Source of the DNA: Clostridia bacterium
GTDB lineage: Bacteria > Bacillota > Clostridia > Christensenellales > CAG-138
Direction: 5' to 3'
Length of the DNA: 64,000 nucleotides
Assembly: GCA_030526995.1 (NCBI GenBank)
Contig: JAUNBP010000001.1
Location: 1-64,000, forward strand
Below the pieces are notes generated by a model that was not told the DNA's origin, made no database searches, and saw only the letters and a program-made list of their open reading frames with translations. Each line of letters opens with the position of its first letter. Within the stretch, counting starts at the first letter, position 1. Shown here piece after piece: positions 1 to 64,000 of the stretch. A program made the translations under genes and the position numbers.

Positions 1-95
1 TATCTCTTTTTCCCCTACTTTTTCCCTCGTTGCACTTGATATGATAACGCAGGCGTAAAGAAAAGTACAAAATAAATCCCAAAACCTAAAAACCC

Positions 96-857
96 CTAAC
101 CCCCCGTAACTATAGCAACGGTAGCGGAGCAGCCGAACCGCTGGGCGCCGGCGGCTTGGAGCTCACGCACGGTCTGGGCGGTCTTAATCCCGCCGTCAAT
201 CTTGATGCCGATTCTGCTGCCGAGCTGTTTTCTTACAAAGGCGACGTCCTCGGGAACGGCTTTTTTGCCCGTTAAAGCATTGCTAATCTTCATAAAAGGG
301 GCCTTGCTCTTTTCAATGACTTCGAGGATGTGCTTCTTCTCGTCGTCGGAGTACAGCCCCTGCTCATAGATGGCCTTGCAGACGGCACGGTTGCCGGCGA
401 CGTTCAGCATCTCGCAGAGGTCACGATAGACAACGTCCCATTGCCCACTCTTGGCTGCAACGATATTAAGGGAGAGGTCGAGCTCCCTTGCTCCGCTTTG
501 GATGCAGTAGCGTATCTCGGCGCACTTGCTCTGCAAGGAGGCAGCCCCATGGGGGAAGCCCACGGGCGCACTTACAAGGACGTTGCTTCCCGCAACGTAG
601 CGAGCGGCTGCGGTTACGAAGTACGGCGTTACGCAGATTGCAGCAAAGCCATAGCGAACGGCGTCGGCACAGCCCTCATGAATCTTTTTGTCGTTGGTAT
701 CGGGGTTTAGCAGCGAGTGCTCCAAAACGCCCGCAAGCTCCGAGTGGACGGCTGCTGCAGGGTTGCAGGTGCAGCTTTCGCCCTTGTTTGGCTTTTCGTT
801 CGATAGCGCAAGGCGAACCTTCTCCCTAACGAGCGAGGCGATAAGTTCTTCGTTCAT
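96..857 (-). CDS. Divergent deoxyribose-phosphate aldolase paralogue of the BMC
   Basis: A 253-residue DeoC/DERA-family TIM barrel. The barrel lysines are kept (K in FMKIS and in GIKIDGG), as is the Asp of ARELDLSLN. The family signature DHTLLKP has become EHSLLNP, the STG after the Schiff-base Lys has become SNA, and the C-terminal Ser-Ser phosphate site is GCSAT, so substrate or activity may differ from classical DERA. The first 20 residues (MNEELIASLVREKVRLAL) form an amphipathic helix followed by a polar linker with CTC, typical of a BMC encapsulation peptide. The ATG at 857 is preferred over an upstream TTG at 875 because AAAGGAG lies just before it. It is the last gene of the BMC operon in this window; no terminator is seen between it and base 1. 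Family assignment is firm; activity is uncertain. Confidence 0.85.
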   Translation of the reverse strand: MNEELIASLVREKVRLALSNEKPNKGESCTCNPAAAVHSELAGVLEHSLLNPDTNDKKIHEGCADAVRYGFAAICVTPYFVTAAARYVAGSNVLVSAPVGFPHGAASLQSKCAEIRYCIQSGARELDLSLNIVAAKSGQWDVVYRDLCEMLNVAGNRAVCKAIYEQGLYSDDEKKHILEVIEKSKAPFMKISNALTGKKAVPEDVAFVRKQLGSRIGIKIDGGIKTAQTVRELQAAGAQRFGCSATVAIVTGG

Positions 858-877
858 AGCGGCTCCTTTTGCCAAGG

Positions 878-1159
878 TCAGCGGGTTTCCCCGTCAAAGG
901 TATAGTGATCCAAGACCCCGCACACGGTCACATTGGATATGACTTCGTTGTCGTTTAGCAGCATCTTTGCGGCGCCCCCGTCAACGTTGACGAGGACGAC
1001 ATCGCCTATGCCCGCATCGACGGCGTCAAAGGCAATCTGCCGTGCGCCCTGGGGGTTTCCAAACTGATCGATATACTGGACGATAAGGAATTTCTTTCCG
1101 TAATGCGTCCGTTCTTTGACCGTAGAAACAACGTTGCCTACGACCTTGGCTATCCTCAT
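878..1159 (-). CDS. BMC-P pentamer shell protein (EutN/CcmL family)
   Basis: A 93-residue EutN/CcmL/PduN-type protein, starting MRIAKVVGNVVST, with the family's small beta-barrel pattern including KFLIVQ and DAGIGDVVLV. Such pentamers cap the vertices of the microcompartment shell. It lies 8 bases after a BMC-H gene and 20 bases before the divergent aldolase in the same transcript. It is one of three different pentamer genes in the operon, a common number in BMC loci. Confidence 0.9.
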   Translation of the reverse strand: MRIAKVVGNVVSTVKERTHYGKKFLIVQYIDQFGNPQGARQIAFDAVDAGIGDVVLVNVDGGAAKMLLNDNEVISNVTVCGVLDHYTFDGETR

Positions 1160-1167
1160 GATAGGGT

Positions 1168-1446
1168 CTATGCCATCGTGGGCAGAATGCCCTCAACATC
1201 GTCATGAGGACGAGGAATGACATGAACGCCGTAGAGCTCGCCCACGACCTTTGCCGCTGCGCCGCCGGCTTCAACGGCTGCCTTGACGGCACCGACGTCG
1301 CCCCGCACCATTACGGTAACGAGTCCGCTGCCAATCTGTTCCTTGCCGATGAGGTGAACGTTTGCCGCCTTGACCATGGCGTCGGCTGCTTCGATGGCCC
1401 CGATAAGTCCTCTTGTTTCAACCATTCCGAGTGCTTGCTTTTCCAT
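1168..1446 (-). CDS. BMC-H hexamer shell protein 1
   Basis: A 92-residue single-BMC-domain protein of the PduA/CcmK family ([20 protein letters not shown]). The central pore loop reads QIGSGLV, the usual GSG pore of PduA-like hexamers that pass small polar metabolites. It is nearly identical to the BMC-H encoded at 1728-2006, differing mainly around residues 31-36, at 64-69 and in the C-terminal tail. The two BMC-H genes alternate with pentamer genes, which suggests duplication of a hexamer gene inside the operon. Confidence 0.95.
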
Positions 1447-1448
1447 TT

Positions 1449-1724
1449 TTATTCCTCCGTTAGTATTTCATTATAGTCGTCGATAAATCCGGTGATTGCC
1501 GCATCACAGGGGCAGATGTGTTTGCGAAAGAGCAAGGCAGCCTCCTTTGAGCCCACGAGGGTTACAAAGTCGTCAATGCCCGCCTGACGTGTAGCATCGG
1601 CTGCGACGATGAGGTTTTTATCAACGCCGTTTTCGATAACTCGAACGAGGAGGAGCTTAATGCCCTCCAAGTTCTCATCCTTGATTGAGGCTACAACGGT
1701 TCCTTCAACCCTGCCCGTGTACAT
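1449..1724 (-). CDS. BMC-P pentamer shell protein (EutN/CcmL family)
   Basis: A 91-residue EutN/CcmL-family protein ([21 protein letters not shown], then [17 protein letters not shown]). It should occupy shell vertices. Its sequence is clearly different from the pentamers at 878-1159 and 5340-5645, so the three are not recent copies. It carries a CPC motif near residue 71 of unknown significance. It is separated by 2-3 bases from both BMC-H neighbours, consistent with tight translational coupling. Confidence 0.9.
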
Positions 1725-1727
1725 GGA

Positions 1728-2006
1728 TTACTCCTGTACCTGCGGAATGATGCCTTCCACATCCGAGTGGGGACGGGGGATTACATGCGCTCCGTAGAGC
1801 TCGCCTACACGGCTTGCCGCTGCGCTTCCGGCTTCAACCGCCGCCTTGACTGCGCCAACATCGCCCCGCACCATTACGGTAACGAGCCCGCTGCCAATCT
1901 GCTGCTTTCCTGCAAGGCGCACGTTTGCCGCCTTGACCATCGCATCGGCAGCCTCGATAGCGCCGATAAGTCCTCTTGTTTCAACCATTCCGAGTGCTTC
2001 TTTCAT
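1728..2006 (-). CDS. BMC-H hexamer shell protein 2
   Basis: A 92-residue PduA/CcmK-type hexamer protein with pore loop QIGSGLV. The start at 2006 ([12 protein letters not shown]) is chosen over an upstream codon at 2039 because AAGGAG lies eight bases before it. The product is almost the same as the BMC-H at 1168-1446 over its first 60 residues. The two probably build mixed facets of one shell. Confidence 0.95.
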
Positions 2007-2038
2007 GTTCTTATCTCCTTTTATTGTTAAATTTTGCA

Positions 2039-2584
2039 TTACATCAATGCTTGTATTAAGTCAGGATGCGGCGACGGAATTACAACCGACCTTGCCAGCA
2101 TACCCATAACTTCCTCATTGTTTTCGACGGCTGAGACCGCCGAGCGCACGGCTGCAACCTCGCCCGTCAAAAGGACGAAGGACTTGCCGCCCATACCCCT
2201 GCCAAGCCGAACTTCAATCAGCTCTATCTCGGCAGCCTTGACCGCAGTATCCGCAGACTGAACGGCAGCGGAGAGGGAAAAGGTTTCGATTATCCCTATG
2301 GCGGCAACGTTTTCAATCGGCGTTGCGGCGCTCATGGCAACTATTACCTTCTCGTGGACGTTGGGGATTACAAAGCTGTCAACCAAGCAGTCCGCAGCCG
2401 TCTCCCTGCCCGCCTCTACCGAGTGGCGAACCGCAGCAACATCTCCGTTTACGCAGACAATGTACTTGCCCGCACAGATGACCTGAGCCGTGGTGAGGTT
2501 CACCTCGGCGGACTTTAGCATCGCATCCCCTGCCTCAATGCCTACGGGAATCGATATTGTTTCAACCATACCTAATGCGTACAT
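2039..2584 (-). CDS. BMC-T tandem-domain shell trimer, PduT-like
   Basis: A 181-residue protein with two fused BMC domains (about 1-90 and 91-181), the architecture and length of PduT. The first domain has Cys37 in the context [10 protein letters not shown], matching the ICPGK cysteine of PduT. In PduT that residue, from three subunits, coordinates a [4Fe-4S] cluster in the pore of the trimer. The gene sits 2 bases after the PduS-like gene, as expected for an electron-transfer pair. I infer a conduit for electrons across the shell; a plain metabolite pore is the alternative. Confidence 0.9.
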
Positions 2585-2586
2585 AG

Positions 2587-3912
2587 TTAAGCCTCCAATT
2601 CAATGCTGTCGGCGGAAATTTTCACAACCCTTCCCGAAATGGAGGCGTGAATGTTTGCACCCAGCGCCTTTTCGGGAATCATTGCAATCAAATCGCCCTC
2701 GCTGACCATGCTGCCCTCCTGAACTATGGGCTCGGAGGGTGCGCCTATGTGTTGACGCAGGGGTATAACCACACGGTTAACCCTCAAAGCGGGACTTATG
2801 GGCGCAGGAACGTCATATTTTTTCAGGCCCATCCTCGCAATCAGGCGGGAGACGGGAACCTTCTTTGTATCGATGGCGGGATCGGGGGAAATCTCCGTCT
2901 CCGCAACGGGCTTTAAGCCCTGATTGGCAAACTCGGCCTTGAGCTCCGCCATAATGGAAGCGGGGTCGAGCCCGAAGTTGCAGGCATAATTGGTGCAAAG
3001 TCCGCAGGAGCAGCAGGCGAGAACCGAGTTGGGATCGCCTATCAGCTTCCCGTCGCCGTAGGCCGCGGCACGCATGGCCTTGTGCGGCTGAACGTGAAGC
3101 CCAAGCGCATTGCGGGGGCAGAGCTGGGTGCATTGGCTGCACTGACAGCAGACGGCCCTTGCAAGCGTAATCTGCCTTGAGAGCGACCCACTGCGCTTTT
3201 GAACGTAGCCATGCCCCTTGGGCAGCAGGATAAGCCCGCCCGTGGTCTTGGTTATGGGAAGGTGCGGGTTGGAAACTATCCTGCCCATGCAGGGCCCGCC
3301 CACCAAGAGGACGTAATCGTTGATGTCGCCCCTAATGCCCGCCCACTCCAAGAGGGTGTAGGCATCCGTGCCTATCGGAACCTCGTAGGTTGCGGGGTTA
3401 TTGACCTCGCCCGAGACCGTAACGTACTTGCATGTTACGGGCACGCCGCCGTAGGCAAGGGCTACGTTGAGCAGGGAGCCCACGTTGCAAACCACAACCC
3501 CGACGTCGGCGGGCAGCTTGCCTGTCGGAACCACGCGCTTTGTAACCTCGTATATCAAGGACTTTTCGTCGCCTGCGGGGTAGTAGCTCTTCATCTCATG
3601 CAGGCGGATGGAGGGAAAGTTTTTAAGTGCAGCCTTGATGGCGGCAACAGCACCGTGGTAGTGGGACTTTGTGGCAATAACGCCCGATTTTGCGCCCACG
3701 GCTTCCATGGCAAGCTCAAGACCTCTGAGAATCCTTTCGGCTTCCCTTTCCATGAGCTGTTGGTCGACTCTAAGTATGGGTTCGCACTCGGCACCGTTTG
3801 CAATGACTATCTCAGCCTTGCAATTCAGCTTGACATGGGTCGGAAACCCCGCACCGCCTGCGCCGACAACGCCCGCATCCTTTATTCTATTGAAAATGGT
3901 GTTGTTTGCCAT
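2587..3912 (-). CDS. PduS-like RnfC-type flavo/iron-sulfur electron carrier
   Basis: A 441-residue RnfC/NqrF-type protein of the PduS branch. It has an N-terminal glycine-rich segment (AGVVGAGGAGFPTH), an NADH/FMN-binding SLBB-type core, two ferredoxin cysteine clusters (CCQCSQCTQLCP and CCSCGLCTNYAC, about residues 255-315), and a C-terminal biotinyl-like barrel. PduS oxidises NADH and was described as a cobalamin reductase in propanediol BMCs. No B12-dependent enzyme is encoded here, so a role in NADH re-oxidation with transfer to the PduT-like pore is more likely. The start at 3912 (MANNTIF) follows GGGAG; the upstream TTG at 3927 overlaps that site. Confidence 0.9.
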   Translation of the reverse strand: MANNTIFNRIKDAGVVGAGGAGFPTHVKLNCKAEIVIANGAECEPILRVDQQLMEREAERILRGLELAMEAVGAKSGVIATKSHYHGAVAAIKAALKNFPSIRLHEMKSYYPAGDEKSLIYEVTKRVVPTGKLPADVGVVVCNVGSLLNVALAYGGVPVTCKYVTVSGEVNNPATYEVPIGTDAYTLLEWAGIRGDINDYVLLVGGPCMGRIVSNPHLPITKTTGGLILLPKGHGYVQKRSGSLSRQITLARAVCCQCSQCTQLCPRNALGLHVQPHKAMRAAAYGDGKLIGDPNSVLACCSCGLCTNYACNFGLDPASIMAELKAEFANQGLKPVAETEISPDPAIDTKKVPVSRLIARMGLKKYDVPAPISPALRVNRVVIPLRQHIGAPSEPIVQEGSMVSEGDLIAMIPEKALGANIHASISGRVVKISADSIELEA

Positions 3913-3928
3913 TATCAATTCTCCCAAA

Positions 3929-5335
3929 TCATACTATTCTGAAATCACCGTACAGCACGCACCTGCGGAAGCGGGTGAACGAGCGTGCGCTCGTTAGGCC
4001 CTCGCCCGTGGGCGTTGCAATCGTAAGCGTGGGGTAGCCCTCGCCGCCAAAGCCGAGCCCGGCGTAGGAGGGAGCGTTTTTAACGAAGATGGTCGTGTTC
4101 ATCTTCCGTGCAGCCTTGCTCATGTTCTTGACGTTGGTAGAGTGTATGAGTGCGCTGTGCTTGCAGCCGTGTTCGGCCTTAAAGGCCTCGTCAACGGCTT
4201 GGTCTATATCCCGAACTCGGGCGCAGCCGAGGACCGGCATCAGCATCTCGGTCTCGATGAAGGGGTGCCCTATCGGAACCTCTGCAATTATGATTCGGGG
4301 CTCGCCCGTAAAGGGTACGCCCGCATCCCTTAGGATTACAGATGCGTTGCGCCCAACGTACTTGCGGTTTATAACGTGCTTGCCGTTCTTTTCAATCAGA
4401 GTAGTTTTTACAACCTTGTCTATGTCGTTGCCGTAGATACGGAAGGCCCCCTCGTTTTCCATGAGCTTCATAAGCTCGTCAAAGATATTGTCAAACGCAA
4501 AGACCTCCTTTTCGGCTACGCAGAGAACGTTGTTGTCAAAGCCGCAGCCGTCAACGATGTGCTTTGCCGCATCCTTCAAAATGGCGGTGTCGTCAACTAT
4601 CACCGGGGGATTGCCGGGGCCCGCCGCTATGACCTTTTTCGTGGTTTTCATTGCAGCAGCCACGACCGCCTCGCCGCCGGTTATGGAGAGCAGGGGGATG
4701 TCGGGATGATTCATAATGATGTTGCCCGTCTCCAAGGTCGGTTCCTTGACCGTGGTTATCAGGGAGGAGGGGCCGCCCGCAGAGACTATGGCCTCGTTCA
4801 AAATGCGGATGGTCTCCTGACAGCAGCGTTTTGCAGCGGGGTGGGGGTTGAACACCACGGCGTTGCCGCCCGCTATCATAGAGATTGCGTTGTTGATAAC
4901 CGTAGAGGTCGGGTTTGTCGACGGGGTGATGGAGCCGATAACTCCAAACGGCGCCTGTTCAATGAGCGTCATGCCGTTATCGCCCGTAAAGGCACGGGGC
5001 TGCAAGTCCTCAATGCCCGGGGTGTGGTTGGACGCCAAGAGGTTTTTTTGAATCTTGTGCGCCACGTGGCCGTAGCCGGTCTCATCGCGAGCCATGATTG
5101 CGAGCTTTTCTGCGTTGTCACGGCCCGCCCTGCGCATGGCGTCAATGAGTTCGCCCCGCTTTTGCAGGCTTAGCTCCACAAGCTCCTCTTGAGCTGCCTT
5201 GGCGTTTTCCACCGCTTCCTCGGCGGTGTCGCAAAGGTAGTTGCGCCCGCCACAGTAGCACCTGCCCGTGTTGGCACTCAGGCTGCGTGTAATTTCATCG
5301 GATATTCTCTTGATTTCATCATTAGTCAGAGCCAT
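3929..5335 (-). CDS. CoA-acylating aldehyde dehydrogenase of the BMC
   Basis: A 468-residue PduP/EutE-type aldehyde dehydrogenase that would convert acetaldehyde plus CoA and NAD+ to acetyl-CoA and NADH. The catalytic Cys lies in DNNVLCVAEKE, the nucleotide site includes AGPGNPP, and the C-terminal LTSARSFTRFRRCVL block is typical of the family. Residues 1-20 (MALTNDEIKRISDEITRSL) form a predicted encapsulation helix, followed by a linker and the catalytic domain. It lies 4 bases after the third pentamer gene. Together with the aldolases it defines the aldehyde this BMC would confine. Confidence 0.95.
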   Translation of the reverse strand: MALTNDEIKRISDEITRSLSANTGRCYCGGRNYLCDTAEEAVENAKAAQEELVELSLQKRGELIDAMRRAGRDNAEKLAIMARDETGYGHVAHKIQKNLLASNHTPGIEDLQPRAFTGDNGMTLIEQAPFGVIGSITPSTNPTSTVINNAISMIAGGNAVVFNPHPAAKRCCQETIRILNEAIVSAGGPSSLITTVKEPTLETGNIIMNHPDIPLLSITGGEAVVAAAMKTTKKVIAAGPGNPPVIVDDTAILKDAAKHIVDGCGFDNNVLCVAEKEVFAFDNIFDELMKLMENEGAFRIYGNDIDKVVKTTLIEKNGKHVINRKYVGRNASVILRDAGVPFTGEPRIIIAEVPIGHPFIETEMLMPVLGCARVRDIDQAVDEAFKAEHGCKHSALIHSTNVKNMSKAARKMNTTIFVKNAPSYAGLGFGGEGYPTLTIATPTGEGLTSARSFTRFRRCVLYGDFRIV

Positions 5336-5339
5336 TTAC

Positions 5340-5645
5340 TTACTCCTTTGACGGAAATTTCTCAAAAATTCGTTTACCCTTCCAATCGATGTGATCGATT
5401 ATCGCAACGATGGAATTGTCGGCAGGCTTGTTCTCGGTCTTGGAGGTCTGGCGCGCCGAGCTTCCGGCAACGCACATAACGACCTCGCCCTCGCCTGCGC
5501 CCACGGTGTCTATGCAGACTACGGGCTGCCCCTTTTCGGTGAAGGTGTCGAGATCGATGGGCATTACTATCAAGAGCTTCAGCCCCTCTAACTTGTCGGA
5601 CTTGGTTGTACTGACTACGGTTCCGTGAACTCTGCCTATTATCAT
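5340..5645 (-). CDS. BMC-P pentamer shell protein (EutN/CcmL family)
   Basis: A 101-residue EutN/CcmL-family vertex protein (MIIGRVHGTVVSTTKSDKLEG), slightly longer than its two paralogues because of a loop around residues 64-75 (SSARQTSKTENK). It sits between the phosphotransacylase and aldehyde dehydrogenase genes rather than with the other shell genes. Confidence 0.9.
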   Translation of the reverse strand: MIIGRVHGTVVSTTKSDKLEGLKLLIVMPIDLDTFTEKGQPVVCIDTVGAGEGEVVMCVAGSSARQTSKTENKPADNSIVAIIDHIDWKGKRIFEKFPSKE

Positions 5646-5654
5646 ACTATTCTC

Positions 5655-6587
5655 CTAACGTCTTTCTGTCAATTCCATGCCGAGCTGCCTTGCACGGTCA
5701 CGGGCAAGGGGCGTCAGCAGGGTATCCTTATCGAGCAGAAGCTGCGTCTGCCCCAATTTGTGGGCTTCTATAACGTCGGCCTCCGAGAGCATTCGCTTTT
5801 TGGAAGGCTCGGGCATAGCCCCTCGGTTGGTCTTTTGATTTATCGCACCGGACAGGGCGTACAGGGGCGCCTCCTTGTCGGGAACGATGTTGCCGAATAT
5901 GCGTCTGCCCTCTACTTTTGCGGGGGCTTCGGGCATGAGATAGTGGGTCTTATTCATCTTTTCAATCCTGCATATCGCATTTTCGGGCAGCGCACAGGCG
6001 TTGGCCTCCTCAACATCGATATGCGCCTCCAAAATATGAGCCTCGCCGCAGCGAACCTGAACGTTGTCAAAGACCGTTGCCCGCTTGCCCTCTACAAAGA
6101 GCCGCACCGCATCGCCGTTTTTAAGCCCGTAGAGCTTTGCCTGCGAGGTGGAGAGGTGGAGGTGCCTCGCTGCAACTATCACGCCTTTGGACAGGGTGAC
6201 TGAGCCCTTTTCCGTGGAAATAACTCCGCAAGGCGTGCCCTCGATATCGCCCGACATGCGAATGACGGGTGGGAGTCCGAGCTTGATGCAGTCGGAGGTT
6301 GAAAGCTCTATCTGGGTTTCGCTCCTTATGGGCCCAACGACCCGCAGCGTGAGCGAGCCCTTGGAGGTCTTAAAGGTCACCTGCTGATTCGACGCAAACT
6401 GATTGGGCTGCTTTAAGTCCCTCAGCTTGGTGAGTTCAAAGTCCTTGCCAAACAGGGCTTGAGCGTGCTCCTTGGACAGGTGAATATGGCGGTTGGAGGA
6501 GGCTGTGGGCACGAAAAACACGCCCTTTTTTGCAAACTCCTCGCAAACGAAATCTTCGACTATTCGCCTTATCCTCGTCTCGTCCAT
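5655..6587 (-). CDS. pduL: PduL-type phosphotransacylase with C-terminal extension
   Basis: A 310-residue protein. Residues 1-20 (MDETRIRRIVEDFVCEEFA) resemble an encapsulation helix. Two PduL beta-barrel repeats follow, each with the zinc-binding His-x-His (SNRHIHLS near 33 and ARHLHLS near 141) and the EAHIDVEEANAC block. It should interconvert acetyl-CoA and acetyl phosphate, recycling CoA inside the shell. Usual PduL is about 210 residues. The extra 80-90 residues end in a block reading SEADVIEAHKLGQ then TPLARDRARQLGMEL, similar in style to a small domain seen in EutT-type BMC proteins. That similarity is from memory and needs a profile search. Confidence 0.9.
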   Translation of the reverse strand: MDETRIRRIVEDFVCEEFAKKGVFFVPTASSNRHIHLSKEHAQALFGKDFELTKLRDLKQPNQFASNQQVTFKTSKGSLTLRVVGPIRSETQIELSTSDCIKLGLPPVIRMSGDIEGTPCGVISTEKGSVTLSKGVIVAARHLHLSTSQAKLYGLKNGDAVRLFVEGKRATVFDNVQVRCGEAHILEAHIDVEEANACALPENAICRIEKMNKTHYLMPEAPAKVEGRRIFGNIVPDKEAPLYALSGAINQKTNRGAMPEPSKKRMLSEADVIEAHKLGQTQLLLDKDTLLTPLARDRARQLGMELTERR

Positions 6588-6607
6588 AACGGCCTTCCCC
6601 TAATCTA

Positions 6608-7447
6608 TCAATACAGAACCTTGCGAAGCACGGCGTTGCCGGTGGGACAGGAGGTTCCGCCGTTTTTGCAGGCGCCGCAGTTAATGCAGGCCTTGGCGGT
6701 CGTGTCGCCCTCGACAATGTTCTTCGAGGAGCTTGCGCCTATCCTCGAGGCTCCCGCCGCTATCATGGCCTCGGCATCCGCCTTGGTGCGAACGCCGCCG
6801 GAGGCCTTAACTCCCATCGACGCACCTACGGTTGCCCGCATCAGGCGAATATCCTCCACGGTTGCGCCGCCGGTCGAAAAGCCCGTGCTGGTCTTTACAA
6901 AGTCCGCACCTGCGAGCTTGGATACTTGGCAGGCCTTAACCTTCTCCTCGTCGGTGAGAAGGCAGCACTCGATTATAACTTTCAAAAGTGCCTTGCCCTT
7001 GCAGGCGGCGACTACGGCTTGAATATCTTTGAGAACGAGGTCCCACTCGCCGCTCTTTGCAGCACCGATATTCATCACCATATCGACCTCCTTCGCACCG
7101 GCCGCTATGCAGGCTGCAGCCTCTGCAGCCTTAACCGCAGGCACGGTAGCCCCCAAGGGAAAACCCACAACGACGCAGGGGTTCACGCTCGTCCCCCTAA
7201 GCTGTTCGGCAACATAGCCCACCCAGCTCGGATTGACGCAAACGCTTGCGGTGTTGTACTTCTTCGCCTCGTCACAAACACGCTTGATATCGGCACGGGT
7301 AGCCTCCGGCTTTAACAAGGTGTGGTCAATGTACTTTGCAAGGTTTGCAGAGCCGCCTGCGGCGCACGGTTCCGTGCCGCCCGACACCTGCTGCATAACT
7401 TCCTTGACGATGCGGGATATCAATTGTTCCATCTGTTGATTGTCCAT
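6608..7447 (-). CDS. deoC: Deoxyribose-phosphate aldolase with C-terminal cysteine motif
   Basis: A 279-residue DERA that cleaves 2-deoxyribose 5-phosphate to acetaldehyde and glyceraldehyde 3-phosphate. It has DHTLLKPEA, Schiff-base Lys in [10 protein letters not shown], the second Lys in [10 protein letters not shown], and the phosphate-binding GASSS. Residues 1-20 ([20 protein letters not shown]) form a textbook encapsulation helix. Beyond the usual end it carries [17 protein letters not shown] (Cys254, 257, 260, 267), like a ferredoxin [4Fe-4S] site with a longer last spacer. The ATG at 7447 is chosen because GGAGG lies 8 bases before it. It is the first gene of the BMC operon. Confidence 0.93.
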
Positions 7448-7496
7448 TATTCCTGCCTCCATAATACAAATAAAAGGTCTGATTCTCTACGGAACC

Positions 7497-7525
7497 ATAA
7501 TACGACATGACTTATCGAAAGTCAA
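7497..7525 (-). promoter_or_regulatory. Sigma-A promoter of the BMC operon
   Basis: On the minus strand, TTGACT (7520-7525) and TATTAT (7497-7502) are separated by exactly 17 bases. This predicts a start near 7490 and a leader of about 43 bases before the deoC ATG at 7447. No terminator separates it from rsfS upstream, so read-through from rsfS is also possible. Confidence 0.85.
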
Positions 7526-7539
7526 CTTTAATGAGCGTA

Positions 7540-7557
7540 TTTGAACAAATGTTCAAA
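7540..7557. promoter_or_regulatory. DeoR-like operator palindrome upstream of the BMC promoter
   Basis: TTTGAACA-AA-TGTTCAAA is a perfect 8-bp inverted repeat with a 2-base centre. It lies about 50-67 bases upstream of the predicted transcription start. From memory, the Bacillus subtilis DeoR (SorC family) operator is ATTGAACAAAATTTCAAT at about -60 to -43 of the dra-nupC-pdp promoter, with deoxyribose 5-phosphate as inducer. Sequence and position agree well with that. No regulator gene is adjacent. Confidence 0.65.
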
Positions 7558-7576
7558 GGTTTTTCATTGGTCTGCC

Positions 7577-7930
7577 CTACTCGAAGGTTAACACATTATC
7601 GCCGTCGTTCCACAGCCGTTCCATATTGTAATAGGAACGCTCCTCGGGGTGGAAGAGGTGAACGAGGATAAAGCCGTAGTCCAAGACTATCCAGCGTCCC
7701 TCGGCATAGCCCTCCTTGCGCTTGATTTCAAGGTTGAGCTCGGCGGACTTCTCCTCCAACTCATCGCAGAGCGCCTTGACCTGCGGCACCGCACGGCCGC
7801 TTGCAATCACAAACCAGTCCGCAACTATGGTCTTATCCCCCACATGAATGGCAATGACGTCCATCGCCTTCTTATCGATAAGGACGCCGCACAGCTTTTT
7901 AACGCTTTCCTCGCCAAATCTATTCTCCAT
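7577..7930 (-). CDS. rsfS: Ribosomal silencing factor RsfS
   Basis: A 117-residue RsfS/Iojap protein with the family blocks ADWFVIASGRAVPQVKAL, RKEGYAEGRWIVLDYG and HLFHPEERSYYNMERLW. It binds L14 of the 50S subunit and blocks subunit joining when nutrients are low. It overlaps the end of nadD-yqeK by 11 bases and has its own AGGAGG, an arrangement common in Bacillota. Confidence 0.97.
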   Translation of the reverse strand: MENRFGEESVKKLCGVLIDKKAMDVIAIHVGDKTIVADWFVIASGRAVPQVKALCDELEEKSAELNLEIKRKEGYAEGRWIVLDYGFILVHLFHPEERSYYNMERLWNDGDNVLTFE

Positions 7931-9065
7931 CGATACCTCCTAAATCTTTGTAAGCACGAAGCGTTGCAGGATGCAAGGCCCCGCCCTTCCTTTTAATATA
8001 CCAAATAGTTCGCTTTAGCGCAAGCAAAATCGCCCCATCGAGCGTCGATTCTGCACGAATTTTATCAACTCCGTCGAAATTTCTCGAAGGCTCTATCATA
8101 TCGGCAAGGTAGATTATCTTATCGAGCGTGCTCATACCCGCATCACCGGTGGTATGCAGCTCGATTGCACGCAAAATTTCGGGGTCGCAAACGCCAAAGT
8201 CCCGCCTTGCAATCATGGCCCCCGCCTTGGCATGGAGAACCATGGAAAACCTCGCCTCGCCCTTTGTCAGCTCCATCAGCTCAAAAAACGGAAGCTCCTT
8301 GGCACAGTCGTGAAGCAGGGCAGCGGTCAGGGCCTTTTGGGGGTCGGCGCCGTACCTTTTGGCAAGGCTTACGGCGGTTTTCATAACCCCGACGGTGTGA
8401 TCGAACTTCTTGGGGGAGAGCCTTTCATAAAGCAGCTTCAACCTCCGCTTGTGTTCAGGGGAGGAGTATAACCCGTTTTCGTAGATGTAATTTTCAACCC
8501 TTAAGGGAACCATATCGCATATCGGCTCTGCGGCTGCAACGCTCTGCCGAACCTGCGTTGAGGAAAGCTCGGCAACCGGGGGGAGCAGGATTACTTTGGA
8601 TCCGAGCCTGCGCTCAATCTCCAAAGCCGACTCGTCCTCCAAGCCCTGCATACCGCTGCGCCTGATGCAAACGAGGCTGCAATACGAGAGGATTCTCTCG
8701 GGCTCACGCCATGACAGAAAGGTTCTCAGCATATCGCTGCCAATGATAAAAAAGATATCCGTGCAGGGATGCTCATTCTTGAACTGTTCGAGCGTGTCGG
8801 CGGTGTAGCTGTGCCCGCCCCGAATAAGCTCCATGTCGTTTGCGACAAAGCCGTCCAAGCCCTCCGTGGCAAGCTGCACCATCCTAAGCCGCTGTTCGGC
8901 ACTCGCCCCGTCGGGAACAGCCTTGTGCGGGGGGATGTGATCCACCATAAAGTGAACCTCAAAGAGCTTCAGAGCTGATTTTGCAAGCTCAGCCATCTGC
9001 ATGTGTCCGTTATGAATGGGGTTGAAGGTACCGCCCAAAATTCCAATTCGCATTTTTTGTTCCAT
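7920..9065 (-). CDS. nadD: NadD-YqeK fusion: nicotinate-nucleotide adenylyltransferase plus HD hydrolase
   Basis: The N-terminal part (about 1-200) is NadD, joining nicotinate mononucleotide and ATP to deamido-NAD, with GGTFNPIHNGH and SSTQVRQSV. The C-terminal part (about 205-381) is a YqeK HD-domain hydrolase, with HTVGVMK and LLHDCAKEL; YqeK members hydrolyse Ap4A. These are separate neighbouring genes in Bacillus. Possible starts are ATG 9065 and ATG 9053; neither has a Shine-Dalgarno sequence. The -10 box ends 6 bases before 9065, which favours a leaderless start there. Confidence 0.93.
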   Translation of the reverse strand: MEQKMRIGILGGTFNPIHNGHMQMAELAKSALKLFEVHFMVDHIPPHKAVPDGASAEQRLRMVQLATEGLDGFVANDMELIRGGHSYTADTLEQFKNEHPCTDIFFIIGSDMLRTFLSWREPERILSYCSLVCIRRSGMQGLEDESALEIERRLGSKVILLPPVAELSSTQVRQSVAAAEPICDMVPLRVENYIYENGLYSSPEHKRRLKLLYERLSPKKFDHTVGVMKTAVSLAKRYGADPQKALTAALLHDCAKELPFFELMELTKGEARFSMVLHAKAGAMIARRDFGVCDPEILRAIELHTTGDAGMSTLDKIIYLADMIEPSRNFDGVDKIRAESTLDGAILLALKRTIWYIKRKGGALHPATLRAYKDLGGIDGE

Positions 9066-9071
9066 TATGTC

Positions 9072-9101
9072 ATTATAGTATAGTTTACCCCAAAAGGGCA
9101 A
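9072..9101 (-). promoter_or_regulatory. Promoter of nadD-yqeK, probably leaderless
   Basis: On the minus strand, TTGCCC (9096-9101) and TATAAT (9072-9077) are spaced by 18 bases. Only six bases separate TATAAT from the ATG at 9065, so transcription should start at or next to the initiation codon. Confidence 0.6.
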
Positions 9102-9111
9102 GAATCAAATT

Positions 9112-9843
9112 ATGGAACGAGCCTATTTCAAGCAAAAAATGTCGGGAGGCAAGGGTGCAGTATCGAGGGCGGTCGATGCCGTATTTTTGAGGGCGATACT
9201 CTTTGCCCTGCTGTACCTGCTGCTCCCAAAAAGCACAAACAGGCTCGCCGTTGCCATCCTCTTGGGCATAGCCCTTTGCATAGTGCTGCAACTCATAGCA
9301 AACGCAAGGCTTAAAAGGTTTATCGCAAGGGAAAGCCTCTCGATAAAAAACGAGATAAGGCGGGAAAGGCTGCTGATAATGCCCTACGATGAGCTTCGCG
9401 CCCTCATAGGCGAGGACAAGGCGCTTATCCAAAAGGCGGAGCCCATCACCCCAAACGACCTGCTTGAGACCATAAAAAGCCCTGCTACGGTCTGCTATGC
9501 AACCGCAGATTACACCCCGCAGGCCAAAACGCTTGCACAGAGGCTAAACCCAAGCCTAAAGCTCTTGGACGTCTGCGAGGCGGTGGATATTCAAATTTCC
9601 GACAGCGAACTGTCACACTATATTAAAAGCAAGATGCTCCTAAAAAAACAGCAGCGGCGCATCGGGGCGAGACTCTCCGCCATCGGCACATGGAAGTTCC
9701 TGCTCTTGGGCGCACTCATTACAACCCTCTCCTTTTTCACAAGGTACGCCGTCTACTACCGCCTGCTTGCAAGCGCAGCCTTCATAGCCTTTGCAGTCCT
9801 GTCCCCGTACAGGCGCAGCCTTATTAATTCGTCAAAAATGTAA
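9112..9843 (+). CDS. Unrecognised membrane protein
   Basis: A 243-residue protein I do not recognise. Hydrophobic segments lie near residues 24-39 and 44-62, and a pair near 193-210 and 214-230, suggesting four membrane helices around a charged central domain (about 65-190) that begins with basic stretches. There is no signal peptide or known motif. The start codon has no clear Shine-Dalgarno sequence; ATG 9139 is an alternative. It is divergent from nadD and precedes a YtrA-type regulator with its own promoter. Confidence 0.6.
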   Translation: MERAYFKQKMSGGKGAVSRAVDAVFLRAILFALLYLLLPKSTNRLAVAILLGIALCIVLQLIANARLKRFIARESLSIKNEIRRERLLIMPYDELRALIGEDKALIQKAEPITPNDLLETIKSPATVCYATADYTPQAKTLAQRLNPSLKLLDVCEAVDIQISDSELSHYIKSKMLLKKQQRRIGARLSAIGTWKFLLLGALITTLSFFTRYAVYYRLLASAAFIAFAVLSPYRRSLINSSKM

Positions 9844-9869
9844 AATCTTAATTTTTTCTTAAAGCCCTC

Positions 9870-9898
9870 TTGACATTGCAACATAGGTGTATTAGTAT
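9870..9898 (+). promoter_or_regulatory. Sigma-A promoter of the YtrA-ABC operon
   Basis: TTGACA (9870-9875), 17 bases, TAGTAT (9893-9898). The -35 is a perfect consensus. The predicted start is near 9905, about 20 bases before the regulator's ATG. Confidence 0.85.
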
Positions 9899-9908
9899 GC
9901 ATAGTACA
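9888..9908. promoter_or_regulatory. YtrA-type operator over the -10 box
   Basis: GTGTA, 13 bases, TACA (TGTA at 9888-9891, TACA at 9905-9908) overlaps the -10 box and predicted start. YtrA of Bacillus recognises an AGTGTA-N13-TACACT inverted repeat; this site has the same spacing and inner half-sites. It fits autorepression by the gene that follows. Confidence 0.65.
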
Positions 9909-9923
9909 GCAGGAGGTGATTCT

Positions 9924-10304
9924 ATGCTTTCGATTGACCGACAATCGCAAACGCCCATATACGAGCAGATAGTTTCGCAGGCGGAAACCCTGATAGAGAC
10001 GGGTTACTTTGCCTCGGACGAGCCGTTGCCATCGGTTCGCACCCTGTCAAAGGAGCTTGCGATAAACCCCAACACCATACAAAAGGCATATTCGGAGCTT
10101 GAAAGGCGCAAGCTCTGCTACACGGTTCCGGGCAGCGGCAGGTTCATAAGCTCGGAGGCGGCGCAGATAATTCGAGAGAGCCGCAGGCAGCATTTGCCGG
10201 AATTTAGGCGGCTTGCCCGCATGATGAAGCAGGCCGGGGTCTCGCTTGAAGAATTGCTTGAAATCGTCAAGACCGCATACGAAGGAGGAAACGACCATGA
10301 TTAG
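9924..10304 (+). CDS. GntR/YtrA-family transcriptional regulator
   Basis: A 126-residue regulator. Residues 1-70 are a GntR winged helix (PIYEQIVSQAETLI, then LPSVRTLSKELAINPNTIQKAYSELE). The short all-helical tail is typical of the YtrA subfamily, which lacks a large ligand domain and controls neighbouring ABC transporters. ATG 9924 follows AGGAGG. It overlaps the ATPase gene by 8 bases. Confidence 0.93.
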   Translation: MLSIDRQSQTPIYEQIVSQAETLIETGYFASDEPLPSVRTLSKELAINPNTIQKAYSELERRKLCYTVPGSGRFISSEAAQIIRESRRQHLPEFRRLARMMKQAGVSLEELLEIVKTAYEGGNDHD

Positions 10305-11205
10305 GGCAGAGAAGGTTGCAAAGAAGTTCGGAGATTTTTACGCATTAAAGGATTTGAGCTGCGAGATTCAGCAGGGCAGCATCTACGGGCTTGTCGGCGC
10401 AAACGGCGCAGGCAAGAGCACGCTACTTCGGCTCATCTCGGGCGTGTACAAGGCGGACGAGGGCAGGATACTCATAGACGGCGAGCCCGTCTACAACAAC
10501 CCCGAGGTCAAGGGCAGGATAGCCTTCGTGGCCGACGATGTGTTCTTCCTGCCGCACAGCGATTTAATGCGGATGAAAAAGCTGCATCAATCGGCATATC
10601 CGAGCTTCGACGAAGGCTACTTTTTCGAGCTTTGCAACAGATTCAAGCTCGACAGAAACAAGAGCCTTAGCGCCTTTTCAAAGGGTATGAGAAGGCAGGC
10701 GGCGCTTATCTTGGCGCTTGCGTCAAGACCCTCGATACTCTTGATGGACGAGACCTTCGACGGCTTGGACCCGATAATGCGAAACCTAATTAAGACCATA
10801 ATCTATGAGACGATGGTGGACAGGAGCATGACCGTCGTGCTTTCAAGCCATTCGCTTAGGGAGCTTGAGGACACCTGCGACCAGCTTTCGCTGCTTTACA
10901 AGGGCGGCATAGTTTTTGAGAGCGACGTTCAAAACCTCAAAACGAGGATGTTCAAGGTTCAGATTGCGTTCTCAGAGCCGTTCGACGGGAGCAGGTTTCA
11001 AGGCTTTGAGCTTATAAACTACGTGCAGCACGGCCGTGTTGCAAACTTCATCCTAAAGGGCGATAGGGAGGAGGCAAGGGCAAAGCTCGATGCAATGCAG
11101 CCCCTGCTCTTGGAGCTTTTGCCGCTCTCGCTTGAGGAGGTTTTCGTTCACGAGATGGACGCCTTGGGCTATGAGTTTTCATCGGAAATGAAGGAGGGCG
11201 TATAG
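10297..11205 (+). CDS. ABC transporter ATP-binding protein (YtrB-like)
   Basis: A 302-residue ABC ATPase with Walker A GANGAGKST (residues 34-42), a signature written FSKGMRRQ instead of LSGGQ, and Walker B ILLMDETFDGLD. The altered signature is usual in YtrB-type ATPases paired with YtrA regulators. It presumably energises the membrane protein encoded 1 base downstream. ATG 10297 is preceded by GAAGGAGG. Confidence 0.92.
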   Translation: MIRAEKVAKKFGDFYALKDLSCEIQQGSIYGLVGANGAGKSTLLRLISGVYKADEGRILIDGEPVYNNPEVKGRIAFVADDVFFLPHSDLMRMKKLHQSAYPSFDEGYFFELCNRFKLDRNKSLSAFSKGMRRQAALILALASRPSILLMDETFDGLDPIMRNLIKTIIYETMVDRSMTVVLSSHSLRELEDTCDQLSLLYKGGIVFESDVQNLKTRMFKVQIAFSEPFDGSRFQGFELINYVQHGRVANFILKGDREEARAKLDAMQPLLLELLPLSLEEVFVHEMDALGYEFSSEMKEGV

Positions 11206-11206
11206 C

Positions 11207-13294
11207 ATGAAAACGGCAATCAATAAAAAGATATTCAAGGAGCAGTTCAGACGGCTAAGGCTTCCCATGCTGATAATCGCAGTAGCCTTTGTCGCCTGTC
11301 AGATAGGCGATGCGTTCAAGCTCCCAACGAGGCTGACGATAGAATCCATCGAAGGGATAGTGCCCATACTGTTCGCCTTTCCCTATGTTGCGGGCTTTAT
11401 CGCAGCCCTCAGCGTCTTTTCGGTGTACAACAAGCGCAGCTCCTGCGACTTCTATTTGGCAATCCCCGTAAAGCGCACAACGCTGTTTCTAACCTCAACC
11501 CTCGCCGTTGCCGCATGGACGGCGATTGGCATTGCAGCCTCCATTCTGTTTGCGGCAGTGCTCAACCTGTTCGGCGGCTTCCACATAGTTCAGCTTGCGC
11601 AGTATGCGGTGCTGTTCTGCGTGCTCTTCATCTCAACGATGCTCGTGTATGCGATGTGCTCTATAGGCTGCATCGTTACGGGGCGGCTCTTTTCCAACAT
11701 CGTAATGTCGCAGGTGGTTTTGTGGCTGCCGAGGTTCTTCCTGCTGATTATCTTTGCCTTTGCTCAGAGTAACGTCAGCGGCTTTGTAAAATTCAGCTTT
11801 GAACCGCTAAACCCCACGGGCCAGCTTGCTTGCGGACTTTTGCTTGCCCCGCTTCAGATGGGCTCGTCGAATGGGATGCTGCTCTCGCTTTGGCCCTACA
11901 TCTACAGCCTCATTTTACTCGTAGCGGCGCTTGCCGTAGGCTGCATTTTGTTCAATCGCAGAAGGGCGGAGCTTGCCGAGACGAGTGCAAGCACGCCGAG
12001 GGTGCAAAACATTCAGGCAGCGATTACTCTCCTGTTCGCTTGGATGATATTGGTGACCTACTTTGTAGAGCTCAACTTTGAAGTATCGGCGCTCATAAGC
12101 ACCTCCGTGCTGGTATTCGTCTGGTTTTTGATATATCAAAGCGTGTGCAAGCGCAGCCTTGTCAAGGCCTTAAAGTCGATAGGCTGGTACTTTGTTTCGG
12201 CGGCGGTAGGCACGGCGCTGGTATTGGGCGCAAGGGCGGCGGTGGAACTTCTCAACAATGTAGAGGTGGATGCCAACGATATCAAGGGCATATATGTTGA
12301 AGGCTATTCAAGGGAAAACCTCGCTTTCGGCTACACGGATTTCGACAACGATTACTATGAAAACTATGTTATGCGCGAGGTGAACCAGTCGAACGAGATA
12401 ACGAACAAAATCGTTGCCGAGGCGTTAGAGCCTGTGGATACGAAAAGCATATACTATGTTACCTATCAAAAGGAGGTTCGGATTGAACTCAATTCCGGCG
12501 TCACTCTGTATCGAAGAATAGTTATATCCGAGGGAGATAAGGCGAGGTGGGAGGCGTCCTTGCAGGACAATCAGCAATACCAAAATGCCTTGGTAGCGGC
12601 TCCCGACATGGATAGGAACCAAGCCTATTACTTTGAAAGGCTGAACGGAGCCTCCTACGAGCAGCTGGAAGCCGTCTACGCAGCCGCCATGGAGGAAAAC
12701 TATGCAGAGTATGGGAGCGACAGATCCAATGTGGACATCCTTATTTCAAAGGGCTATTACGGATTAAGACCCTATTTGGAGAGCATAGAAATAACGGTAC
12801 AAAACACCCCCAATGCACTCAATGAGTACACAAAGATTAGGAACGGGGAAATATTCGAGGCGTTCAAGACCTTAAAGGAACCCATATACCGACTTGAGAT
12901 TCTGCTCCCCGAGCAGGGCTTGGAAATAGAGGTTTGGGGCATCAAGGAGTTTGAGATATGGGACTCCAAAACGGAAAAGGAGGTAACCTTTGAGGCAACG
13001 GAACAGGCCTATTTCGAGCTTATGGAGCAGCTTTGCAGCCTCAAGGATTCCGCCCTTACGGGGGAGGTGAACCTCATAGTTCGAGTAATAGGAGAGATGG
13101 ACTATTATTACGAGGAATACCCCTACGATACATATGAAGGCGGACTCTATGCGTATAACATCATAGTGGATAACGCATACACCCGAGCCTCCGATAACGG
13201 AGAGATTCGGCTCTGCCTAAGCGCAGACGAGGAAGAGATAGACGCCCTCCTAACCCTGATAAACACCCTCCCGCAAAAGGACTGGGACTCATAA
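11207..13294 (+). CDS. Large ABC transporter membrane protein
   Basis: A 695-residue permease partner of the YtrB-like ATPase. About the first 345 residues contain hydrophobic segments suggesting eight or so membrane helices. The remaining 340 are hydrophilic, rich in Tyr, Glu and Asn, and look like one large extracytoplasmic domain. This is longer than common YtrC/YtrD permeases. The substrate cannot be told; envelope-stress or peptide-antibiotic sensing is the usual role of YtrA-controlled systems. Confidence 0.8.
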   Translation: MKTAINKKIFKEQFRRLRLPMLIIAVAFVACQIGDAFKLPTRLTIESIEGIVPILFAFPYVAGFIAALSVFSVYNKRSSCDFYLAIPVKRTTLFLTSTLAVAAWTAIGIAASILFAAVLNLFGGFHIVQLAQYAVLFCVLFISTMLVYAMCSIGCIVTGRLFSNIVMSQVVLWLPRFFLLIIFAFAQSNVSGFVKFSFEPLNPTGQLACGLLLAPLQMGSSNGMLLSLWPYIYSLILLVAALAVGCILFNRRRAELAETSASTPRVQNIQAAITLLFAWMILVTYFVELNFEVSALISTSVLVFVWFLIYQSVCKRSLVKALKSIGWYFVSAAVGTALVLGARAAVELLNNVEVDANDIKGIYVEGYSRENLAFGYTDFDNDYYENYVMREVNQSNEITNKIVAEALEPVDTKSIYYVTYQKEVRIELNSGVTLYRRIVISEGDKARWEASLQDNQQYQNALVAAPDMDRNQAYYFERLNGASYEQLEAVYAAAMEENYAEYGSDRSNVDILISKGYYGLRPYLESIEITVQNTPNALNEYTKIRNGEIFEAFKTLKEPIYRLEILLPEQGLEIEVWGIKEFEIWDSKTEKEVTFEATEQAYFELMEQLCSLKDSALTGEVNLIVRVIGEMDYYYEEYPYDTYEGGLYAYNIIVDNAYTRASDNGEIRLCLSADEEEIDALLTLINTLPQKDWDS

Positions 13295-13303
13295 TTGCGA
13301 TAA

Positions 13304-13342
13304 AAAGCGGCGCACTCCAACCTCCTTAAAGTGCGCCGCTTT
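13304..13342 (-). terminator. Intrinsic terminator between convergent operons
   Basis: A perfect 13-bp inverted repeat (AAAGCGGCGCACT and AGTGCGCCGCTTT) with a 13-base loop. On the minus strand it is followed by TTTTTATC, so it mainly ends the DUF4097 operon. It may also slow transcription arriving from the ABC operon. Confidence 0.85.
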
Positions 13343-13360
13343 GCCGTATATGGATTTATT

Positions 13361-14356
13361 TTAGCCTATCGGTCGGATAGAGATGTTGCCGCTCGTGGAC
13401 TCCGTTTTATAGGAGTTTTTGCCACTGCCAACCTCAATGCGATTGCGCTCGTAGACTGCCGCAAAGCCACAGTCAAAGCTCCCTGAGGTCGTGTCATATT
13501 CCAATACAAACTCGCTGTCGGACGGAAGCTCTATTTCAATTTCGCCGGAGGTGGTTTCAAGCTCCATAGAGGTGGGCGTCGAAGTCAAGCTCAGACGTAT
13601 CGAGCCCGAGGTCGAGGATGCAATTAAGCTGTTGCAGCCCACGCCGTCCCCGTTGGCCATGCCCAGCTTGCCCGAGGCGGATTCCATGGACAGCGCTCCC
13701 ATATCGCCCGAAACGGCGATTGCGCCCGAGCTCGATTCAATCGAGGTTCTGTTTGCATCGGAGGTCGAGCTTACCGTAATCTCACCCGACGAGCTTGACG
13801 CATCCAATTCGGCATAGCCCCCCAAATAGTCTATCTCCCCCGACGAGCTTTCAAGCTCAACGAGTCTTGCGTTTACGTTCTCCACCGCAATGGTGGCGCT
13901 CGAAGCCTCAATGTTCAGGCGGTCAAGCTCATTTGGAACCATGACCGTGAGCTTCTTATGAAGTCCCCTTGAAAGGCTTATATCTTTCTGACAATACTGA
14001 ATGTAGAGCGTGCCCGAGTCAATGCCGTACCGTAGGGCTTGCTCCTGCGAAAGAGGCGTTTCCTCAAAGGCTATAACGGAGCCGTCATAGCTTATCACCT
14101 CTACCGAGCCGTCGATCCATTCGATATCGAGGGCGGTTATCCCATAGGCCGCAACCTCGTATTTTCCGCTCTCGAGGTATTCGTTGTCCCAGTCCCTGTA
14201 TTCGTTGGACAGGCCTATCGTGCCGCACGAGCCAAAATTCAGATTCGTGCTTGAAAGCACCTCGAGCGGATTCGCCCTAAATATCAGTGAAATTGCAGCG
14301 ATAAGCACGAGCCCCGCAAGCACAAGACAGAGTGCAATTATAAGTCCCTTTTTCAT
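13361..14356 (-). CDS. DUF4097-type membrane-anchored beta-helix protein
   Basis: A 331-residue protein with an N-terminal membrane anchor (residues 4-26) and a DUF4097 domain made of repeated short strands with the motif SSSGEI, TSGSI or SASGKL, about seven copies between residues 160 and 325. This predicts a stacked beta solenoid outside the membrane. It is the last gene of a PadR-DUF1700-DUF4097 operon, a common envelope-stress arrangement in Bacillota. The molecular role is unknown. Confidence 0.85.
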   Translation of the reverse strand: MKKGLIIALCLVLAGLVLIAAISLIFRANPLEVLSSTNLNFGSCGTIGLSNEYRDWDNEYLESGKYEVAAYGITALDIEWIDGSVEVISYDGSVIAFEETPLSQEQALRYGIDSGTLYIQYCQKDISLSRGLHKKLTVMVPNELDRLNIEASSATIAVENVNARLVELESSSGEIDYLGGYAELDASSSSGEITVSSTSDANRTSIESSSGAIAVSGDMGALSMESASGKLGMANGDGVGCNSLIASSTSGSIRLSLTSTPTSMELETTSGEIEIELPSDSEFVLEYDTTSGSFDCGFAAVYERNRIEVGSGKNSYKTESTSGNISIRPIG

Positions 14357-14952
14357 TCCCTTATCTCCTTCTTAACAAATATAGCCTTAATTTTTTTAAT
14401 CGCGGCTGCCGTGCCCCGAACAAGCCACTTGGGAATATCCTTCACCAAAAGCAGCAGCGCAATGCCTGCGCCAATGGCCACCAGCCCTGCGCCAAGAACC
14501 AAAAGCTGCGAGATATCCCCCGATACAGCCCTGTATATGCCAAGCCCCGCAAAACACAGCCCGCCTATAAGAAGGGCGGCAACGGCGGCAAACAGCGAGA
14601 TTACGACAGCCCACGCCGCTATGTAGAGCGAAACGGCAATTGCAACAAGGCAGAGCCCAACGGGCACCCATATGGGCGAGCTTAAGGCTGCAAGCGTAAC
14701 GGTCAGCCCCGTTTTGCCGCCCTTCGGCCTTGCATAGGACTTGATAAGCGTCATCATCGGCTGGTCCATGCCTATCTCGGCAGCAACCTCCTTGGGCGTA
14801 CCGAGGGAGGCAACGGCCTCCTCCTCGCTCATGCCGTCCTCAATCTTATCGTCTATGAGCTCGCCGTAGTAGCTCACACTCGAATCCACCTCGCTTTGCG
14901 GCAGCCAACTAAGCTCCTCCGTAAGCTCGAACAAAAAGTTAGTCTTATTCAT
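14353..14952 (-). CDS. DUF1700 membrane protein
   Basis: A 199-residue DUF1700 protein. A cytoplasmic N-terminal helical domain (about 1-60, with YYGELIDDKIEDGMSEEEAVASLG) is followed by four to five hydrophobic segments (about 90-180) and a basic tail. Start ATG 14952 overlaps the PadR gene by 8 bases and its end overlaps the DUF4097 gene by 4, so the three are translationally coupled. Confidence 0.88.
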   Translation of the reverse strand: MNKTNFLFELTEELSWLPQSEVDSSVSYYGELIDDKIEDGMSEEEAVASLGTPKEVAAEIGMDQPMMTLIKSYARPKGGKTGLTVTLAALSSPIWVPVGLCLVAIAVSLYIAAWAVVISLFAAVAALLIGGLCFAGLGIYRAVSGDISQLLVLGAGLVAIGAGIALLLLVKDIPKWLVRGTAAAIKKIKAIFVKKEIRE

Positions 14953-15265
14953 CCCCAATTTCCTCCTCCATAAAGTCATACATCGAATCCACCATAGCCC
15001 TGCTCTTCAAAAAATCCCTCGCATTGCATCGCCCCGCCTCGGTAATCCTGTACATCTTGCGAAGCCTGCCGTTGTGCTCCTCGGAATAGACGTTCAAGCT
15101 CCCCGAAGATTCCAAACGTCGCAGGATAGGATAGAGCGTGGACTCGGAAATCTCAATGCAGCACGATAAATCCTTTATTATCTTGTACCCGTAGGACTCC
15201 CTTCTGTACAGTGCCGCCAGCACGCACATCTCCAAAAAGCCCCGCTTCACCTGTGCATCGAGCAT
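14945..15265 (-). CDS. PadR-family transcriptional regulator
   Basis: A 106-residue PadR winged-helix repressor of the short type (GFLEMCVLAALYRRESYGYKI, ESTLYPILRRLESSG, RKMYRITEAG). It heads the operon. An inverted repeat over its promoter suggests it represses itself and the two membrane genes. Confidence 0.95.
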   Translation of the reverse strand: MLDAQVKRGFLEMCVLAALYRRESYGYKIIKDLSCCIEISESTLYPILRRLESSGSLNVYSEEHNGRLRKMYRITEAGRCNARDFLKSRAMVDSMYDFMEEEIGDE

Positions 15266-15285
15266 AGCCTCATCTCCTTTCGGAC

Positions 15286-15317
15286 AATACTATACAACGC
15301 ACAGTATTATGTGTCAA
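15286..15317 (-). promoter_or_regulatory. PadR operon promoter with overlapping inverted repeat
   Basis: On the minus strand, TTGACA (15312-15317), 17 bases, TATAGT (15289-15294). The spacer and -10 lie inside an inverted repeat AATACT-N11-AGTATT (15286-15291 and 15303-15308), a likely PadR operator. Confidence 0.8.
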
Positions 15318-15354
15318 GAGGTATTTGAAATTTTTTTCAAAAAAAATTTCACCC

Positions 15355-15380
15355 CTAAAAAACCCATTGCAACAATAGGG
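15355..15380 (-). terminator. Probable terminator of the second ABC operon
   Basis: On the minus strand, CCCTATTG-TTG-CAATGGG forms a 7-bp stem with one bulged base, followed by TTTTTT. It lies about 30 bases after the stop codon of the ABC-2 permease gene. Confidence 0.6.
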
Positions 15381-15410
15381 GAGGGGTTCAATTCAATTTC
15401 AAACGGCGTC

Positions 15411-16199
15411 TTAGGAATGTATGTCCTTTCTGCAGTAATGCGCATAGCCCGCAATTATCAGAACGAGGGCGTATGCCGTGCCAAGCAGCACCAAGCCCGC
15501 ATTCAGCCCGCCGCTTGCAACTATATCCGCACCCTCGGTGTAGCCAAACGGCGTGATGTACTTTAGGAATTTTGCGCTGTCGGTTATGTTGCCGATGATG
15601 TTCAAAAAATACATAAGCACGGCAAGCCCAAGCCCAAGACCCAAGCTCCCTCTGCGCAAAAAGGAGGAGAGCCCAAAGCAAATTCCGGCAATTTCAAGCT
15701 GCATAATAAGGTAGGCGAGGTGGAGGAGACCTATCTCCTTCCACGGGACGGCTTCACCGATAGCCGCAACCGAAGCTACGGAAAGCAGCCACACGATGAC
15801 ATTCATCGCAACAAGCTGAACCGCCACCGCTGCCAATTTTTCGCTGACGATGAGGAAGCGGCTGACGGGATGCGAGAGCAAAAACTCCGCCGTGCGCTCC
15901 TTCTCCTCCTTGGTAAGGGCGGATATGGCAATCAGCGCCGCAAAGAACGCCCCGCCGAGGCCCAATACATTGCTGCATTCGATGGCATAAAAGCCCACCA
16001 AGGTTCCAAAGTTGAGCCTGTCCATCCCAAAGGCTTCGGTGAACGAGCCCATAGAGGCGAACAGTTCGCTTACCGCATCCATTTCCCCCTGCATTTCGGG
16101 GAACATGAACACGCAGATTATCAAAAGGGAGGCGATGCAGGCCGTCCATATTATAAAGGCCTTCAGGCCCCGCTTCAATTCGTGCTTGATAATGGTCAT
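15411..16199 (-). CDS. ABC-2 type permease
   Basis: A 262-residue membrane protein with six hydrophobic segments and the typical ABC-2 layout: an N-terminal HELKRGLKAFIIW cytoplasmic lead, then a helical pair around LTKEEKERTAEFLLSHPVSR. It forms an exporter with the ATPase encoded upstream, with which it overlaps by 4 bases (ATGA). The substrate is unknown. Confidence 0.88.
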   Translation of the reverse strand: MTIIKHELKRGLKAFIIWTACIASLLIICVFMFPEMQGEMDAVSELFASMGSFTEAFGMDRLNFGTLVGFYAIECSNVLGLGGAFFAALIAISALTKEEKERTAEFLLSHPVSRFLIVSEKLAAVAVQLVAMNVIVWLLSVASVAAIGEAVPWKEIGLLHLAYLIMQLEIAGICFGLSSFLRRGSLGLGLGLAVLMYFLNIIGNITDSAKFLKYITPFGYTEGADIVASGGLNAGLVLLGTAYALVLIIAGYAHYCRKDIHS

Positions 16200-17077
16200 C
16201 TTGCCTCACCTCCGTTGGTATAGTAGTGCATAAAGATTTCCTCAAGGTCGGGCTCGGCTATGGTCAGGTCACCGATATGCTCGGCGGAAAGCGCCCTTAT
16301 AAGCTCATTGACGTCCCCGCCGTACAAAAAGCTCACGCCCTCGCTCAAAGGCTGCACATCTCGCACGCCCGAAAGAGCGGAGAGGTTGAATTTGCCCCTG
16401 ACCTTGACCCGCTTTGCGCTCGTCTTTGAAAGGTTTTCAACGCAATCGCAGGCGATGAGCCTTCCCTCTCGGATTATGGCGGCACGGTTGCAGTTGTGCT
16501 GAATCTCCGAAAGCACATGGGAGGAGAGGAACACCGTAGCGCCCGCCCTGTTGCGCTCATGAAGAATCTCAAAGAATTCCCACTGCATCAGCGGGTCGAG
16601 CCCGCTCGTCGGCTCATCGAGAATTAAAAGCTCGGGCAGGTGTTGCAGGGCGCAGACGATGCCCACCTTCTTTCGATTGCCAAAGGACAGTTCCTCCACC
16701 TTTCGCGAGGGGTCGAGCTGTAGCCGCTCACAGAGCTTTTTTGCCTCCTTCGAGCAGTCCTTCTTGCGCAAAGCGGCGGAAAAACTCAATATCTCGGCAA
16801 CCCTCATCCCATTGTAGAACACCGCCTCCGAGGGCATATAGCCCACCCTGCTTAAAATATCGTTCCTATCCTTTATTATATCCCTTTCGAGTATCGAAGC
16901 GCTTCCAAAGGTAGGGCTTATAAGCCCGAGCAGGGTTCGGATGGTGGTGCTCTTTCCCGAGCCGTTCGGCCCGATAAAGCCGAAAAAGTCACCCCTCTCA
17001 ACAACGAGGTCGAGGTCTTTTATACCACACACCTTCCCATAGAATTTTGTCAGCTTTTCCGTTCGTATTGCGTTCAT
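16196..17077 (-). CDS. ABC transporter ATP-binding protein
   Basis: A 293-residue ABC ATPase of the BcrA/YxlF type: Walker A GPNGSGKST near residue 39, signature LSFGNRKK, Walker B LLILDEPTSGLD, and a C-terminal extension that may contact the permease. ATG 17077 is chosen because AAGGAGG lies 6 bases before it. A TATAAT is visible on the minus strand about 50 bases upstream, but no good -35 accompanies it. Confidence 0.93.
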   Translation of the reverse strand: MNAIRTEKLTKFYGKVCGIKDLDLVVERGDFFGFIGPNGSGKSTTIRTLLGLISPTFGSASILERDIIKDRNDILSRVGYMPSEAVFYNGMRVAEILSFSAALRKKDCSKEAKKLCERLQLDPSRKVEELSFGNRKKVGIVCALQHLPELLILDEPTSGLDPLMQWEFFEILHERNRAGATVFLSSHVLSEIQHNCNRAAIIREGRLIACDCVENLSKTSAKRVKVRGKFNLSALSGVRDVQPLSEGVSFLYGGDVNELIRALSAEHIGDLTIAEPDLEEIFMHYYTNGGEAR

Positions 17078-17193
17078 CCCGTTCCTCCTTAAAAAACTCG
17101 TCCCATTGACTGTTTCAATCCCTGCCATTATAATACGGTTAACGGATTTTTGGTAGACAAAATTTGAAAGATAAGCAGGCAGGGGGAGATGAG

Positions 17194-17723
17194 TTGATTA
17201 TATACAGGGAGCTGCACGAAAAAGAGGTTGAGCTTGACCTTTTTACAGACTTCGACCGAACGCAGGCTGTAACCGAATGCTGGAGGAAAACGGAGGGGAA
17301 ATGGGAGATTCGCAGCGTTCCGTTCATCGACAACTGGACCGAGGCAGAATACCGTGAAGTGGTAAGGTATCTAAAAAACTAATCCGCAGCAACGGCTATG
17401 CAGTCGGCGCATTCTATAACGGGCAGCTAAAGGGCTTTGCCGCAGTGGAGCCCGAACCGTTCGGAAAGAAGGCACGATACATGGTTTTGTCGAATATCCA
17501 TGTGTCGCAGGATATGCGGGGACGGGGAATCGGAAGAGCCTTGTTCGGCATGGCAAAGACTTGGGCAAGGGAGCATTGCGCTGAAAAGCTCTACATATCG
17601 GCACATTCCGCCGTGGAAAGTCAAGCGTTTTATAAGGCGATGGGCTGTGTGGAGGCCGTCGAGTACAACGAAGCACTTGCAGCTAAGGAACCCTGCGACT
17701 GTCAGCTGGAGTGCGCACTGTGA
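17194..17723 (+). pseudogene. GNAT acetyltransferase split by a -1 frameshift at an A6 run
   Basis: Two open frames form one GNAT protein of about 176 residues. The first starts at TTG 17194 after GGGGGAGA and ends at TAA 17380. The second continues in the -1 frame with NGYAVGAFYNGQLKGF, then the acetyl-CoA motif VSQDMRGRGIGRALF and the SQAFYKAMGCVE block. The junction is A-AAA-AAC (17373-17379) in exactly the phase of a canonical -1 slippery heptamer, directly followed by the zero-frame stop. It may be a one-base deletion (pseudogene), a sequencing error in a homopolymer, or programmed frameshifting. The substrate is unknown. Confidence 0.75.
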
Positions 17724-17756
17724 GTGCAGCGGTTTTAACGAGCTAAGGAGGCAAAG

Positions 17757-18428
17757 ATGGTAAAGATAGAAAGCTATATGCAGGAGCTCATAGGAAAGCT
17801 CCAAGAAAAGTTTGCAGAGAGACTCTTATATGTGGGCCTTCAGGGAAGCTACCTTCGCAGGGAGGAAACCGAGAACAGCGACATCGATGTGATGGTAGTT
17901 ATCGAGGGGCTCTGCGTTGCGGATTTGGACGCATACCGCAATATAATAGGCTCCATGGACGAGCCCGACAAGGCTTGCGGCTTTATTTGCAGCGGTTTGG
18001 ACCTTGCAAATTGGAACCCCTTGGAGATATCCAACCTGATACACGGCACGAAGGACTGCTTTGGGAAGCTGCGCCCGCTCGTTCCCGCCTACACCGAGCA
18101 GGACATGAAAAACTACATAAAGATTAGCCTCAACAACCTCTATCACGAGCTTTGCCACCGCTATATCCATGCCGACCGCAACACGAACCTTTCGCAGCTG
18201 CCCTGCTGTTATAAGGGAGTGTTCTTTATCCTGCAAAACCTCCATCATCTAAGGTATGGGGACTTCATACCCTCGCAGGCGGAGCTTTTGACGCTGCTTT
18301 CGGGCAGGGACAGGGCGGTGTTGGAGCGAGCCGCACGCTTAGGCGAGGGCGGCGAATATGACTTTCAAGACAGCTTTGAGCTTTTGTTTTGCTGGTGCCA
18401 AGATACCCTGATTAAACTGTCAAATTAA
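17757..18428 (+). CDS. Nucleotidyltransferase-domain protein
   Basis: A 223-residue protein with a pol-beta-type nucleotidyltransferase core: GSYLRREETENSDIDVMV near residues 30-47, which is the GS-x-R and D-x-D motif of antibiotic nucleotidyltransferases and their relatives. The rest is helical, resembling the C-terminal half of aminoglycoside-modifying or MNT-like proteins. It follows the GNAT gene with an AAGGAGG site and is 12 bases before the VOC gene. The three small enzymes look like an accessory cassette. The target is unknown. Confidence 0.8.
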   Translation: MVKIESYMQELIGKLQEKFAERLLYVGLQGSYLRREETENSDIDVMVVIEGLCVADLDAYRNIIGSMDEPDKACGFICSGLDLANWNPLEISNLIHGTKDCFGKLRPLVPAYTEQDMKNYIKISLNNLYHELCHRYIHADRNTNLSQLPCCYKGVFFILQNLHHLRYGDFIPSQAELLTLLSGRDRAVLERAARLGEGGEYDFQDSFELLFCWCQDTLIKLSN

Positions 18429-18440
18429 AAGGAGAACATT

Positions 18441-18842
18441 ATGAAATTAGACGGATTCGGACTGTTTGTAAACGACATGGGGAAAATGATTCGCTTCTAC
18501 CGAGATGTACTCGGCTTTGAAATTCGAGAGGCGGAGGACGCCTCCAACGTGTACCTTGTCAAGGACGACACGCTGTTTCTGCTGTACGGCAGGGAGGACT
18601 TTGAGAGGATGACGCATAGGAAGTACGAATATGTAAGGGGGCTTAACGGCCACTTTGAGATTGCACTCTATGTGGACAGCTTCGATGAGGTGGACAAGAT
18701 GTATGAGCGTGTTATCCAAAACGGCGCCGCCTCGGTGCTTGCGCCCGAAACGGAACCGTGGGGACAGAGAACCTGCTACATTTCGGACCCCGAGGGCAAC
18801 CTCATAGAGATAGGCTCCTTCAACAAGCCGTTCAGAAGCTAA
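18441..18842 (+). CDS. VOC-superfamily (glyoxalase/bleomycin-resistance-like) protein
   Basis: A 133-residue VOC protein. It has two beta-alpha-beta-beta-beta units: FGLFVNDMGKMIRFYRDVLGF at the start, and DEVDKMYERVIQNGA to SDPEGNLIEIGSF at the end. The terminal Glu of LIEIG is the usual metal ligand, but the first-position His is not present. It could be a lyase, dioxygenase-like enzyme or drug-binding protein. Confidence 0.88.
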   Translation: MKLDGFGLFVNDMGKMIRFYRDVLGFEIREAEDASNVYLVKDDTLFLLYGREDFERMTHRKYEYVRGLNGHFEIALYVDSFDEVDKMYERVIQNGAASVLAPETEPWGQRTCYISDPEGNLIEIGSFNKPFRS

Positions 18843-18953
18843 TAAAACGGCTTAGGCAGGGTTTATAAAAGTCGGAAACCGCAATGAAACTTCAAAAGGC
18901 TAATCCAAGGCTTGCTTTTTGCGCCCATAATCCACCCATAAGTGCGAACCCTG

Positions 18954-18982
18954 TTGTTTTTTGTCGAAAAACATGGTATCAT
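18954..18982 (+). promoter_or_regulatory. Promoter with a 0A box in its spacer
   Basis: TTGTTT (18954-18959), 17 bases, TATCAT (18977-18982). Within the spacer, TTGTCGAAAA (TGTCGAA at 18962-18968) matches the Spo0A-binding 0A box. Its position between -35 and -10 would fit repression by phosphorylated Spo0A. Confidence 0.55.
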
Positions 18983-19005
18983 TGCTTAAAAGAGGAGGGA
19001 TTGAG

Positions 19006-19914
19006 ATGAAAAAGTTAGCTTTGTTTGCACTGATGATTTTGTTGCTGTTCTCCGTTGCTTGCGCAAAGGAAGCGCAGGAGGCGGCACTGCCAACGGAAAG
19101 CCCCTATGTTACGGCGCCTCCGACTGCCGTTCCGACGGCTACCCCCGATCCTATTCCCGCACCCATGATTACCGACGAATGGTACACAAACAAGATAAAC
19201 AAGACCGTGGGCTATGTTATGCAATACGGGAATTGCCCCGACGAATACGAGGCGAGGCTGCGGGTTGCAAACATGTATCTCGACCCCAACAGCAAGATGA
19301 TAGCCCTAACCTACGACGGAGCCGCAAACCAGTATGCGGTTCAAATCATGGACATCTTAGAGCAGCACAATGCCCGTGCAACCTTTTTCATATCGGGAAC
19401 CGAGTATGAGAGCTGCAAGGACGTGATTGGCAGAATGCTTGCGCTCGGCTGCGAGGTGGGCAGCCATTCCGTCACGCATCCGGATTTTCGGGACTTGAAT
19501 CAGGACCAGATGCGCACCGAGATTAGCTACTGCGTAGATCAAATGAAGGCCATCTTCGACTACGATGTAACCACCTTCCGCCCGCCCTACGGCAGCTACA
19601 ACGATGACGTCAAGGCGGTATGCAAGGAGATGGGCATTAAAATAATCATGTGGTTCCGCTCCTCGCACGACTCCCACAGCGATTACACCGCCGACATGAT
19701 ATACGAGCGGGTGATGCTCGAGATAGACGAGAACGACCATGAGCTTGCGGGCGCAACGATACTTTTCCACCTAAACGATGCCAAGACCGTGGAGGCAACC
19801 GCAAGGTTCATCCCCGACCTCATAGCACAGGGCTATACCTTTGTAACCTGCGAGGAGCTTTTCAAACTCTCACCCGACGGCTACAACCCGGGCGGAGTGT
19901 ACAGATACCAGTAA
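19006..19914 (+). CDS. Polysaccharide-deacetylase-like lipoprotein
   Basis: A 302-residue exported protein. A lipobox (LLFSVAC, Cys about residue 19) is followed by a Pro/Thr-rich linker and a NodB-type domain. Motif 2 (HSVTH), motif 3 (RPPYG) and a histidine in the last motif (ILFHLND) are present. Motif 1 reads LTYDGAAN rather than TFDDGP, so one of the two conserved Asp residues is missing. This puts metal-dependent deacetylation in doubt. ATG 19006 has GAGGAGG upstream. Confidence 0.88.
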   Translation: MKKLALFALMILLLFSVACAKEAQEAALPTESPYVTAPPTAVPTATPDPIPAPMITDEWYTNKINKTVGYVMQYGNCPDEYEARLRVANMYLDPNSKMIALTYDGAANQYAVQIMDILEQHNARATFFISGTEYESCKDVIGRMLALGCEVGSHSVTHPDFRDLNQDQMRTEISYCVDQMKAIFDYDVTTFRPPYGSYNDDVKAVCKEMGIKIIMWFRSSHDSHSDYTADMIYERVMLEIDENDHELAGATILFHLNDAKTVEATARFIPDLIAQGYTFVTCEELFKLSPDGYNPGGVYRYQ

Positions 19915-19938
19915 ACCGCAGAGGAACGGAGCGAAGCA

Positions 19939-20091
19939 ATGTACTATCACGCATCCCCGATTCCCAATTTGAAAAGGCTCATCCCGCACGTATCCAATCA
20001 CGGGACGCCGCTTGTTTATCTCTCCTCCCCTCAAAGCCCGCCCGATTACCTGACCTTTTTTAGAGCAAAGTTCCCGTTTCTGTCACGGTAA
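19939..20091 (+). pseudogene. 50-codon ORF, probable truncated fragment of a larger gene
   Basis: A 50-residue frame starting MYYHASPIPNLKRLIPHVSN and containing HGTPLVYLSS. This opening strongly resembles, from memory, the N-terminus of an uncharacterised Bacillota family of about 180 residues (MYYHAS..I..LKxLxPHVSNHG). The remainder is absent, so it is either a remnant or a very short derivative. A weak GGAG lies upstream. It sits between the deacetylase-like gene and the folate riboswitch promoter. Confidence 0.45.
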
Positions 20092-20110
20092 GATATATTT
20101 CTTTTTCGGC

Positions 20111-20138
20111 TTGTAATTTCAAACGGATAGTGTATAAT
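20111..20138 (+). promoter_or_regulatory. Promoter of the folate operon
   Basis: TTGTAA (20111-20116), 16 bases, TATAAT (20133-20138). It predicts a start near 20145, just before the 5' strand of the riboswitch P1 stem. Confidence 0.7.
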
Positions 20139-20150
20139 GTTGTCAAAATA

Positions 20151-20245
20151 AAGTAGAGTAGGCATTGTGCGTTAAGTGGTATCGGATGGGAAGTTGCCGA
20201 TACACGAAAAGCGAGGCTTGCGGTACAATGCTGCGTCCGCTACTT
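20151..20245 (+). ncRNA. Tetrahydrofolate (THF) riboswitch
   Basis: The segment matches the class I THF aptamer: GAGTAG near the 5' end, then GCGTTAAGTG, GGATGGGA, ACGAAAAGCGAG and TGCGTCCGCTAC. The P1 stem is AAGTAG (20151-20156) with CTACTT (20240-20245). Just downstream, ACTTCA (20242-20247) can instead pair with TGAAGT (20271-20276). A small GGAGC-AACA-GCTCT hairpin followed by TTTTTT (20252-20271) may act as the expression platform. It precedes a folate transporter fusion, as THF riboswitches usually do. Confidence 0.92.
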
Positions 20246-20293
20246 CATCATGGGAGCAACAGCTCTTTTTTGAAGTGCCGACAGGGAGAAACA

Positions 20294-22099
20294 ATGAAGA
20301 AATTTTCCGTACGGTACCTTGCAATCTCAGGCATCCTGATTGCGATTAGTATTATTTTGGCGTCCAACTATTGCACCTTTTACATCACTCCGGCAGTCCG
20401 AATCAGCTTTAGGGACATCCCCATAATCTTTGCAAGCATCTATTGCGGGCCCTTGGTGGGTGCGCTTGCGGGGCTTTGCGCCGACCTTATAGGGACCTTA
20501 GTCTCCGGCTTCGGTTTCTATCCGCTCATCACCGTTTCGGCGGTCTTAGTGGGGCTCATCCCCGGGCTTGTGAGCAGGTTTTTGTTCAAGCGCAGCCCGA
20601 AGAGTTTTGTCTCGGTAGCGGCGGGCGTGTTCTTATCAAACATCCTTGCCAACATGGGCTGGACGACGTTCAGCCTTCACTTGCTCTACGCCAGACCCGT
20701 TATGGAACTGCTTTTAATTCGCATACCGCAATACCTCATCATGGCAATCGCAGAGTCCTACCTTATCTTTGCGCTCTTGAAGGTCACCTCGAGGCTCGAC
20801 TACACCAAGATGAGCTACGAGCAGACCGTAGAATACATTCACACGATAACCCAAAGGGGCAGCAAGTTGGGGCTTGTTAGGATAAGCGAGCTGCTAAAGC
20901 TCTTGCACAACCCCGAAAAAAAGCTCAAGTTCGTGCATGTAGCCGGCACGAACGGCAAGGGCTCCACCGCCGCAATGTCGGCGTCCGTATTGAGGGCAGC
21001 GGGCTACAAGGTGGGCCTGTTCGTCTCGCCCTACGTCGTGCGGTTCAACGAGAGGATGCAGATAGACGGCGAATACATCCCCGACTCGGAGCTTGCAAGG
21101 ATAGTCTCCCGCATACGCCCGCTTGCAGAGAGCATGAAGGTGCCGCCTACCGAATTTGAGCTGATAACCGCAACCGCCTTTCAGTATTTTCACGAACACT
21201 CCTGCGACATCGTAGTGCTGGAGGTGGGCTTAGGCGGGGAGTTCGATTCCACCAACGTGATAGAAACGCCCGAGGTTGCAACGATTACGGCGATAGGCTT
21301 GGATCACACCAAGATACTCGGAGACACCGTAGAGCTCGTTGCAAAGGCAAAGGCGGGGATAATCAAGGACAACGGAACCGTCGTGTTCTACGGCGAGGAC
21401 AGGGCGGCTTTGCCAATCATAGAGGAGGCTTGCAAGCAGCACAACTCAAGGCTGATCCTGCCCGACTTTGGAAGGCTGCAGCGCATAAGCTGCGATATAC
21501 ACGGGCAGACGCTCTGCTACAAGGATTATAAAAACCTCCGTTTATCGCTTGCGGGAACCTATCAGATTTACAATGCGGCGGTGGTTTTGGAAACCGTAGC
21601 AGCGCTTAGAGATGGGGGCTGGAAAATTTCCGACAAGGCGGTATATGAGGGCATGGGCAGCACCTTATGGCCCGCTCGATTTGAGATAATGAGCGAAAAG
21701 CCGCTGTTCATAGTCGACGGCGGGCACAACCCCATGGGCGTTCGGGGCACGATGGACACCGCAAACACGCTGTTCCCCGATAAAAAGTTCAAGCTGATAG
21801 TCGGCATGATGGCGGACAAGGACGTCTCCTCCATACTCGATTTAATCCTGCCAAAGGCCAAAAGGGTCTATACGGCAGCCCCCGACAATCCCCGCTCCAT
21901 GCCTGCAGATGAGCTTGCAAAACAGATTCAAGGTCGGGGCTTTCAGGCTACGGCCTGCAATTCCGTTGAGGAAGCAACCCGAATTGCCTTGCATGAGGCG
22001 GAAGAATCGGATATCATATTGGCAACAGGTTCGTTGTACATGGCGGAGGCCGTGCGCAACACGATAGAGACAATAAAAAAGGAGCAACAAAATGCCTGA
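20294..22099 (+). CDS. FolT-FolC fusion: ECF folate S-component joined to folylpolyglutamate synthase
   Basis: A 601-residue fusion. Residues 1-168 form a six-helix ECF S-component of the FolT type (ITPAVRISFRDIPIIFAS, then CGPLVGALAGLCADLIGT). From about 172 to the end is FolC, with the P-loop VAGTNGKGST (216-225), LGLDHTKILGDT-like and DGGHNPMG blocks. FolT would capture folate with a shared EcfA/T module encoded elsewhere, and FolC adds glutamates that trap folates in the cell. ATG 20294 has GGGAG upstream and lies under THF riboswitch control. It overlaps folD by 8 bases. Confidence 0.93.
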   Translation: MKKFSVRYLAISGILIAISIILASNYCTFYITPAVRISFRDIPIIFASIYCGPLVGALAGLCADLIGTLVSGFGFYPLITVSAVLVGLIPGLVSRFLFKRSPKSFVSVAAGVFLSNILANMGWTTFSLHLLYARPVMELLLIRIPQYLIMAIAESYLIFALLKVTSRLDYTKMSYEQTVEYIHTITQRGSKLGLVRISELLKLLHNPEKKLKFVHVAGTNGKGSTAAMSASVLRAAGYKVGLFVSPYVVRFNERMQIDGEYIPDSELARIVSRIRPLAESMKVPPTEFELITATAFQYFHEHSCDIVVLEVGLGGEFDSTNVIETPEVATITAIGLDHTKILGDTVELVAKAKAGIIKDNGTVVFYGEDRAALPIIEEACKQHNSRLILPDFGRLQRISCDIHGQTLCYKDYKNLRLSLAGTYQIYNAAVVLETVAALRDGGWKISDKAVYEGMGSTLWPARFEIMSEKPLFIVDGGHNPMGVRGTMDTANTLFPDKKFKLIVGMMADKDVSSILDLILPKAKRVYTAAPDNPRSMPADELAKQIQGRGFQATACNSVEEATRIALHEAEESDIILATGSLYMAEAVRNTIETIKKEQQNA

Positions 22100-22940
22100 A
22101 ATTCTAAAGGGTACGGAAGTAGCAAAGGCCTTGAGAGCCGAGCTTGAGGTTGAGGCGCAAACGCTAAAAGCAAGGGGCGTTCAGCCCTGCGGCTGTCTGA
22201 TAAGGGTGGGCGAGCGCGCCGATGACATACAGTATGAAAACGGGGCTGCGGCTACCTTTGAAAAGCTCGGGATAAGGGTTGAAAAGCGCAGCTTTGCAAG
22301 CGACGTAAGTCAGGACGAGCTCATTTTTGCCATCGACAAAATAAATGCAGACCCCCTGATACACGGGGTGCTTATTTTCCAGCCGCTGCCAAACCACTTG
22401 GACGCAAGGGCTATCCGAAACCGCCTTCTGCCCTGCAAGGACGTTGACGGCATGACCGACCTTTCGACAATCGGGGTTTACAGAAACGAACCGATAGGCT
22501 ATGCCCCCTGCACCGCACAGGCCTGCATTGAGCTTTTGGACCATTACAAGATAGATGTTGCGGGCAAGAACGCAGTAGTCATCGGAAGGAGCAACATCGT
22601 AGGAAAGCCCCTGTCCCTGCTGCTGCTCCACAGAAACGCCACGGTGACCCTCTGCCATTCCAAAACCCGCAACCTAAGGGAGGTCTGCAAGGCAGCCGAC
22701 ATCCTGTTTGCAGCCATAGGGCGGGCAAGGATGATAGATTCGGACTATGTAAGCAGCGGCCAAACCGTCATAGACGTGGGCATAAACGTGCTAAAGGACG
22801 GCACCGTCTGTGGGGACGTAAACTTCGATTCGGTAGCCCCCATAGTCGCAAGGCTTACGCCTGTTCCGAGGGGAGTTGGAAGCATTACAACCACGGTCTT
22901 GGCAAAGAACATTCTATCCGCAGCAGGGAGGACGCTATGA
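22092..22940 (+). CDS. folD: Methylenetetrahydrofolate dehydrogenase/cyclohydrolase FolD
   Basis: A 282-residue FolD, interconverting methylene-, methenyl- and formyl-THF with NADP. It has the substrate region QYENGAAATFEKLGI, the PCKDVDGM block, VVIGRSNIVGKPL of the nucleotide-binding domain and the C-terminal PRGVGSITTT. The general-base Lys, normally in the YxxxK motif, appears changed because Y-E-N-G-A-A is seen where Y-V-x-x-K is expected; this should be checked by alignment. It is coupled to folT-folC. Confidence 0.93.
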   Translation: MPEILKGTEVAKALRAELEVEAQTLKARGVQPCGCLIRVGERADDIQYENGAAATFEKLGIRVEKRSFASDVSQDELIFAIDKINADPLIHGVLIFQPLPNHLDARAIRNRLLPCKDVDGMTDLSTIGVYRNEPIGYAPCTAQACIELLDHYKIDVAGKNAVVIGRSNIVGKPLSLLLLHRNATVTLCHSKTRNLREVCKAADILFAAIGRARMIDSDYVSSGQTVIDVGINVLKDGTVCGDVNFDSVAPIVARLTPVPRGVGSITTTVLAKNILSAAGRTL

Positions 22941-23734
22941 ACAAAATTCGCATTTTGGCACTCGATATAGATGATACGATAGTCGATTCAACGTTCGTCT
23001 TGAAGGAGCGAACGATAGCCGCAATACGGGCAGCCCACGCTTCGGGCGTGAAGGTCGTGCTGTGTACCGGACGGGGCATAATCGCCTCAAAGGGCGTAAG
23101 GGATACCTTGAACGTATCGGAGCTGTCCGTCTGCTTCGGAGGCTCCCTCGTCGTTCGCGAGTCGGACGGAAAGGTCTTGCACAGCGTCTACATGAGCCCC
23201 GAGGACGTGAGCCTATCCATGAACGCCGCCTTTTCAATAGGCCTGCATTCGCAGCTCTATCAGGGCGACTACGTTGTGATTCGAGAGGAGAACGAATTTA
23301 CAAGGCGATATACAAAGGTGCTTGCCCTGCCGTTTATCGAGGTGCCCGATATACTCGAACGCCGTTATAACGAGGTGCCCAAGGTCTTGGTGTACTCCCC
23401 GCCCGAGCATGAGAGGGAGAACCTTGAAAAACTTCGCAGGTTGCTGCCGAGCCATCTCCACCTTCTCACCTCCAAGCCGGGCTTTATCGAGATAGGCGCA
23501 AAGGAGTCCACAAAGGGCAGGGCGCTGCAATGGATAGCCGACTACTGGGGCGTTTCTTCGGACGAGGTGGTGGCGATAGGCGACAACACCTTGGACATGG
23601 ACATGATAGAATGGGCAGGCATAGGCTGCTGCGTCGATAACGGCAACCCAATGGTCAAGGAGAGGGCGGACATGGTGATTCCCTCCTGCTCGGATGAGGG
23701 AGTGGCATGGTTTATCGAGAACTTTATTCTATAA
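22937..23734 (+). CDS. Cof-type HAD phosphatase
   Basis: A 265-residue HAD hydrolase of the Cof/YbjI group. The catalytic motif DIDDTIVDS is near residue 10, motif II is LCTGRG, and motif IV is GDNTLDMDMI. A type-II cap lies between about 85 and 190. It overlaps folD by 4 bases. Such enzymes act on sugar phosphates, FMN or PLP; the substrate here is not predictable. Its end overlaps the convergent radical SAM gene by 11 bases. Confidence 0.9.
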   Translation: MNKIRILALDIDDTIVDSTFVLKERTIAAIRAAHASGVKVVLCTGRGIIASKGVRDTLNVSELSVCFGGSLVVRESDGKVLHSVYMSPEDVSLSMNAAFSIGLHSQLYQGDYVVIREENEFTRRYTKVLALPFIEVPDILERRYNEVPKVLVYSPPEHERENLEKLRRLLPSHLHLLTSKPGFIEIGAKESTKGRALQWIADYWGVSSDEVVAIGDNTLDMDMIEWAGIGCCVDNGNPMVKERADMVIPSCSDEGVAWFIENFIL

Positions 23735-24614
23735 CCGTTATCCTGTTGTAAAATTCGGGCGTGTACTCAAAGCTCGCAGAACTCTTATCCTGCAAAAACA
23801 CGTTTGTAAGACCGAGAAGAGCGCACCTGTCTATGCAGGTTTGATATTCCCTATCGGTTATCTTTCGATTCAGCGGCGGCTCCGCCACGGAGGGCAGGGG
23901 GGTGTACTGCCTCATAAGCGAGAGATAAGCCGAGCTTTTGAACCGCATACATATCTCACCGAGCAGCTCCTTGGTATCAAAGGTGCAGGCGGGCAGCACC
24001 AAATGCCTTATCAAAACCCCCTTTGTCGCAAGCCCGTTTTTATCGAGCCGGAGATTCCCAACCTGACGGTACATCTCCTCTATAGCAGCAATAGCAACCT
24101 CGAAATAGTCGGCAGCCTTGGAATACCTCTGCGACAGGACGGAACTTTTGTATTTCAAGTCGGGCAGGTAGATATCGATAAGCCCGTCAAGCTGCAAAAG
24201 GGCGGCTTGGCTCACATATGAATTGGTGTTGAAAACGAAGGGGAGGGCTACGCCGATATCCCTTGCAAGGACTATCGATTCGGCAATCACGGGTATGTGC
24301 GGGGTGGGCGTTACAAGGTTTATGTTATGCGCCCCGAGCCTTTGAAGCTCAAGGTAGGCGTTTGCAAGGCGTACAGCGTCAAACGGCTCGCCCATGTTCC
24401 CGCTTTGCAGGCAGTGATTCTGACAAAACACGCATTTGAGGTTGCAGCCCGAAAAAAAGACGGTTCCCGAGCCCCTGCTTCCGCTTATCGGAGGCTCCTC
24501 AAAGCGGTGCAGCCCGATTCGGGCAACCTTGGGAACGGAAGAACAACCGCAGAACCCGTTTTGGATGCTGCGGTCTGTAAGACAGTTTCTTGGGCAAAGC
24601 GAGCAGGGCATCAT
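23724..24614 (-). CDS. Radical SAM protein, PflA-like family
   Basis: A 296-residue radical SAM enzyme. The cluster motif CNLKCVFCQN (CxxxCxxC) lies near residue 58, after an N-terminal cysteine block CSLCPRNC and GFCGC that may bind a second cluster. The later VFNTNSY and DIYLPDLKYK blocks are typical of the uncharacterised PflA-like (YgkA/AmmA-type) group. A double ATG gives starts at 24614 or 24611. It overlaps the end of the NlpC/P60 gene and is likely co-transcribed with it. Confidence 0.88.
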   Translation of the reverse strand: MMPCSLCPRNCLTDRSIQNGFCGCSSVPKVARIGLHRFEEPPISGSRGSGTVFFSGCNLKCVFCQNHCLQSGNMGEPFDAVRLANAYLELQRLGAHNINLVTPTPHIPVIAESIVLARDIGVALPFVFNTNSYVSQAALLQLDGLIDIYLPDLKYKSSVLSQRYSKAADYFEVAIAAIEEMYRQVGNLRLDKNGLATKGVLIRHLVLPACTFDTKELLGEICMRFKSSAYLSLMRQYTPLPSVAEPPLNRKITDREYQTCIDRCALLGLTNVFLQDKSSASFEYTPEFYNRITVIE

Positions 24615-25975
24615 TATCCGAATACACGCCTTCCACAGACGAAGTTTCGGTTCCAGTACTTGGTATCGTCGGACGAGAACGAGCTTCTGACCACCTCGCC
24701 CGCCGAGGAGGAAGCGTGGATGAACCTGCCGCTGCCGATATATATGCCGGTATGGTTGACGTCGGAGGAGGAGTCGCTCTTAAAGAACACGAGATCGCCC
24801 GCCTGCAAATCGTCGATGGATTCTATCAGCGTCCACGAGGACTTTTGCGAAAAACTCTTTGCGCTCAAACGGCTCGTGCTGACCCCGCAGCTGCGAAGGC
24901 AATAGTACACGAGGCCCGAACAGTCGAAGGTATTGGGGCCCTCATCGCCCCAAACATATTTCTTGCCCATCTGGGCGTTTGCACAGGAGATTAGCCCGCT
25001 TGCGCTCGACGAGTAGGAGCCGGTACCGCCCGAACTTCCCGATGCGGGCGTTGCGGTGGCGGCGGCTGTCTCATCGATTACGGGGATGCCCGAGGAGGCC
25101 GTGGGCGTAGTTTCGGAGGCCGCGGTGGGCGTGGGCGTCCCGCTGCCCGAAGTTGCGGCAGGCGTGGGCGTTTTGCTGCCCGAGGATGAGGCTGCAGACG
25201 GGGCAGTGGTGCGGGTGGAGGTTCTGGGTGTTGGCGAGGGCGTGGGGGAGGGCGTCACCTCGTCATATTGAACGAGCTGCTGCGCCTCCGAGGAGAACAG
25301 AACCTGCCAGTCCTCAAAGGTGAATATCCCGCTTGCCTCCAAGGAGTTGTTGAGCTGAAACATCATTACGGCCTCCTCCGTCTTGGGACCGTAGTAGCCG
25401 CTCAGCCTGTCGGAATAGTAGCCGAGTTCGCTGAGCCTCGATTGAATGCTCCTAATATCCGAACCGGTGTCAAACAGCTTGACCTGATAGGTGGGTGCAT
25501 CGTCGGAAAAGAGAACGTCCTGCAAGGCGCTGTCTGCAATGCCGTTCATCTCAAGCCCCAAGGAACGCTGGAAGAGACAGACCGCAGCCTCGGTGGCCTC
25601 GTTAAAGACCGTGGAGGGCTCGTCGGAATCGATGTAACCGAGTTCCGTAAGCCGTTCCAAAAGGGCAGCCACGGCGGTATTGTCATCGCCTATCATAAGG
25701 GTGAAATACTGTGATACCGCAATGGCGTCCATAGGCTCGGAGGTGGCATAGACCTCAAAGGTCGCAGTGGGCGAGGGTGCGGCGGTCTCGATAACGGGTG
25801 TCGGGGTCGGAAGCTCAGCCGAAATGGGCTCGGCGGCAACCTCGGGGATGTTGGCACGAGCGTACAAGGACAAACCGAGCAAGCAGCCAAAGACTAAGAC
25901 TATCGAAATACAGGTCAGCAGCATGGTCTTGCTCACAAGCGAGGGGCTCTTGGTTTTGCTCTTTTTCTCTCTCAT
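24614..25975 (-). CDS. NlpC/P60 cell-wall hydrolase with two peptidoglycan-binding domains
   Basis: A 453-residue secreted or membrane-anchored protein. One N-terminal hydrophobic segment (about 17-40) is followed by a Thr/Pro linker, two PG_binding_1 repeats (about 95-155 and 165-225), a long low-complexity linker of SPTPTP and SGS (about 235-330), and a C-terminal NlpC/P60 domain. The catalytic Cys is in FDCSGLVYYC and the His in VNHTGIYIG. It cleaves peptide stems of peptidoglycan. ATG 25975 has no Shine-Dalgarno sequence; see the -10 box upstream. Confidence 0.93.
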   Translation of the reverse strand: MREKKSKTKSPSLVSKTMLLTCISIVLVFGCLLGLSLYARANIPEVAAEPISAELPTPTPVIETAAPSPTATFEVYATSEPMDAIAVSQYFTLMIGDDNTAVAALLERLTELGYIDSDEPSTVFNEATEAAVCLFQRSLGLEMNGIADSALQDVLFSDDAPTYQVKLFDTGSDIRSIQSRLSELGYYSDRLSGYYGPKTEEAVMMFQLNNSLEASGIFTFEDWQVLFSSEAQQLVQYDEVTPSPTPSPTPRTSTRTTAPSAASSSGSKTPTPAATSGSGTPTPTAASETTPTASSGIPVIDETAAATATPASGSSGGTGSYSSSASGLISCANAQMGKKYVWGDEGPNTFDCSGLVYYCLRSCGVSTSRLSAKSFSQKSSWTLIESIDDLQAGDLVFFKSDSSSDVNHTGIYIGSGRFIHASSSAGEVVRSSFSSDDTKYWNRNFVCGRRVFG

Positions 25976-25981
25976 AGCATT

Positions 25982-25987
25982 ATTATA
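25982..25987 (-). promoter_or_regulatory. -10 box directly before the NlpC/P60 start codon
   Basis: TATAAT on the minus strand ends six bases before ATG 25975. No good -35 is found at 16-18 bases. It is one of four such placements in the window. Confidence 0.4.
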
Positions 25988-26101
25988 CAATAACCATCCT
26001 GCCACATTATGAAGTTTTTGTCAATATTTTGGAGTATTTTCGCAGAAGAAAACGCTGTCCTATTGCGGAAATTATAGAGTTTTTTGCATAGGCTTCACAC
26101 G

Positions 26102-26130
26102 TTGCGGCATTGCTTAAAAGGTGATATAAT
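26102..26130 (+). promoter_or_regulatory. Promoter of the glycerate-kinase-like gene
   Basis: TTGCGG (26102-26107), 17 bases, TATAAT (26125-26130). It predicts a short leader ending in CGGAGG before ATG 26156. Confidence 0.75.
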
Positions 26131-26155
26131 GATAAAAAACAATTCGGAGGTTTCC

Positions 26156-27625
26156 ATGTCGTATAAAGATTTATCGGGATTTCCGCTCGGACTAAACTTT
26201 TCCGTGTCAGGCGATGACCCCCAAACAAGGCGAGACTGCTGGGAAAAAGCGCTCAGGTATGCGGCACGTCCCGAGTTTGAGGGCATAATCCTGTTCGATT
26301 TATACCTTCCGCCCATAAGCAGCGAGGGGGCGCAGTACGTCTGTATCCTCCACACCAAGGACATAGTTCAGGGCAGGGCGGTCTACGAGCTGCTAAAAAA
26401 ATACGAGCTTATCCATACCTATCTAAAAACGGAGTCCCCGATACTTCAGGAGAACACGCTGGAGCTGTACTTTGATAAATCGAGGTGCTTGGGCAAGATT
26501 ATAAAGGGCGGCGCAATTGAAAGAAACGAGCTTGAGGACAACCCCCTGCCCGAAAATGTGGCAAAGGACGAGCTAAAGAATCGAAGCGGCAAGGTTTTGA
26601 TAGCAGCTCAAAGCTGCGGCGAGCTTTCGGCACACGGGGCCGTTGCGCTCATGGCAGGGGAGATCTACGAAAAGTCCGAAAAGCACCTTGCCCTGCTCCC
26701 GATATGCGGGGGTGAGGCGGGCACGGTCGAAACCCTTGCAGGCAGGCAGAGGGCGAGGCTTGTGTACTGCAAAATTCACAATGCGAAGATGGAGAAGATA
26801 AGGGGCAGGTATGCGGTCCTGCCCAATAAGAAGGTCGTTATCGACTGCTCGGACCTGCTTACAGGCATCGAAGACTTTGATTCAAGCAGCGATGACGGGG
26901 AGCTGACCTCCTACGGGGCAGGCGAGCTGATTGCCCACGCCTTGGATTCGGGCTACTGCGACCTTTCGATTGTTATAAACGAGACGGCGGCACCCTTTGA
27001 CGGGGGCATAGGCCTGCTCTCGGCACTGGGCTTTCAATTCTTTGACGAGAACTCCGAGCCGACCGATAAGCTCATCCGTGCCCGCTCCTTTAACGGGGAT
27101 AAGCGGCATCTTAGGCTGTCCGAGGCGAAGATTACGGTGCTGTACTCAAGCCCGCTTCGGCTCTCACAGGCGGTAATTGGGGGAAACAAGTCCCCTAAAA
27201 TTGCGGAAGCTCTCAACCGGCTGACGGCACTGCACCCCTATTGTGCAGAATTGGCAGGCTCGGGCTGTGCAGGCGGCATAGGCTACGCCTGTGCGGCGTT
27301 TTTGCAGGCGGAGCTTAAAAACTCGGCAAACGCCATTCTCGATTGGATGAAATTCGACGAGTTAAAGAGGAACGCCAACGCCCTAATCCTCGTAACGAAT
27401 GAGATGGATTCGGAGGTCTTAACGGGCGAGGGCGCAGCGCTTGAAGCCCTAAAGAGGGCAGCGGATGCCAAAATTCCCGCCTTCGTTATGGCAAGAGCGT
27501 TTTCAAAGCAGACGGAGGACTTTCTGCTGTCCCGAAGGATAAGGCTCCATACCCTTGACAAGGACTCCGAGGCGGAGAGCATAGAGGCGTGCATGAGCGG
27601 CATCCTGTCGAATTTGAACCGATAA
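26156..27625 (+). CDS. Degenerate glycerate kinase-family protein with N-terminal extension
   Basis: A 489-residue protein. From about residue 146 it aligns by eye with glycerate 2-kinases: KVLIAAQSCGELSA, GGEAGTVETLAG, TSYGAGELIAHALD, DGGIGLLSALG and GSGCAGGIGYA. The family motif GIGGSATNDGG has become VINETAAPFDGG, and the late TGEGRLD motif has become VTNEMDS, so catalytic competence is doubtful. The first 145 residues match nothing I recognise. ATG 26156 is set by CGGAGG. It has its own promoter and lies before pdp. Confidence 0.7.
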   Translation: MSYKDLSGFPLGLNFSVSGDDPQTRRDCWEKALRYAARPEFEGIILFDLYLPPISSEGAQYVCILHTKDIVQGRAVYELLKKYELIHTYLKTESPILQENTLELYFDKSRCLGKIIKGGAIERNELEDNPLPENVAKDELKNRSGKVLIAAQSCGELSAHGAVALMAGEIYEKSEKHLALLPICGGEAGTVETLAGRQRARLVYCKIHNAKMEKIRGRYAVLPNKKVVIDCSDLLTGIEDFDSSSDDGELTSYGAGELIAHALDSGYCDLSIVINETAAPFDGGIGLLSALGFQFFDENSEPTDKLIRARSFNGDKRHLRLSEAKITVLYSSPLRLSQAVIGGNKSPKIAEALNRLTALHPYCAELAGSGCAGGIGYACAAFLQAELKNSANAILDWMKFDELKRNANALILVTNEMDSEVLTGEGAALEALKRAADAKIPAFVMARAFSKQTEDFLLSRRIRLHTLDKDSEAESIEACMSGILSNLNR

Positions 27626-27632
27626 AAACGCC

Positions 27633-27661
27633 TTGCACGGCTTATAAAAACGTGATATTAT
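27633..27661 (+). promoter_or_regulatory. Promoter of pdp
   Basis: TTGCAC (27633-27638), 17 bases, TATTAT (27656-27661). No copy of the full palindrome found before the BMC operon is present; only a half-site TTTGAAC lies upstream, within the preceding coding region. Confidence 0.7.
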
Positions 27662-27693
27662 TAGAAGATAATTAAAAACTGGAGGTACTACCC

Positions 27694-29013
27694 ATGCGCA
27701 TGGTCGATTTGATTGAAAAGAAAGTTCAAGGCTTGGAACTGACGGAGGAAGAAATTAAATACATAGTAGATGAATTTGTAAACGGCGATATGCCCGATTA
27801 TCAAATGTCTGCATTCATGATGGCGGTCGTATTCAACGGCATGACCGAAAAGGAGACCGCAGACCTTACTATGGCAATGATGTATTCGGGAGATATAATT
27901 GACCTTTCGGATATCAAGGGCATAAAGGTTGACAAGCATTCCACCGGCGGCGTCGGAGACACGACGACCTTGGTGGTTGCCCCCCTCGTTGCGGCGTGCG
28001 GAGGCTCGGTAGCTAAGATGTCGGGACGTGGACTCGGGCACACCGGCGGCACCTTGGACAAGCTCGAATCCATCCCCGGGGTGAACATTGAGCAGCCCAT
28101 GGAGAGGTTCAAAGAGATAGTAAACAACATAGGTGTTGCGGTAATAGGTCAAACGGGCAACCTCGTGCCCGCTGACAAAAAGATGTACGCCCTTCGAGAC
28201 GTAACCGGCACGGTGGGCAGCATACCGCTGATTGCCACCAGCATCATGAGCAAAAAGCTCGCAGCCGGCTCCGATGCAATCGTTTTGGACGTCAAGACGG
28301 GCTCGGGCGCATTCATGCAAACCGTGGAGGACGCCCAAAAGCTGGCGCATCTCATGGTTCAGATAGGACAGCTTGTAAACAGGCAGTGCGTTGCGGTTAT
28401 CACCGACATGAATCAGCCGCTCGGCATGGCTATAGGCAACGCCTTGGAGGTCAGAGAGGCGGTGGAGCTGCTCTCGGGCAAGATAGAAAAGGGCGACCCG
28501 CTTTATGAGGTTTGTATGCTCCTCGGCACGCACATGCTGATACTCAGCAAGATAGCCACAAGCGAGGAGGAGGCCCGCAAAAAGCTCGAAGAGGCGCTGT
28601 ACAGCGGTGCAGGCCTTAAAAAGTTGCAGCAGATGATAGCAGCCGAGGGCGGGGATGCCTCCTACATCTGTTTGGAGCGCATCGATGAGCTCTGCAATGT
28701 TCGCCGCAAGCTCGAGATATATCCCAGCGAAAAGGGCTACATAAGCTCCATTCGTGCGGAGCGCATAGGCACCGCAGCGCAGATGCTCGGCGCAGGCAGG
28801 GCGACCAAGGAGGATAAGATAGACCCCGCCGTAGGTCTTGTTATGAACAAGCGGCTCGGGGACGAGGTTTCGCCCGACACCCCGCTTTGCACCATGTACG
28901 TAAACGACGACACGGCGCTTGAAGCCGCAATAAATACCTTCCGTTCCGCAATCGAGATATCGCAGAATAAGCCCGAATATCGCCCGATGATTTACGATAT
29001 AGTAAGGGAATAG
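27694..29013 (+). CDS. pdp: Pyrimidine-nucleoside phosphorylase
   Basis: A 439-residue enzyme that splits thymidine, deoxyuridine or uridine with phosphate, giving (deoxy)ribose 1-phosphate. The signature DKHSTGGVGDTTTLVVAPLVAACG, shown here as KHSTGGVGD, and the SGRGLGHTGGTLDKLE region are present; the lysine of the LTSKKLAAG-type loop is in IMSKKLAAG. With a phosphopentomutase, which is not in this window, it would feed deoxyribose 5-phosphate to the BMC aldolase. polA starts immediately after its stop codon. Confidence 0.97.
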   Translation: MRMVDLIEKKVQGLELTEEEIKYIVDEFVNGDMPDYQMSAFMMAVVFNGMTEKETADLTMAMMYSGDIIDLSDIKGIKVDKHSTGGVGDTTTLVVAPLVAACGGSVAKMSGRGLGHTGGTLDKLESIPGVNIEQPMERFKEIVNNIGVAVIGQTGNLVPADKKMYALRDVTGTVGSIPLIATSIMSKKLAAGSDAIVLDVKTGSGAFMQTVEDAQKLAHLMVQIGQLVNRQCVAVITDMNQPLGMAIGNALEVREAVELLSGKIEKGDPLYEVCMLLGTHMLILSKIATSEEEARKKLEEALYSGAGLKKLQQMIAAEGGDASYICLERIDELCNVRRKLEIYPSEKGYISSIRAERIGTAAQMLGAGRATKEDKIDPAVGLVMNKRLGDEVSPDTPLCTMYVNDDTALEAAINTFRSAIEISQNKPEYRPMIYDIVRE

Positions 29014-31557
29014 ATGAAACAGCTCATTGCCATCGACGGATACAGCCTGATGTACAGGGCTCACTATGCGCTTGCGGATATGACCACAAGGAACGGTGAG
29101 CCTACGGGCGCATTGCACGGCTTTTGCGCCATGCTCTTAAAGCTCATAGAGCGCAAGCCGGATTATATCGTCGTGGCGTTCGACACCCATGGCGCAACCT
29201 TTCGGCACGAGAGGTATGCGGACTACAAGGCGGGAAGAAAGCCCATGCCCGAGGAGCTCAGAACGCAGATTCCAAAGATTAAGGAGCTGCTTTCAATCAT
29301 GGGAATCAAGATTTGCGAGCTGGCGGGCTATGAGGCGGACGATATTCTCGGAACCATAGCGGGCCTGTGCGAGGAGCAGGGCATTGAAACGCTGCTCGTG
29401 ACCGGCGATAGAGACGTTTTGCAGCTGATTACCGACAGAACGCAGGTGCTCTTGACCAAGAGGGGCATCACCGACACGGTTCTGTTCGATAAGGCAGCGT
29501 TAAACGAAAAGTACGGGCTGACCCCTGCACAGATGATAGACTTAAAGGCACTCATGGGCGACTCCTCCGACAACATCCCGGGCGTTGCTGGCGTGGGCGA
29601 AAAGACCGCACAAAAGCTCATCACTCAGTACGGTTCGCTCGAAGGCGTATATTCGCACATGGATGAGATTACGGGCAAGCTGCACGAGCGGCTAAAGGAG
29701 CATAAGGCGGAGGCGGAGCTTAGCTATTGGCTCGGCAAAATCGACAATAAAACCCCGCTTGCTCTTAAAATCTCCGACTGCCTGTTCGACCCTCAAGCTA
29801 TGTCAAAGGCGAGACCCCGCCTTCTCGAGCTCGAGCTTAGAAGCATAGCCTCCAAGCTCCCCGAGTCCGAAAAAATCGAGGCGGAAAAGGCACAGACGGA
29901 ACGAAAACTTATAGAGATAAACGAGCTTTCGGAGCTAAAGCTGCTCGTAGAGCAGAACGCAGCTGCAAAAGCCATTGCAATATTGATAAGCGACAGGGTG
30001 TTCTTTGCCTTTAACGACGAGGTTGGCTATCTTCTAACCTCGGGCGAAACGCTTTTCGACACCCAATTCGATATCGAAACCGTATTACGAGAGCTTTTGC
30101 CCATACTGTCCAAGGCTCGAATTTTGACCTACGACGGCAAGAACATCCTTCATGCCTGTTCGGGCATAGAGCTAAAGATTGACTTCGATGCGATGATAGC
30201 CGACTACCTGCTCCATTCAAACCGTCCGAGCAGCAGCGTAAAAACGCTGTTCCAAGACGTATTGGGTACTGAGCAGGTAAATGCAGCCTGCCTGTTCGAT
30301 ATGGAGCGGGAGCTTATCGGCGGGCTTGAAAAGGCGGGCCTGATATCGCTCTATAAGGACATGGAGCTGCCCCTGATGTACATACTGTATCGGATGGAGA
30401 GGCAGGGGGTTCACATCGACGTTTCGGTGCTGTCCGAGCTTCACGAAGCCTTCACCAAGAAGCTGGAAGGCCTGTCCTCGCAAATATTTGAGCTTGCAGG
30501 GGAGAGGTTCAACATACTCTCCACAAAGCAGCTTGCGCACATCCTGTTCGACAAGCTCAAGCTCCCCCCGCAAAGAAAGACCAAGAGCGGGTACTCCACG
30601 GATTCCGACGTGTTGGAAGCCCTGCTCGGTATGCATGAGATAGTCCAACCCGTGCTGGATTACCGCTTTTACAGCAAGCTCGACAGCACCTTTGTTGACG
30701 GCTTGGAAAAGTGCATCAAAAAGGACGGAAAGATTCACACGCATTACCAACAATGCGTTACGGCAACCGGAAGGCTGTCAAGCACCGACCCCAACCTGCA
30801 AAACATCCCCGTAAAGACCGGCGAGGGCAGGGAGATAAGAAAGGCGTTCGTCCCCAATAAGGGGAACGTGCTTATCGGTGCGGACTACTCCCAGATTGAG
30901 CTGCGGCTGCTTGCGCATATCAGTGGCGATGAGGGCCTCATCCGCTCCTTCCAAAACAACGAGGACATCCACAAAAGAACCGCCTCCGAGGTGTTCCACG
31001 TCCCGTTTGAGGAGGTTTCTTCGGAGCAGCGCAGTGCGGCAAAGGCGGTGAATTTCGGAATAATCTACGGGATAAGCGACTTCGGACTTGCCAAAAACCT
31101 CGGCATCCCCGTAAAGCAGGCGGGGCAGTACATAGGCCGCTACCTCGATATGTACCCGCAGGTTAAACAATACATGGGCAGGGCGGTTGAAAAGGCAAAG
31201 GACTGCGGCTACGCCTCCACGATATTCGGGAGGATAAGACCCATCCCCGAACTCAGACACAGCAACTACAACATCCGCTCCTTCGGTGAGCGCATAGCCA
31301 TGAACATGCCTATTCAGGGCAGCGCAGCGGATATAATGAAGCTGTCCATGATAAAGGTCAGCGAGCGCATGAGGGCGGAACGGCTCGAGGCGAGGCTGAT
31401 TTTACAGGTGCACGACGAATTGATAGTGGATTGCCCGCTCAACGAGGCGCAGACGGTGGCAAAAATCCTCACCGAATGCATGGAAAACGCCTATACTTTG
31501 AGCGTGCCGCTTATCGCAGAGGCGAAGATTGGCTCAAACTGGTACGAGATGAAATGA
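29014..31557 (+). CDS. polA: DNA polymerase I
   Basis: An 847-residue family A polymerase. It has a 5'-3' exonuclease domain (1-290; YKAGRKPMPEEL, TGDRDVLQL, GDSSDNIPGVAGVGEKTA), a 3'-5' exonuclease-like domain (about 300-460) lacking the Asp-x-Glu metal site, as in Bacillus, and a polymerase domain with motif A GADYSQIELRLLAH, motif B KAVNFGIIYG and motif C QVHDELIVD. The start has no gap to pdp. Confidence 0.98.
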   Translation: MKQLIAIDGYSLMYRAHYALADMTTRNGEPTGALHGFCAMLLKLIERKPDYIVVAFDTHGATFRHERYADYKAGRKPMPEELRTQIPKIKELLSIMGIKICELAGYEADDILGTIAGLCEEQGIETLLVTGDRDVLQLITDRTQVLLTKRGITDTVLFDKAALNEKYGLTPAQMIDLKALMGDSSDNIPGVAGVGEKTAQKLITQYGSLEGVYSHMDEITGKLHERLKEHKAEAELSYWLGKIDNKTPLALKISDCLFDPQAMSKARPRLLELELRSIASKLPESEKIEAEKAQTERKLIEINELSELKLLVEQNAAAKAIAILISDRVFFAFNDEVGYLLTSGETLFDTQFDIETVLRELLPILSKARILTYDGKNILHACSGIELKIDFDAMIADYLLHSNRPSSSVKTLFQDVLGTEQVNAACLFDMERELIGGLEKAGLISLYKDMELPLMYILYRMERQGVHIDVSVLSELHEAFTKKLEGLSSQIFELAGERFNILSTKQLAHILFDKLKLPPQRKTKSGYSTDSDVLEALLGMHEIVQPVLDYRFYSKLDSTFVDGLEKCIKKDGKIHTHYQQCVTATGRLSSTDPNLQNIPVKTGEGREIRKAFVPNKGNVLIGADYSQIELRLLAHISGDEGLIRSFQNNEDIHKRTASEVFHVPFEEVSSEQRSAAKAVNFGIIYGISDFGLAKNLGIPVKQAGQYIGRYLDMYPQVKQYMGRAVEKAKDCGYASTIFGRIRPIPELRHSNYNIRSFGERIAMNMPIQGSAADIMKLSMIKVSERMRAERLEARLILQVHDELIVDCPLNEAQTVAKILTECMENAYTLSVPLIAEAKIGSNWYEMK

Positions 31558-32150
31558 AACGGCAGGTAATAGGCATTACAGGGGGCATAGGCAGCGGCAA
31601 GAGTACCGCAGCGGAGAGGCTTCGGCTCTTAGGAGCAACGGTGCTCAATGCGGACGAGACCGTCACCGAGCTTTACGAGGGCTCCGAGCCGCTGAAAATT
31701 GAGCTTGTAAAGGCGTTTGGCAAGGAGGCGGTCATAGAGGGCGGCGTCAACAGGGGTTTTATCTCAAGGCTCGTGTTCGAGGATGAACTCAACCTAAAGA
31801 GGCTTAACTCCATAGTGCATCCCCTCGTTCAAAAGCGCATGGAGGAAAGGACGGCGGAGGCGCAAGGCGTTATAGTTTGGGACGTTCCGCTGCTGTTCGA
31901 GCTTGGAATGGATGCTTCCGTTGACGTAACGGTTGTGGTAGTTGCCGACAGGCAGGAGCGCATCGGGCGGGTTATGAAGCGGAGCGGGCTGAGCTTTTGC
32001 GAGGTTGAAAAGCGCATAAGGGCGCAGCTGAGCGACTTTCAGCGCATAAGACTTGCCGATTACGTATGCATAAACAACGGCGATAGGGAGAGCCTGTATC
32101 GCCAAATCGAAAGGATATACAGGGACATTAGGGGCAAAAACCAACTATGA
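31554..32150 (+). CDS. coaE: Dephospho-CoA kinase
   Basis: A 198-residue CoaE, the last step of CoA synthesis. The P-loop is GITGGIGSGKST at residues 7-18, followed by LNADE and VVWDVPLLFELGMD. ATG 31554 overlaps the polA stop (ATGA), so the larger upstream frame is not used. polA-coaE linkage is common in Bacillota. Confidence 0.96.
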   Translation: MKRQVIGITGGIGSGKSTAAERLRLLGATVLNADETVTELYEGSEPLKIELVKAFGKEAVIEGGVNRGFISRLVFEDELNLKRLNSIVHPLVQKRMEERTAEAQGVIVWDVPLLFELGMDASVDVTVVVVADRQERIGRVMKRSGLSFCEVEKRIRAQLSDFQRIRLADYVCINNGDRESLYRQIERIYRDIRGKNQL

Positions 32151-32719
32151 AGAAGAGAACAACGGTAATAATTGTGGTTTGCATAGCTGTGATAATTGGG
32201 ATGCTTGCGATATTATTCATCGCAGCCCCCGCAGTTATGAAAATGAGATACAAACTCGACTACGAGGAAACGATTGCAGCCTGCGCCGAGGAGTTCGGGC
32301 TTGAACCCGCCATGGTCTGTGCGGTCATCCACACCGAGAGCAAGTTCAAAAGCGATGCCGTAAGTCATGCGGGCGCAGTAGGTTTAATGCAGATAATGCC
32401 TGCAACCGGCGCAGAGATTGCAGACGGACTATCCTTTGAGAACTTCGATGAGAGCGTCCTTCAAGACCCCAAGACCAACATCCGCTTCGGCTGCTACTAT
32501 TTGTCACGGCTCATAGAAAGGTTCGACGGCAACATCAGGGTGGCGCTTGCCGCCTACAATGCAGGGCCCGCAAGGGCGGAGGAATGGGAGCGGCAGTACG
32601 GCTTGGACGAGGAGGGCGGCATCAAATACATTCCGTATCCGGAAACCGACAACTATGTAGGAAGGGTCATGCGGGCATACGACGTCTACGATATGCTCTA
32701 TTCCGACAGATGGGATTGA
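32147..32719 (+). CDS. Lytic transglycosylase (SLT domain)
   Basis: A 190-residue membrane-anchored protein. One N-terminal helix (about 5-28) is followed by an SLT domain with catalytic Glu in VIHTESKF, then GLMQIMPATG and LAAYNAGPARAEEW. It cleaves peptidoglycan glycan strands to anhydro-muramic ends. It overlaps coaE by 4 bases. Confidence 0.95.
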   Translation: MKKRTTVIIVVCIAVIIGMLAILFIAAPAVMKMRYKLDYEETIAACAEEFGLEPAMVCAVIHTESKFKSDAVSHAGAVGLMQIMPATGAEIADGLSFENFDESVLQDPKTNIRFGCYYLSRLIERFDGNIRVALAAYNAGPARAEEWERQYGLDEEGGIKYIPYPETDNYVGRVMRAYDVYDMLYSDRWD

Positions 32720-32723
32720 CGGT

Positions 32724-33224
32724 ATGATTGAACTGATTATTGCCGTAGCAGTGCTTGCAGCGGACATGATAACCAAGTATTTGGCAGCTACCTACTGGCT
32801 AACGCCCGTAACGCTGATTTCGGGCGTCGTTCAGCTTACATACGTTGAAAACGTCGGGGCTGCATGGGGAATGCTCGGCGGCGCAAGGCTGTTTTTCATC
32901 GTTATAACCGTGATATTCTGCGGGCTCATAATAGCAGCCTACGTTCGCAACCGCAATTCGATGCTGCGATATTCAAAGGTGGTGCTGGCGCTTGTCTTCA
33001 GCGGAGCCTTGGGCAACCTCATCGACAGGATAATCTTCGGCTACGTCAGGGATATGATTCAGCCCCTGTTCATAGATTTTCCGGTTTTCAACATCGCAGA
33101 CAGTGCGATAGTGATAGGAACTATACTATTGATTATCGAGGTTCTGTTTATGAAAAACAACCTCTTCCATGTGATTGAAGAGGACCTTAAAACTCTAAAA
33201 AGGAAAAAGAAAAAGGATGAGTGA
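32724..33224 (+). CDS. lspA: Lipoprotein signal peptidase
   Basis: A 166-residue, four-helix LspA. The catalytic Asp residues are in GNLIDRI and FNIADSAI; the early DMITKYLA and ENVGAAWGML blocks also fit. It processes the lipoproteins encoded nearby (19006 and 34146). It overlaps rluD by 8 bases. Confidence 0.97.
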   Translation: MIELIIAVAVLAADMITKYLAATYWLTPVTLISGVVQLTYVENVGAAWGMLGGARLFFIVITVIFCGLIIAAYVRNRNSMLRYSKVVLALVFSGALGNLIDRIIFGYVRDMIQPLFIDFPVFNIADSAIVIGTILLIIEVLFMKNNLFHVIEEDLKTLKRKKKKDE

Positions 33225-34149
33225 AAAGATTTCTCTGACCGTGTCACAAGGCGGAGAAAGGCTTGACAAGTACATATCCAATCACACGGACTTTTCCAGA
33301 GCTCGGGCGCAGACCCTGATATCTTGCGGCAGCGTTTGGGTAAACGGAAAAGAAGCCAAAAAGAACACCGTATTAAACCTCGGGGACATAATTTCAATCG
33401 AATATGAAGAGGAGACAGGCCCCGTCTTTGCTGCCGAGCAGATACCGCTCGATATAGTTTACGAGGACGAGGATATTTGCGTCGTCAACAAGCCGCAGGG
33501 CATGGTAGTGCATCCCGCTGCGGGCAACTTCAGCGGCACGCTGGTAAACGCCCTCATGGCACACTTTGACAAGCTCTCGGACTTGGGCGGAACGGACAGG
33601 CCCGGGATAGTCCATAGGTTAGACAAGATGACGAGCGGGCTGTTGGTCATTGCAAAGAACAATGCGGCGCACGAAAACCTTGCAAAGCAGTTTGCCCTGC
33701 ACACCGCCAACAGGCGTTACTTGGCACTCGTCCACGGCAATCTCAAGCAGGATTTCGGCACCGTATCCGCCAACATAGGCAGGCATCCCAACGACAGAAC
33801 GAGGATGGCAGTAACCTTGGAAGGCAAGGAGGCAACAACGCATTGGAGGGTCTTGGAGCGGTTCGGCTCAATAACCCTGCTCGAACTCAGGCTCGAAACC
33901 GGAAGGACGCATCAAATCCGAGTGCACATGGCGCACATAAAGCATCCCGTTCTCGGGGATGAGGTCTATTCGGGCAGCGACAAGCGCTCCCGACTTAAGG
34001 GACAGATCCTGCATGGCTACCGCTTGGAGCTCGACCACCCCGTCACGGGTCAAAAATGCGTGTTCCTCTCCCCGATACCCGATTACTTCCAACAGGAGCT
34101 TATGAGGCTCAATTCAACCTTTTCGTGGAAGGAGGAGATAGGGCTGTGA
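33217..34149 (+). CDS. rluD: RluD-family 23S rRNA pseudouridine synthase
   Basis: A 310-residue enzyme with an N-terminal S4 domain (about 11-75) and a catalytic domain holding GIVHRLDKMTSGLLVIAK; the Asp after Arg-Leu is catalytic. GRTHQIRVHMAH is the usual late block. The specific position cannot be told from RluA-type paralogues with certainty. lspA-rluD order is common in Bacillota. Confidence 0.93.
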   Translation: MSEKISLTVSQGGERLDKYISNHTDFSRARAQTLISCGSVWVNGKEAKKNTVLNLGDIISIEYEEETGPVFAAEQIPLDIVYEDEDICVVNKPQGMVVHPAAGNFSGTLVNALMAHFDKLSDLGGTDRPGIVHRLDKMTSGLLVIAKNNAAHENLAKQFALHTANRRYLALVHGNLKQDFGTVSANIGRHPNDRTRMAVTLEGKEATTHWRVLERFGSITLLELRLETGRTHQIRVHMAHIKHPVLGDEVYSGSDKRSRLKGQILHGYRLELDHPVTGQKCVFLSPIPDYFQQELMRLNSTFSWKEEIGL

Positions 34150-35864
34150 AACGAATTATAGGGTTTATTTTGGCAGCGCTCATGCTGCTTACAACCTTTG
34201 CAGGCTGCAAGGAGGAGCAGGTGACGGAGGCCAACCCCACGGCTTCCCCCGCACCTGTGGCAACGACCGCTGCAACACCTACGGCGGAGGTTGAAACGGA
34301 TGCGGAGCAGGAGTTTTTAACGCTCGATAGGGAGGTGTTTGCGTGGCTTACAACGAGCAGCTACCGATACTATGGCTATATCGACGCAGGCGAGGGTGAA
34401 ATTTCTAAGCCCACAACGCTTGGCAGCTATTCAAACGCAAATGCCCTCGATAATCTCACCGCCTGTCGGGGCTTTTTGACACGGCTCGAGGGCATGGACA
34501 AGTTGCAGCTCAGTCTTGAGCTTCAATACGCCTATGATGTCATGCAAAGATACCTCTCCAACGAGTGCGACAGCTTGCAGCATTTTGAGATGTACGAGCC
34601 GTTCTTCCCGTTCTTTGGGGAGCATCAGGGGCTTTGCCAATTTTTCATAACCTATCCATTGACCGATGGGGAGGACGTTGAGGCCTATCTTGCCCTGCTT
34701 GCAGACCTTCCGAGGTATGCAAACCAGCTTATTTCGCACGAGGAGGAGCGCTGCAACAGCGGTACCTTTATGACCGAATACGCCCTAAATCAAGTGCTTG
34801 ACGAGCTGTATATGCTTTTGGACGGGAGCTTTGTTTCCGCAGCCTTTATATCCAAGCTCAACGACCTGCATTCCTTGGACGAGGACACCCGCGAAAGTTT
34901 CATCTCCCGCCACGACGAGCTGATTGAAAACAGCTATTGCACAGCCTACAACGCCATGTACGAGAGCCTTCTTCAAATGCAGCCCTACTGCAGAGAGCCT
35001 TTGGGACTTTCTGCAGCCTTTGGCAGGGAGGGGGTTTCGTATTATGAAAGCCTGATGAAGAACAACGCCGCCTCGAACATAGCTGTCGATGAGGCAAGGG
35101 AGCTTGTTGAGCTTAGGATAGACGATACGATGCTGCTGATTGCGATACTCTACGAGCTGGATTCGGAGATTTTTTCAATCTCGATTGACACCGAGGTTGC
35201 AACGACCTCTGAGGCGCTGGACTACATGCAGGGCTTGAGCCTGCCCTATCCCGTCCTTGAAGGCGTGGATTGCACCCCGCATTACGGTGCGCCAAACGGG
35301 ATATCCATGCAGCTGTTTGGCAACCGTCTCATCGTTTTTGAGTCTCAACCTATCGACCTTTTCGACTTTGCTCGAACGGTCTATCCCAGGGAGCAGTATC
35401 TTTTTAAGTATCAGAATCAGGGCGAGGCCGGGAGCCTGTTTTTGAAGGTTGCGCCGATAAACGGCTATTACGGCGGCTGGGCAATCGACGCCGAGGCTCA
35501 TTTTGCCACCAATGCCGAGGGCTTTTATGAGGAGTATTGTCAGGCGCAGTTTGCAAATTCGCTCTTGGACCTGCTGCTTCTCGCCTCCTCCGATATGCTC
35601 GTCAACTACTACGGCTATGACGAGGAAAACCTTTACGGTTATTTACAGCAGTACTTCATGGAGGAGCTTGCGCACAGCTACTATGAAACCGTCGTTGCCA
35701 TGCCCGGATATCACATCGGCTATGCAATAGGCTACTGTGAGCTTACAAACATGGCGCAAGCGAGCGGCATGGACGAGGCGGACTTCTACAAAAGCTACCT
35801 CGAGCTTGGCGCAGGCTATTACGACCTAATCCGAGACTATATTTTTCGGGATAACGATAAATAA
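34146..35864 (+). CDS. DUF885-like lipoprotein lacking the zinc motif
   Basis: A 572-residue lipoprotein (lipobox LTTFAGC, Cys about residue 21) with an Ala/Thr/Pro linker. The body resembles the DUF885 family of putative metallopeptidases: FPREQYLF-like YPREQYLFKYQNQGEAG, a GGWAIDAE block and the C-terminal YLELGAGYYDLIRDY. The family's HEGYPGH zinc site is absent: the corresponding region reads APINGYYGGW. It is probably catalytically inactive or redirected to binding. The GTG start at 34146 overlaps the rluD stop and has GGAGGAG upstream. Confidence 0.7.
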   Translation: MKRIIGFILAALMLLTTFAGCKEEQVTEANPTASPAPVATTAATPTAEVETDAEQEFLTLDREVFAWLTTSSYRYYGYIDAGEGEISKPTTLGSYSNANALDNLTACRGFLTRLEGMDKLQLSLELQYAYDVMQRYLSNECDSLQHFEMYEPFFPFFGEHQGLCQFFITYPLTDGEDVEAYLALLADLPRYANQLISHEEERCNSGTFMTEYALNQVLDELYMLLDGSFVSAAFISKLNDLHSLDEDTRESFISRHDELIENSYCTAYNAMYESLLQMQPYCREPLGLSAAFGREGVSYYESLMKNNAASNIAVDEARELVELRIDDTMLLIAILYELDSEIFSISIDTEVATTSEALDYMQGLSLPYPVLEGVDCTPHYGAPNGISMQLFGNRLIVFESQPIDLFDFARTVYPREQYLFKYQNQGEAGSLFLKVAPINGYYGGWAIDAEAHFATNAEGFYEEYCQAQFANSLLDLLLLASSDMLVNYYGYDEENLYGYLQQYFMEELAHSYYETVVAMPGYHIGYAIGYCELTNMAQASGMDEADFYKSYLELGAGYYDLIRDYIFRDNDK

Positions 35865-35868
35865 CGTC

Positions 35869-35895
35869 TTGACAATTTTTGCGGTATGATATAAC
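35869..35895 (+). promoter_or_regulatory. Promoter of the valS T-box transcript
   Basis: TTGACA (35869-35874) followed by TATAAC (35890-35895) at 15 bases; a 17-base spacing would use TAACAT instead. It starts 5 bases after the lipoprotein stop codon. Confidence 0.6.
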
Positions 35896-35900
35896 ATATC

Positions 35901-36131
35901 GGAGACGTTGAAGAAGAGGAGTACGCATAAGTTCCTTAAAGAGAGAGGGCGAAAGGTGAGAGGCCCTCAGGAAAACGATGGCGGAAGGTCGCTTCGGAGT
36001 CGGCATTACGAAAGGAGTAGTTTTGCCCGCAGCAGCTGCGTTATAGCTTTGAGTGAGATGTTTTCATCTAACAAAGGTGGTACCGCGAACGCCCGTTTCG
36101 TCCTTTGACGGAACGGGCGCATTATATTTTT
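35901..36131 (+). ncRNA. Valine-specific T-box leader with terminator
   Basis: Stem I contains the AGAGGAGTA loop-E-like strand opposite a specifier loop where GTC (35988-35990), a Val codon, is placed. The conserved T-box AAAGGTGGTACCGCG is at 36073-36087. It overlaps the competing terminator: CGCCCGTTTCGTC (36090-36102), loop CTTT, GACGGAACGGGCG (36107-36119), then a T-rich tract. Uncharged tRNA-Val should favour the antiterminator and valS expression. The specifier choice is my inference from the pairing of GAAG with CTTC below the loop. Confidence 0.93.
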
Positions 36132-36144
36132 AGAGGTGAAAAAT

Positions 36145-38781
36145 ATGAAACAAGAGATGCCAAAGACCTATGACCACGCCATAGTGGAGAAGAAATGGTA
36201 TAAGTGGTGGGAGGAATCGGGCTTTTTCAAGGCAAGGCCCAACCCCGACAAGCAGCGATACAGCATAGTGATGCCGCCCCCCAACATCACGGGAGTCTTG
36301 CACATGGGCCATGCGATTGACAACACCCTGCCGGATGCGATAATCCGCTACAAGCGCATGAACGGCTTTGAAACCCTGTGGCTTCCGGGCACCGACCACG
36401 CTTCCATCGCCACCGAGGTTCGAATCGTCGAGCAGATGGCAAAGGAGGGCATTAAAAAGCAGGACATCGGGCGCGAGGCTTTTCTAAAGCGGGCTTGGGC
36501 TTGGCGCAACGAGTACGGGCGAACGATTACCAAGCAGCTAAGAATGTTGGGCTTTTCGTGCGACTGGGAGCGGGAACGCTTCACTATGGACGAGGGCTGC
36601 AACCGTGCCGTGATAAAGGTGTTCAAGAGTCTGTATGACAAGGGCTTGATATACAGGGGCGACAGGATAATAAACTGGTGCCCGAGGTGCAAGACCGCGC
36701 TGTCGGATGCCGAGGTAGAGTATCAGGAGCAGAACAGCCATCTTTGGCATATTCGCTACGACGCCCCCGACAAGAGCTATTCGATAACCGTGGCAACGAC
36801 GAGGCCCGAAACGATGCTGGGCGATACCGCCATAGCCGTGCATCCCGACGACCCGAGGTATAGGGACATCATAGGCAAGACCGTAATAATACCCGCCGTG
36901 GGCAGGGAGATTCCGATAGTTGCCGACGAGTATTGCGAAATGGAGTTCGGCACCGGTGCAGTCAAGATTACCCCGGGGCACGACCCAAACGACTTTGAGG
37001 TGGGAGCAAGGTGCAAGCTGCCTATCCTCTGCGTAATGACCGAGGACGGGCATATAAACGAGCTCGGCGGCAAGTATGCGGGCATGGACAGGTACGAGTG
37101 CAGAAAGCAGCTTTTAAGCGACCTTGAAAGCATAGGCAACCTCGTCAAGACCGAGGACTACACCCACAACGTCGGAACCTGTTACCGCTGCCACACCACG
37201 ATAGAGTCGATAGTCTCAAAGCAGTGGTTTGTGAGCATGAAGGAGCTTGCAAGGCCCGCCATCGACGCCGTGAGAAACGGGGAAGTCAAGTTCGTGCCCG
37301 AAAGGTTTTCCAAGACCTACTTCAATTGGATGGAAAACATCCGAGACTGGTGCATCTCGCGTCAGCTCTGGTGGGGGCATAGGATTCCCGCCTATTACTG
37401 CGACGCCTGCGGGGAGATGACCGTATCCGAAACGCATTTGCAAACCTGCCCGCATTGCGGAAAGCCCGTGCGGCAGGACGAGGACGTTTTGGACACCTGG
37501 TTCAGTTCGGGAATGTGGCCGTTTTCAACCTTGGGCTATCCCGACAGCACCGAGGAGCTAAAATACTTCTATCCCACCAACACCCTGGTAACGGGCTACG
37601 ACATCATCTTCTTCTGGGTGGCAAGGATGATAGTGTTCGGCTACGAGGTCATGGGCGAAAGACCCTTCGACCACGTGTACATCCACGGGCTTTTGCGGGA
37701 TGCACAGGGCAGAAAGATGTCCAAGTCCTTAGGCAACGGTATAGACCCGATGGAGGAGATCTACGAGTACGGAGCGGATGCGCTGAGGTTTTCGCTGGTC
37801 ACGGGCAACTCCGCCGGCAACGATATGCGCTATTCGACCGACAAGATAGAGGCGGCGCGGAACTTCTGCAACAAGATATATAACGCCGTGCGCTTTGTAA
37901 TGATGAACATCGACGCCGACGCCTGCTGCAACATCGAAGCGGACAGGCTCACCCTTGCCGACAGCTGGATACTCACAAGGCTTAACAGGATTATCGGTGA
38001 GGTGACCTCGAACATAGAGGCGTTTGAGCTCAACATAGCCGCACAGAAGGTCTACGACTTCTTCTGGTCGGAGCTTTGCGATTGGTACATCGAGCTTGCA
38101 AAGACCTCGCTGTACTCACAGAACGAACAAGCCAAGCGCAACACCTCGGCGGTGTTGGTGTACGTCATCACAAACGCCCTAAAGCTCATGCACCCCTTCA
38201 TGCCGTTCATCACCGAGGAGCTTTATCAGCAGCTTCCGAATGCGGAGCGAACGATAATGCTCTCCGCATGGCCCAAGCAGGATGAGAACCTGCTCTTTGA
38301 AAGCAGCGAGCAGGATATGGAGACCGTGATGGACATGATACGCTCTATAAGAAACCTTCGTGCCGAGCGCAGCGTGCCGCCGTCACAGAAGATAAGCGCA
38401 ACCATAGTGTCGAAGAACACGGGGCTGTTTGAAAACACAAAGCCCTACTTCTCAAGGCTCTGCGGGCTTGACGGGCTGGAGGTAAGGGATGGTATGGGAG
38501 CTTCAAAACCGAGCGATATCCATTTGGTGTTCAACGGGGGCGAGGTGATAATCCCACTTGCGTCCCTTGTCGACCTTGCCGAGGAATGCGCAAGGCTGGA
38601 TAAGGAGATAGCCGCAGCCGAGTTTGAGCGCAGCAGGGCTGAAAAGATGCTGAACAATGCGGGCTTTATGGCAAAGGCGCCGCAGGCGGTGGTCGAGGGC
38701 GAGCGCAAGAAGCTGCAAAACGCCCAAGAGCTGCTTGAAAAGCTCAAGCAGCGCAAGGTCGAACTTCAAGCGGAAATGTAA
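36145..38781 (+). CDS. valS: Valyl-tRNA synthetase
   Basis: An 878-residue class I synthetase. It has HIGH as HMGHA in PPNITGVLHMGHA, KMSKS as GRKMSKSLGNG, an editing domain in between, and a C-terminal coiled coil (about 805-878, rich in Glu, Lys and Ala). Zinc-type cysteine pairs CDACGEM and CPHCGKP are present near residue 420. Start ATG 36145 follows GAGGTG. It is controlled by the T-box upstream. Confidence 0.98.
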   Translation: MKQEMPKTYDHAIVEKKWYKWWEESGFFKARPNPDKQRYSIVMPPPNITGVLHMGHAIDNTLPDAIIRYKRMNGFETLWLPGTDHASIATEVRIVEQMAKEGIKKQDIGREAFLKRAWAWRNEYGRTITKQLRMLGFSCDWERERFTMDEGCNRAVIKVFKSLYDKGLIYRGDRIINWCPRCKTALSDAEVEYQEQNSHLWHIRYDAPDKSYSITVATTRPETMLGDTAIAVHPDDPRYRDIIGKTVIIPAVGREIPIVADEYCEMEFGTGAVKITPGHDPNDFEVGARCKLPILCVMTEDGHINELGGKYAGMDRYECRKQLLSDLESIGNLVKTEDYTHNVGTCYRCHTTIESIVSKQWFVSMKELARPAIDAVRNGEVKFVPERFSKTYFNWMENIRDWCISRQLWWGHRIPAYYCDACGEMTVSETHLQTCPHCGKPVRQDEDVLDTWFSSGMWPFSTLGYPDSTEELKYFYPTNTLVTGYDIIFFWVARMIVFGYEVMGERPFDHVYIHGLLRDAQGRKMSKSLGNGIDPMEEIYEYGADALRFSLVTGNSAGNDMRYSTDKIEAARNFCNKIYNAVRFVMMNIDADACCNIEADRLTLADSWILTRLNRIIGEVTSNIEAFELNIAAQKVYDFFWSELCDWYIELAKTSLYSQNEQAKRNTSAVLVYVITNALKLMHPFMPFITEELYQQLPNAERTIMLSAWPKQDENLLFESSEQDMETVMDMIRSIRNLRAERSVPPSQKISATIVSKNTGLFENTKPYFSRLCGLDGLEVRDGMGASKPSDIHLVFNGGEVIIPLASLVDLAEECARLDKEIAAAEFERSRAEKMLNNAGFMAKAPQAVVEGERKKLQNAQELLEKLKQRKVELQAEM

Positions 38782-38793
38782 CCTGTTGCGGGG

Positions 38794-40032
38794 ATGCGAG
38801 GACTGCTCACATCCCCGCCTTATATCGAGATGGAGCGTGTAGAGCTACAAAAAAGCCCCCTGTTTCATAAGCGTCTGTCGCTGTTCATGGCGGTAGGAAC
38901 GCTTATCGGCGTATGCGCCGCAGCGGTGGAAAGCGACGTCTTTTCGATAGTTGCAATGGCGCTGTGCGCCGCAGGCTTTGTGCTTTTTAGCAGCAGATAC
39001 CTGCATCTTAGCCTAATGTGCCTCCTTGCCCTGCTCATGATAGGCCTGCAGTATGCGCTTGGGGGTAGGAGCTTCGATTTTGAAAATTCGTCGCTCTACG
39101 GCTGGACCTTGGGGCTTAGGGAGGGTATGGAAGCAAAAATCGACCTGCTCTTCGACGATTATAACGGCTTAATCAAGGGGCTGCTGTTGGGCGACAAGTA
39201 CGGAATATCGCAGGAGCTGTACTCCGTCTACGTCAACAACGGGGTTGCCCACCTCTTTGCCGTCTCGGGCCTGCATATTTCCATATTGAGCGGCTTCGTT
39301 TTAAGGCTGTTTAGGCCCGTTGCACAGTGGCTAAGGGCAACGGTTCTCGTTGCGTTTTTGGCAATCTACGTTTGCCTCACGGGGCTTTCACCCTCTGCGA
39401 TGCGTGCTGCGGTCATGCTTCTCGTAATTCTTTCGGCAAAGCTCGTCAAGGGCAGACCCGATTACCTGTCCGCCTTTAGTATAGCTATGACCGTCGTGCT
39501 GTTCGTCTCCCCAAGCGCAATACAAAGGTCGAGCTTTCTGCTCTCCTTCGGCTGCGTGTACGGCATTTTAATGCTCTCCGACCCGCTAAAAAAGTTTCTC
39601 AGAATGCCAAAAGGCATGGTTTCAAGCCTGCTCATAACGGGTGTGGTCGTAAACTTTGCGGTGCTGCCGTGGAGCGCCAAGTTCTTTGGCGGCATCTCCT
39701 TAACCGCCATCCCCATATCCATATTGGTGCTGCCGCTCTCGTCGATATTGATTATCTCCTCCTTCGTTGCGGTGGTTGTAAGCTACATCTTCCAACCGCT
39801 TGCGGCGGTCATAGCCTATCTGCCAAAGGGCTTGCTGTTCTGCATAAACCATCTTTTGAACTGGGCGAATGTCGGACTGTTCAGCCTAAAGGCGCCAAAC
39901 GATATTTCAACCGCCCTTTGGTTCGTATCCATCTTCTTCTTGTCCAAGTATTACCTGCCCAATCGCACCAAATTCCCGATAATAGGCGTTTTATTGCTCG
40001 CAGCCTCAATTCTCCTTTGGATTCTCATTTAA
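38794..40032 (+). CDS. ComEC/Rec2-type competence channel, short form
   Basis: A 412-residue membrane protein with about ten hydrophobic segments. It carries the ComEC competence-domain hallmarks GLLLGDKYGIS, GVAHLFAVSGLHISIL, LTGLSPSAMRAAVM and a final multi-helix region. Full ComEC (about 750 residues) also has an N-terminal OB domain and a C-terminal beta-lactamase-fold nuclease; the latter is absent here. ATG 38794 has only GGGG before it; ATG 38830 is an alternative. No other competence gene is seen. Confidence 0.85.
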   Translation: MRGLLTSPPYIEMERVELQKSPLFHKRLSLFMAVGTLIGVCAAAVESDVFSIVAMALCAAGFVLFSSRYLHLSLMCLLALLMIGLQYALGGRSFDFENSSLYGWTLGLREGMEAKIDLLFDDYNGLIKGLLLGDKYGISQELYSVYVNNGVAHLFAVSGLHISILSGFVLRLFRPVAQWLRATVLVAFLAIYVCLTGLSPSAMRAAVMLLVILSAKLVKGRPDYLSAFSIAMTVVLFVSPSAIQRSSFLLSFGCVYGILMLSDPLKKFLRMPKGMVSSLLITGVVVNFAVLPWSAKFFGGISLTAIPISILVLPLSSILIISSFVAVVVSYIFQPLAAVIAYLPKGLLFCINHLLNWANVGLFSLKAPNDISTALWFVSIFFLSKYYLPNRTKFPIIGVLLLAASILLWILI

Positions 40033-40166
40033 TGTATCACTAAAGAGACAATATATTTACGATTCATTTACGAAATTCGATTTTTATCGATTGCCTTACA
40101 CCTTTTATTTCGGGCGAAAATCGGTATATAATGCATACAAGGAACCGGAAAATTTTAGGAGGTAAT

Positions 40167-40952
40167 ATGAGAACAATAAAACTCTTGAGTTGTGACCGTG
40201 CGCTGCTCGATTCGATGCGCACGGCTGTTAGTGACGCGGAGGAGTTGGTGTGGGCAGGGGATGGAAGCGAGGCACACGGGGACGGGGCAGCAAAAGCGGA
40301 GCTGCTGCTTGTGGACTTATCGACGGAGGATAGGGTTTTAAGGGAGGACATCGATGCAGCCTCATTCATAGCAACGATTAGCGACCCCCTCTGCGACGCC
40401 GATACGATTGCCGAGCTGAACGGCAGGATAAGCTATCATTTTGTAAAGCCAATCTCCCCCGAAAACCTCATTCGCAAGGTATTGAGAATAGTTGAGGGCG
40501 AGGGCGAGATAACGGCACTCGAGTGGCAAACCCGACAAATAGAGGCGTGTCTGAGTGCGCTTTCGGTGCCCAGTCATCTCTTGGGCCATCGCTACGCCCT
40601 GCAAGCGGTACGCCTTATCGCAGAAAACGAAACCAACACGCACATAGGCATGATGCACACGGTATATCCTACGATAGCGGAAAACTGCGGCACATCCGCG
40701 GTCATGGTGGACAGGGCGATACGCCACGCAATAGATGTAAGCTGGAAGAAGGGGAACATCAGGGTTCAACGCATATACTTTGGCTACTGCGCCTACGACA
40801 AAAAGGGAATTCCGACCAATTCGGAGTTCCTCTTTGCTATAGCCGAACAGCTAAAGTTAATGTTTGCAAATTCCCAACCGGACAGGGCGTTCAAGCAGAG
40901 GATAGGCGAGCTTGAACAAGAGTTGGGCAGCGGGGAAAAGGTGCTCGGCTAA
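40167..40952 (+). CDS. spo0A: Spo0A-type regulator with altered receiver domain
   Basis: A 261-residue protein. The C-terminal domain (about 125-245) is clearly Spo0A: LSVPSHLLGHRYALQAVRL, VYPTIAENC, DRAIRHAIDVSW and PTNSEFLFAIAEQLKL, binding 0A boxes. The N-terminal half (1-110) is receiver-like: candidate phospho-Asp50 (LLLVDLS), Thr70 and Lys94 (FVKPIS) are kept. The acidic pair that binds magnesium is reduced to one Asp (LLSCDR instead of ADDN). The start follows AGGAGG. A TATAAT lies at 40127-40132 without a good -35. Confidence 0.85.
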   Translation: MRTIKLLSCDRALLDSMRTAVSDAEELVWAGDGSEAHGDGAAKAELLLVDLSTEDRVLREDIDAASFIATISDPLCDADTIAELNGRISYHFVKPISPENLIRKVLRIVEGEGEITALEWQTRQIEACLSALSVPSHLLGHRYALQAVRLIAENETNTHIGMMHTVYPTIAENCGTSAVMVDRAIRHAIDVSWKKGNIRVQRIYFGYCAYDKKGIPTNSEFLFAIAEQLKLMFANSQPDRAFKQRIGELEQELGSGEKVLG

Positions 40953-40976
40953 GGAGAAGGTTTTGAGTTCGTTGCG

Positions 40977-42176
40977 CTAACCGAAATACTCCGACAGGGC
41001 GAGCAGGATTCCGTTTGCAACGTTGGCAGGCGTTTTATCGGCAGTGATTATCGCAAGGTCGTCGGCATTGTCGTGATAGCCTATCTCCAGCAAGACCGCA
41101 GGCAGGTTGTTCTCCCTCGTCATGAAATAGTCGTTGATAATAACCTTTTCGCTTCGCTTATTCAGCCCCGTCTGCTCGGAGACGTGGGTGTTTAGAAGGT
41201 CACCCAAGCGAAGGCTGTTCTCGGCTTGATAGCCGTCGTAGTAGGTGGGATTGTAGGTGTTATCGGTGCAGTAGACCAAGAGCCCTCGGTTCAGCCCCGA
41301 CTGCGAGCCTGCTGAGGCGTTGGTGTGCAGGGATATGTAGACCATGTTCGCCAGCCTCGGATCCTTCTCATACTCATATATGAGCTTGGTGTCGGGGTGT
41401 ATCACCCTGAGCCTGCTGTTATCATAGGGCGTAAAGTAGTACAGCTTTGCAAGCTCCCCGTTGTCCTCGTCGGTGCCGGGGCGGTACTGCCCGATTATGG
41501 CGTCCATTATCCCGATAAGCCTGTCATATTCGGCAATTTTCAGCAGGATTGAGGGATCATAGGGCTCGGTGGCAAGCTCCGAATCGTAGAGCTTAAGTTG
41601 GTTTAAGGCATACTTGTGAACCATGGAAACCCGCACGTAGTTGCCGACCATATACCTGTCGGAGCGGGTCAGGATTACGGTTGCGCCGTGCTCCTCCAAC
41701 AGAGCCTTGGTTTCAAGCGCAAAGGTTAGAACCCGATCGGCCTCGGCATAGGTTAAAAGCCCGTTTACAGCCATCCTGCCGCCGTACAGCGAGCCGGTAA
41801 CGCTGTCATAGCCATGCCCGGGGTCTAAGAATATCACCTTTCCGCTCAAATCCGGTCTTTCCTCAACGGGAGGGGGCACGGGCGCAGTGGAGGGCGGAAT
41901 CGTATCGATTTTCACGACATAGCGAAGTATGCAGGCGGCGTCGGTTGCGGAAACCGCCTCGTCTTGGTCGGCGTCGGCAAAGGGAAGCAGCTCATCGGGG
42001 ATGGCCTCAATTAAAACCAAGTGCCGCAGGACGGCGGAAGCATCGGTAGCGTCAACGGAGCCGTCGCCGTTTGCATCGCCAAGCTCAATCTCCCCCTCCG
42101 CAAACGCAGTTGGGAGGCTGAAACACATAAAGATAAGTGCGCATACTATCGCCAAAAGTCGTCTCTTTCCATTCAT
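40977..42176 (-). CDS. N-acetylmuramoyl-L-alanine amidase with N-terminal dockerin
   Basis: A 399-residue secreted protein. The signal peptide (1-27) ends in PTAFA. A type I dockerin-like module follows (about 33-90) with two calcium loops, GDANGDGSVDATDASAVL and ADADQDEAVSATDAACIL. After a Pro-rich linker comes an Amidase_3 domain (about 108-399) with zinc/catalytic residues in DPGHGYD, VYISLHTNAS and LLEIGYHDN. The start at 42176 is 7 bases after the -10 box; an ATG at 42185 lies inside that box and is excluded. Confidence 0.93.
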   Translation of the reverse strand: MNGKRRLLAIVCALIFMCFSLPTAFAEGEIELGDANGDGSVDATDASAVLRHLVLIEAIPDELLPFADADQDEAVSATDAACILRYVVKIDTIPPSTAPVPPPVEERPDLSGKVIFLDPGHGYDSVTGSLYGGRMAVNGLLTYAEADRVLTFALETKALLEEHGATVILTRSDRYMVGNYVRVSMVHKYALNQLKLYDSELATEPYDPSILLKIAEYDRLIGIMDAIIGQYRPGTDEDNGELAKLYYFTPYDNSRLRVIHPDTKLIYEYEKDPRLANMVYISLHTNASAGSQSGLNRGLLVYCTDNTYNPTYYDGYQAENSLRLGDLLNTHVSEQTGLNKRSEKVIINDYFMTRENNLPAVLLEIGYHDNADDLAIITADKTPANVANGILLALSEYFG

Positions 42177-42183
42177 AAGCCAC

Positions 42184-42212
42184 ATTATAAATGGAAAAAG
42201 GCTTTCTGCCAA
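42184..42212 (-). promoter_or_regulatory. Promoter of the dockerin-amidase, probably leaderless
   Basis: On the minus strand, TTGGCA (42207-42212), 17 bases, TATAAT (42184-42189), then 7 bases to ATG 42176. No Shine-Dalgarno sequence is present, so the mRNA should begin at the start codon. Confidence 0.7.
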
Positions 42213-42319
42213 TCGGTAAATTTTGTTGTTTTTTATTTGTTTACACTAACAAAGCCAACAAAAGCCAAAGCCGAGCATTCCCCTCCTTTTTATCGCATAT
42301 AAGTAAACAGAGGCTCAAA

Positions 42320-42348
42320 ATGACAAAATATGCAATCTGTGGTACAAT
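42320..42348 (+). promoter_or_regulatory. Promoter of the CDP-alcohol phosphotransferase gene
   Basis: ATGACA (42320-42325), 17 bases, TACAAT (42343-42348). The predicted start near 42355 lies just before AAAAAAGGAGGG. Confidence 0.65.
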
Positions 42349-42370
42349 ACACAAAAAAGGAGGGCTGCCC

Positions 42371-42925
42371 ATCAAACACATAGCCGAGCTGATTACATTT
42401 TCCCGCATTCCCATGGCTGCAGGCTTGGTCTTGACGGCCCCGTTTTCGACGGCGTTTTGGGTCTTGTATTGTCTCTGCGGCGCAAGCGATGCGATAGACG
42501 GGGCGGTTGCAAGAAAGCTCGGCATACAAAGCGAGCGGGGAGCGCTGCTTGACAGCATAGCGGATATGGTTTTCTTTGCAGCCGTAATTTTTGTGGCCGC
42601 AATAAATTTTGAAATCCCGACATGGCTCATAGTGGGAACAGCTATCGTTTCTGCAATTCGGCTTTCAAGCTGCGGGCTTGGCCTTTATAGGTTTCACACG
42701 CTGCCCCTGCTGCACACCTATGCGAATAAGGCGGCAGGACTCGTCCTTTTCGCCTTTTTGGGACTGGGTCGGCTGCTCGGAGTTGCGGCAGCGGGTGCGA
42801 TTGCACTCGCCTTTACGAGCCTGTCCTCGATTGAGGAACTGATTATCGTCTCAAGGACAAAAGAGCTGCACAGAAACGTTAGGGGGCTTTGGCTCAAAAA
42901 GGCAGACAAGGTCGAAATTCCCTGA
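42371..42925 (+). CDS. CDP-alcohol phosphatidyltransferase, apparent AUC start
   Basis: A 184-residue membrane enzyme with DAIDGAVARKLGIQSERGALLDSIAD, read in parts as D-x2-DG-x2-AR and G-x3-D-x3-D, the CDP-alcohol phosphotransferase motif. It joins a CDP-linked lipid to an alcohol such as glycerol 3-phosphate or inositol. AAGGAGG (42357-42363) stands 7 bases before ATC at 42371, exactly where homologues begin (IKHIAELITFSR for the usual MKNIPNLITLSR). No ATG, GTG or TTG is suitably placed. The alternative is ATG 42320 with AGAGG, but that codon is part of the promoter. Confidence 0.85.
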   Translation: MKHIAELITFSRIPMAAGLVLTAPFSTAFWVLYCLCGASDAIDGAVARKLGIQSERGALLDSIADMVFFAAVIFVAAINFEIPTWLIVGTAIVSAIRLSSCGLGLYRFHTLPLLHTYANKAAGLVLFAFLGLGRLLGVAAAGAIALAFTSLSSIEELIIVSRTKELHRNVRGLWLKKADKVEIP

Positions 42926-42946
42926 ACTTATCGATGATGTTGGGGA

Positions 42947-42975
42947 TTGACTTTTATATATTATTGTGCTATAGT
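42947..42975 (+). promoter_or_regulatory. Promoter of the amino-sugar operon
   Basis: TTGACT (42947-42952), 17 bases, TATAGT (42970-42975). It lies 22 bases after the preceding stop codon. Confidence 0.8.
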
Positions 42976-43015
42976 CTGTGAGAAAACGAATTATGGAGTA
43001 TAATGGAGTATAATG

Positions 43016-43735
43016 ATGAAAATTGTAGTTGGAACAAGAGAAGAAATTGCAAAGAAGGCAGCCGCAAGATATGAAAAGCTGCTGAACGAAAGGCCCAACG
43101 CCGTTTTGGGCTTTGCCACGGGTTCAACGCCCTTGGATTTGTACGGCGAATTGATAAACCTCAACAAGGCGGGAAGGCTCTCCTTTGCCGAGGTTACGAG
43201 CTTCAATCTCGACGAATATGTGGGCTTGGACGGAACGCACGATCAGTCCTACCGCTATTTTATGAACGAAAACCTGTTCAATCACGTGGACATTCGCAAG
43301 GAATGCACCTTCGTGCCCTCGGGCTTGGACGTATCCGACGAGAAGGCAGCGCAATACGACGAGGCTATAAAGGCAGCCGGCGGAATCGATGTGCAGCTTT
43401 TGGGCATAGGCAACAACGGTCACATCGGCTTTAACGAGCCGAATACGCCCTTTGGCAGCATCACCCACGTCGTTGAGCTTACGCAGAACACGAGGGAGGT
43501 CAACTCAAGGTTTTTTGCAAGCATCGACGAGGTGCCGACCCATGCGGTCACCATGGGCATCAAGACGGTTATGAACGCCAAGAGCATCATCTTGGTTGCG
43601 CTCGGCAAGGCAAAGGCACCCATCATACGCGAAACCGTTTTGGGCGAGGTCACGCCAAAAGTACCCGCTTCAGTCCTTCAGCTTCATCCCGAAGTGGAGA
43701 TTTACCTCGATTACGAAGCAGCATCACTGCTTTAA
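43016..43735 (+). CDS. nagB: Glucosamine-6-phosphate deaminase
   Basis: A 239-residue NagB converting glucosamine 6-phosphate to fructose 6-phosphate and ammonia. GFATGSTPLDLY, the catalytic SFNLDEYVGL, GIGNNGHIGFNEP and TMGIKTVM are present. Two adjacent ATGs are possible (43013, 43016); GGAG sits at better spacing for 43016. The leader holds a direct repeat ATGGAGTATA twice. It opens an operon that also contains the opposing enzyme GlmS. Confidence 0.97.
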   Translation: MKIVVGTREEIAKKAAARYEKLLNERPNAVLGFATGSTPLDLYGELINLNKAGRLSFAEVTSFNLDEYVGLDGTHDQSYRYFMNENLFNHVDIRKECTFVPSGLDVSDEKAAQYDEAIKAAGGIDVQLLGIGNNGHIGFNEPNTPFGSITHVVELTQNTREVNSRFFASIDEVPTHAVTMGIKTVMNAKSIILVALGKAKAPIIRETVLGEVTPKVPASVLQLHPEVEIYLDYEAASLL

Positions 43736-43748
43736 TATATCCAAAAAG

Positions 43749-43767
43749 CACCGCTTACAAGGCGGTG
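43749..43767 (+). terminator. Weak hairpin between nagB and glmM
   Basis: CACCGC, 7-base loop, GCGGTG, followed by TTTATC. It could partly terminate after nagB and so lower expression of the downstream synthesis genes. Confidence 0.4.
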
Positions 43768-43793
43768 TTTATCTGTGCATTTAAGGAGGAGTT

Positions 43794-45146
43794 ATGTCAA
43801 AATATTTTGGAACCGACGGATTCAGAGGAGATGCCAACACAGTGCTGACCGTCGAGCACGCCTTCAAAATTGGAAGGTTTTTAGGTTGGTATTACGGCAA
43901 GGAGCATAAGGCGAGGATAGTCATAGGCAAGGACACCCGCCGCTCGAGCTACATGTTTGAGTGCGCATTGGCAGCGGGGCTTACCGCCTCGGGCGCCGAT
44001 GCCTACCTGCTTCACGTAACGACTACCCCGAGCGTATCTTACGTTGCAAGAACCGAGGATTTCGACTGCGGAATCATGATATCGGCAAGCCACAACCCGT
44101 TCCACGACAACGGCATAAAGCTGTTAAACGGCAACGGCGAGAAGATGGAGGACTCGGTTATCAACGAAGTTGAAACGTATTTGGACGGCGGCTACGGGGA
44201 GCTTCCGCTTGCAACCGGTGCAGATATCGGAATGGTCATAGACCATGCTGCGGGCAGAAACCGCTATGTAGGCTATCTCATCTCACTGGCAACGCAGTCC
44301 TACAAGGGCATAAAGATAGGGCTTGACTGCGCCAACGGCAGCACATGGATGATAGCCAAGAGCGTCTTTGATGCGCTCGGAGCTGAAACCTACGTGATAA
44401 ACAATACCCCCAACGGGCTGAACATCAATACCGACTGCGGCTCAACGCATATCGAGTACCTCAAGGAGTTCGTTCGCGAGAACGGGCTGGACGTGGGCTT
44501 TGCCTTTGACGGCGATGCCGACCGCTGCCTTGCCGTCGATGAGTACGGCGAGGAGGTCAACGGCGATAAGATAATGTACATCTACGCCCTGTACATGAAG
44601 GAGAGGGAAAAGCTCGCCAACAACACGCTGGTGACCACCGTAATGTCCAACTTCGGGCTTTATAAGGCCTTGGATAAGGCGGGCATCAACTACGAAAAGA
44701 CCAAGGTGGGCGACAAGTATGTTTACGAGAACATGCGTCAAAACGGGCATCTTATCGGCGGCGAGCAGTCGGGACACATCATCTTTTCAAAGTATGCCAA
44801 CACCGGCGACGGCGTTTTGACTGCTATAAAGGTCATGCAGGCAATGGTGGCGAAAAAGAGCACGCTGTCCGAGCTTGCAAAGCCTGTAACTATGTATCCG
44901 CAGGTTCTAAAGAACGTCAAGGTCACGGATAAGGAGACGACTTTGAACGATGCCCACGTGCTTGCAGCGGTAAAAGCGGTAGAGGAGCGCTTGGGCAACA
45001 ACGGCAGGATTCTGCTTCGTGCAAGCGGCACCGAGCCGGTTTTGAGGGTCATGGTGGAGGCGGACACGCACGAGCTGTGCGAACTCAACGTCGATTACGT
45101 GATTGATGCCATGGCGGAACAAGGTTATCTATTGGGAGTGAAATAA
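43794..45146 (+). CDS. glmM: Phosphoglucosamine mutase
   Basis: A 450-residue alpha-D-phosphohexomutase. It has GTDGFRGDAN at the start, the phosphoserine loop ISASHNPFHDNGIK, the metal loop DGDADRCLAVD, the sugar loop GGEQSGHI and the phosphate loop RASGTEPVLRVM. The GlmM type (glucosamine 6-phosphate to 1-phosphate) is favoured over other mutases by sequence and by the adjacent glmS. Confidence 0.95.
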   Translation: MSKYFGTDGFRGDANTVLTVEHAFKIGRFLGWYYGKEHKARIVIGKDTRRSSYMFECALAAGLTASGADAYLLHVTTTPSVSYVARTEDFDCGIMISASHNPFHDNGIKLLNGNGEKMEDSVINEVETYLDGGYGELPLATGADIGMVIDHAAGRNRYVGYLISLATQSYKGIKIGLDCANGSTWMIAKSVFDALGAETYVINNTPNGLNINTDCGSTHIEYLKEFVRENGLDVGFAFDGDADRCLAVDEYGEEVNGDKIMYIYALYMKEREKLANNTLVTTVMSNFGLYKALDKAGINYEKTKVGDKYVYENMRQNGHLIGGEQSGHIIFSKYANTGDGVLTAIKVMQAMVAKKSTLSELAKPVTMYPQVLKNVKVTDKETTLNDAHVLAAVKAVEERLGNNGRILLRASGTEPVLRVMVEADTHELCELNVDYVIDAMAEQGYLLGVK

Positions 45147-45808
45147 TGTACACGATAAAAGATTTACTGGACACGGAAAAGACGATAGCAGCGGGGCTGT
45201 TCGAGGGCAAGACCTACCCTTGGGAGGTTTTGGACGAGATAAAGGACTTTATAATTGAGCTTGGCAAGACCCTGCCTGCGGAGGAATACGACAATCCAAG
45301 GGAGAACGTGTGGATTGCCAAGGACGCTACGGTGTTTGACAGCGCCTACATCAACGGCCCCTGCATAATCGACCACAAGGCGGAGGTGCGCCAGTGTGCG
45401 TTCATCCGCGGCAGCGCACTCGTGGGCAAGAACTGCGTGGTAGGAAACTCGACCGAGCTTAAAAACGTCGTGCTGTTCGACAACGTTCAGGTTCCTCATT
45501 ACAACTACGTGGGCGATTCCATTTTGGGCTACAAGTCGCACATGGGCGCAGGCTCCATAACCTCGAACGTCAAGAGCGACAAGACCAAGGTCGTCGTCAA
45601 AAACGGCGATGAGCAGATTGCAACCGGCAGAAAGAAGTTCGGCGCAGTGTTGGGCGACTTTGTCGAGGTAGGCTGCAACAGCGTGTTAAATCCGGGCACG
45701 GTCGTAGGCAGAAACAGCAACATCTATCCGGTATCCTGCGTTAGAGGCGTGATTCCCGAAAACTCAATCTGCAAGAGCGGCGGAAAGATAGTCAAAAAGC
45801 ACGATTGA
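45146..45808 (+). CDS. Left-handed beta-helix acyltransferase-like protein (GlmU C-terminal type)
   Basis: A 220-residue protein with hexapeptide repeats from about residue 65 to 205 (VFDSAYINGPCIIDHKAEV, VGDSILGYKSHMGAGSI, GNSTELKNVV) and no nucleotidyltransferase domain. The pattern matches the acetyltransferase half of GlmU or sugar-1-phosphate nucleotidylyltransferase-like proteins. Its place between glmM and glmS suggests acetylation of glucosamine 1-phosphate; the uridylyl step would need another protein. It overlaps the glmM stop by one base. Confidence 0.8.
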   Translation: MYTIKDLLDTEKTIAAGLFEGKTYPWEVLDEIKDFIIELGKTLPAEEYDNPRENVWIAKDATVFDSAYINGPCIIDHKAEVRQCAFIRGSALVGKNCVVGNSTELKNVVLFDNVQVPHYNYVGDSILGYKSHMGAGSITSNVKSDKTKVVVKNGDEQIATGRKKFGAVLGDFVEVGCNSVLNPGTVVGRNSNIYPVSCVRGVIPENSICKSGGKIVKKHD

Positions 45809-45820
45809 TAGGAGCATAGC

Positions 45821-47641
45821 ATGTGTGGCATAGTAGGCTACGTCGGTGAGAGAAACGCTGCCCCCATACTTATGAAGGGCTTGCAAAAGCTCGAATATCG
45901 GGGCTATGACAGCGCAGGAATAGCGGTTCACGACGGCAAAAAGGTAAACATCTATAAGGCAAAGGGCAGGCTCAAGGTTTTGGAGGAGAGGCACCCCTCC
46001 GATAAAATTTCGGGCACCCTCGGCATTGGGCATACCCGCTGGGCAACGCACGGCGAGCCGAGCGAATTAAACTCCCATCCCCACGTGAGCGGCAAGATTG
46101 CGGTCGTGCATAACGGGATTATAGAGAACTACCAAAGGCTAAAGCTCTGGCTCGAGGAAAAGGGCTATCACTTCGTTTCCGAGACCGACACCGAGGTTGC
46201 GGCACACCTTGTCAACCACTTTTACGAGGGCAATCTTTTGCAGGCGCTGCAAAGGGCAATAGCGCTTTTGGAGGGAAGCTTTGCGCTCGGAGTTCTAAGC
46301 TCCGACGTCCCCGACACCCTCGTTGCAGTTAGAAAGTCCAGCCCGCTGATAGTCGGAATCGGTCAAAACGAGAACTTCATAGCCTCGGACATCCCCGCCA
46401 TCTTGGAACACACGAGGAACGTGTATCTCTTGGACGACGGTGACATGGTGGTTCTCAAAAAGAACAGGATTCGCATGTACAACTCCCTGGGCGAGAGGAT
46501 AGAAAAGCCCGTGTTCAACGTCACGTGGGATGCGGACATGGCGGAAAAGGGCGGCTATGCGCACTTTATGGTCAAGGAGATAAACGAAACGCCGAAGGTG
46601 CTGCACGACACCTTGAACCCGAGAATAGACAAGGACGGCAGATTTTCACTGTCTGAGATATCCAAGTTCTCCGCCATGGCAAACACGCTCAAAAGACTGT
46701 TCATTGTGGGCTGCGGCACGGCGTATAACGCCGCAATGCTCGGCAAGTATTATATAGAAAAGATGGCGCGCATCCCCGTTGAGGTGGAGTATGCAAGCGA
46801 GTTCCGTTACAGAAAGCCCCTCATAGGTAAGGGCGACGCCTGTATAGTCATATCCCAGTCGGGCGAGACGGCAGACACGCTTGCAGCCATGCGCGAGGCG
46901 CAGAGATGCGGGGCCATGGTGGTTGCGATAACAAACGTTGTCGGCAGCTCCGTTTCGAGGGAGGCCGATGAGGTTTTCTACACTTGGGCAGGGCCGGAGA
47001 TAGCGGTAGCGTCCACAAAGGCGTACAGTGCCCAGCTCATGGCGCTCTATATCATAGGCACCGAGCTTGCGTTTCGCGTCGGCGGCATAGACGAGGACTA
47101 TTATCGCGAGCTTTTGACCGCATTGACCGCAATTCCAAAGCAGGCACAGACCGTTTTGGACAACGTTGCAAGGATTCAGCAGCTTGCTGCGGAGCGGTTC
47201 AACGCCAAGAACGTGTTTTACATCGGCAGGGGCATGGACTGCCCGCTTTCTATGGAGAGTGCGCTAAAGCTAAAGGAGATATGCTACACCCACGCCGAGG
47301 CGTTCGCAGCGGGAGAACTCAAGCACGGCCCGCTTGCGCTCTTGGAAAACGGCTCGCTCGTAGTTGCCCTTATGACGCAGGAAAGCCTGCTCGACAAGAC
47401 GATAAGCAACATGATTGAGTGCAGAACGAGGAATGCCTACCTTGTAGGAATAGCCATGGAGGGCAACATCCGCGCCGTCGAGACGGCGGACGACTGCATA
47501 CTGATTCCCCGCACCGTTGAATGCTTTGCTCCCATGCTTGCAGCGATTGCAGCCCAGCTGTTCGCCTACTATATTTCAACGCACAAGGGCGTAGACGTTG
47601 ACAAACCCCGCAACCTTGCAAAATCCGTAACGGTGGAATAG
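45821..47641 (+). CDS. glmS: Glutamine-fructose-6-phosphate aminotransferase
   Basis: A 606-residue GlmS. The N-terminal Cys nucleophile (MCGIVGYVG) opens the glutaminase domain, followed by HTRWATHGEPS. Two SIS domains follow (GCGTAYNAAMLGKYY, SQSGETADTLAA, STKAYSAQL) and the C-terminal KSVTVE. It makes glucosamine 6-phosphate for UDP-GlcNAc. No glmS ribozyme fits in the 12 bases upstream. Confidence 0.98.
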   Translation: MCGIVGYVGERNAAPILMKGLQKLEYRGYDSAGIAVHDGKKVNIYKAKGRLKVLEERHPSDKISGTLGIGHTRWATHGEPSELNSHPHVSGKIAVVHNGIIENYQRLKLWLEEKGYHFVSETDTEVAAHLVNHFYEGNLLQALQRAIALLEGSFALGVLSSDVPDTLVAVRKSSPLIVGIGQNENFIASDIPAILEHTRNVYLLDDGDMVVLKKNRIRMYNSLGERIEKPVFNVTWDADMAEKGGYAHFMVKEINETPKVLHDTLNPRIDKDGRFSLSEISKFSAMANTLKRLFIVGCGTAYNAAMLGKYYIEKMARIPVEVEYASEFRYRKPLIGKGDACIVISQSGETADTLAAMREAQRCGAMVVAITNVVGSSVSREADEVFYTWAGPEIAVASTKAYSAQLMALYIIGTELAFRVGGIDEDYYRELLTALTAIPKQAQTVLDNVARIQQLAAERFNAKNVFYIGRGMDCPLSMESALKLKEICYTHAEAFAAGELKHGPLALLENGSLVVALMTQESLLDKTISNMIECRTRNAYLVGIAMEGNIRAVETADDCILIPRTVECFAPMLAAIAAQLFAYYISTHKGVDVDKPRNLAKSVTVE

Positions 47642-47717
47642 CGCTTGCGGGAAAAATTTGACCAAACCGCACCTTTGTGTTATCATAGGGATACAGTGGG
47701 GTAGTTTGGAGGAACGA

Positions 47718-49493
47718 TTGGACGAGCTTTTGTTAAGTAAGCTGCTTTGCAAGGTTGAAAAGCCGGCACGATATATAGGCGGAGAGTGGAACTCCGTAGA
47801 TAAAAAGGACGCACAGGTTCATTTTGCGCTGTGCTTTCCCGACGTATATGAAATAGGGATGTCCCACTTGGGCTCGCGGATTCTTTACAACGTCCTAAAT
47901 GAAATGGACGGCGTGTTCTGCGAGCGTGTTTTTGCGCCGTGGACGGATATGGAGCAGGAGCTTCGCAGTGAGGGTGCGCCCCTGTTTTCGTTGGAGAGCA
48001 AGCGTGCCTTGGGCGACTTCGATATCATAGGCTTTTCGCTGCTGTATGAGATGTGCTACACGAACATCTTGACGATGCTTGACCTTTCAAACATCCCGTT
48101 CTACGCCTGTCAGCGTACGGAGGACATGCCGCTTGTAATCTGCGGAGGGCCCTGCACCGTAAACCCCGAACCGATAGCCCCGTTTATGGATGCCGTGATA
48201 ATCGGGGACGGCGAGGAGGCCGACGCCGAGATAGTTAAAGAGTACATGAGGGCAAAGCGGGAAGGCCTATCCAAGGGCGAGCTTTTGGAGCGCCTTGCCA
48301 AAATAGAGGGCGTGTACGTCCCGAGCCTTAAAAACAGGGTCTCGCGCAGGATACTCAAAAACTTGGATGCCGCTCCCTACATCGGCAAGCAGCTCGTTCC
48401 CCATATCGGGATAGTCCACGACAGGGTTGCGATAGAGGTCATGCGGGGCTGCACACGGGGCTGCAGGTTCTGTCAGGCGGGCTACATATACCGACCGGTT
48501 CGCGAGCGCAAAAAGGAAACGCTTTTAAGGCAGGCGGAGGAGCTTGTAAGCTGTACCGGCTACGATGAGGTTTCGCTTTTGAGCCTGTCAACCGGCGATT
48601 ATTCCGAGCTTCATGAGCTTTTGCCCGAGGTTATGGACAGGATGCAGGAGCAGCGGGTTTCAATTGCGCTTCCTTCACTCAGGATAGACTCCGTCTTGAA
48701 GGACGATCTTGAGAGGATGCAGCAGGTCAGAAAGGCGGGGCTCACCTTTGCACCGGAGGCGGGCACGCAGCGGCTTCGGGACGTGATAAACAAGAACGTG
48801 ACCGAGGAAGATTTGTTAAGGGCGGTAGGCGACGCCTTTGAAGCGGGCTGGACGGGCGTCAAGCTCTACTTCATGATAGGCCTGCCCACCGAAACCGATG
48901 AGGACGTGTTGGGAATTGCCGAGCTTGCCAAAAAGGTCAGCGGGGTCTATTATTCGCTTCCGAAAGAGAGGCGGCAAAAGGGACTTAGGATAACCGTGTC
49001 GGTCTCAACCTTCGTGCCAAAGCCCTTCACCCCGTTCCAGTGGGCGCCGCAGAACACCTTGGAGGAGATAGTGCGAAAGCAGCAGCTCCTAAAGGGAGCG
49101 ATAAAGGGAGTCCGTGCAGCGGAATTGCACTGCCATCCCTCAAAGCTGTCAGAGCTTGAGGCCTGCTTTTCAAGAGGGGATCAGAGGCTTTCAGGGGTTT
49201 TGGTGTCGGCATATCAAAAGGGCTGCAGGTTCGATTCGTGGGCGGAGCATTTCAAGCCGGACAAGTGGCTTGAGGCTTTTGAACAAAACGGGGTAACGAT
49301 TGAGGAATATGCGCATAGGGAGCGACCTTTGGACGAAGAATTACCATGGGCGCATATCGATGCGGTGGTCACGCCCGAGTATCTAAAATGCGAGTGGCAG
49401 CGTGCATTGAAAGGAGTAACAACGCCCGATTGCAGGGAGGGCTGCAACGGCTGTTTCGGTAAAAGATATGAAGATTATTGCCGCACTTCATAA
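47718..49493 (+). CDS. Radical SAM protein with B12-binding-like N-terminus (TIGR03960-like)
   Basis: A 591-residue radical SAM protein. The N-terminal Rossmann-like region (CFPDVYEIGMSHLGSRIL, VICGGPCTVNPEPIAPFMD, IGDGEE) is typical of B12-binding radical SAM relatives. The cluster motif is MRGCTRGCRFCQAGYIYRPVRER in parts, with CTRGCRFC as CxxxCxxC. Start TTG 47718 has GGAGG five bases before it. It overlaps the DUF2344 gene by 26 bases. This pair, often followed by rng and L21, is conserved in Clostridia; its substrate is unknown. Confidence 0.92.
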   Translation: MDELLLSKLLCKVEKPARYIGGEWNSVDKKDAQVHFALCFPDVYEIGMSHLGSRILYNVLNEMDGVFCERVFAPWTDMEQELRSEGAPLFSLESKRALGDFDIIGFSLLYEMCYTNILTMLDLSNIPFYACQRTEDMPLVICGGPCTVNPEPIAPFMDAVIIGDGEEADAEIVKEYMRAKREGLSKGELLERLAKIEGVYVPSLKNRVSRRILKNLDAAPYIGKQLVPHIGIVHDRVAIEVMRGCTRGCRFCQAGYIYRPVRERKKETLLRQAEELVSCTGYDEVSLLSLSTGDYSELHELLPEVMDRMQEQRVSIALPSLRIDSVLKDDLERMQQVRKAGLTFAPEAGTQRLRDVINKNVTEEDLLRAVGDAFEAGWTGVKLYFMIGLPTETDEDVLGIAELAKKVSGVYYSLPKERRQKGLRITVSVSTFVPKPFTPFQWAPQNTLEEIVRKQQLLKGAIKGVRAAELHCHPSKLSELEACFSRGDQRLSGVLVSAYQKGCRFDSWAEHFKPDKWLEAFEQNGVTIEEYAHRERPLDEELPWAHIDAVVTPEYLKCEWQRALKGVTTPDCREGCNGCFGKRYEDYCRTS

Positions 49494-50148
49494 ATCGGGC
49501 TTGGTGGCGCACACCTCACATTTGGATGTGCAGCGGAGCTTGCAGAGGGCATTTAGAAGGGCAAAGGTGCCGCTTGCCTATTCGCAGGGCTTCAACCCGC
49601 ACCCGCTGTTGTCGTTTGCAACGGCGCTGGCAACGGGCTATACGAGCGATTGCGAGTGGTTCGAGCTTTCGCTTGAAAGGGATATGGCTGTAAGCGAGTT
49701 CGAGCAGAGGGTGAACGGGTGTATGCCGCAGGGCATGTGGGTGTCGGCTGCCTTCGATTCCACCTTTGAGGCGGTCTCGCTCACCAAGATGCTGCGGGCT
49801 GCAAGATACGAGGCCACCGTGCACTTGGATTGCGGCATAGACTTTGATATGGTGGAGAGGGCGTTGAAGGAAACGCTCGAACAGAAAGAAATAGAAATCT
49901 TAAAAAAGACGAAGGGCGGAATAAAACCCGTCAACATTCGTCCTCAAATAATTACGGCTGCTGTGGAGAAGGTCGAAAAAACCGTTGTACGATTTGATAT
50001 TCTAAGCGAGCTTAATGCGGCAGGAGGATTGCGGGTAGAACCGTTTATCCATGTCGTGTTCAAGGGGTTCGGGACGGAACCGCTCGTTTCAGTGCATCGT
50101 GCGGCAATGTATTTCGACGGCTGTGAAAGGCTTCCCCGCTTGCCGTAG
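49468..50148 (+). CDS. DUF2344 protein, partner of the radical SAM gene
   Basis: A 226-residue DUF2344 (TIGR03936) protein, with KSGLVAHTSHLDVQRSLQRAFRRA in parts and YSQGFNPHPLLSFATAL. In some genomes it is fused to the C-terminus of the radical SAM protein, supporting a joint role. Its start lies inside the upstream gene in another frame. Confidence 0.92.
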   Translation: MKIIAALHKSGLVAHTSHLDVQRSLQRAFRRAKVPLAYSQGFNPHPLLSFATALATGYTSDCEWFELSLERDMAVSEFEQRVNGCMPQGMWVSAAFDSTFEAVSLTKMLRAARYEATVHLDCGIDFDMVERALKETLEQKEIEILKKTKGGIKPVNIRPQIITAAVEKVEKTVVRFDILSELNAAGGLRVEPFIHVVFKGFGTEPLVSVHRAAMYFDGCERLPRLP

Positions 50149-50160
50149 GGAAGGAATAAA

Positions 50161-51672
50161 ATGAATAAGGAAATTTTGGTAGATGCAATCGGGTTTACAA
50201 CTCGGGTTGCAGTGGTGGAGGACGGCACTCCGGTGGAGCTGTACGTCGATCAGGAGGGAAGCGAAAGGCTCGTAGGCAACATATATCTCGGCAAGGTTCA
50301 AAACGTATTGCCGGGGATGCAGGCGGCGTTCGTGGACATCGGCTTGGAGAAAAACGCCTTTTTGTATGCGGGAGACGTGTTCTTCCCGGGCGATCAGTTT
50401 GACAAGTTGGAGCAGATACCGCAGAGCAGAAAGATAAACGATTTGCTAAAGGCGGGGCAGACCATTATGGTTCAGGTCGCAAAGGACCCGATAGGCACCA
50501 AGGGCGCAAGGGTCACGACCCATATCACGCTTGCGGGCAGGTCGCTGGTACTAATGCCCACCGTGGACTACGTCGGCGTTTCGCACCGAATCGAAAGGGA
50601 GGAGGAGCGCAACCGCCTAAAGAAGATTCTGCACGAGATAAAGCCCAAGGACAGGGGCGTTATAGTCAGAACGGCGTCGGCAGGCAAGTCCAAGGAGGCT
50701 TTTTCGGAGGACTTGGACGGGCTTATGAAGCTCTATGCCGACATCGAAAAGAAGGCGGGCAGGAGCAAGGCGCCAAAGCTGCTTCACGCCGAGCAGTCCC
50801 TGTTGTTTAGGACGGTTCGGGACATCCTCATGAAGGACGTGGACAGGCTGTTCGTCAACGAGAAGAAGGCTTATAACGAGCTTAGGGACATTGCGGAGGT
50901 GATTGCCCCCAAGCTAAAGCCTCGGATACTGTTCAAGGACAGCGAAAACCTGTTCGACAGGTACGAGACCGAGTCCAAGATTGAGAGGGCGTTGGAGCGC
51001 AAGGTCTGGCTTAAAAACGGCGGGTATCTCATCATCGACCGCACCGAAGCGCTCACGATTATCGACGTCAACACGGGCAAGTTCGTGGGCAAGGACAATT
51101 TGGAAAAGACGCTCACCGCAACGAATTGCGAGGCTGCACAGGAGATAGCCGTGCAATTGAGGCTCAGGGACATCGGCGGGATTATCGTGGTGGACTTTAT
51201 CGACATGGAAAAGGAGAGCAACCGTCAGTTGGTGCTTCAGACGCTGAAAAATGCGATGAAGGACGACCACACCCGTTCGCATGTGTATGGCTTTACGCAC
51301 TTGGGCTTGGTTGAGCTTGCGAGGAAAAAGACGGGGAGGAGCATAGGCGACACGCTGCAGACGACCTGCCCGTATTGCGCAGGCGATTCCAAGGTGCTCT
51401 CGCCTCAGTCGGTCTTTGCAAAGGTTAGAAAGCAGGTTTTGCAGGTGCAGCGGGGCAGCAAGATAAAGCGCATGTACATCGAGGTAAACCCCGAGGTGAT
51501 GAGGACTATGGAGATGCTGCAAAAAAAGCACGGCGAGATTTTCCCCGAGCTGCCGGAAGCGGGCTATTATGTCAGAGCAAACGAAGCCCTGCACATAGAG
51601 AAGTTTACGGTAAGACCGCTACCCGACAAAAAAGTTGCAGAATTTAGAAAAGTTTGCAAAATCATGCGTTGA
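50161..51672 (+). CDS. rng: Ribonuclease E/G family protein
   Basis: A 503-residue RNase E/G. An S1 domain near the start (GNIYLGKVQNVLPGMQAAFVDIG in parts) is followed by a catalytic core with IIDRTEALTIIDVNTGKFVG, VVDFIDMEKE and a CPYCAG zinc-link. It would process or degrade RNA, including rRNA precursors. Its stop codon overlaps the -35 box of the next promoter. Confidence 0.95.
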   Translation: MNKEILVDAIGFTTRVAVVEDGTPVELYVDQEGSERLVGNIYLGKVQNVLPGMQAAFVDIGLEKNAFLYAGDVFFPGDQFDKLEQIPQSRKINDLLKAGQTIMVQVAKDPIGTKGARVTTHITLAGRSLVLMPTVDYVGVSHRIEREEERNRLKKILHEIKPKDRGVIVRTASAGKSKEAFSEDLDGLMKLYADIEKKAGRSKAPKLLHAEQSLLFRTVRDILMKDVDRLFVNEKKAYNELRDIAEVIAPKLKPRILFKDSENLFDRYETESKIERALERKVWLKNGGYLIIDRTEALTIIDVNTGKFVGKDNLEKTLTATNCEAAQEIAVQLRLRDIGGIIVVDFIDMEKESNRQLVLQTLKNAMKDDHTRSHVYGFTHLGLVELARKKTGRSIGDTLQTTCPYCAGDSKVLSPQSVFAKVRKQVLQVQRGSKIKRMYIEVNPEVMRTMEMLQKKHGEIFPELPEAGYYVRANEALHIEKFTVRPLPDKKVAEFRKVCKIMR

Positions 51673-51697
51673 CAGGGCAAAAACCCTGTGTTATAAT
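51669..51697 (+). promoter_or_regulatory. Promoter of the rplU-prp-rpmA operon
   Basis: TTGACA (51669-51674), 17 bases, TATAAT (51692-51697), both perfect. The region between the boxes, ACAGGG-CAAAAA-CCCTGT (51671-51688), is a perfect 6-bp inverted repeat that might bind a regulator. Confidence 0.9.
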
Positions 51698-51703
51698 GCT
51701 TCG

Positions 51704-51782
51704 GTGAGCCGCTTCGGAGCGGGATTTAAGTATGCATTTGCATCTCCGCATTTGAGCGAGTCTGGTAGAAGGAGGAAGTAGT
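51704..51782 (+). ncRNA. Candidate L21 leader
   Basis: About 79 transcribed bases precede rplU. They contain CCGCT-TCGG-AGCGG (a 5-bp stem with a tetraloop) and a GCATTTGCATCTCCGCATTT stretch. Bacillota often have a structured, autoregulatory L21 leader here. Only position and hairpins support this. Confidence 0.5.
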
Positions 51783-52088
51783 ATGTACGCAATCATTCAA
51801 ACCGGTGGTAAACAGTACAAGGTAGCGGTAGGCGACGAAGTTTTGGTTGAAAAGCTCGACGTCGAGGTAGATACCGAGGTTACGTTTGATGTATTGTTAG
51901 TAGCCGATGGAGAGAACATCACGGTAGGCACGCCCGTTGTAGACGGAGTCAAGGCAACCGGCAAGGTGTTGGAACAGGGCAAGGGCAAGAAGGTCATCGT
52001 ATTCAGGTACAAGCCCAAGAAGAACATCCGCAAAAAGCGCGGTCATCGCCAGCCGTACACAAGGGTTGAGATAACCGCAATCGGCTGA
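51783..52088 (+). CDS. rplU: 50S ribosomal protein L21
   Basis: A 101-residue bL21, starting [14 protein letters not shown] and with the basic C-terminal [17 protein letters not shown]. It binds 23S rRNA. It is first in the usual rplU-prp-rpmA order. Confidence 0.99.
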
Positions 52089-52092
52089 TAAA

Positions 52093-52422
52093 ATGGTCAG
52101 GCTGACAGTTTTGAAGGAAAAGGGCATACCGATAGGCTTTGAGCTTTCGGGACATGCCGAACAGGGTGAATACGGGAGCGACTTGGTCTGCGCAGCCATA
52201 TCGGGCATAGTGCAGACAACGATACTCGGAATCACCGAAGTAGTGAAAGCAAGCGCAGCGTTTTCAATTGAGGAGAACGACACACATTGCGCTATATCCA
52301 AGGATGCGTCCGACGAACAGATAAAGGGCACGGCATTGCTGATAGAAACAATGCAAAAGGGCTTGGAATCGATAGAACTGACGTATTCGGGTACCCTCAA
52401 AATAAAGATTAGGGAGGTGTAA
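52093..52422 (+). CDS. prp: Prp cysteine protease that processes L27
   Basis: A 109-residue Prp (YsxB) protein. The catalytic pair is His21 and Cys33 in GHAEQGEYGSDLVCAAIS. It removes the N-terminal extension of L27 in Bacillota. The neighbouring L27 carries the matching cleavage sequence, so the pair is functionally consistent. Confidence 0.97.
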   Translation: MVRLTVLKEKGIPIGFELSGHAEQGEYGSDLVCAAISGIVQTTILGITEVVKASAAFSIEENDTHCAISKDASDEQIKGTALLIETMQKGLESIELTYSGTLKIKIREV

Positions 52423-52425
52423 ATT

Positions 52426-52707
52426 ATGTTCATGATGAATCTGCAATTATTCGCTCACAAGAAGGGCGGCGGCTCGACCCGTAACGGCAGGGACAGCGAA
52501 AGCAAGCGCTTAGGGCCCAAGCGTGCGGACGGGCAGTATGTGCTGGCGGGAAACATTCTCGTTAGGCAGCGCGGAACCCATTTCCATCCGGGCAACAACG
52601 TCGGCATCGGCAAGGACGATACCTTGTTTGCAAAAATCGACGGCGTGGTTCGCTTTGAAACCCGTCATCTCGGAAAGAAGACCGTCAGCGTCTACGCAGC
52701 GGAATAA
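52426..52707 (+). CDS. rpmA: 50S ribosomal protein L27 with Prp-cleaved extension
   Basis: A 93-residue bL27. The N-terminus [16 protein letters not shown] contains the Prp site, with expected cleavage after LQLF to leave AHKKGGG near the peptidyl-transferase centre. The start at 52426 has GGGAGG upstream; ATG 52432 and 52435 are also possible. Confidence 0.98.
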
Positions 52708-52720
52708 CAAAACAAAACCC

Positions 52721-52746
52721 AAGAGCCGCACCCACATGCGGCTCTT
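52721..52746. terminator. Bidirectional intrinsic terminator
   Basis: AAGAGCCGCA, loop CCCACA, TGCGGCTCTT: a perfect 10-bp stem. The plus side continues AATCTTT. The minus side continues GGGTTTTGTTTTG, so it can serve both rpmA and the convergent HTH gene. Confidence 0.85.
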
Positions 52747-52771
52747 AATCTTTGCCCAAATTTTCAACAAT

Positions 52772-52993
52772 TCACAGCGGCTGATCCGAATCGTTCGGAG
52801 TATAGCGCATAATATCCGAAACCCCGCAATTCAATATTCTGCACAGGTCGTTGACGGTAGTCGTGCTCAACGGCTTGTTCTTTCTCAGTCTGTCAAGTAA
52901 GGAGCTTGAAAGGTGATGCTTGTGAATCAAGGTATAGGTAGATTCGGCTTTCGATGCCTTCAAAGTAGCCCAAAACGGCCCATAGTCTATCAC
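52772..52993 (-). CDS. Small Cro/CI-type HTH protein (YozG-like)
   Basis: A 73-residue helix-turn-helix protein (DYGPFWATLKASKAEST, HHLSSSLLDRLRKN, TTVNDLCRILNCGVSDIM), a common family of small Cro/CI-like regulators in Clostridia. GTG 52993 is preferred because GGAGG is 8 bases before it; an earlier GTG at 53002 overlaps that site. Its targets are unknown. Confidence 0.85.
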   Translation of the reverse strand: MIDYGPFWATLKASKAESTYTLIHKHHLSSSLLDRLRKNKPLSTTTVNDLCRILNCGVSDIMRYTPNDSDQPL

Positions 52994-53058
52994 GTTTCTC
53001 ACCTCCTCCTTTAATATTAGTTAAAGTCTACATATTGACATTGTAACCCCTAAACATA

Positions 53059-53090
53059 CCCATTTTGCCATCCGTCCATGGCAAAATGGG
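53059..53090. repeat. Perfect 13-bp inverted repeat
   Basis: CCCATTTTGCCAT, loop CCGTCC, ATGGCAAAATGGG. No T-tract follows on either strand. It lies in the 205-base gap between the HTH gene and the ABC exporter, so it looks like a REP-type or regulatory hairpin rather than a terminator. Confidence 0.7.
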
Positions 53091-53143
53091 GCGCTCAAAA
53101 CCGTATTTACTCTTAACTACAACCCCTTATACATTTTCCTTTG

Positions 53144-53173
53144 GTACTTTCCTTTTTTGCAAAAGGAAAGTAC
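53144..53173. repeat. Second perfect 13-bp inverted repeat
   Basis: GTACTTTCCTTTT, loop TTGC, AAAAGGAAAGTAC. It lies 26 bases beyond the stop of the ABC exporter gene (minus strand). The sequence resembles dispersed palindromes seen between genes in many bacterial genomes. No clear T-tract follows, though it may protect the 3' end of the exporter mRNA. Confidence 0.7.
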
Positions 53174-53198
53174 GGTACCTTTCCGTCCCCACATCCCC

Positions 53199-54935
53199 CT
53201 ACTCCCGCATAGTAGCCTGATAGAACGTAGCGTAGATGCCGCCCGTTTCTACGAGTTCGTCGTGGGTGCCACGCTCGCGGATGCCGCCGTTGTCGATGAC
53301 TATGATTTCATCGGCGTTACGAACCGTTGAGAGCCTGTGCGCGATGACGAGGGTGGTTCTGCCCTCGGAAAGCTCGTCGAACGAGTGCTGAATATCGGTT
53401 TCGGTCAGCGAGTCGAGGGCGCTGGTCGCCTCGTCGAGAATAAGGATGGGCGGATTTTTCAAAAAGAGGCGGGCGATGGATATGCGCTGCTTCTGCCCAC
53501 CGGAGAGCATCATGCCCCGCTCGCCTACTTCGGTGTTGTAGCCGTCGTGGAACTGCATGATCTCGTCGTGGATGTGCGCCCGCTTGGCGGCCTCGATGAC
53601 CTCCTCGTCGGTGGCGTTCAGCCGTCCGTAGCGAATGTTTTCCATAACGCTGCCCGCGAAGAGGAAAACGTCCTGCTGCACGATGCCGATGTTGCGGCGA
53701 AGCGACTTTTGCGTGACGTCGGTGATGCACTTGCCGTCCACGGTAATCTTGCCGCCCTTGACCTCGTAGAAGCGCATCAGAAGGTGGCACAGCGTGGTCT
53801 TGCCTCCGCCGGAGGGCCCGACGAGGGCTATGGTGGAGCCTGCGGGAATCTTCAGATTGAGGTGGGAAAGCACGGTTATATCGTCCTCGTAGGAGAACGA
53901 AACGTCCGAAAACTCAATGTTGCCCTTGACATTCGAGAGGGTTTCGGCGTCGGGCTTGTCGGTGATGTCGGGGTTGGTGTCGAGGATCTCGGCAAAGCGG
54001 GTAAAGCCTGCCATGCCCATGATGTACTGCTCGGCAAAGTTTGCAAGCCTTTTCACGGGGGAGGAGAACGCCGAAACATAGAGGGTAAAGGTTATCATCA
54101 CGATGGGGTCGAGCTGATCCTTGTAGATTAAGAGCCCGCCCACGCAGAGGACGAGGATGTTGAAAAGCGCGATGAAAAACTCGGTTCCGCTTCCGAACAG
54201 GGCCATGTAGCGGTAAAAGTCGTCCTTGGCGTGGAGAAAGTCGGAGTTGCCGCGCTCAAACTTTTCAATCTCGTAGTCCTCGTTGGTAAAGGCCTTGGCA
54301 ACGCGCGCGCCCGAAATCGAGGACTCAACGCCCGCATTTATGCCCGCAACGGTCTCCTTGACACGGCGTGAAGCCATGCGCATCCTAAACCGCGTCAGCA
54401 TGACGAAAACCAGCATACAGGGCAAAAGCACGAGCATGGCGAGTGCAAGCCGCCATTCGATGACGAACATTGCGATGAAGGCGCCGACTATCGTAAGCGT
54501 TGAGATTAGAACATCCTCGGGGCCGTGGTGCGCAAGCTCGGTAATGTCGAACAGGTCGGTCGTGACGCGGGAGAGCAGCTTGCCGGTACGAATCTTGTCG
54601 TAAAAGCTGAACGGCAGCGTCTGTATGTGCGCAAAGATATCCCGCCGCATATGCGCCTCCATCTTGACGCCCAAAAGATGCCCCCAGTAGTTGACAACGT
54701 ACTGCATGGCGGTCCTTAGAAAGTAGGCAAACAAGGCACCTATGAGCAGCCAGATAAAGGTGGAGAGCAGCGAGGGGTCGAGCTTCATCTGCGGCATCAG
54801 CGTTCGCAGGATGTACTGCGTTAAAAGCGGGTAGCCCAAATCTACGAGCGAGATAGCCGAGGCACAGCCGAGATCCAAGCACAACAAGCCCTTGTGTGGC
54901 TTGTAATATTGTATAAAACGTTTCAATTTATCCAT
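53199..54935 (-). CDS. ABC exporter, fused permease and ATPase (MsbA/LmrA type)
   Basis: A 578-residue half-transporter: six membrane helices in the first 320 residues, then an ATPase with Walker A GPSGGGKTT, Q-loop, signature LSGGQKQRISIAR and Walker B ILILDEATSALD. It would work as a homodimer exporting lipids or hydrophobic compounds. ATG 54935 has no Shine-Dalgarno sequence but lies 6 bases after a -10 box. It is divergent from spoIVA. Confidence 0.95.
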   Translation of the reverse strand: MDKLKRFIQYYKPHKGLLCLDLGCASAISLVDLGYPLLTQYILRTLMPQMKLDPSLLSTFIWLLIGALFAYFLRTAMQYVVNYWGHLLGVKMEAHMRRDIFAHIQTLPFSFYDKIRTGKLLSRVTTDLFDITELAHHGPEDVLISTLTIVGAFIAMFVIEWRLALAMLVLLPCMLVFVMLTRFRMRMASRRVKETVAGINAGVESSISGARVAKAFTNEDYEIEKFERGNSDFLHAKDDFYRYMALFGSGTEFFIALFNILVLCVGGLLIYKDQLDPIVMITFTLYVSAFSSPVKRLANFAEQYIMGMAGFTRFAEILDTNPDITDKPDAETLSNVKGNIEFSDVSFSYEDDITVLSHLNLKIPAGSTIALVGPSGGGKTTLCHLLMRFYEVKGGKITVDGKCITDVTQKSLRRNIGIVQQDVFLFAGSVMENIRYGRLNATDEEVIEAAKRAHIHDEIMQFHDGYNTEVGERGMMLSGGQKQRISIARLFLKNPPILILDEATSALDSLTETDIQHSFDELSEGRTTLVIAHRLSTVRNADEIIVIDNGGIRERGTHDELVETGGIYATFYQATMRE

Positions 54936-54941
54936 ATGTAA

Positions 54942-54970
54942 AGTATAGCAGACCTTGCGAAAAATGTCCA
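54942..54970 (-). promoter_or_regulatory. Promoter of the ABC exporter, probably leaderless
   Basis: On the minus strand, TGGACA (54965-54970), 17 bases, TATACT (54942-54947), then six bases to ATG 54935. Confidence 0.7.
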
Positions 54971-54981
54971 CATGAAAAAGA

Positions 54982-55010
54982 GCATACTTGCCCTTTGAAA
55001 CTCATACATT
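54982..55010 (+). promoter_or_regulatory. Sigma-E promoter of spoIVA
   Basis: GCATACT (54982-54988), 14 bases, CATACATT (55003-55010). This fits the mother-cell sigma-E consensus (KMATATT-N14-CATACAHT) with one mismatch. SpoIVA is a known sigma-E product in Bacillus. Confidence 0.8.
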
Positions 55011-55044
55011 GTGATGAAATAGATGCCATTTAGGGAGGAAGAAA

Positions 55045-56523
55045 ATGGACAGAGCAAGTTTATACCGAGATATAGCCGCACGGACGCAGGGAGATATATA
55101 CATAGGGGTTGTGGGGCCGGTTCGCACGGGCAAGTCCACCTTTATAAAACGGATATCCGAGCTCATGCTGCTGCCGAAGATAGACAACCCGCACGTCAAG
55201 CAGAGGGTCACCGACGAGCTGCCGCAGAGCGGGGCAGGCAAGAGCATAATGACTACCCAGCCCAAGTTCGTGCCCTCCGACTCGGTCAGGGTGGAGCTTG
55301 ACGAAAACGTCTTTGCAAACCTTCGCTTTGTAGACTGCGTGGGCTATATGATACCCGAGGCGTTGGGGCAGTTCGAGGATGAGGTTCCCCGCATGGTCAC
55401 AACCCCGTGGTTCGACTACGACATCCCATTTTCCGAGGCTGCAACCGTGGGCACGCAAAAGGTAATATCCGAGCACGCTACGATAGGCATCGTTATGACG
55501 ACCGACGGGAGCATAACCGACCTCCCGAGGGAGGCGTACATCGAGGCGGAGCGCACCGCAATAGACGAGGTTAAGCAGACCAAAAAGCCCTACATAGTCA
55601 TAGTCAACAGCACGAACCCCGAGGGCGAGGCGGCAAGGCGAACGGTGGAGGATATTGAGCAGCGATACGGCGTCCATGCGATAGCCATGGATGTGCTGCA
55701 CATCGAAGAAAGGGGCATTACCGACCTTCTGACCGAGATGCTCTACGCCTTCCCGCTAAAGCTCGTGCAGATTCAGGTTCCCTCCTTCATGCGGGCACTC
55801 CAATTCAACCACCCGCTGATACAGAGGATACTGCTTCCTATACTCAGCACCGCCTCACAGATAAAGACCGTGCGCGACTATCAATACCTGCAGGAGGAGC
55901 TTGGCAACATCGAGCAGTTCACAAAGGCAACGCTTGAAAGCCTGTCGCTTGGCGATGGCACGGCGTGTTTTGAGCTAAGGCCGGAGGAGGGCCTGTTCTA
56001 CGAGGTGTTGAGCGGCGCCTGCGACTGCGATATCCACGACGACTTTCAGCTGATGTCCGCCATAACCGAGTTTGTCAGGGCAAAGAAGGAGTACGACCGC
56101 CTCTCGGGAGCCTTGGAGCAGGCAAAGCAGACCGGCTACGGCATAGTGTCGCCCATGTTGGATGAGATGGAGCTTTTGGACCCCGAGATTATAAGGCAGG
56201 GCAACAAGTTCGGCGTAAAGCTGCACGCAAAGGCGAGCGGGCTGCACCTGATAAGGGTCGATATCGACAGCGAGGTAAATCCGCTCGTGGGCTCGGAGCA
56301 GCAGTCCGAGGCGCTGATAGAGTACCTCACAAAGACCTTCGAGGACGATCCCACTGCGATATGGGAGACCAACATCTTCGGAAAATCCCTCTACGACTTG
56401 GTCTGCGAGGGGATGCAGGGCAAGATTGTCGGCATGAGCGAGCAGGTGCAGCAGCGGCTTCAGGGAACGCTGCAGAGGATAGTAAATCACGGCTGCAACG
56501 GATTGATTTGCATAATGCTGTAA
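55045..56523 (+). CDS. spoIVA: Stage IV sporulation protein A
   Basis: A 492-residue SpoIVA, the ATPase that polymerises on the forespore surface as the base of the spore coat. The P-loop is GPVRTGKST near residue 27, with the Walker B-like FVDCVGYM and the C-terminal segment ending CNGLICIML. ATG 55045 has AGGGAGG upstream. It demonstrates that the organism has the sporulation programme. Confidence 0.98.
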   Translation: MDRASLYRDIAARTQGDIYIGVVGPVRTGKSTFIKRISELMLLPKIDNPHVKQRVTDELPQSGAGKSIMTTQPKFVPSDSVRVELDENVFANLRFVDCVGYMIPEALGQFEDEVPRMVTTPWFDYDIPFSEAATVGTQKVISEHATIGIVMTTDGSITDLPREAYIEAERTAIDEVKQTKKPYIVIVNSTNPEGEAARRTVEDIEQRYGVHAIAMDVLHIEERGITDLLTEMLYAFPLKLVQIQVPSFMRALQFNHPLIQRILLPILSTASQIKTVRDYQYLQEELGNIEQFTKATLESLSLGDGTACFELRPEEGLFYEVLSGACDCDIHDDFQLMSAITEFVRAKKEYDRLSGALEQAKQTGYGIVSPMLDEMELLDPEIIRQGNKFGVKLHAKASGLHLIRVDIDSEVNPLVGSEQQSEALIEYLTKTFEDDPTAIWETNIFGKSLYDLVCEGMQGKIVGMSEQVQQRLQGTLQRIVNHGCNGLICIML

Positions 56524-56535
56524 ATAATAGGGTTC

Positions 56536-57432
56536 ATGAGAACCGATTTAGCAAAGGAAGCGCGAGGCAAGCTGCCCGACTGCGTGGGAGTTACCGAGGA
56601 GGTAGCCTACGAGGAGGGGATAGACGTCTCGCGCATCCTCGTTCATACCGACGAGGCGCAAAGGCTCTTGGACAAGCCCAAGGGCAGGTATGTCACGATA
56701 ACCTTTTCAACTCCGGCACTTTCGGACAGGGACGCACGGGGCAGGATTGCGAGAAGGACGGCACGGGAGCTTATCGCCATGCAGCGCATAGACGCCGACA
56801 CCTCGGTGCTCGTCATAGGCCTCGGCAACCGCCACGTCACCCCCGATTCGTTGGGCCCCCTCGTTGCCGAACACATCTTCGTCACCCGCCACATCCAGCT
56901 CTACTGCGACGATATCCTGTCCGAAAAGACAAGGACGGTCACGGCGTTTTCAACCGGAGTTTTAGGCGTTACCGGCATGGAAACCGCCGAAGTAGTCAGG
57001 GGGCTCGTTTCGACTGTAAGGCCCGATTTGGTGCTTATCGTCGATGCGCTCGCCTCCATGGAAGCGGGGCATATCGGCAACGTGATTCAAATGAACGACA
57101 GCGGCATAAGCCCGGGCGCAGGCATAGGAAATTTCAGACGCAGCCTGAACAGAGAATCGCTCGGCGTTCCGGTTGTCACGCTCGGAATGCCGCTCGTGGT
57201 CTCCTCGGGCACGATAGTTGTGGACGCCCTTTCAAAGATTTCGCCAAAGCGGGATTGGAACGGGGTTGTAAAGCTCGTGGAAAGGACGCTGCCAAAAGAA
57301 TTTATCAGCATGATAGTTTCGCCCAAGGACATAGACGCCATGGTCAGCGACGCCGCAAAGCTAATCTCCGATGCGATAAATCTCACCTTGCACGGGGAGC
57401 AGTATTCAAAGCTCGAAAAATTATTGAGATAA
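56536..57432 (+). CDS. gpr: Germination protease GPR
   Basis: A 298-residue GPR, an aspartic endoprotease that degrades small acid-soluble proteins on germination. It begins MRTDLAKEA, including the DLAxE stretch where the propeptide is cleaved in Bacillus, and has GLGNRHVTPDSLGP, VDALASM and SGISPGAGIGN. The start has only a weak AGGG. It lies 12 bases after spoIVA; I saw no clear sigma-G promoter. Confidence 0.97.
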   Translation: MRTDLAKEARGKLPDCVGVTEEVAYEEGIDVSRILVHTDEAQRLLDKPKGRYVTITFSTPALSDRDARGRIARRTARELIAMQRIDADTSVLVIGLGNRHVTPDSLGPLVAEHIFVTRHIQLYCDDILSEKTRTVTAFSTGVLGVTGMETAEVVRGLVSTVRPDLVLIVDALASMEAGHIGNVIQMNDSGISPGAGIGNFRRSLNRESLGVPVVTLGMPLVVSSGTIVVDALSKISPKRDWNGVVKLVERTLPKEFISMIVSPKDIDAMVSDAAKLISDAINLTLHGEQYSKLEKLLR

Positions 57433-57473
57433 TGCCTGTCCACCCCGCATAAGTTTTAGCGGAGGTGCAATCA

Positions 57474-58436
57474 ATGAGATACAAACATAAAAGATACGAT
57501 GACGGGCCCACCTTCTTCGACTGGCTGCTTTTAATCCTTCTGTGGGGCGCAACGCTCTTTATCATCGCAGTGATGGCAAGGGATATAATCTTGGCGCAGA
57601 GCTCTTTTGCAAGCACCGAGCAGAGCATAGAGCCAAGCGCATCCGAGCTTGAGCCCTCCCAAAGTCCAACGCCCTCGCCCACCTTAGAGCCGCTGACGGT
57701 TGCGCTTGATAGGAGGGAGGGGCCCTTGCTCGATTTACGGGGCGACAGTCCCAAGATACTGATATACCACACGCACACGACGGAGGCGTACACTCAGACG
57801 GAGCAGTACACTTACGTTGAAGCCTCATCGTGGCGGACGCTCGATGAGAGCCGAAGCGTCGTAGCGGTGGGCGAGGCATTGAAGGAGGCGCTGGAGCAAA
57901 CCTATGGCTTTAACGTGATTCACGACAGAACAAACCACGAGCCGCCGAGCCTCTCCACCTCCTACGAGCGTTCGCAGCTTACGATAGAGCAGTACCTAAA
58001 GCTCTACCCCTCGATAGTTTTGGTGATAGATTTACACCGTGACGCCTATACGGTTACCGATGAGCCCACAACCGACTATGCAACCGTCTATGACGATGAG
58101 ACCGCAAGGATAATGTTCGTCGTGGGCAAGGGCACCAACTATGAGGACAAACCCGACTTCGATACGAATTATGCGCTTGCAAAGAGCATAACCGACAGGC
58201 TTAACGAACTCAATCCAAGGCTGACAAGGGAGGTTAGGGTAAAGGACGGCAGGTACAATCAGCATCTCTGCCCTTACAGCCTCTTGGTTGAGGTGGGGCA
58301 CAATGCCAATACCTTGGAGCAGGCCCTCGCCGTCGTGCCCTATTTAGCGGACGGAATAGCCCTCGCCTGCGCCGAATTGGAGGCGGAGGGGGAGAGGGGC
58401 AGCGAGGTTTTGAACTGCTTTGTGCCTATCGATTGA
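57474..58436 (+). CDS. spoIIP: Stage II sporulation protein P
   Basis: A 320-residue SpoIIP, the amidase/endopeptidase of the engulfment DMP machine. There is a cytoplasmic lead, one membrane helix (about 15-38), a Ser/Pro linker, and a catalytic domain with ILIYHTHTTEAY, VIDLHRDA and LLVEVGHNANT zinc and catalytic residues. Start ATG 57474 has GGAGG at 8 bases. The gpr-spoIIP order is conserved in Bacillus. Confidence 0.96.
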   Translation: MRYKHKRYDDGPTFFDWLLLILLWGATLFIIAVMARDIILAQSSFASTEQSIEPSASELEPSQSPTPSPTLEPLTVALDRREGPLLDLRGDSPKILIYHTHTTEAYTQTEQYTYVEASSWRTLDESRSVVAVGEALKEALEQTYGFNVIHDRTNHEPPSLSTSYERSQLTIEQYLKLYPSIVLVIDLHRDAYTVTDEPTTDYATVYDDETARIMFVVGKGTNYEDKPDFDTNYALAKSITDRLNELNPRLTREVRVKDGRYNQHLCPYSLLVEVGHNANTLEQALAVVPYLADGIALACAELEAEGERGSEVLNCFVPID

Positions 58437-58461
58437 CAAACGGGCGGGGTTTGAGTATAAT
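58433..58461 (+). promoter_or_regulatory. Promoter of the asd-dap operon
   Basis: TTGACA (58433-58438), 17 bases, TATAAT (58456-58461). The -35 overlaps the spoIIP stop codon. The leader is only about 30 bases, too short for a lysine riboswitch. Confidence 0.9.
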
Positions 58462-58496
58462 TATACTGTTGACATATAGGCATTTGAGGTGATGTT

Positions 58497-59507
58497 ATGG
58501 ATAGAAAGCGCATTGCAATCGTAGGAAGCACCGGCATGGTCGGCAGAATGTTCCTAAAAGTTTTGGAGGAACGTTCGATCGATGCGGATTACACGCTGTT
58601 TTCTTCAAAGAAGAGCGCAGGCACGGTGATAGACTTTTTGGGTTGTAAACACGTTGTAAGGGAGCTTACAAAGGACAGCTTCAACGAGGACAAATACGAT
58701 ATCGCCCTGTTTTCGGCAGGCGGCGCAACCTCCTTGGAGTATGCCCCGATAGCCGCAAAGAGTGGAGCGATAGTGATAGACAATTCGAGCGCATGGCGCA
58801 TGGACACAGAGGTGCCCTTGGTAGTTCCCGAGGTCAACCCCGATTCGATAGCCGACTGCCATAAAAAGGGCATAATCGCCAACCCGAACTGCTCCACAAT
58901 TCAGGCGGTTCTTCCGCTCAAGGCATTAAGTGATGCCATAGGGCTGAAGCGGGTCATATATTCCACCTATCAAGCCGTCTCGGGCGCAGGCTTGCAGGGC
59001 TATATGGACCTTAAAAACGGGCTTGAGGGCGAAAAACCCCAAAAGTTCCCGTATCCGATAGCGGGCAACTGCATCCCCCACATAGACGTCTTTTTGGAGA
59101 ACGGCTATACAAGGGAGGAGCAGAAGATGGTGGATGAGACCCGAAAGATTCTAAACCTGCCCACGCTGCCCGTGACTGCCACTGCGGTTCGGGTTCCCGT
59201 ATATCACGGGCACAGCGAGAGCTTGAACATCGAGCTTAGCAGGGCATTTGAGATGAGCGAGGTTTTCGAGGCGCTTAAAAACATGGACGGAGTGAAGATA
59301 GTGGACGATCCGTCTAAAAACCTGTATCCCATGCCGATTACGGCGGAGGATACGGACTTGGTATATGTCGGAAGAATCCGCCGCGATTTCTCGATAGAAA
59401 ACGGGATAAACCTCTGGTGCGTCTCCGACAACATTAGAAAGGGCGCTGCTACCAATGCGGTACAGATAGCCGAGCTTTTATTGAAAAAATGGGAGGAAGA
59501 AAGATGA
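58497..59507 (+). CDS. asd: Aspartate-semialdehyde dehydrogenase
   Basis: A 336-residue Asd forming aspartate semialdehyde for lysine, diaminopimelate, threonine and methionine. GSTGMVGRMFL binds NADP, the catalytic Cys is in NPNCSTIQ, and the later VPVYHGHSESLN holds the conserved His. It overlaps dapA by 4 bases. Confidence 0.97.
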   Translation: MDRKRIAIVGSTGMVGRMFLKVLEERSIDADYTLFSSKKSAGTVIDFLGCKHVVRELTKDSFNEDKYDIALFSAGGATSLEYAPIAAKSGAIVIDNSSAWRMDTEVPLVVPEVNPDSIADCHKKGIIANPNCSTIQAVLPLKALSDAIGLKRVIYSTYQAVSGAGLQGYMDLKNGLEGEKPQKFPYPIAGNCIPHIDVFLENGYTREEQKMVDETRKILNLPTLPVTATAVRVPVYHGHSESLNIELSRAFEMSEVFEALKNMDGVKIVDDPSKNLYPMPITAEDTDLVYVGRIRRDFSIENGINLWCVSDNIRKGAATNAVQIAELLLKKWEEER

Positions 59508-60379
59508 GTATATTCAAAGGAAGCGCAGTAGCTTTGGTAACCCCCTTTGCAAACGGAGCGATAGATTACGTGGCGCTGACAAGGCTTATTGAGCTTCAGA
59601 TAGTCAGCGGAACCGATGCGATAGTGGTCTGCGGCACGACGGGCGAGGCGTCAACGCTCAGCCACGATGAAAAGCTCGAGGTGATTCGTCACGTCGTCGA
59701 GCGGGTCGAGGGCAGGGTTCCCGTAATAGCAGGCTCGGGCGGCAACTGCACCGAGGCGGTGATTGAGATGAGCAGGGGCGCCGAGGCGGTGGGCGTGGAC
59801 GGACTTTTGATAGTCACCCCGTATTATAACAAGACCTCCCAAGACGGGCTTGTCGCGCATTATCACGCCGTGGCGGAGCAGGTGCGCCTCCCGATAATCG
59901 TCTATAACGTACCCTCCCGCACGGGCGTGAATGTGCTGCCCGCCACGATGAAGAGGATTTTGGAGCATGAGAACATCTCCGGCATCAAGGAGGCGAGCGG
60001 GAACATCGAGCAGATAGTAAACCTTGCGGCTCTCTGTCCCGACTGTGACATCTATGCGGGCAACGACGACCACGTCGTCCCCGTTTTGAGCGTCGGTGGC
60101 AAGGGCGTAATTTCAACGATAGCCAACATCGTCCCCGAGGCCATGCATAAGATGTGCAAATTCTTCTTTGCAGGCAAGATTGCCGAAGCGAGGGAATTGC
60201 AGTTTGAGATGCTCCCGCTTTGGAAGGCGGCGTTTTGCGATGTCAACCCGATACCGATAAAGACGATGATGGGAATGCTGCACCTTTGCAATGCGGAGCT
60301 TAGGCTTCCGCTCGTTCCCCCCTCCAAGGAGAACGTGGAGTTTATGAAAAAGGTCCTCGGTGAATACGGCATGATGTGA
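59504..60379 (+). CDS. dapA: 4-hydroxy-tetrahydrodipicolinate synthase
   Basis: A 291-residue DapA. GTTGEASTLSHDEK binds pyruvate's carboxylate, the catalytic Tyr is in IVYNVPSRTG, and the Schiff-base Lys is in GIKEASGNI. The start at 59504 has GGGAGG upstream. Its product also leads to dipicolinate, which spores accumulate. Confidence 0.97.
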   Translation: MSIFKGSAVALVTPFANGAIDYVALTRLIELQIVSGTDAIVVCGTTGEASTLSHDEKLEVIRHVVERVEGRVPVIAGSGGNCTEAVIEMSRGAEAVGVDGLLIVTPYYNKTSQDGLVAHYHAVAEQVRLPIIVYNVPSRTGVNVLPATMKRILEHENISGIKEASGNIEQIVNLAALCPDCDIYAGNDDHVVPVLSVGGKGVISTIANIVPEAMHKMCKFFFAGKIAEARELQFEMLPLWKAAFCDVNPIPIKTMMGMLHLCNAELRLPLVPPSKENVEFMKKVLGEYGMM

Positions 60380-60389
60380 GGTAAGCACG

Positions 60390-61136
60390 ATGAAAGTTTT
60401 GATTAACGGAATATCGGGACAAATGGGGCAGGCTGTTCTTCGCCTGCCTCAAACCGATTTTGAGGTCGTAGGCGGCGTGGACGTTGTAGAATCCAAGTCC
60501 GCAGTTCCGACCTTTACAAGCGTCGAAGCCATCGATGTGGATTTCGACGTTGCAATCGACGTCTCCGTTGCCAAGGCAGCGCTGACCATGCTGGATTACT
60601 GCATAAAGCACGAAAAGCCCATAGTCATATGCACAACGGGCTTCGATGAGGACGGGCTTGCCCGCATTCAAAGGGCGGCGGAAACGATACCGATATTCCG
60701 CTCGAGCAATATGTCGTTAGGCGTCAACCTCCAAGCGGCGATTTGCAGGACGATAGCCGAGTTTTTGGGAGGCAGTGCGGATATAGAGATTGTGGAAAAG
60801 CATCACAATAAAAAGGCCGACGCCCCGAGCGGCACCGCCCTTATGCTCTTTGAAAGCATAGACGGGGCTATGGACTGCCCGCATGAAAAGAAGTTCGGAA
60901 GAGGGCCCAAAGACGGCAGAAGGCAGAAAAACGAGATAGGATTGCACTCGGTTCGGGGAGGCACCGTAGTAGGGGAGCATGAGGTAATGTTTCTAATGGA
61001 TGATGAGGCTATAACCGTAACGCATCAGGCGTTTTCGCGTCGGGTGTTTGCGATAGGCGCAGTGCGAGCAGCGGCCTTTTTAACGGAGCAGGCTGCGGGG
61101 CTGTATTCGATGGACGATCTTATAGGACGGAGATAG
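60390..61136 (+). CDS. dapB: 4-hydroxy-tetrahydrodipicolinate reductase
   Basis: A 248-residue DapB. The N-terminal nucleotide-binding motif is NGISGQMGQAV. The catalytic EKHHNKKADAPSGTA and the GGTVVGEHEV block are present. It ends this three-gene operon, 13 bases before dnaE. Confidence 0.97.
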   Translation: MKVLINGISGQMGQAVLRLPQTDFEVVGGVDVVESKSAVPTFTSVEAIDVDFDVAIDVSVAKAALTMLDYCIKHEKPIVICTTGFDEDGLARIQRAAETIPIFRSSNMSLGVNLQAAICRTIAEFLGGSADIEIVEKHHNKKADAPSGTALMLFESIDGAMDCPHEKKFGRGPKDGRRQKNEIGLHSVRGGTVVGEHEVMFLMDDEAITVTHQAFSRRVFAIGAVRAAAFLTEQAAGLYSMDDLIGRR

Positions 61137-61149
61137 AGCGGGGCAAACG

Positions 61150-64000
61150 ATGCAAAAACCCTTTGTACACCTTCATGTACACACGCAGTACAGCCTTTTG
61201 GACGGGGCTGCAAGAATCGACGAGCTGGTAAACAGGGCCAAGGAGCTCGGGCAGACGGCGCTTGCAATAACCGACCATGGGGTCATGTACGGCGTCATAG
61301 ACTTTTTCAGAGCCTGCAAAAATGCGGGCATAAAGCCGATTATCGGCATGGAGGCGTACGTTGCGCCGAGGGCTTATAATATCAAGGAGGGCAAGGCGGA
61401 CAGGGAGTATGCCCACTTAATCCTGCTTGCCAAGAACGATATAGGCTATCGCAACCTTATATACCTCTCCTCCGAGGCGTTCATCCACGGATTTTACTAC
61501 AAGCCCCGAATCGACTACGACCTTTTAAGACAGCACAGCGATGGACTTGTCTGTACCTCGGCGTGCCTTGCGGGCGACATCCCGCAAAACTTCCTCTTGG
61601 GCAGGGACGAAAAGGCATATGAATATGCGAAGCTATTAAAGGACATATTCGGGGACGATTTTTATATTGAGCTGCAAAACCACGGGTTAAGGGAGCAGGC
61701 GGACGTTTTGCCAAAGCTTAGAAAGCTCGCAAGGGAACTTGGCATAAAGACCGTAGCCACAAACGATATCCACTATGTTAATCGGGAGGACGCCGAGGCG
61801 CAGGACGTGCTTTTGTGCATCCAAACCCAGCGCTTTGTCGATGAGCAAAACCGCATGAGGATGGAGACCGATCAGTTCTATCTAAAGAGCTACGACGAGA
61901 TGGCAGCAGCCCTCCCCAACGACTTGGACGCCTTGGACAACACCAATGAGGTTGCAAAAAAGTGCAATCTGGAGATAGAGTTCGGAGTAAGAAGGCTGCC
62001 CGAATTTACCGCCCCCGAGGGCAAGGACAACGCAGCCTACCTTAGAGAGCTTTGCGAGCAGGGCATGAAACTCAAGATGCCCGAGGCGGGGCAGGAGGCG
62101 CAAAAGCGGCTCGATTACGAGCTGAACGTTATAGAGAGCATGGGCTTTGTGGACTATTATCTGATAGTCTGGGACTTCATTCGCTTTGCCAAGTCCCAAG
62201 ATATCATGGTAGGCCCCGGCAGGGGCAGCGGCGCAGGCTCGCTTGCGGCTTATTGCTTGGACATAACCGACGTCGATCCTATAAAGTACAACCTCCTGTT
62301 CGAGAGGTTTCTAAATCCCGAGCGGGTGTCCATGCCCGACTTCGACGTCGATTTTTGCTACGAGCGAAGGCAGGAGGTAATAGACTATGTGGGCAGAAAG
62401 TACGGCGAGGGGCACGTATCTCAGATAATCACGTTCGGAACCATGGCTGCACGAGGGGTCATACGGGACGTGGGCAGGGTGCTGCGGCTGCCCTACGTCG
62501 AGGCGGACAGGCTCTCCAAGCTGGTTCCAAATGAGCTAAAGATGACCCTAAAACATGCGCTCGAGCTCTCAAGCGAGCTTCGGGGGCTGTACGAGACCGA
62601 TGAAAAGGTGAGAAAGGTCATCGACCTTTCTATGAAGATAGAGGGCTTGCCGAGGCATAGCTCAACCCATGCGGCGGGCGTTGTGGTTTCGGGGGTTCCT
62701 TTGAATACCGTGGTTCCGCTGCAATGCAACGACGACCTTTTGACCACCCAGTTTCCGATGACGACGATAGAGGAATTGGGGCTTTTGAAGATAGACTTTT
62801 TGGGGCTTAGGACGCTCACGATAATTCGAGACACCCTCGATTTTATCCGTCAGCAGGGCAAGGAAGTGCCCGATTTTTCCAAGAATGATTTTTCCGACCC
62901 CGAGGTCTACAAGATGATAGCCGAGGGCAAGACCGACGGGGTTTTCCAGTTGGAATCTGCGGGGATGCGCCAGTTCCTGCTGCAGCTTCAGCCCGACTGC
63001 TTTGAAGATTTGATAGCGGGAATATCGCTCTACCGCCCCGGGCCCATGGAGTCGATTCCAAAGTACGTGCGGGGCAAGCATGAGCCAAGCTCGGTAGCCT
63101 ATGCCGACGAAAAGCTAAAGCCCATACTTGCCACTACCTACGGCTGCATGGTCTACCAAGAGCAGGTAATGGAGATAGTGCGCTCGCTTGCGGGCTATTC
63201 GTACGGCAGGAGCGACATAGTAAGACGCGCCATGAGCAAGAAGAAGCATGACGTAATGGCAAGGGAGCGCAAGTATTTTGTGTACGGCACCGAGGGCGTG
63301 GAGGGTGCTGTAAAGCGGGGCGTAAAGCCTGCGGTTGCAAACAGGATATTCGACGAGATGATGGACTTTGCCTCCTATGCCTTCAACAAATCCCATGCGG
63401 CAGGCTATGCGGTACTGTCCTATCGAACCGCCTACCTTGCAAAGTATTATCCCGTGGAGTTTTTGACTTCTACGATAAACGGCTATATGACCAACTCCGA
63501 CACCGTGGCGCAATACGTGTATGCGGCGAGGCGGCAGGGGATAGCGGTACTGCCCCCCGATGTAAATAACAGCGGCGCAAAGTTCACGGTGGAAAACGGG
63601 GCTATACGCTTCGGGCTCGGAGCGGTCAAAAACGTCAGTCCCAACGTCATGGATGCGATGGTAAGGGAGCGTGAGCTTGGCGGAAAGTTCAAGAACTTTT
63701 TTGACTTTGTGGAGCGTGCCGACGGCTTGAACAAGCGTATGCTCGAAAGCCTGATTAACGCCGGCTGCTTCGACGGCATGGGCGTATTCCGCTCTCAGCT
63801 GCTAATGGCCTACGACAGGGCGTTGGAAGGAGCCGCCAAGAACCGCAAGACGAAGGAGAGCGGGCAGCTGTCGCTGTTCGACGTCGATGGTGGGGAGGCG
63901 GTCAAGAGCGACTTTGAGTTAAAGCTCCCCAAGCTCCCCGAACTCAGTGCCCAGATCAAGCTCCAAAGGGAGCGTGAGGCTACGGGCCTGTATCTGAGCG
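61150..64000 (+). CDS. dnaE: DNA polymerase III alpha subunit DnaE (truncated by window end)
   Basis: An open frame from ATG 61150 through the end of the window, 950 codons so far of about 1150 usual. It starts with a PHP domain (HLHVHTQYSLLDGA). The polymerase core has the catalytic triad motif PDFDVDF and GPGRGSGAGS. The KYYPVEFLTSTIN region and a helix-hairpin-helix segment (NAGCFDGMG) follow. It is the E-type replicative polymerase subunit. The frame shows no interruption. Confidence 0.97.
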   Translation, partial: MQKPFVHLHVHTQYSLLDGAARIDELVNRAKELGQTALAITDHGVMYGVIDFFRACKNAGIKPIIGMEAYVAPRAYNIKEGKADREYAHLILLAKNDIGYRNLIYLSSEAFIHGFYYKPRIDYDLLRQHSDGLVCTSACLAGDIPQNFLLGRDEKAYEYAKLLKDIFGDDFYIELQNHGLREQADVLPKLRKLARELGIKTVATNDIHYVNREDAEAQDVLLCIQTQRFVDEQNRMRMETDQFYLKSYDEMAAALPNDLDALDNTNEVAKKCNLEIEFGVRRLPEFTAPEGKDNAAYLRELCEQGMKLKMPEAGQEAQKRLDYELNVIESMGFVDYYLIVWDFIRFAKSQDIMVGPGRGSGAGSLAAYCLDITDVDPIKYNLLFERFLNPERVSMPDFDVDFCYERRQEVIDYVGRKYGEGHVSQIITFGTMAARGVIRDVGRVLRLPYVEADRLSKLVPNELKMTLKHALELSSELRGLYETDEKVRKVIDLSMKIEGLPRHSSTHAAGVVVSGVPLNTVVPLQCNDDLLTTQFPMTTIEELGLLKIDFLGLRTLTIIRDTLDFIRQQGKEVPDFSKNDFSDPEVYKMIAEGKTDGVFQLESAGMRQFLLQLQPDCFEDLIAGISLYRPGPMESIPKYVRGKHEPSSVAYADEKLKPILATTYGCMVYQEQVMEIVRSLAGYSYGRSDIVRRAMSKKKHDVMARERKYFVYGTEGVEGAVKRGVKPAVANRIFDEMMDFASYAFNKSHAAGYAVLSYRTAYLAKYYPVEFLTSTINGYMTNSDTVAQYVYAARRQGIAVLPPDVNNSGAKFTVENGAIRFGLGAVKNVSPNVMDAMVRERELGGKFKNFFDFVERADGLNKRMLESLINAGCFDGMGVFRSQLLMAYDRALEGAAKNRKTKESGQLSLFDVDGGEAVKSDFELKLPKLPELSAQIKLQREREATGLYLS

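Follow-up and report, generated by a model that had tools for sequence, protein, structure and literature searches.

A half-ferredoxin-like cysteine tail, probably a [4Fe-4S] site, on a deoxyribose-phosphate aldolase encoded among BMC genes

Class I aldolases work through a catalytic lysine and need no metal. What, then, are four cysteines, spaced almost as in a ferredoxin, doing at the C-terminus of one? The question is raised by the aldolase P0001, encoded near the start of the window, by which we mean the whole stretch of 64,000 nucleotides that was analyzed. Its gene lies beside shell-protein and enzyme genes of a bacterial microcompartment (BMC) locus, the far end of which is missing because the contig begins at the window start. 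The features are as follows, with the strand in brackets.

96..875 (-), second DERA paralog (DERA2), no cysteine tail; TIGR00126, 172.4 bits
878..1159 (-), BMC-P shell protein; PF03319, 76.9 bits
1168..1446 (-), BMC-H shell protein; PF00936, 100 bits
1449..1724 (-), BMC-P shell protein; PF03319, 60.8 bits
1728..2039 (-), BMC-H shell protein; PF00936, 101.1 bits
2039..2584 (-), PduT-like BMC-T shell protein with the motif CAGKY; PF00936, two stretches
2587..3927 (-), PduS/RnfC-like flavin Fe-S oxidoreductase; Complex1_51K, RnfC_N, Fer4_17
3929..5335 (-), acylating aldehyde dehydrogenase (AldDH); NF011927, 632.9 bits
5340..5645 (-), BMC-P shell protein; PF03319, 101 bits
5655..6587 (-), PduL-type phosphate acyltransferase (PTAC); PF06130, 211.6 bits
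6608..7462 (-), DERA-type class I aldolase P0001, 284 aa; TIGR00126 and PF01791
6611..6613 (-), codon of Tyr284, the C-terminal residue; stop codon 6610-6608
6611..6688 (-), half-ferredoxin-like C-terminal tail, C259 to Y284 (26 residues)
6686-6688, 6677-6679, 6668-6670 and 6647-6649 (-), codons of C259, C262, C265 and C272
6707..7345 (-), DERA barrel, residues 40-252
7382..7447 (-), N-terminal amphipathic helix resembling an encapsulation peptide, residues 6-27
7577-7930 (-), rsfS; PF02410
7920-9101 (-), nadD with an HD domain; PF01467, PF01966

Judged from its sequence, P0001 is a deoxyribose-phosphate aldolase, predicted to cleave deoxyribose 5-phosphate. It scores 288 bits against TIGR00126 (deoxyribose-phosphate aldolase; cut-off 117.3) over residues 41-249 and 79.4 bits against PF01791 (over 23.8), and a fold search covering residues 34-256 found the DERA barrel. 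The catalytic Asp/Lys/Lys are D127, K190 and K219, matched by motif and by eye to Asp102, Lys167 and Lys201 of PMC8403123, and all three are present in 33/33 rows of alignment A1, whose rows were picked for having the tail. Its substrate could come from the nucleoside side, as the phosphopentomutase deoB found in the same genome (492 bits) and a pyrimidine nucleoside phosphorylase encoded at 27694-29013 of the window (Pfam) would supply deoxyribose 5-phosphate to the aldolase.

The cysteines lie beyond the aldolase proper: the TIGR00126 match stops at residue 249, and the cysteines follow at 259, 262, 265 and 272, the codon of the first starting at 6688. A sequence-only reading of this DNA had already placed such a tail past the aldolase end, at residues 254-270. 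That numbering is consistent with a start at Met6, the start column of three relatives (L033, L034, L035); ours counts from the first ATG (284 aa). The spacing is CxxCxxC-x6-CP, as had been claimed, exceeding the ferredoxin motif by three residues. A motif CxxCxxC-x(2-6)-CP arose in 14/200,000 shuffles of the full protein and in 17/200,000 shuffles of its last 35 residues, and it occurs in 2/453 stop-to-stop ORFs of the window (at least 60 aa), namely P0001 and the Fe-S site of PduS. Together with the presence of the tail in relatives, the shuffles and the window ORFs led us to reject chance or assembly error as its origin.

Is the tail conserved, and where? A contig search with P0001 matched 588 stretches and gave 472 relatives, the best 80 of which were used; with CINCGACK among its six seed patterns, this search was biased toward tails. 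To detect BMC genes, window proteins were run as phmmer queries over loci of 3.5-18.9 kb, and "no BMC genes" means that none were detected there. Duplicates of the window and of L032-L034 and L036 (L001-L005) were excluded from the counts; L031 is the window's DERA2 and had no core match in the alignment. Among the best 80 of 472 relatives, BMC genes were detected at 34 loci and not at 46, and the tail is present in 32/34 of the former vs. 0/46 of the latter. Loss of the cysteines in relatives, named beforehand as the observation that would speak against the tail, was thus looked for, and the tail survived. The two of these aldolases at BMC loci that lack an intact tail are L109, which carries a different, N-terminal motif, and L069, a Synergistaceae aldolase (ORF end about 9744) in which an in-frame stop breaks the tail and the first cysteine is lost. 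An in-frame TAG is also found in the aldolase of L181 (the G993 match).

A further 37 aldolases (L142-L177), from regions picked by hand for a tail, an N-terminal extension or long coverage, include four with the C-terminal tail, all with BMC genes, and nine with an N-terminal cysteine motif, eight of them with BMC genes. Eighteen have neither motif nor BMC genes, and six have BMC genes but no cysteine motif (L142, L143, L144, L149, L152, L158), showing that encapsulated aldolases can manage without the tail. In the sets examined, the tail is restricted to BMC loci. One genome (G056; L150, L151, L152) has several aldolases near BMC-H genes, three of them with the cysteine tail (two in L150, one in L151). 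Searches of whole genomes used strict E-value limits and scored a subset of the candidates in each (often 6, or 13), which makes the following numbers minima. Among 391 evenly sampled genomes of the class, at least two contain a match extending to the profile end, namely that of the window and that of G215, and each of these has the cysteine tail; among 398 genomes of the phylum at least one does, at the limit used only the window's. The 185 genomes of the phylum of G834, a phylum taken as Synergistota because G834 holds the Synergistaceae locus L060, gave at least four near-whole-profile matches, one with an in-frame TAG.

Within the tail, constancy is concentrated in the motif and at the last residue. 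We compared 34 tail-bearing sequences (32 from the best 80 of 472 relatives, the window's and L006). The spacing between the third and fourth cysteines is x3 in 24, giving the ferredoxin pattern CxxCGxCxxxCP, x6 in five including the window, x2 in four and x5 in one. The last cysteine is followed by 12 residues in 33 sequences and 13 in one, and the final residue is Tyr in 33, including the window, and Cys in one. The linker before the first cysteine is variable. Both TGC and TGT codons are found at each of the four cysteines. Invariant over the 33 rows of A1 are Cys259, Cys262, Gly263, Cys265, Cys272, Pro273 and Gly275. In ten pairs dN was 0.10-0.33 for the tail vs. 0.06-0.18 for the barrel, meaning that the tail evolves faster.

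A tail profile built from 23 sequences (A3) matched 229 PDB sequences at E<=10; judged by their names, all of the 60 listed are ferredoxins, polyferredoxins or Fe-S subunits. All 23 tails matched the Pfam model Fer4_10 at E<=10, 14 further Fer4 models were each matched by 10 to 22 tails, and three zinc-finger models and ribosomal L32p were each matched by one. When the tail HMM was run over the ORFs of the loci fetched, the best non-aldolase matches looked ferredoxin-motif-like by eye. As the profile selects Fe-S proteins and all 23 tails match Fer4_10, we favor a [4Fe-4S] cluster over zinc, and one such cluster probably occupies the tail. A range of x2 to x6 between the third and fourth cysteines is unusual for a ferredoxin. 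The window tail itself departs from the Fer4 spacing CxxCxxCxxxCP by its x6 and falls below the gathering score of each of six listed Pfam models (best 18.6 vs. 27 bits), and because of this spacing and score we call it half-ferredoxin-like and do not file it under Fer4. AlphaFold models of single chains are of low confidence in the tail (pLDDT 44-62 in P0001, 53-61 in L057) and show neither a ferredoxin fold nor half-ferredoxin strands.

The nearest known parallels are ferredoxins and pieces of them. Clostridial-type 2[4Fe-4S] ferredoxins (1clf, 1fdn) share with the tail a CxxCGxCxxxCP-like motif, the proline after the last cysteine and the profile matches, whereas the aldolase tail has a single motif, is fused to an enzyme, has x6 in the window and has no predicted beta-alpha-beta fold. 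Closer in size are the designed semidoxins and PD1, a natural half-ferredoxin from Thermoanaerobacter; such peptides are about 28-30 residues long and hold a single cluster motif, and natural ones occur in anaerobes (PMC12648291). Semidoxins and PD1 are, however, free peptides, the function of PD1 being untested (PMC12648291), while the tail, similar in length and likewise with one motif, is part of a 284-residue enzyme, encoded beside BMC genes and ending in a conserved tyrosine. On BMC proteins, Fe-S sites or suspected Fe-S C-terminal extensions are known from PduT, GrpU and the tetracysteine extension of PduK (PMC6325248); those are shell proteins, and the tail-bearing aldolase is a cargo enzyme. 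In the literature searched, which included PMC8217296, PMC4207490, PMC8403123, PMC6325248, PMC8547011, PMC10266427, PMC12648291 and PMC12920312, we found no description of a DERA whose tail carries such cysteines or an Fe-S site.

The conserved last residue, to which the sequence-only reading had not drawn attention, suggests what a cluster might do there. In E. coli DERA, a C-terminal tyrosine (Tyr259) takes part in catalysis and reaches the active site, and the last residues are mobile (PMC8403123). P0001 has the barrel, the Asp/Lys/Lys and the very C-terminal tyrosine in common with that enzyme, to which it adds the cluster-like module before the tyrosine and the N-terminal encapsulation helix. 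In the mechanism that we propose, CxxCGxC and the CP cysteine would bind one [4Fe-4S] cluster per chain, in a module ending in the presumed equivalent of the active-site-reaching tyrosine. The cluster would make this module rigid, and the tyrosine could shift if the cluster were lost or oxidized. Going further, and with less behind it, the cluster might act as a switch set by redox state or oxygen, ordering the catalytic tyrosine or setting it free, such that acetaldehyde would be produced only with the organelle intact and anoxic. As a whole, a cluster-bearing half-ferredoxin module combined with such a switch is offered tentatively; the redox switch on the tyrosine is the more weakly inferred part. 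If a cluster module in the catalytic tail is real, BMCs would gain a way of coupling cargo activity to redox state, and ferredoxin evolution would have, in a natural enzyme, an instance of its half-ferredoxin stage, for which designed peptides and one natural peptide have been tested (PMC12648291). Rather more doubtful is a broader version, in which encapsulated aldolases would carry a natural semidoxin, a Dayhoff-type half-ferredoxin serving as a working enzyme module, with the cluster state controlling the catalytic tyrosine and the aldolase acting as a redox-sensing gate of the organelle, and in which, given a second BMC-aldolase lineage with four cysteines N-terminal to the barrel, metal modules would have been recruited repeatedly.

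Could the tail instead serve electron transfer, with the aldolase as a scaffold linking PduT to the oxidation of NADH by PduS, or docked to them through its tail? Both of these Fe-S proteins have been proposed to carry electrons across BMC shells (PMC6325248). They are encoded together at 23/32 tail loci (best 80 of 472 relatives), with seven of the other nine cut by a contig end, and the PduT motif C[AP]GK is present in 27/27 PduT sequences listed. Yet at two tail loci (L045, L051) both genes are missing from between AldDH and the shell genes, and at a third (L148, in G215) they are absent over 20 kb. The best PduS matches in these three genomes reach 119, 126 and 158 bits, vs. 532 and 481 in the genomes of L059 and L076, and the weaker ones have a barrel piece ahead of the 51K-like part, which we read as the RnfC order; L045 and L051 come from MAGs that may be incomplete. 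Conversely, L142, L149 and L158 have PduS and PduT but lack the tail, the genome of L149 having a tail-bearing aldolase elsewhere (L036). The tail is thus not strictly tied to PduS-mediated electron transfer, docking to PduS or PduT is weakened by L045, L051 and L148, as is the idea that these proteins are the sole reason for the tail, and we regard the relay as unlikely.

A zinc-binding clip that stiffens the C-terminus or joins subunits is somewhat less likely still. Four cysteines inside 14 residues could bind zinc, and the tolerance of the last spacing (x2-x6) would suit this, but CxxCGxC...CP with a proline after the last cysteine is the ferredoxin pattern, and both the names of the 60 listed PDB matches and the Fer4 matches of nearly all tails speak against it. 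The sequence-only reading had offered a cluster, zinc or docking to the electron-transfer proteins as roles for the tail; the cluster is best supported, by the tail profile and Fer4_10, zinc is disfavored and docking is weakened.

We consider it equally improbable that, in an aldolase dimer, the two tails combine into one whole 2[4Fe-4S] ferredoxin fold in which the CP cysteine of one chain serves the cluster of the other. The tail does resemble, in length and motif, designed semidoxins of 28-30 aa that homodimerize (PMC12648291), and the E. coli DERA crystal contains a symmetric dimer (PMC8403123), but the x2 to x6 range should not fit a tight ferredoxin fold, and the strands expected of each half are absent from the low-confidence tails of the monomer models of P0001 and L057.

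Least likely of all, and very improbable, is a tail without metal, its thiols forming disulfides or the tail serving as a second cargo-docking peptide: it is short, sits on a variable linker and, in the set compared, always accompanies an N-terminal extension, but the encapsulation helix is already at the N-terminus, and disulfides would need neither CxxCGxC-CP nor a profile that selects ferredoxins. That helix spans residues 8-27 in the AlphaFold model, where the hydrophobic moment of 0.55 was reached in 16/10,000 shuffles, and on these grounds the tail was rejected as an encapsulation peptide. Aldolases with an N-terminal extension, several of them encapsulation-helix-like, and without a cysteine tail also occur where no shell genes were detected nearby (L068, L077, L078, L081, L159-L163).

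How might an aldolase with a [4Fe-4S] tail have arisen? The closest barrels to those of the window group are encoded by tail-less deoC genes that, like the window's, have nadD and rsfS as neighbors; nadD was seen at 12 tail-less and 4 tail-bearing loci (best 80 of 472 relatives). For a tree of barrels, 67 tail-less rows without the extension were thinned to 46 and L030, L007, L008, L049 and L077 were dropped, leaving 80 rows. In it, five tail-bearing rows of the window group share a clade (100/99) with 14 tail-less rows, separate from the main group of BMC aldolases. The tail label changes 7 times on this tree vs. a shuffled mean of 25.7, a count that does not tell gain from loss. A topology constrained to unite the window group with the main BMC group was weakly rejected (AU p 0.032, 33 rows), and one uniting every row that has the N-terminal extension was not rejected at 0.05 (p 0.079, 37 rows). 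The closest tail-less barrels end at ...IIEG, the exact point where the tail starts, and the N-terminal helix is missing from nadD-linked tail-less relatives (e.g. L043, L044, L047). That a housekeeping deoC gained both the helix and the tail on becoming BMC cargo is reasonable but unproven.

A parallel arrangement is found at the other end of the protein. In ten aldolases from other lineages (L109, L154, L156, L157, L164-L167, L171, L174) a motif C-x6-C-x2-CG-x-C-x3-N lies between the N-terminal extension and the barrel. L109, L154, L156 and L157 are near-identical at this motif, and 9/10 are at loci with BMC genes, L167 having only AldDH nearby. Fer4 matches of the motif are weak, and its profile (A4) gave 26 PDB matches, mostly aldolases or unrelated proteins with a few late Fe-S entries, and did not select Fe-S proteins. 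If the motif binds metal, four-cysteine modules would have been taken up more than once by BMC aldolases. L109 itself (8092-9732, 546 aa) has about 250 residues without a Pfam match between a helix-like start and the motif.

The surrounding locus resembles the sugar phosphate utilization (SPU) BMC loci, with which it shares a DeoC-type aldolase, AldDH, PduL and shell proteins, PduS occurring in some (PMC8217296, PMC4207490). The DeoC-type aldolase (pfam01791) is present in the window as PF01791 beside shell genes; no mention of a cysteine tail was found in passages of those two papers. In contrast to SPU loci, RpiB is not in the locus of the window's genus relatives: RpiB (pfam02502) has one match each in G000, G001 and G002, on a contig other than the aldolase's, the window locus being cut at the contig start. 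At another tail-bearing locus (L036, in G033) RpiB is present after DERA2, at 97 bits. The N-terminal cysteine cluster of the window's AldDH, CYCGGRNYLC, was considered and set aside, as it is not conserved in the other loci listed. Residues 262-303 of the PTAC (5655-6587) match TIGR02536, a hypothetical family of ethanolamine utilization, at 25.1 bits, below the cut-off. DERA2 (96-875) keeps, by eye, the catalytic Asp/Lys/Lys and not the usual phosphate-binding serines, and a relative of it is found in most tail loci. The Christensenella hongkongensis locus (L059) adds a Sugar-bind regulator domain (PF04198), a zinc-type alcohol dehydrogenase, an FGGY sugar kinase, triosephosphate isomerase and an ABC transporter ATPase.
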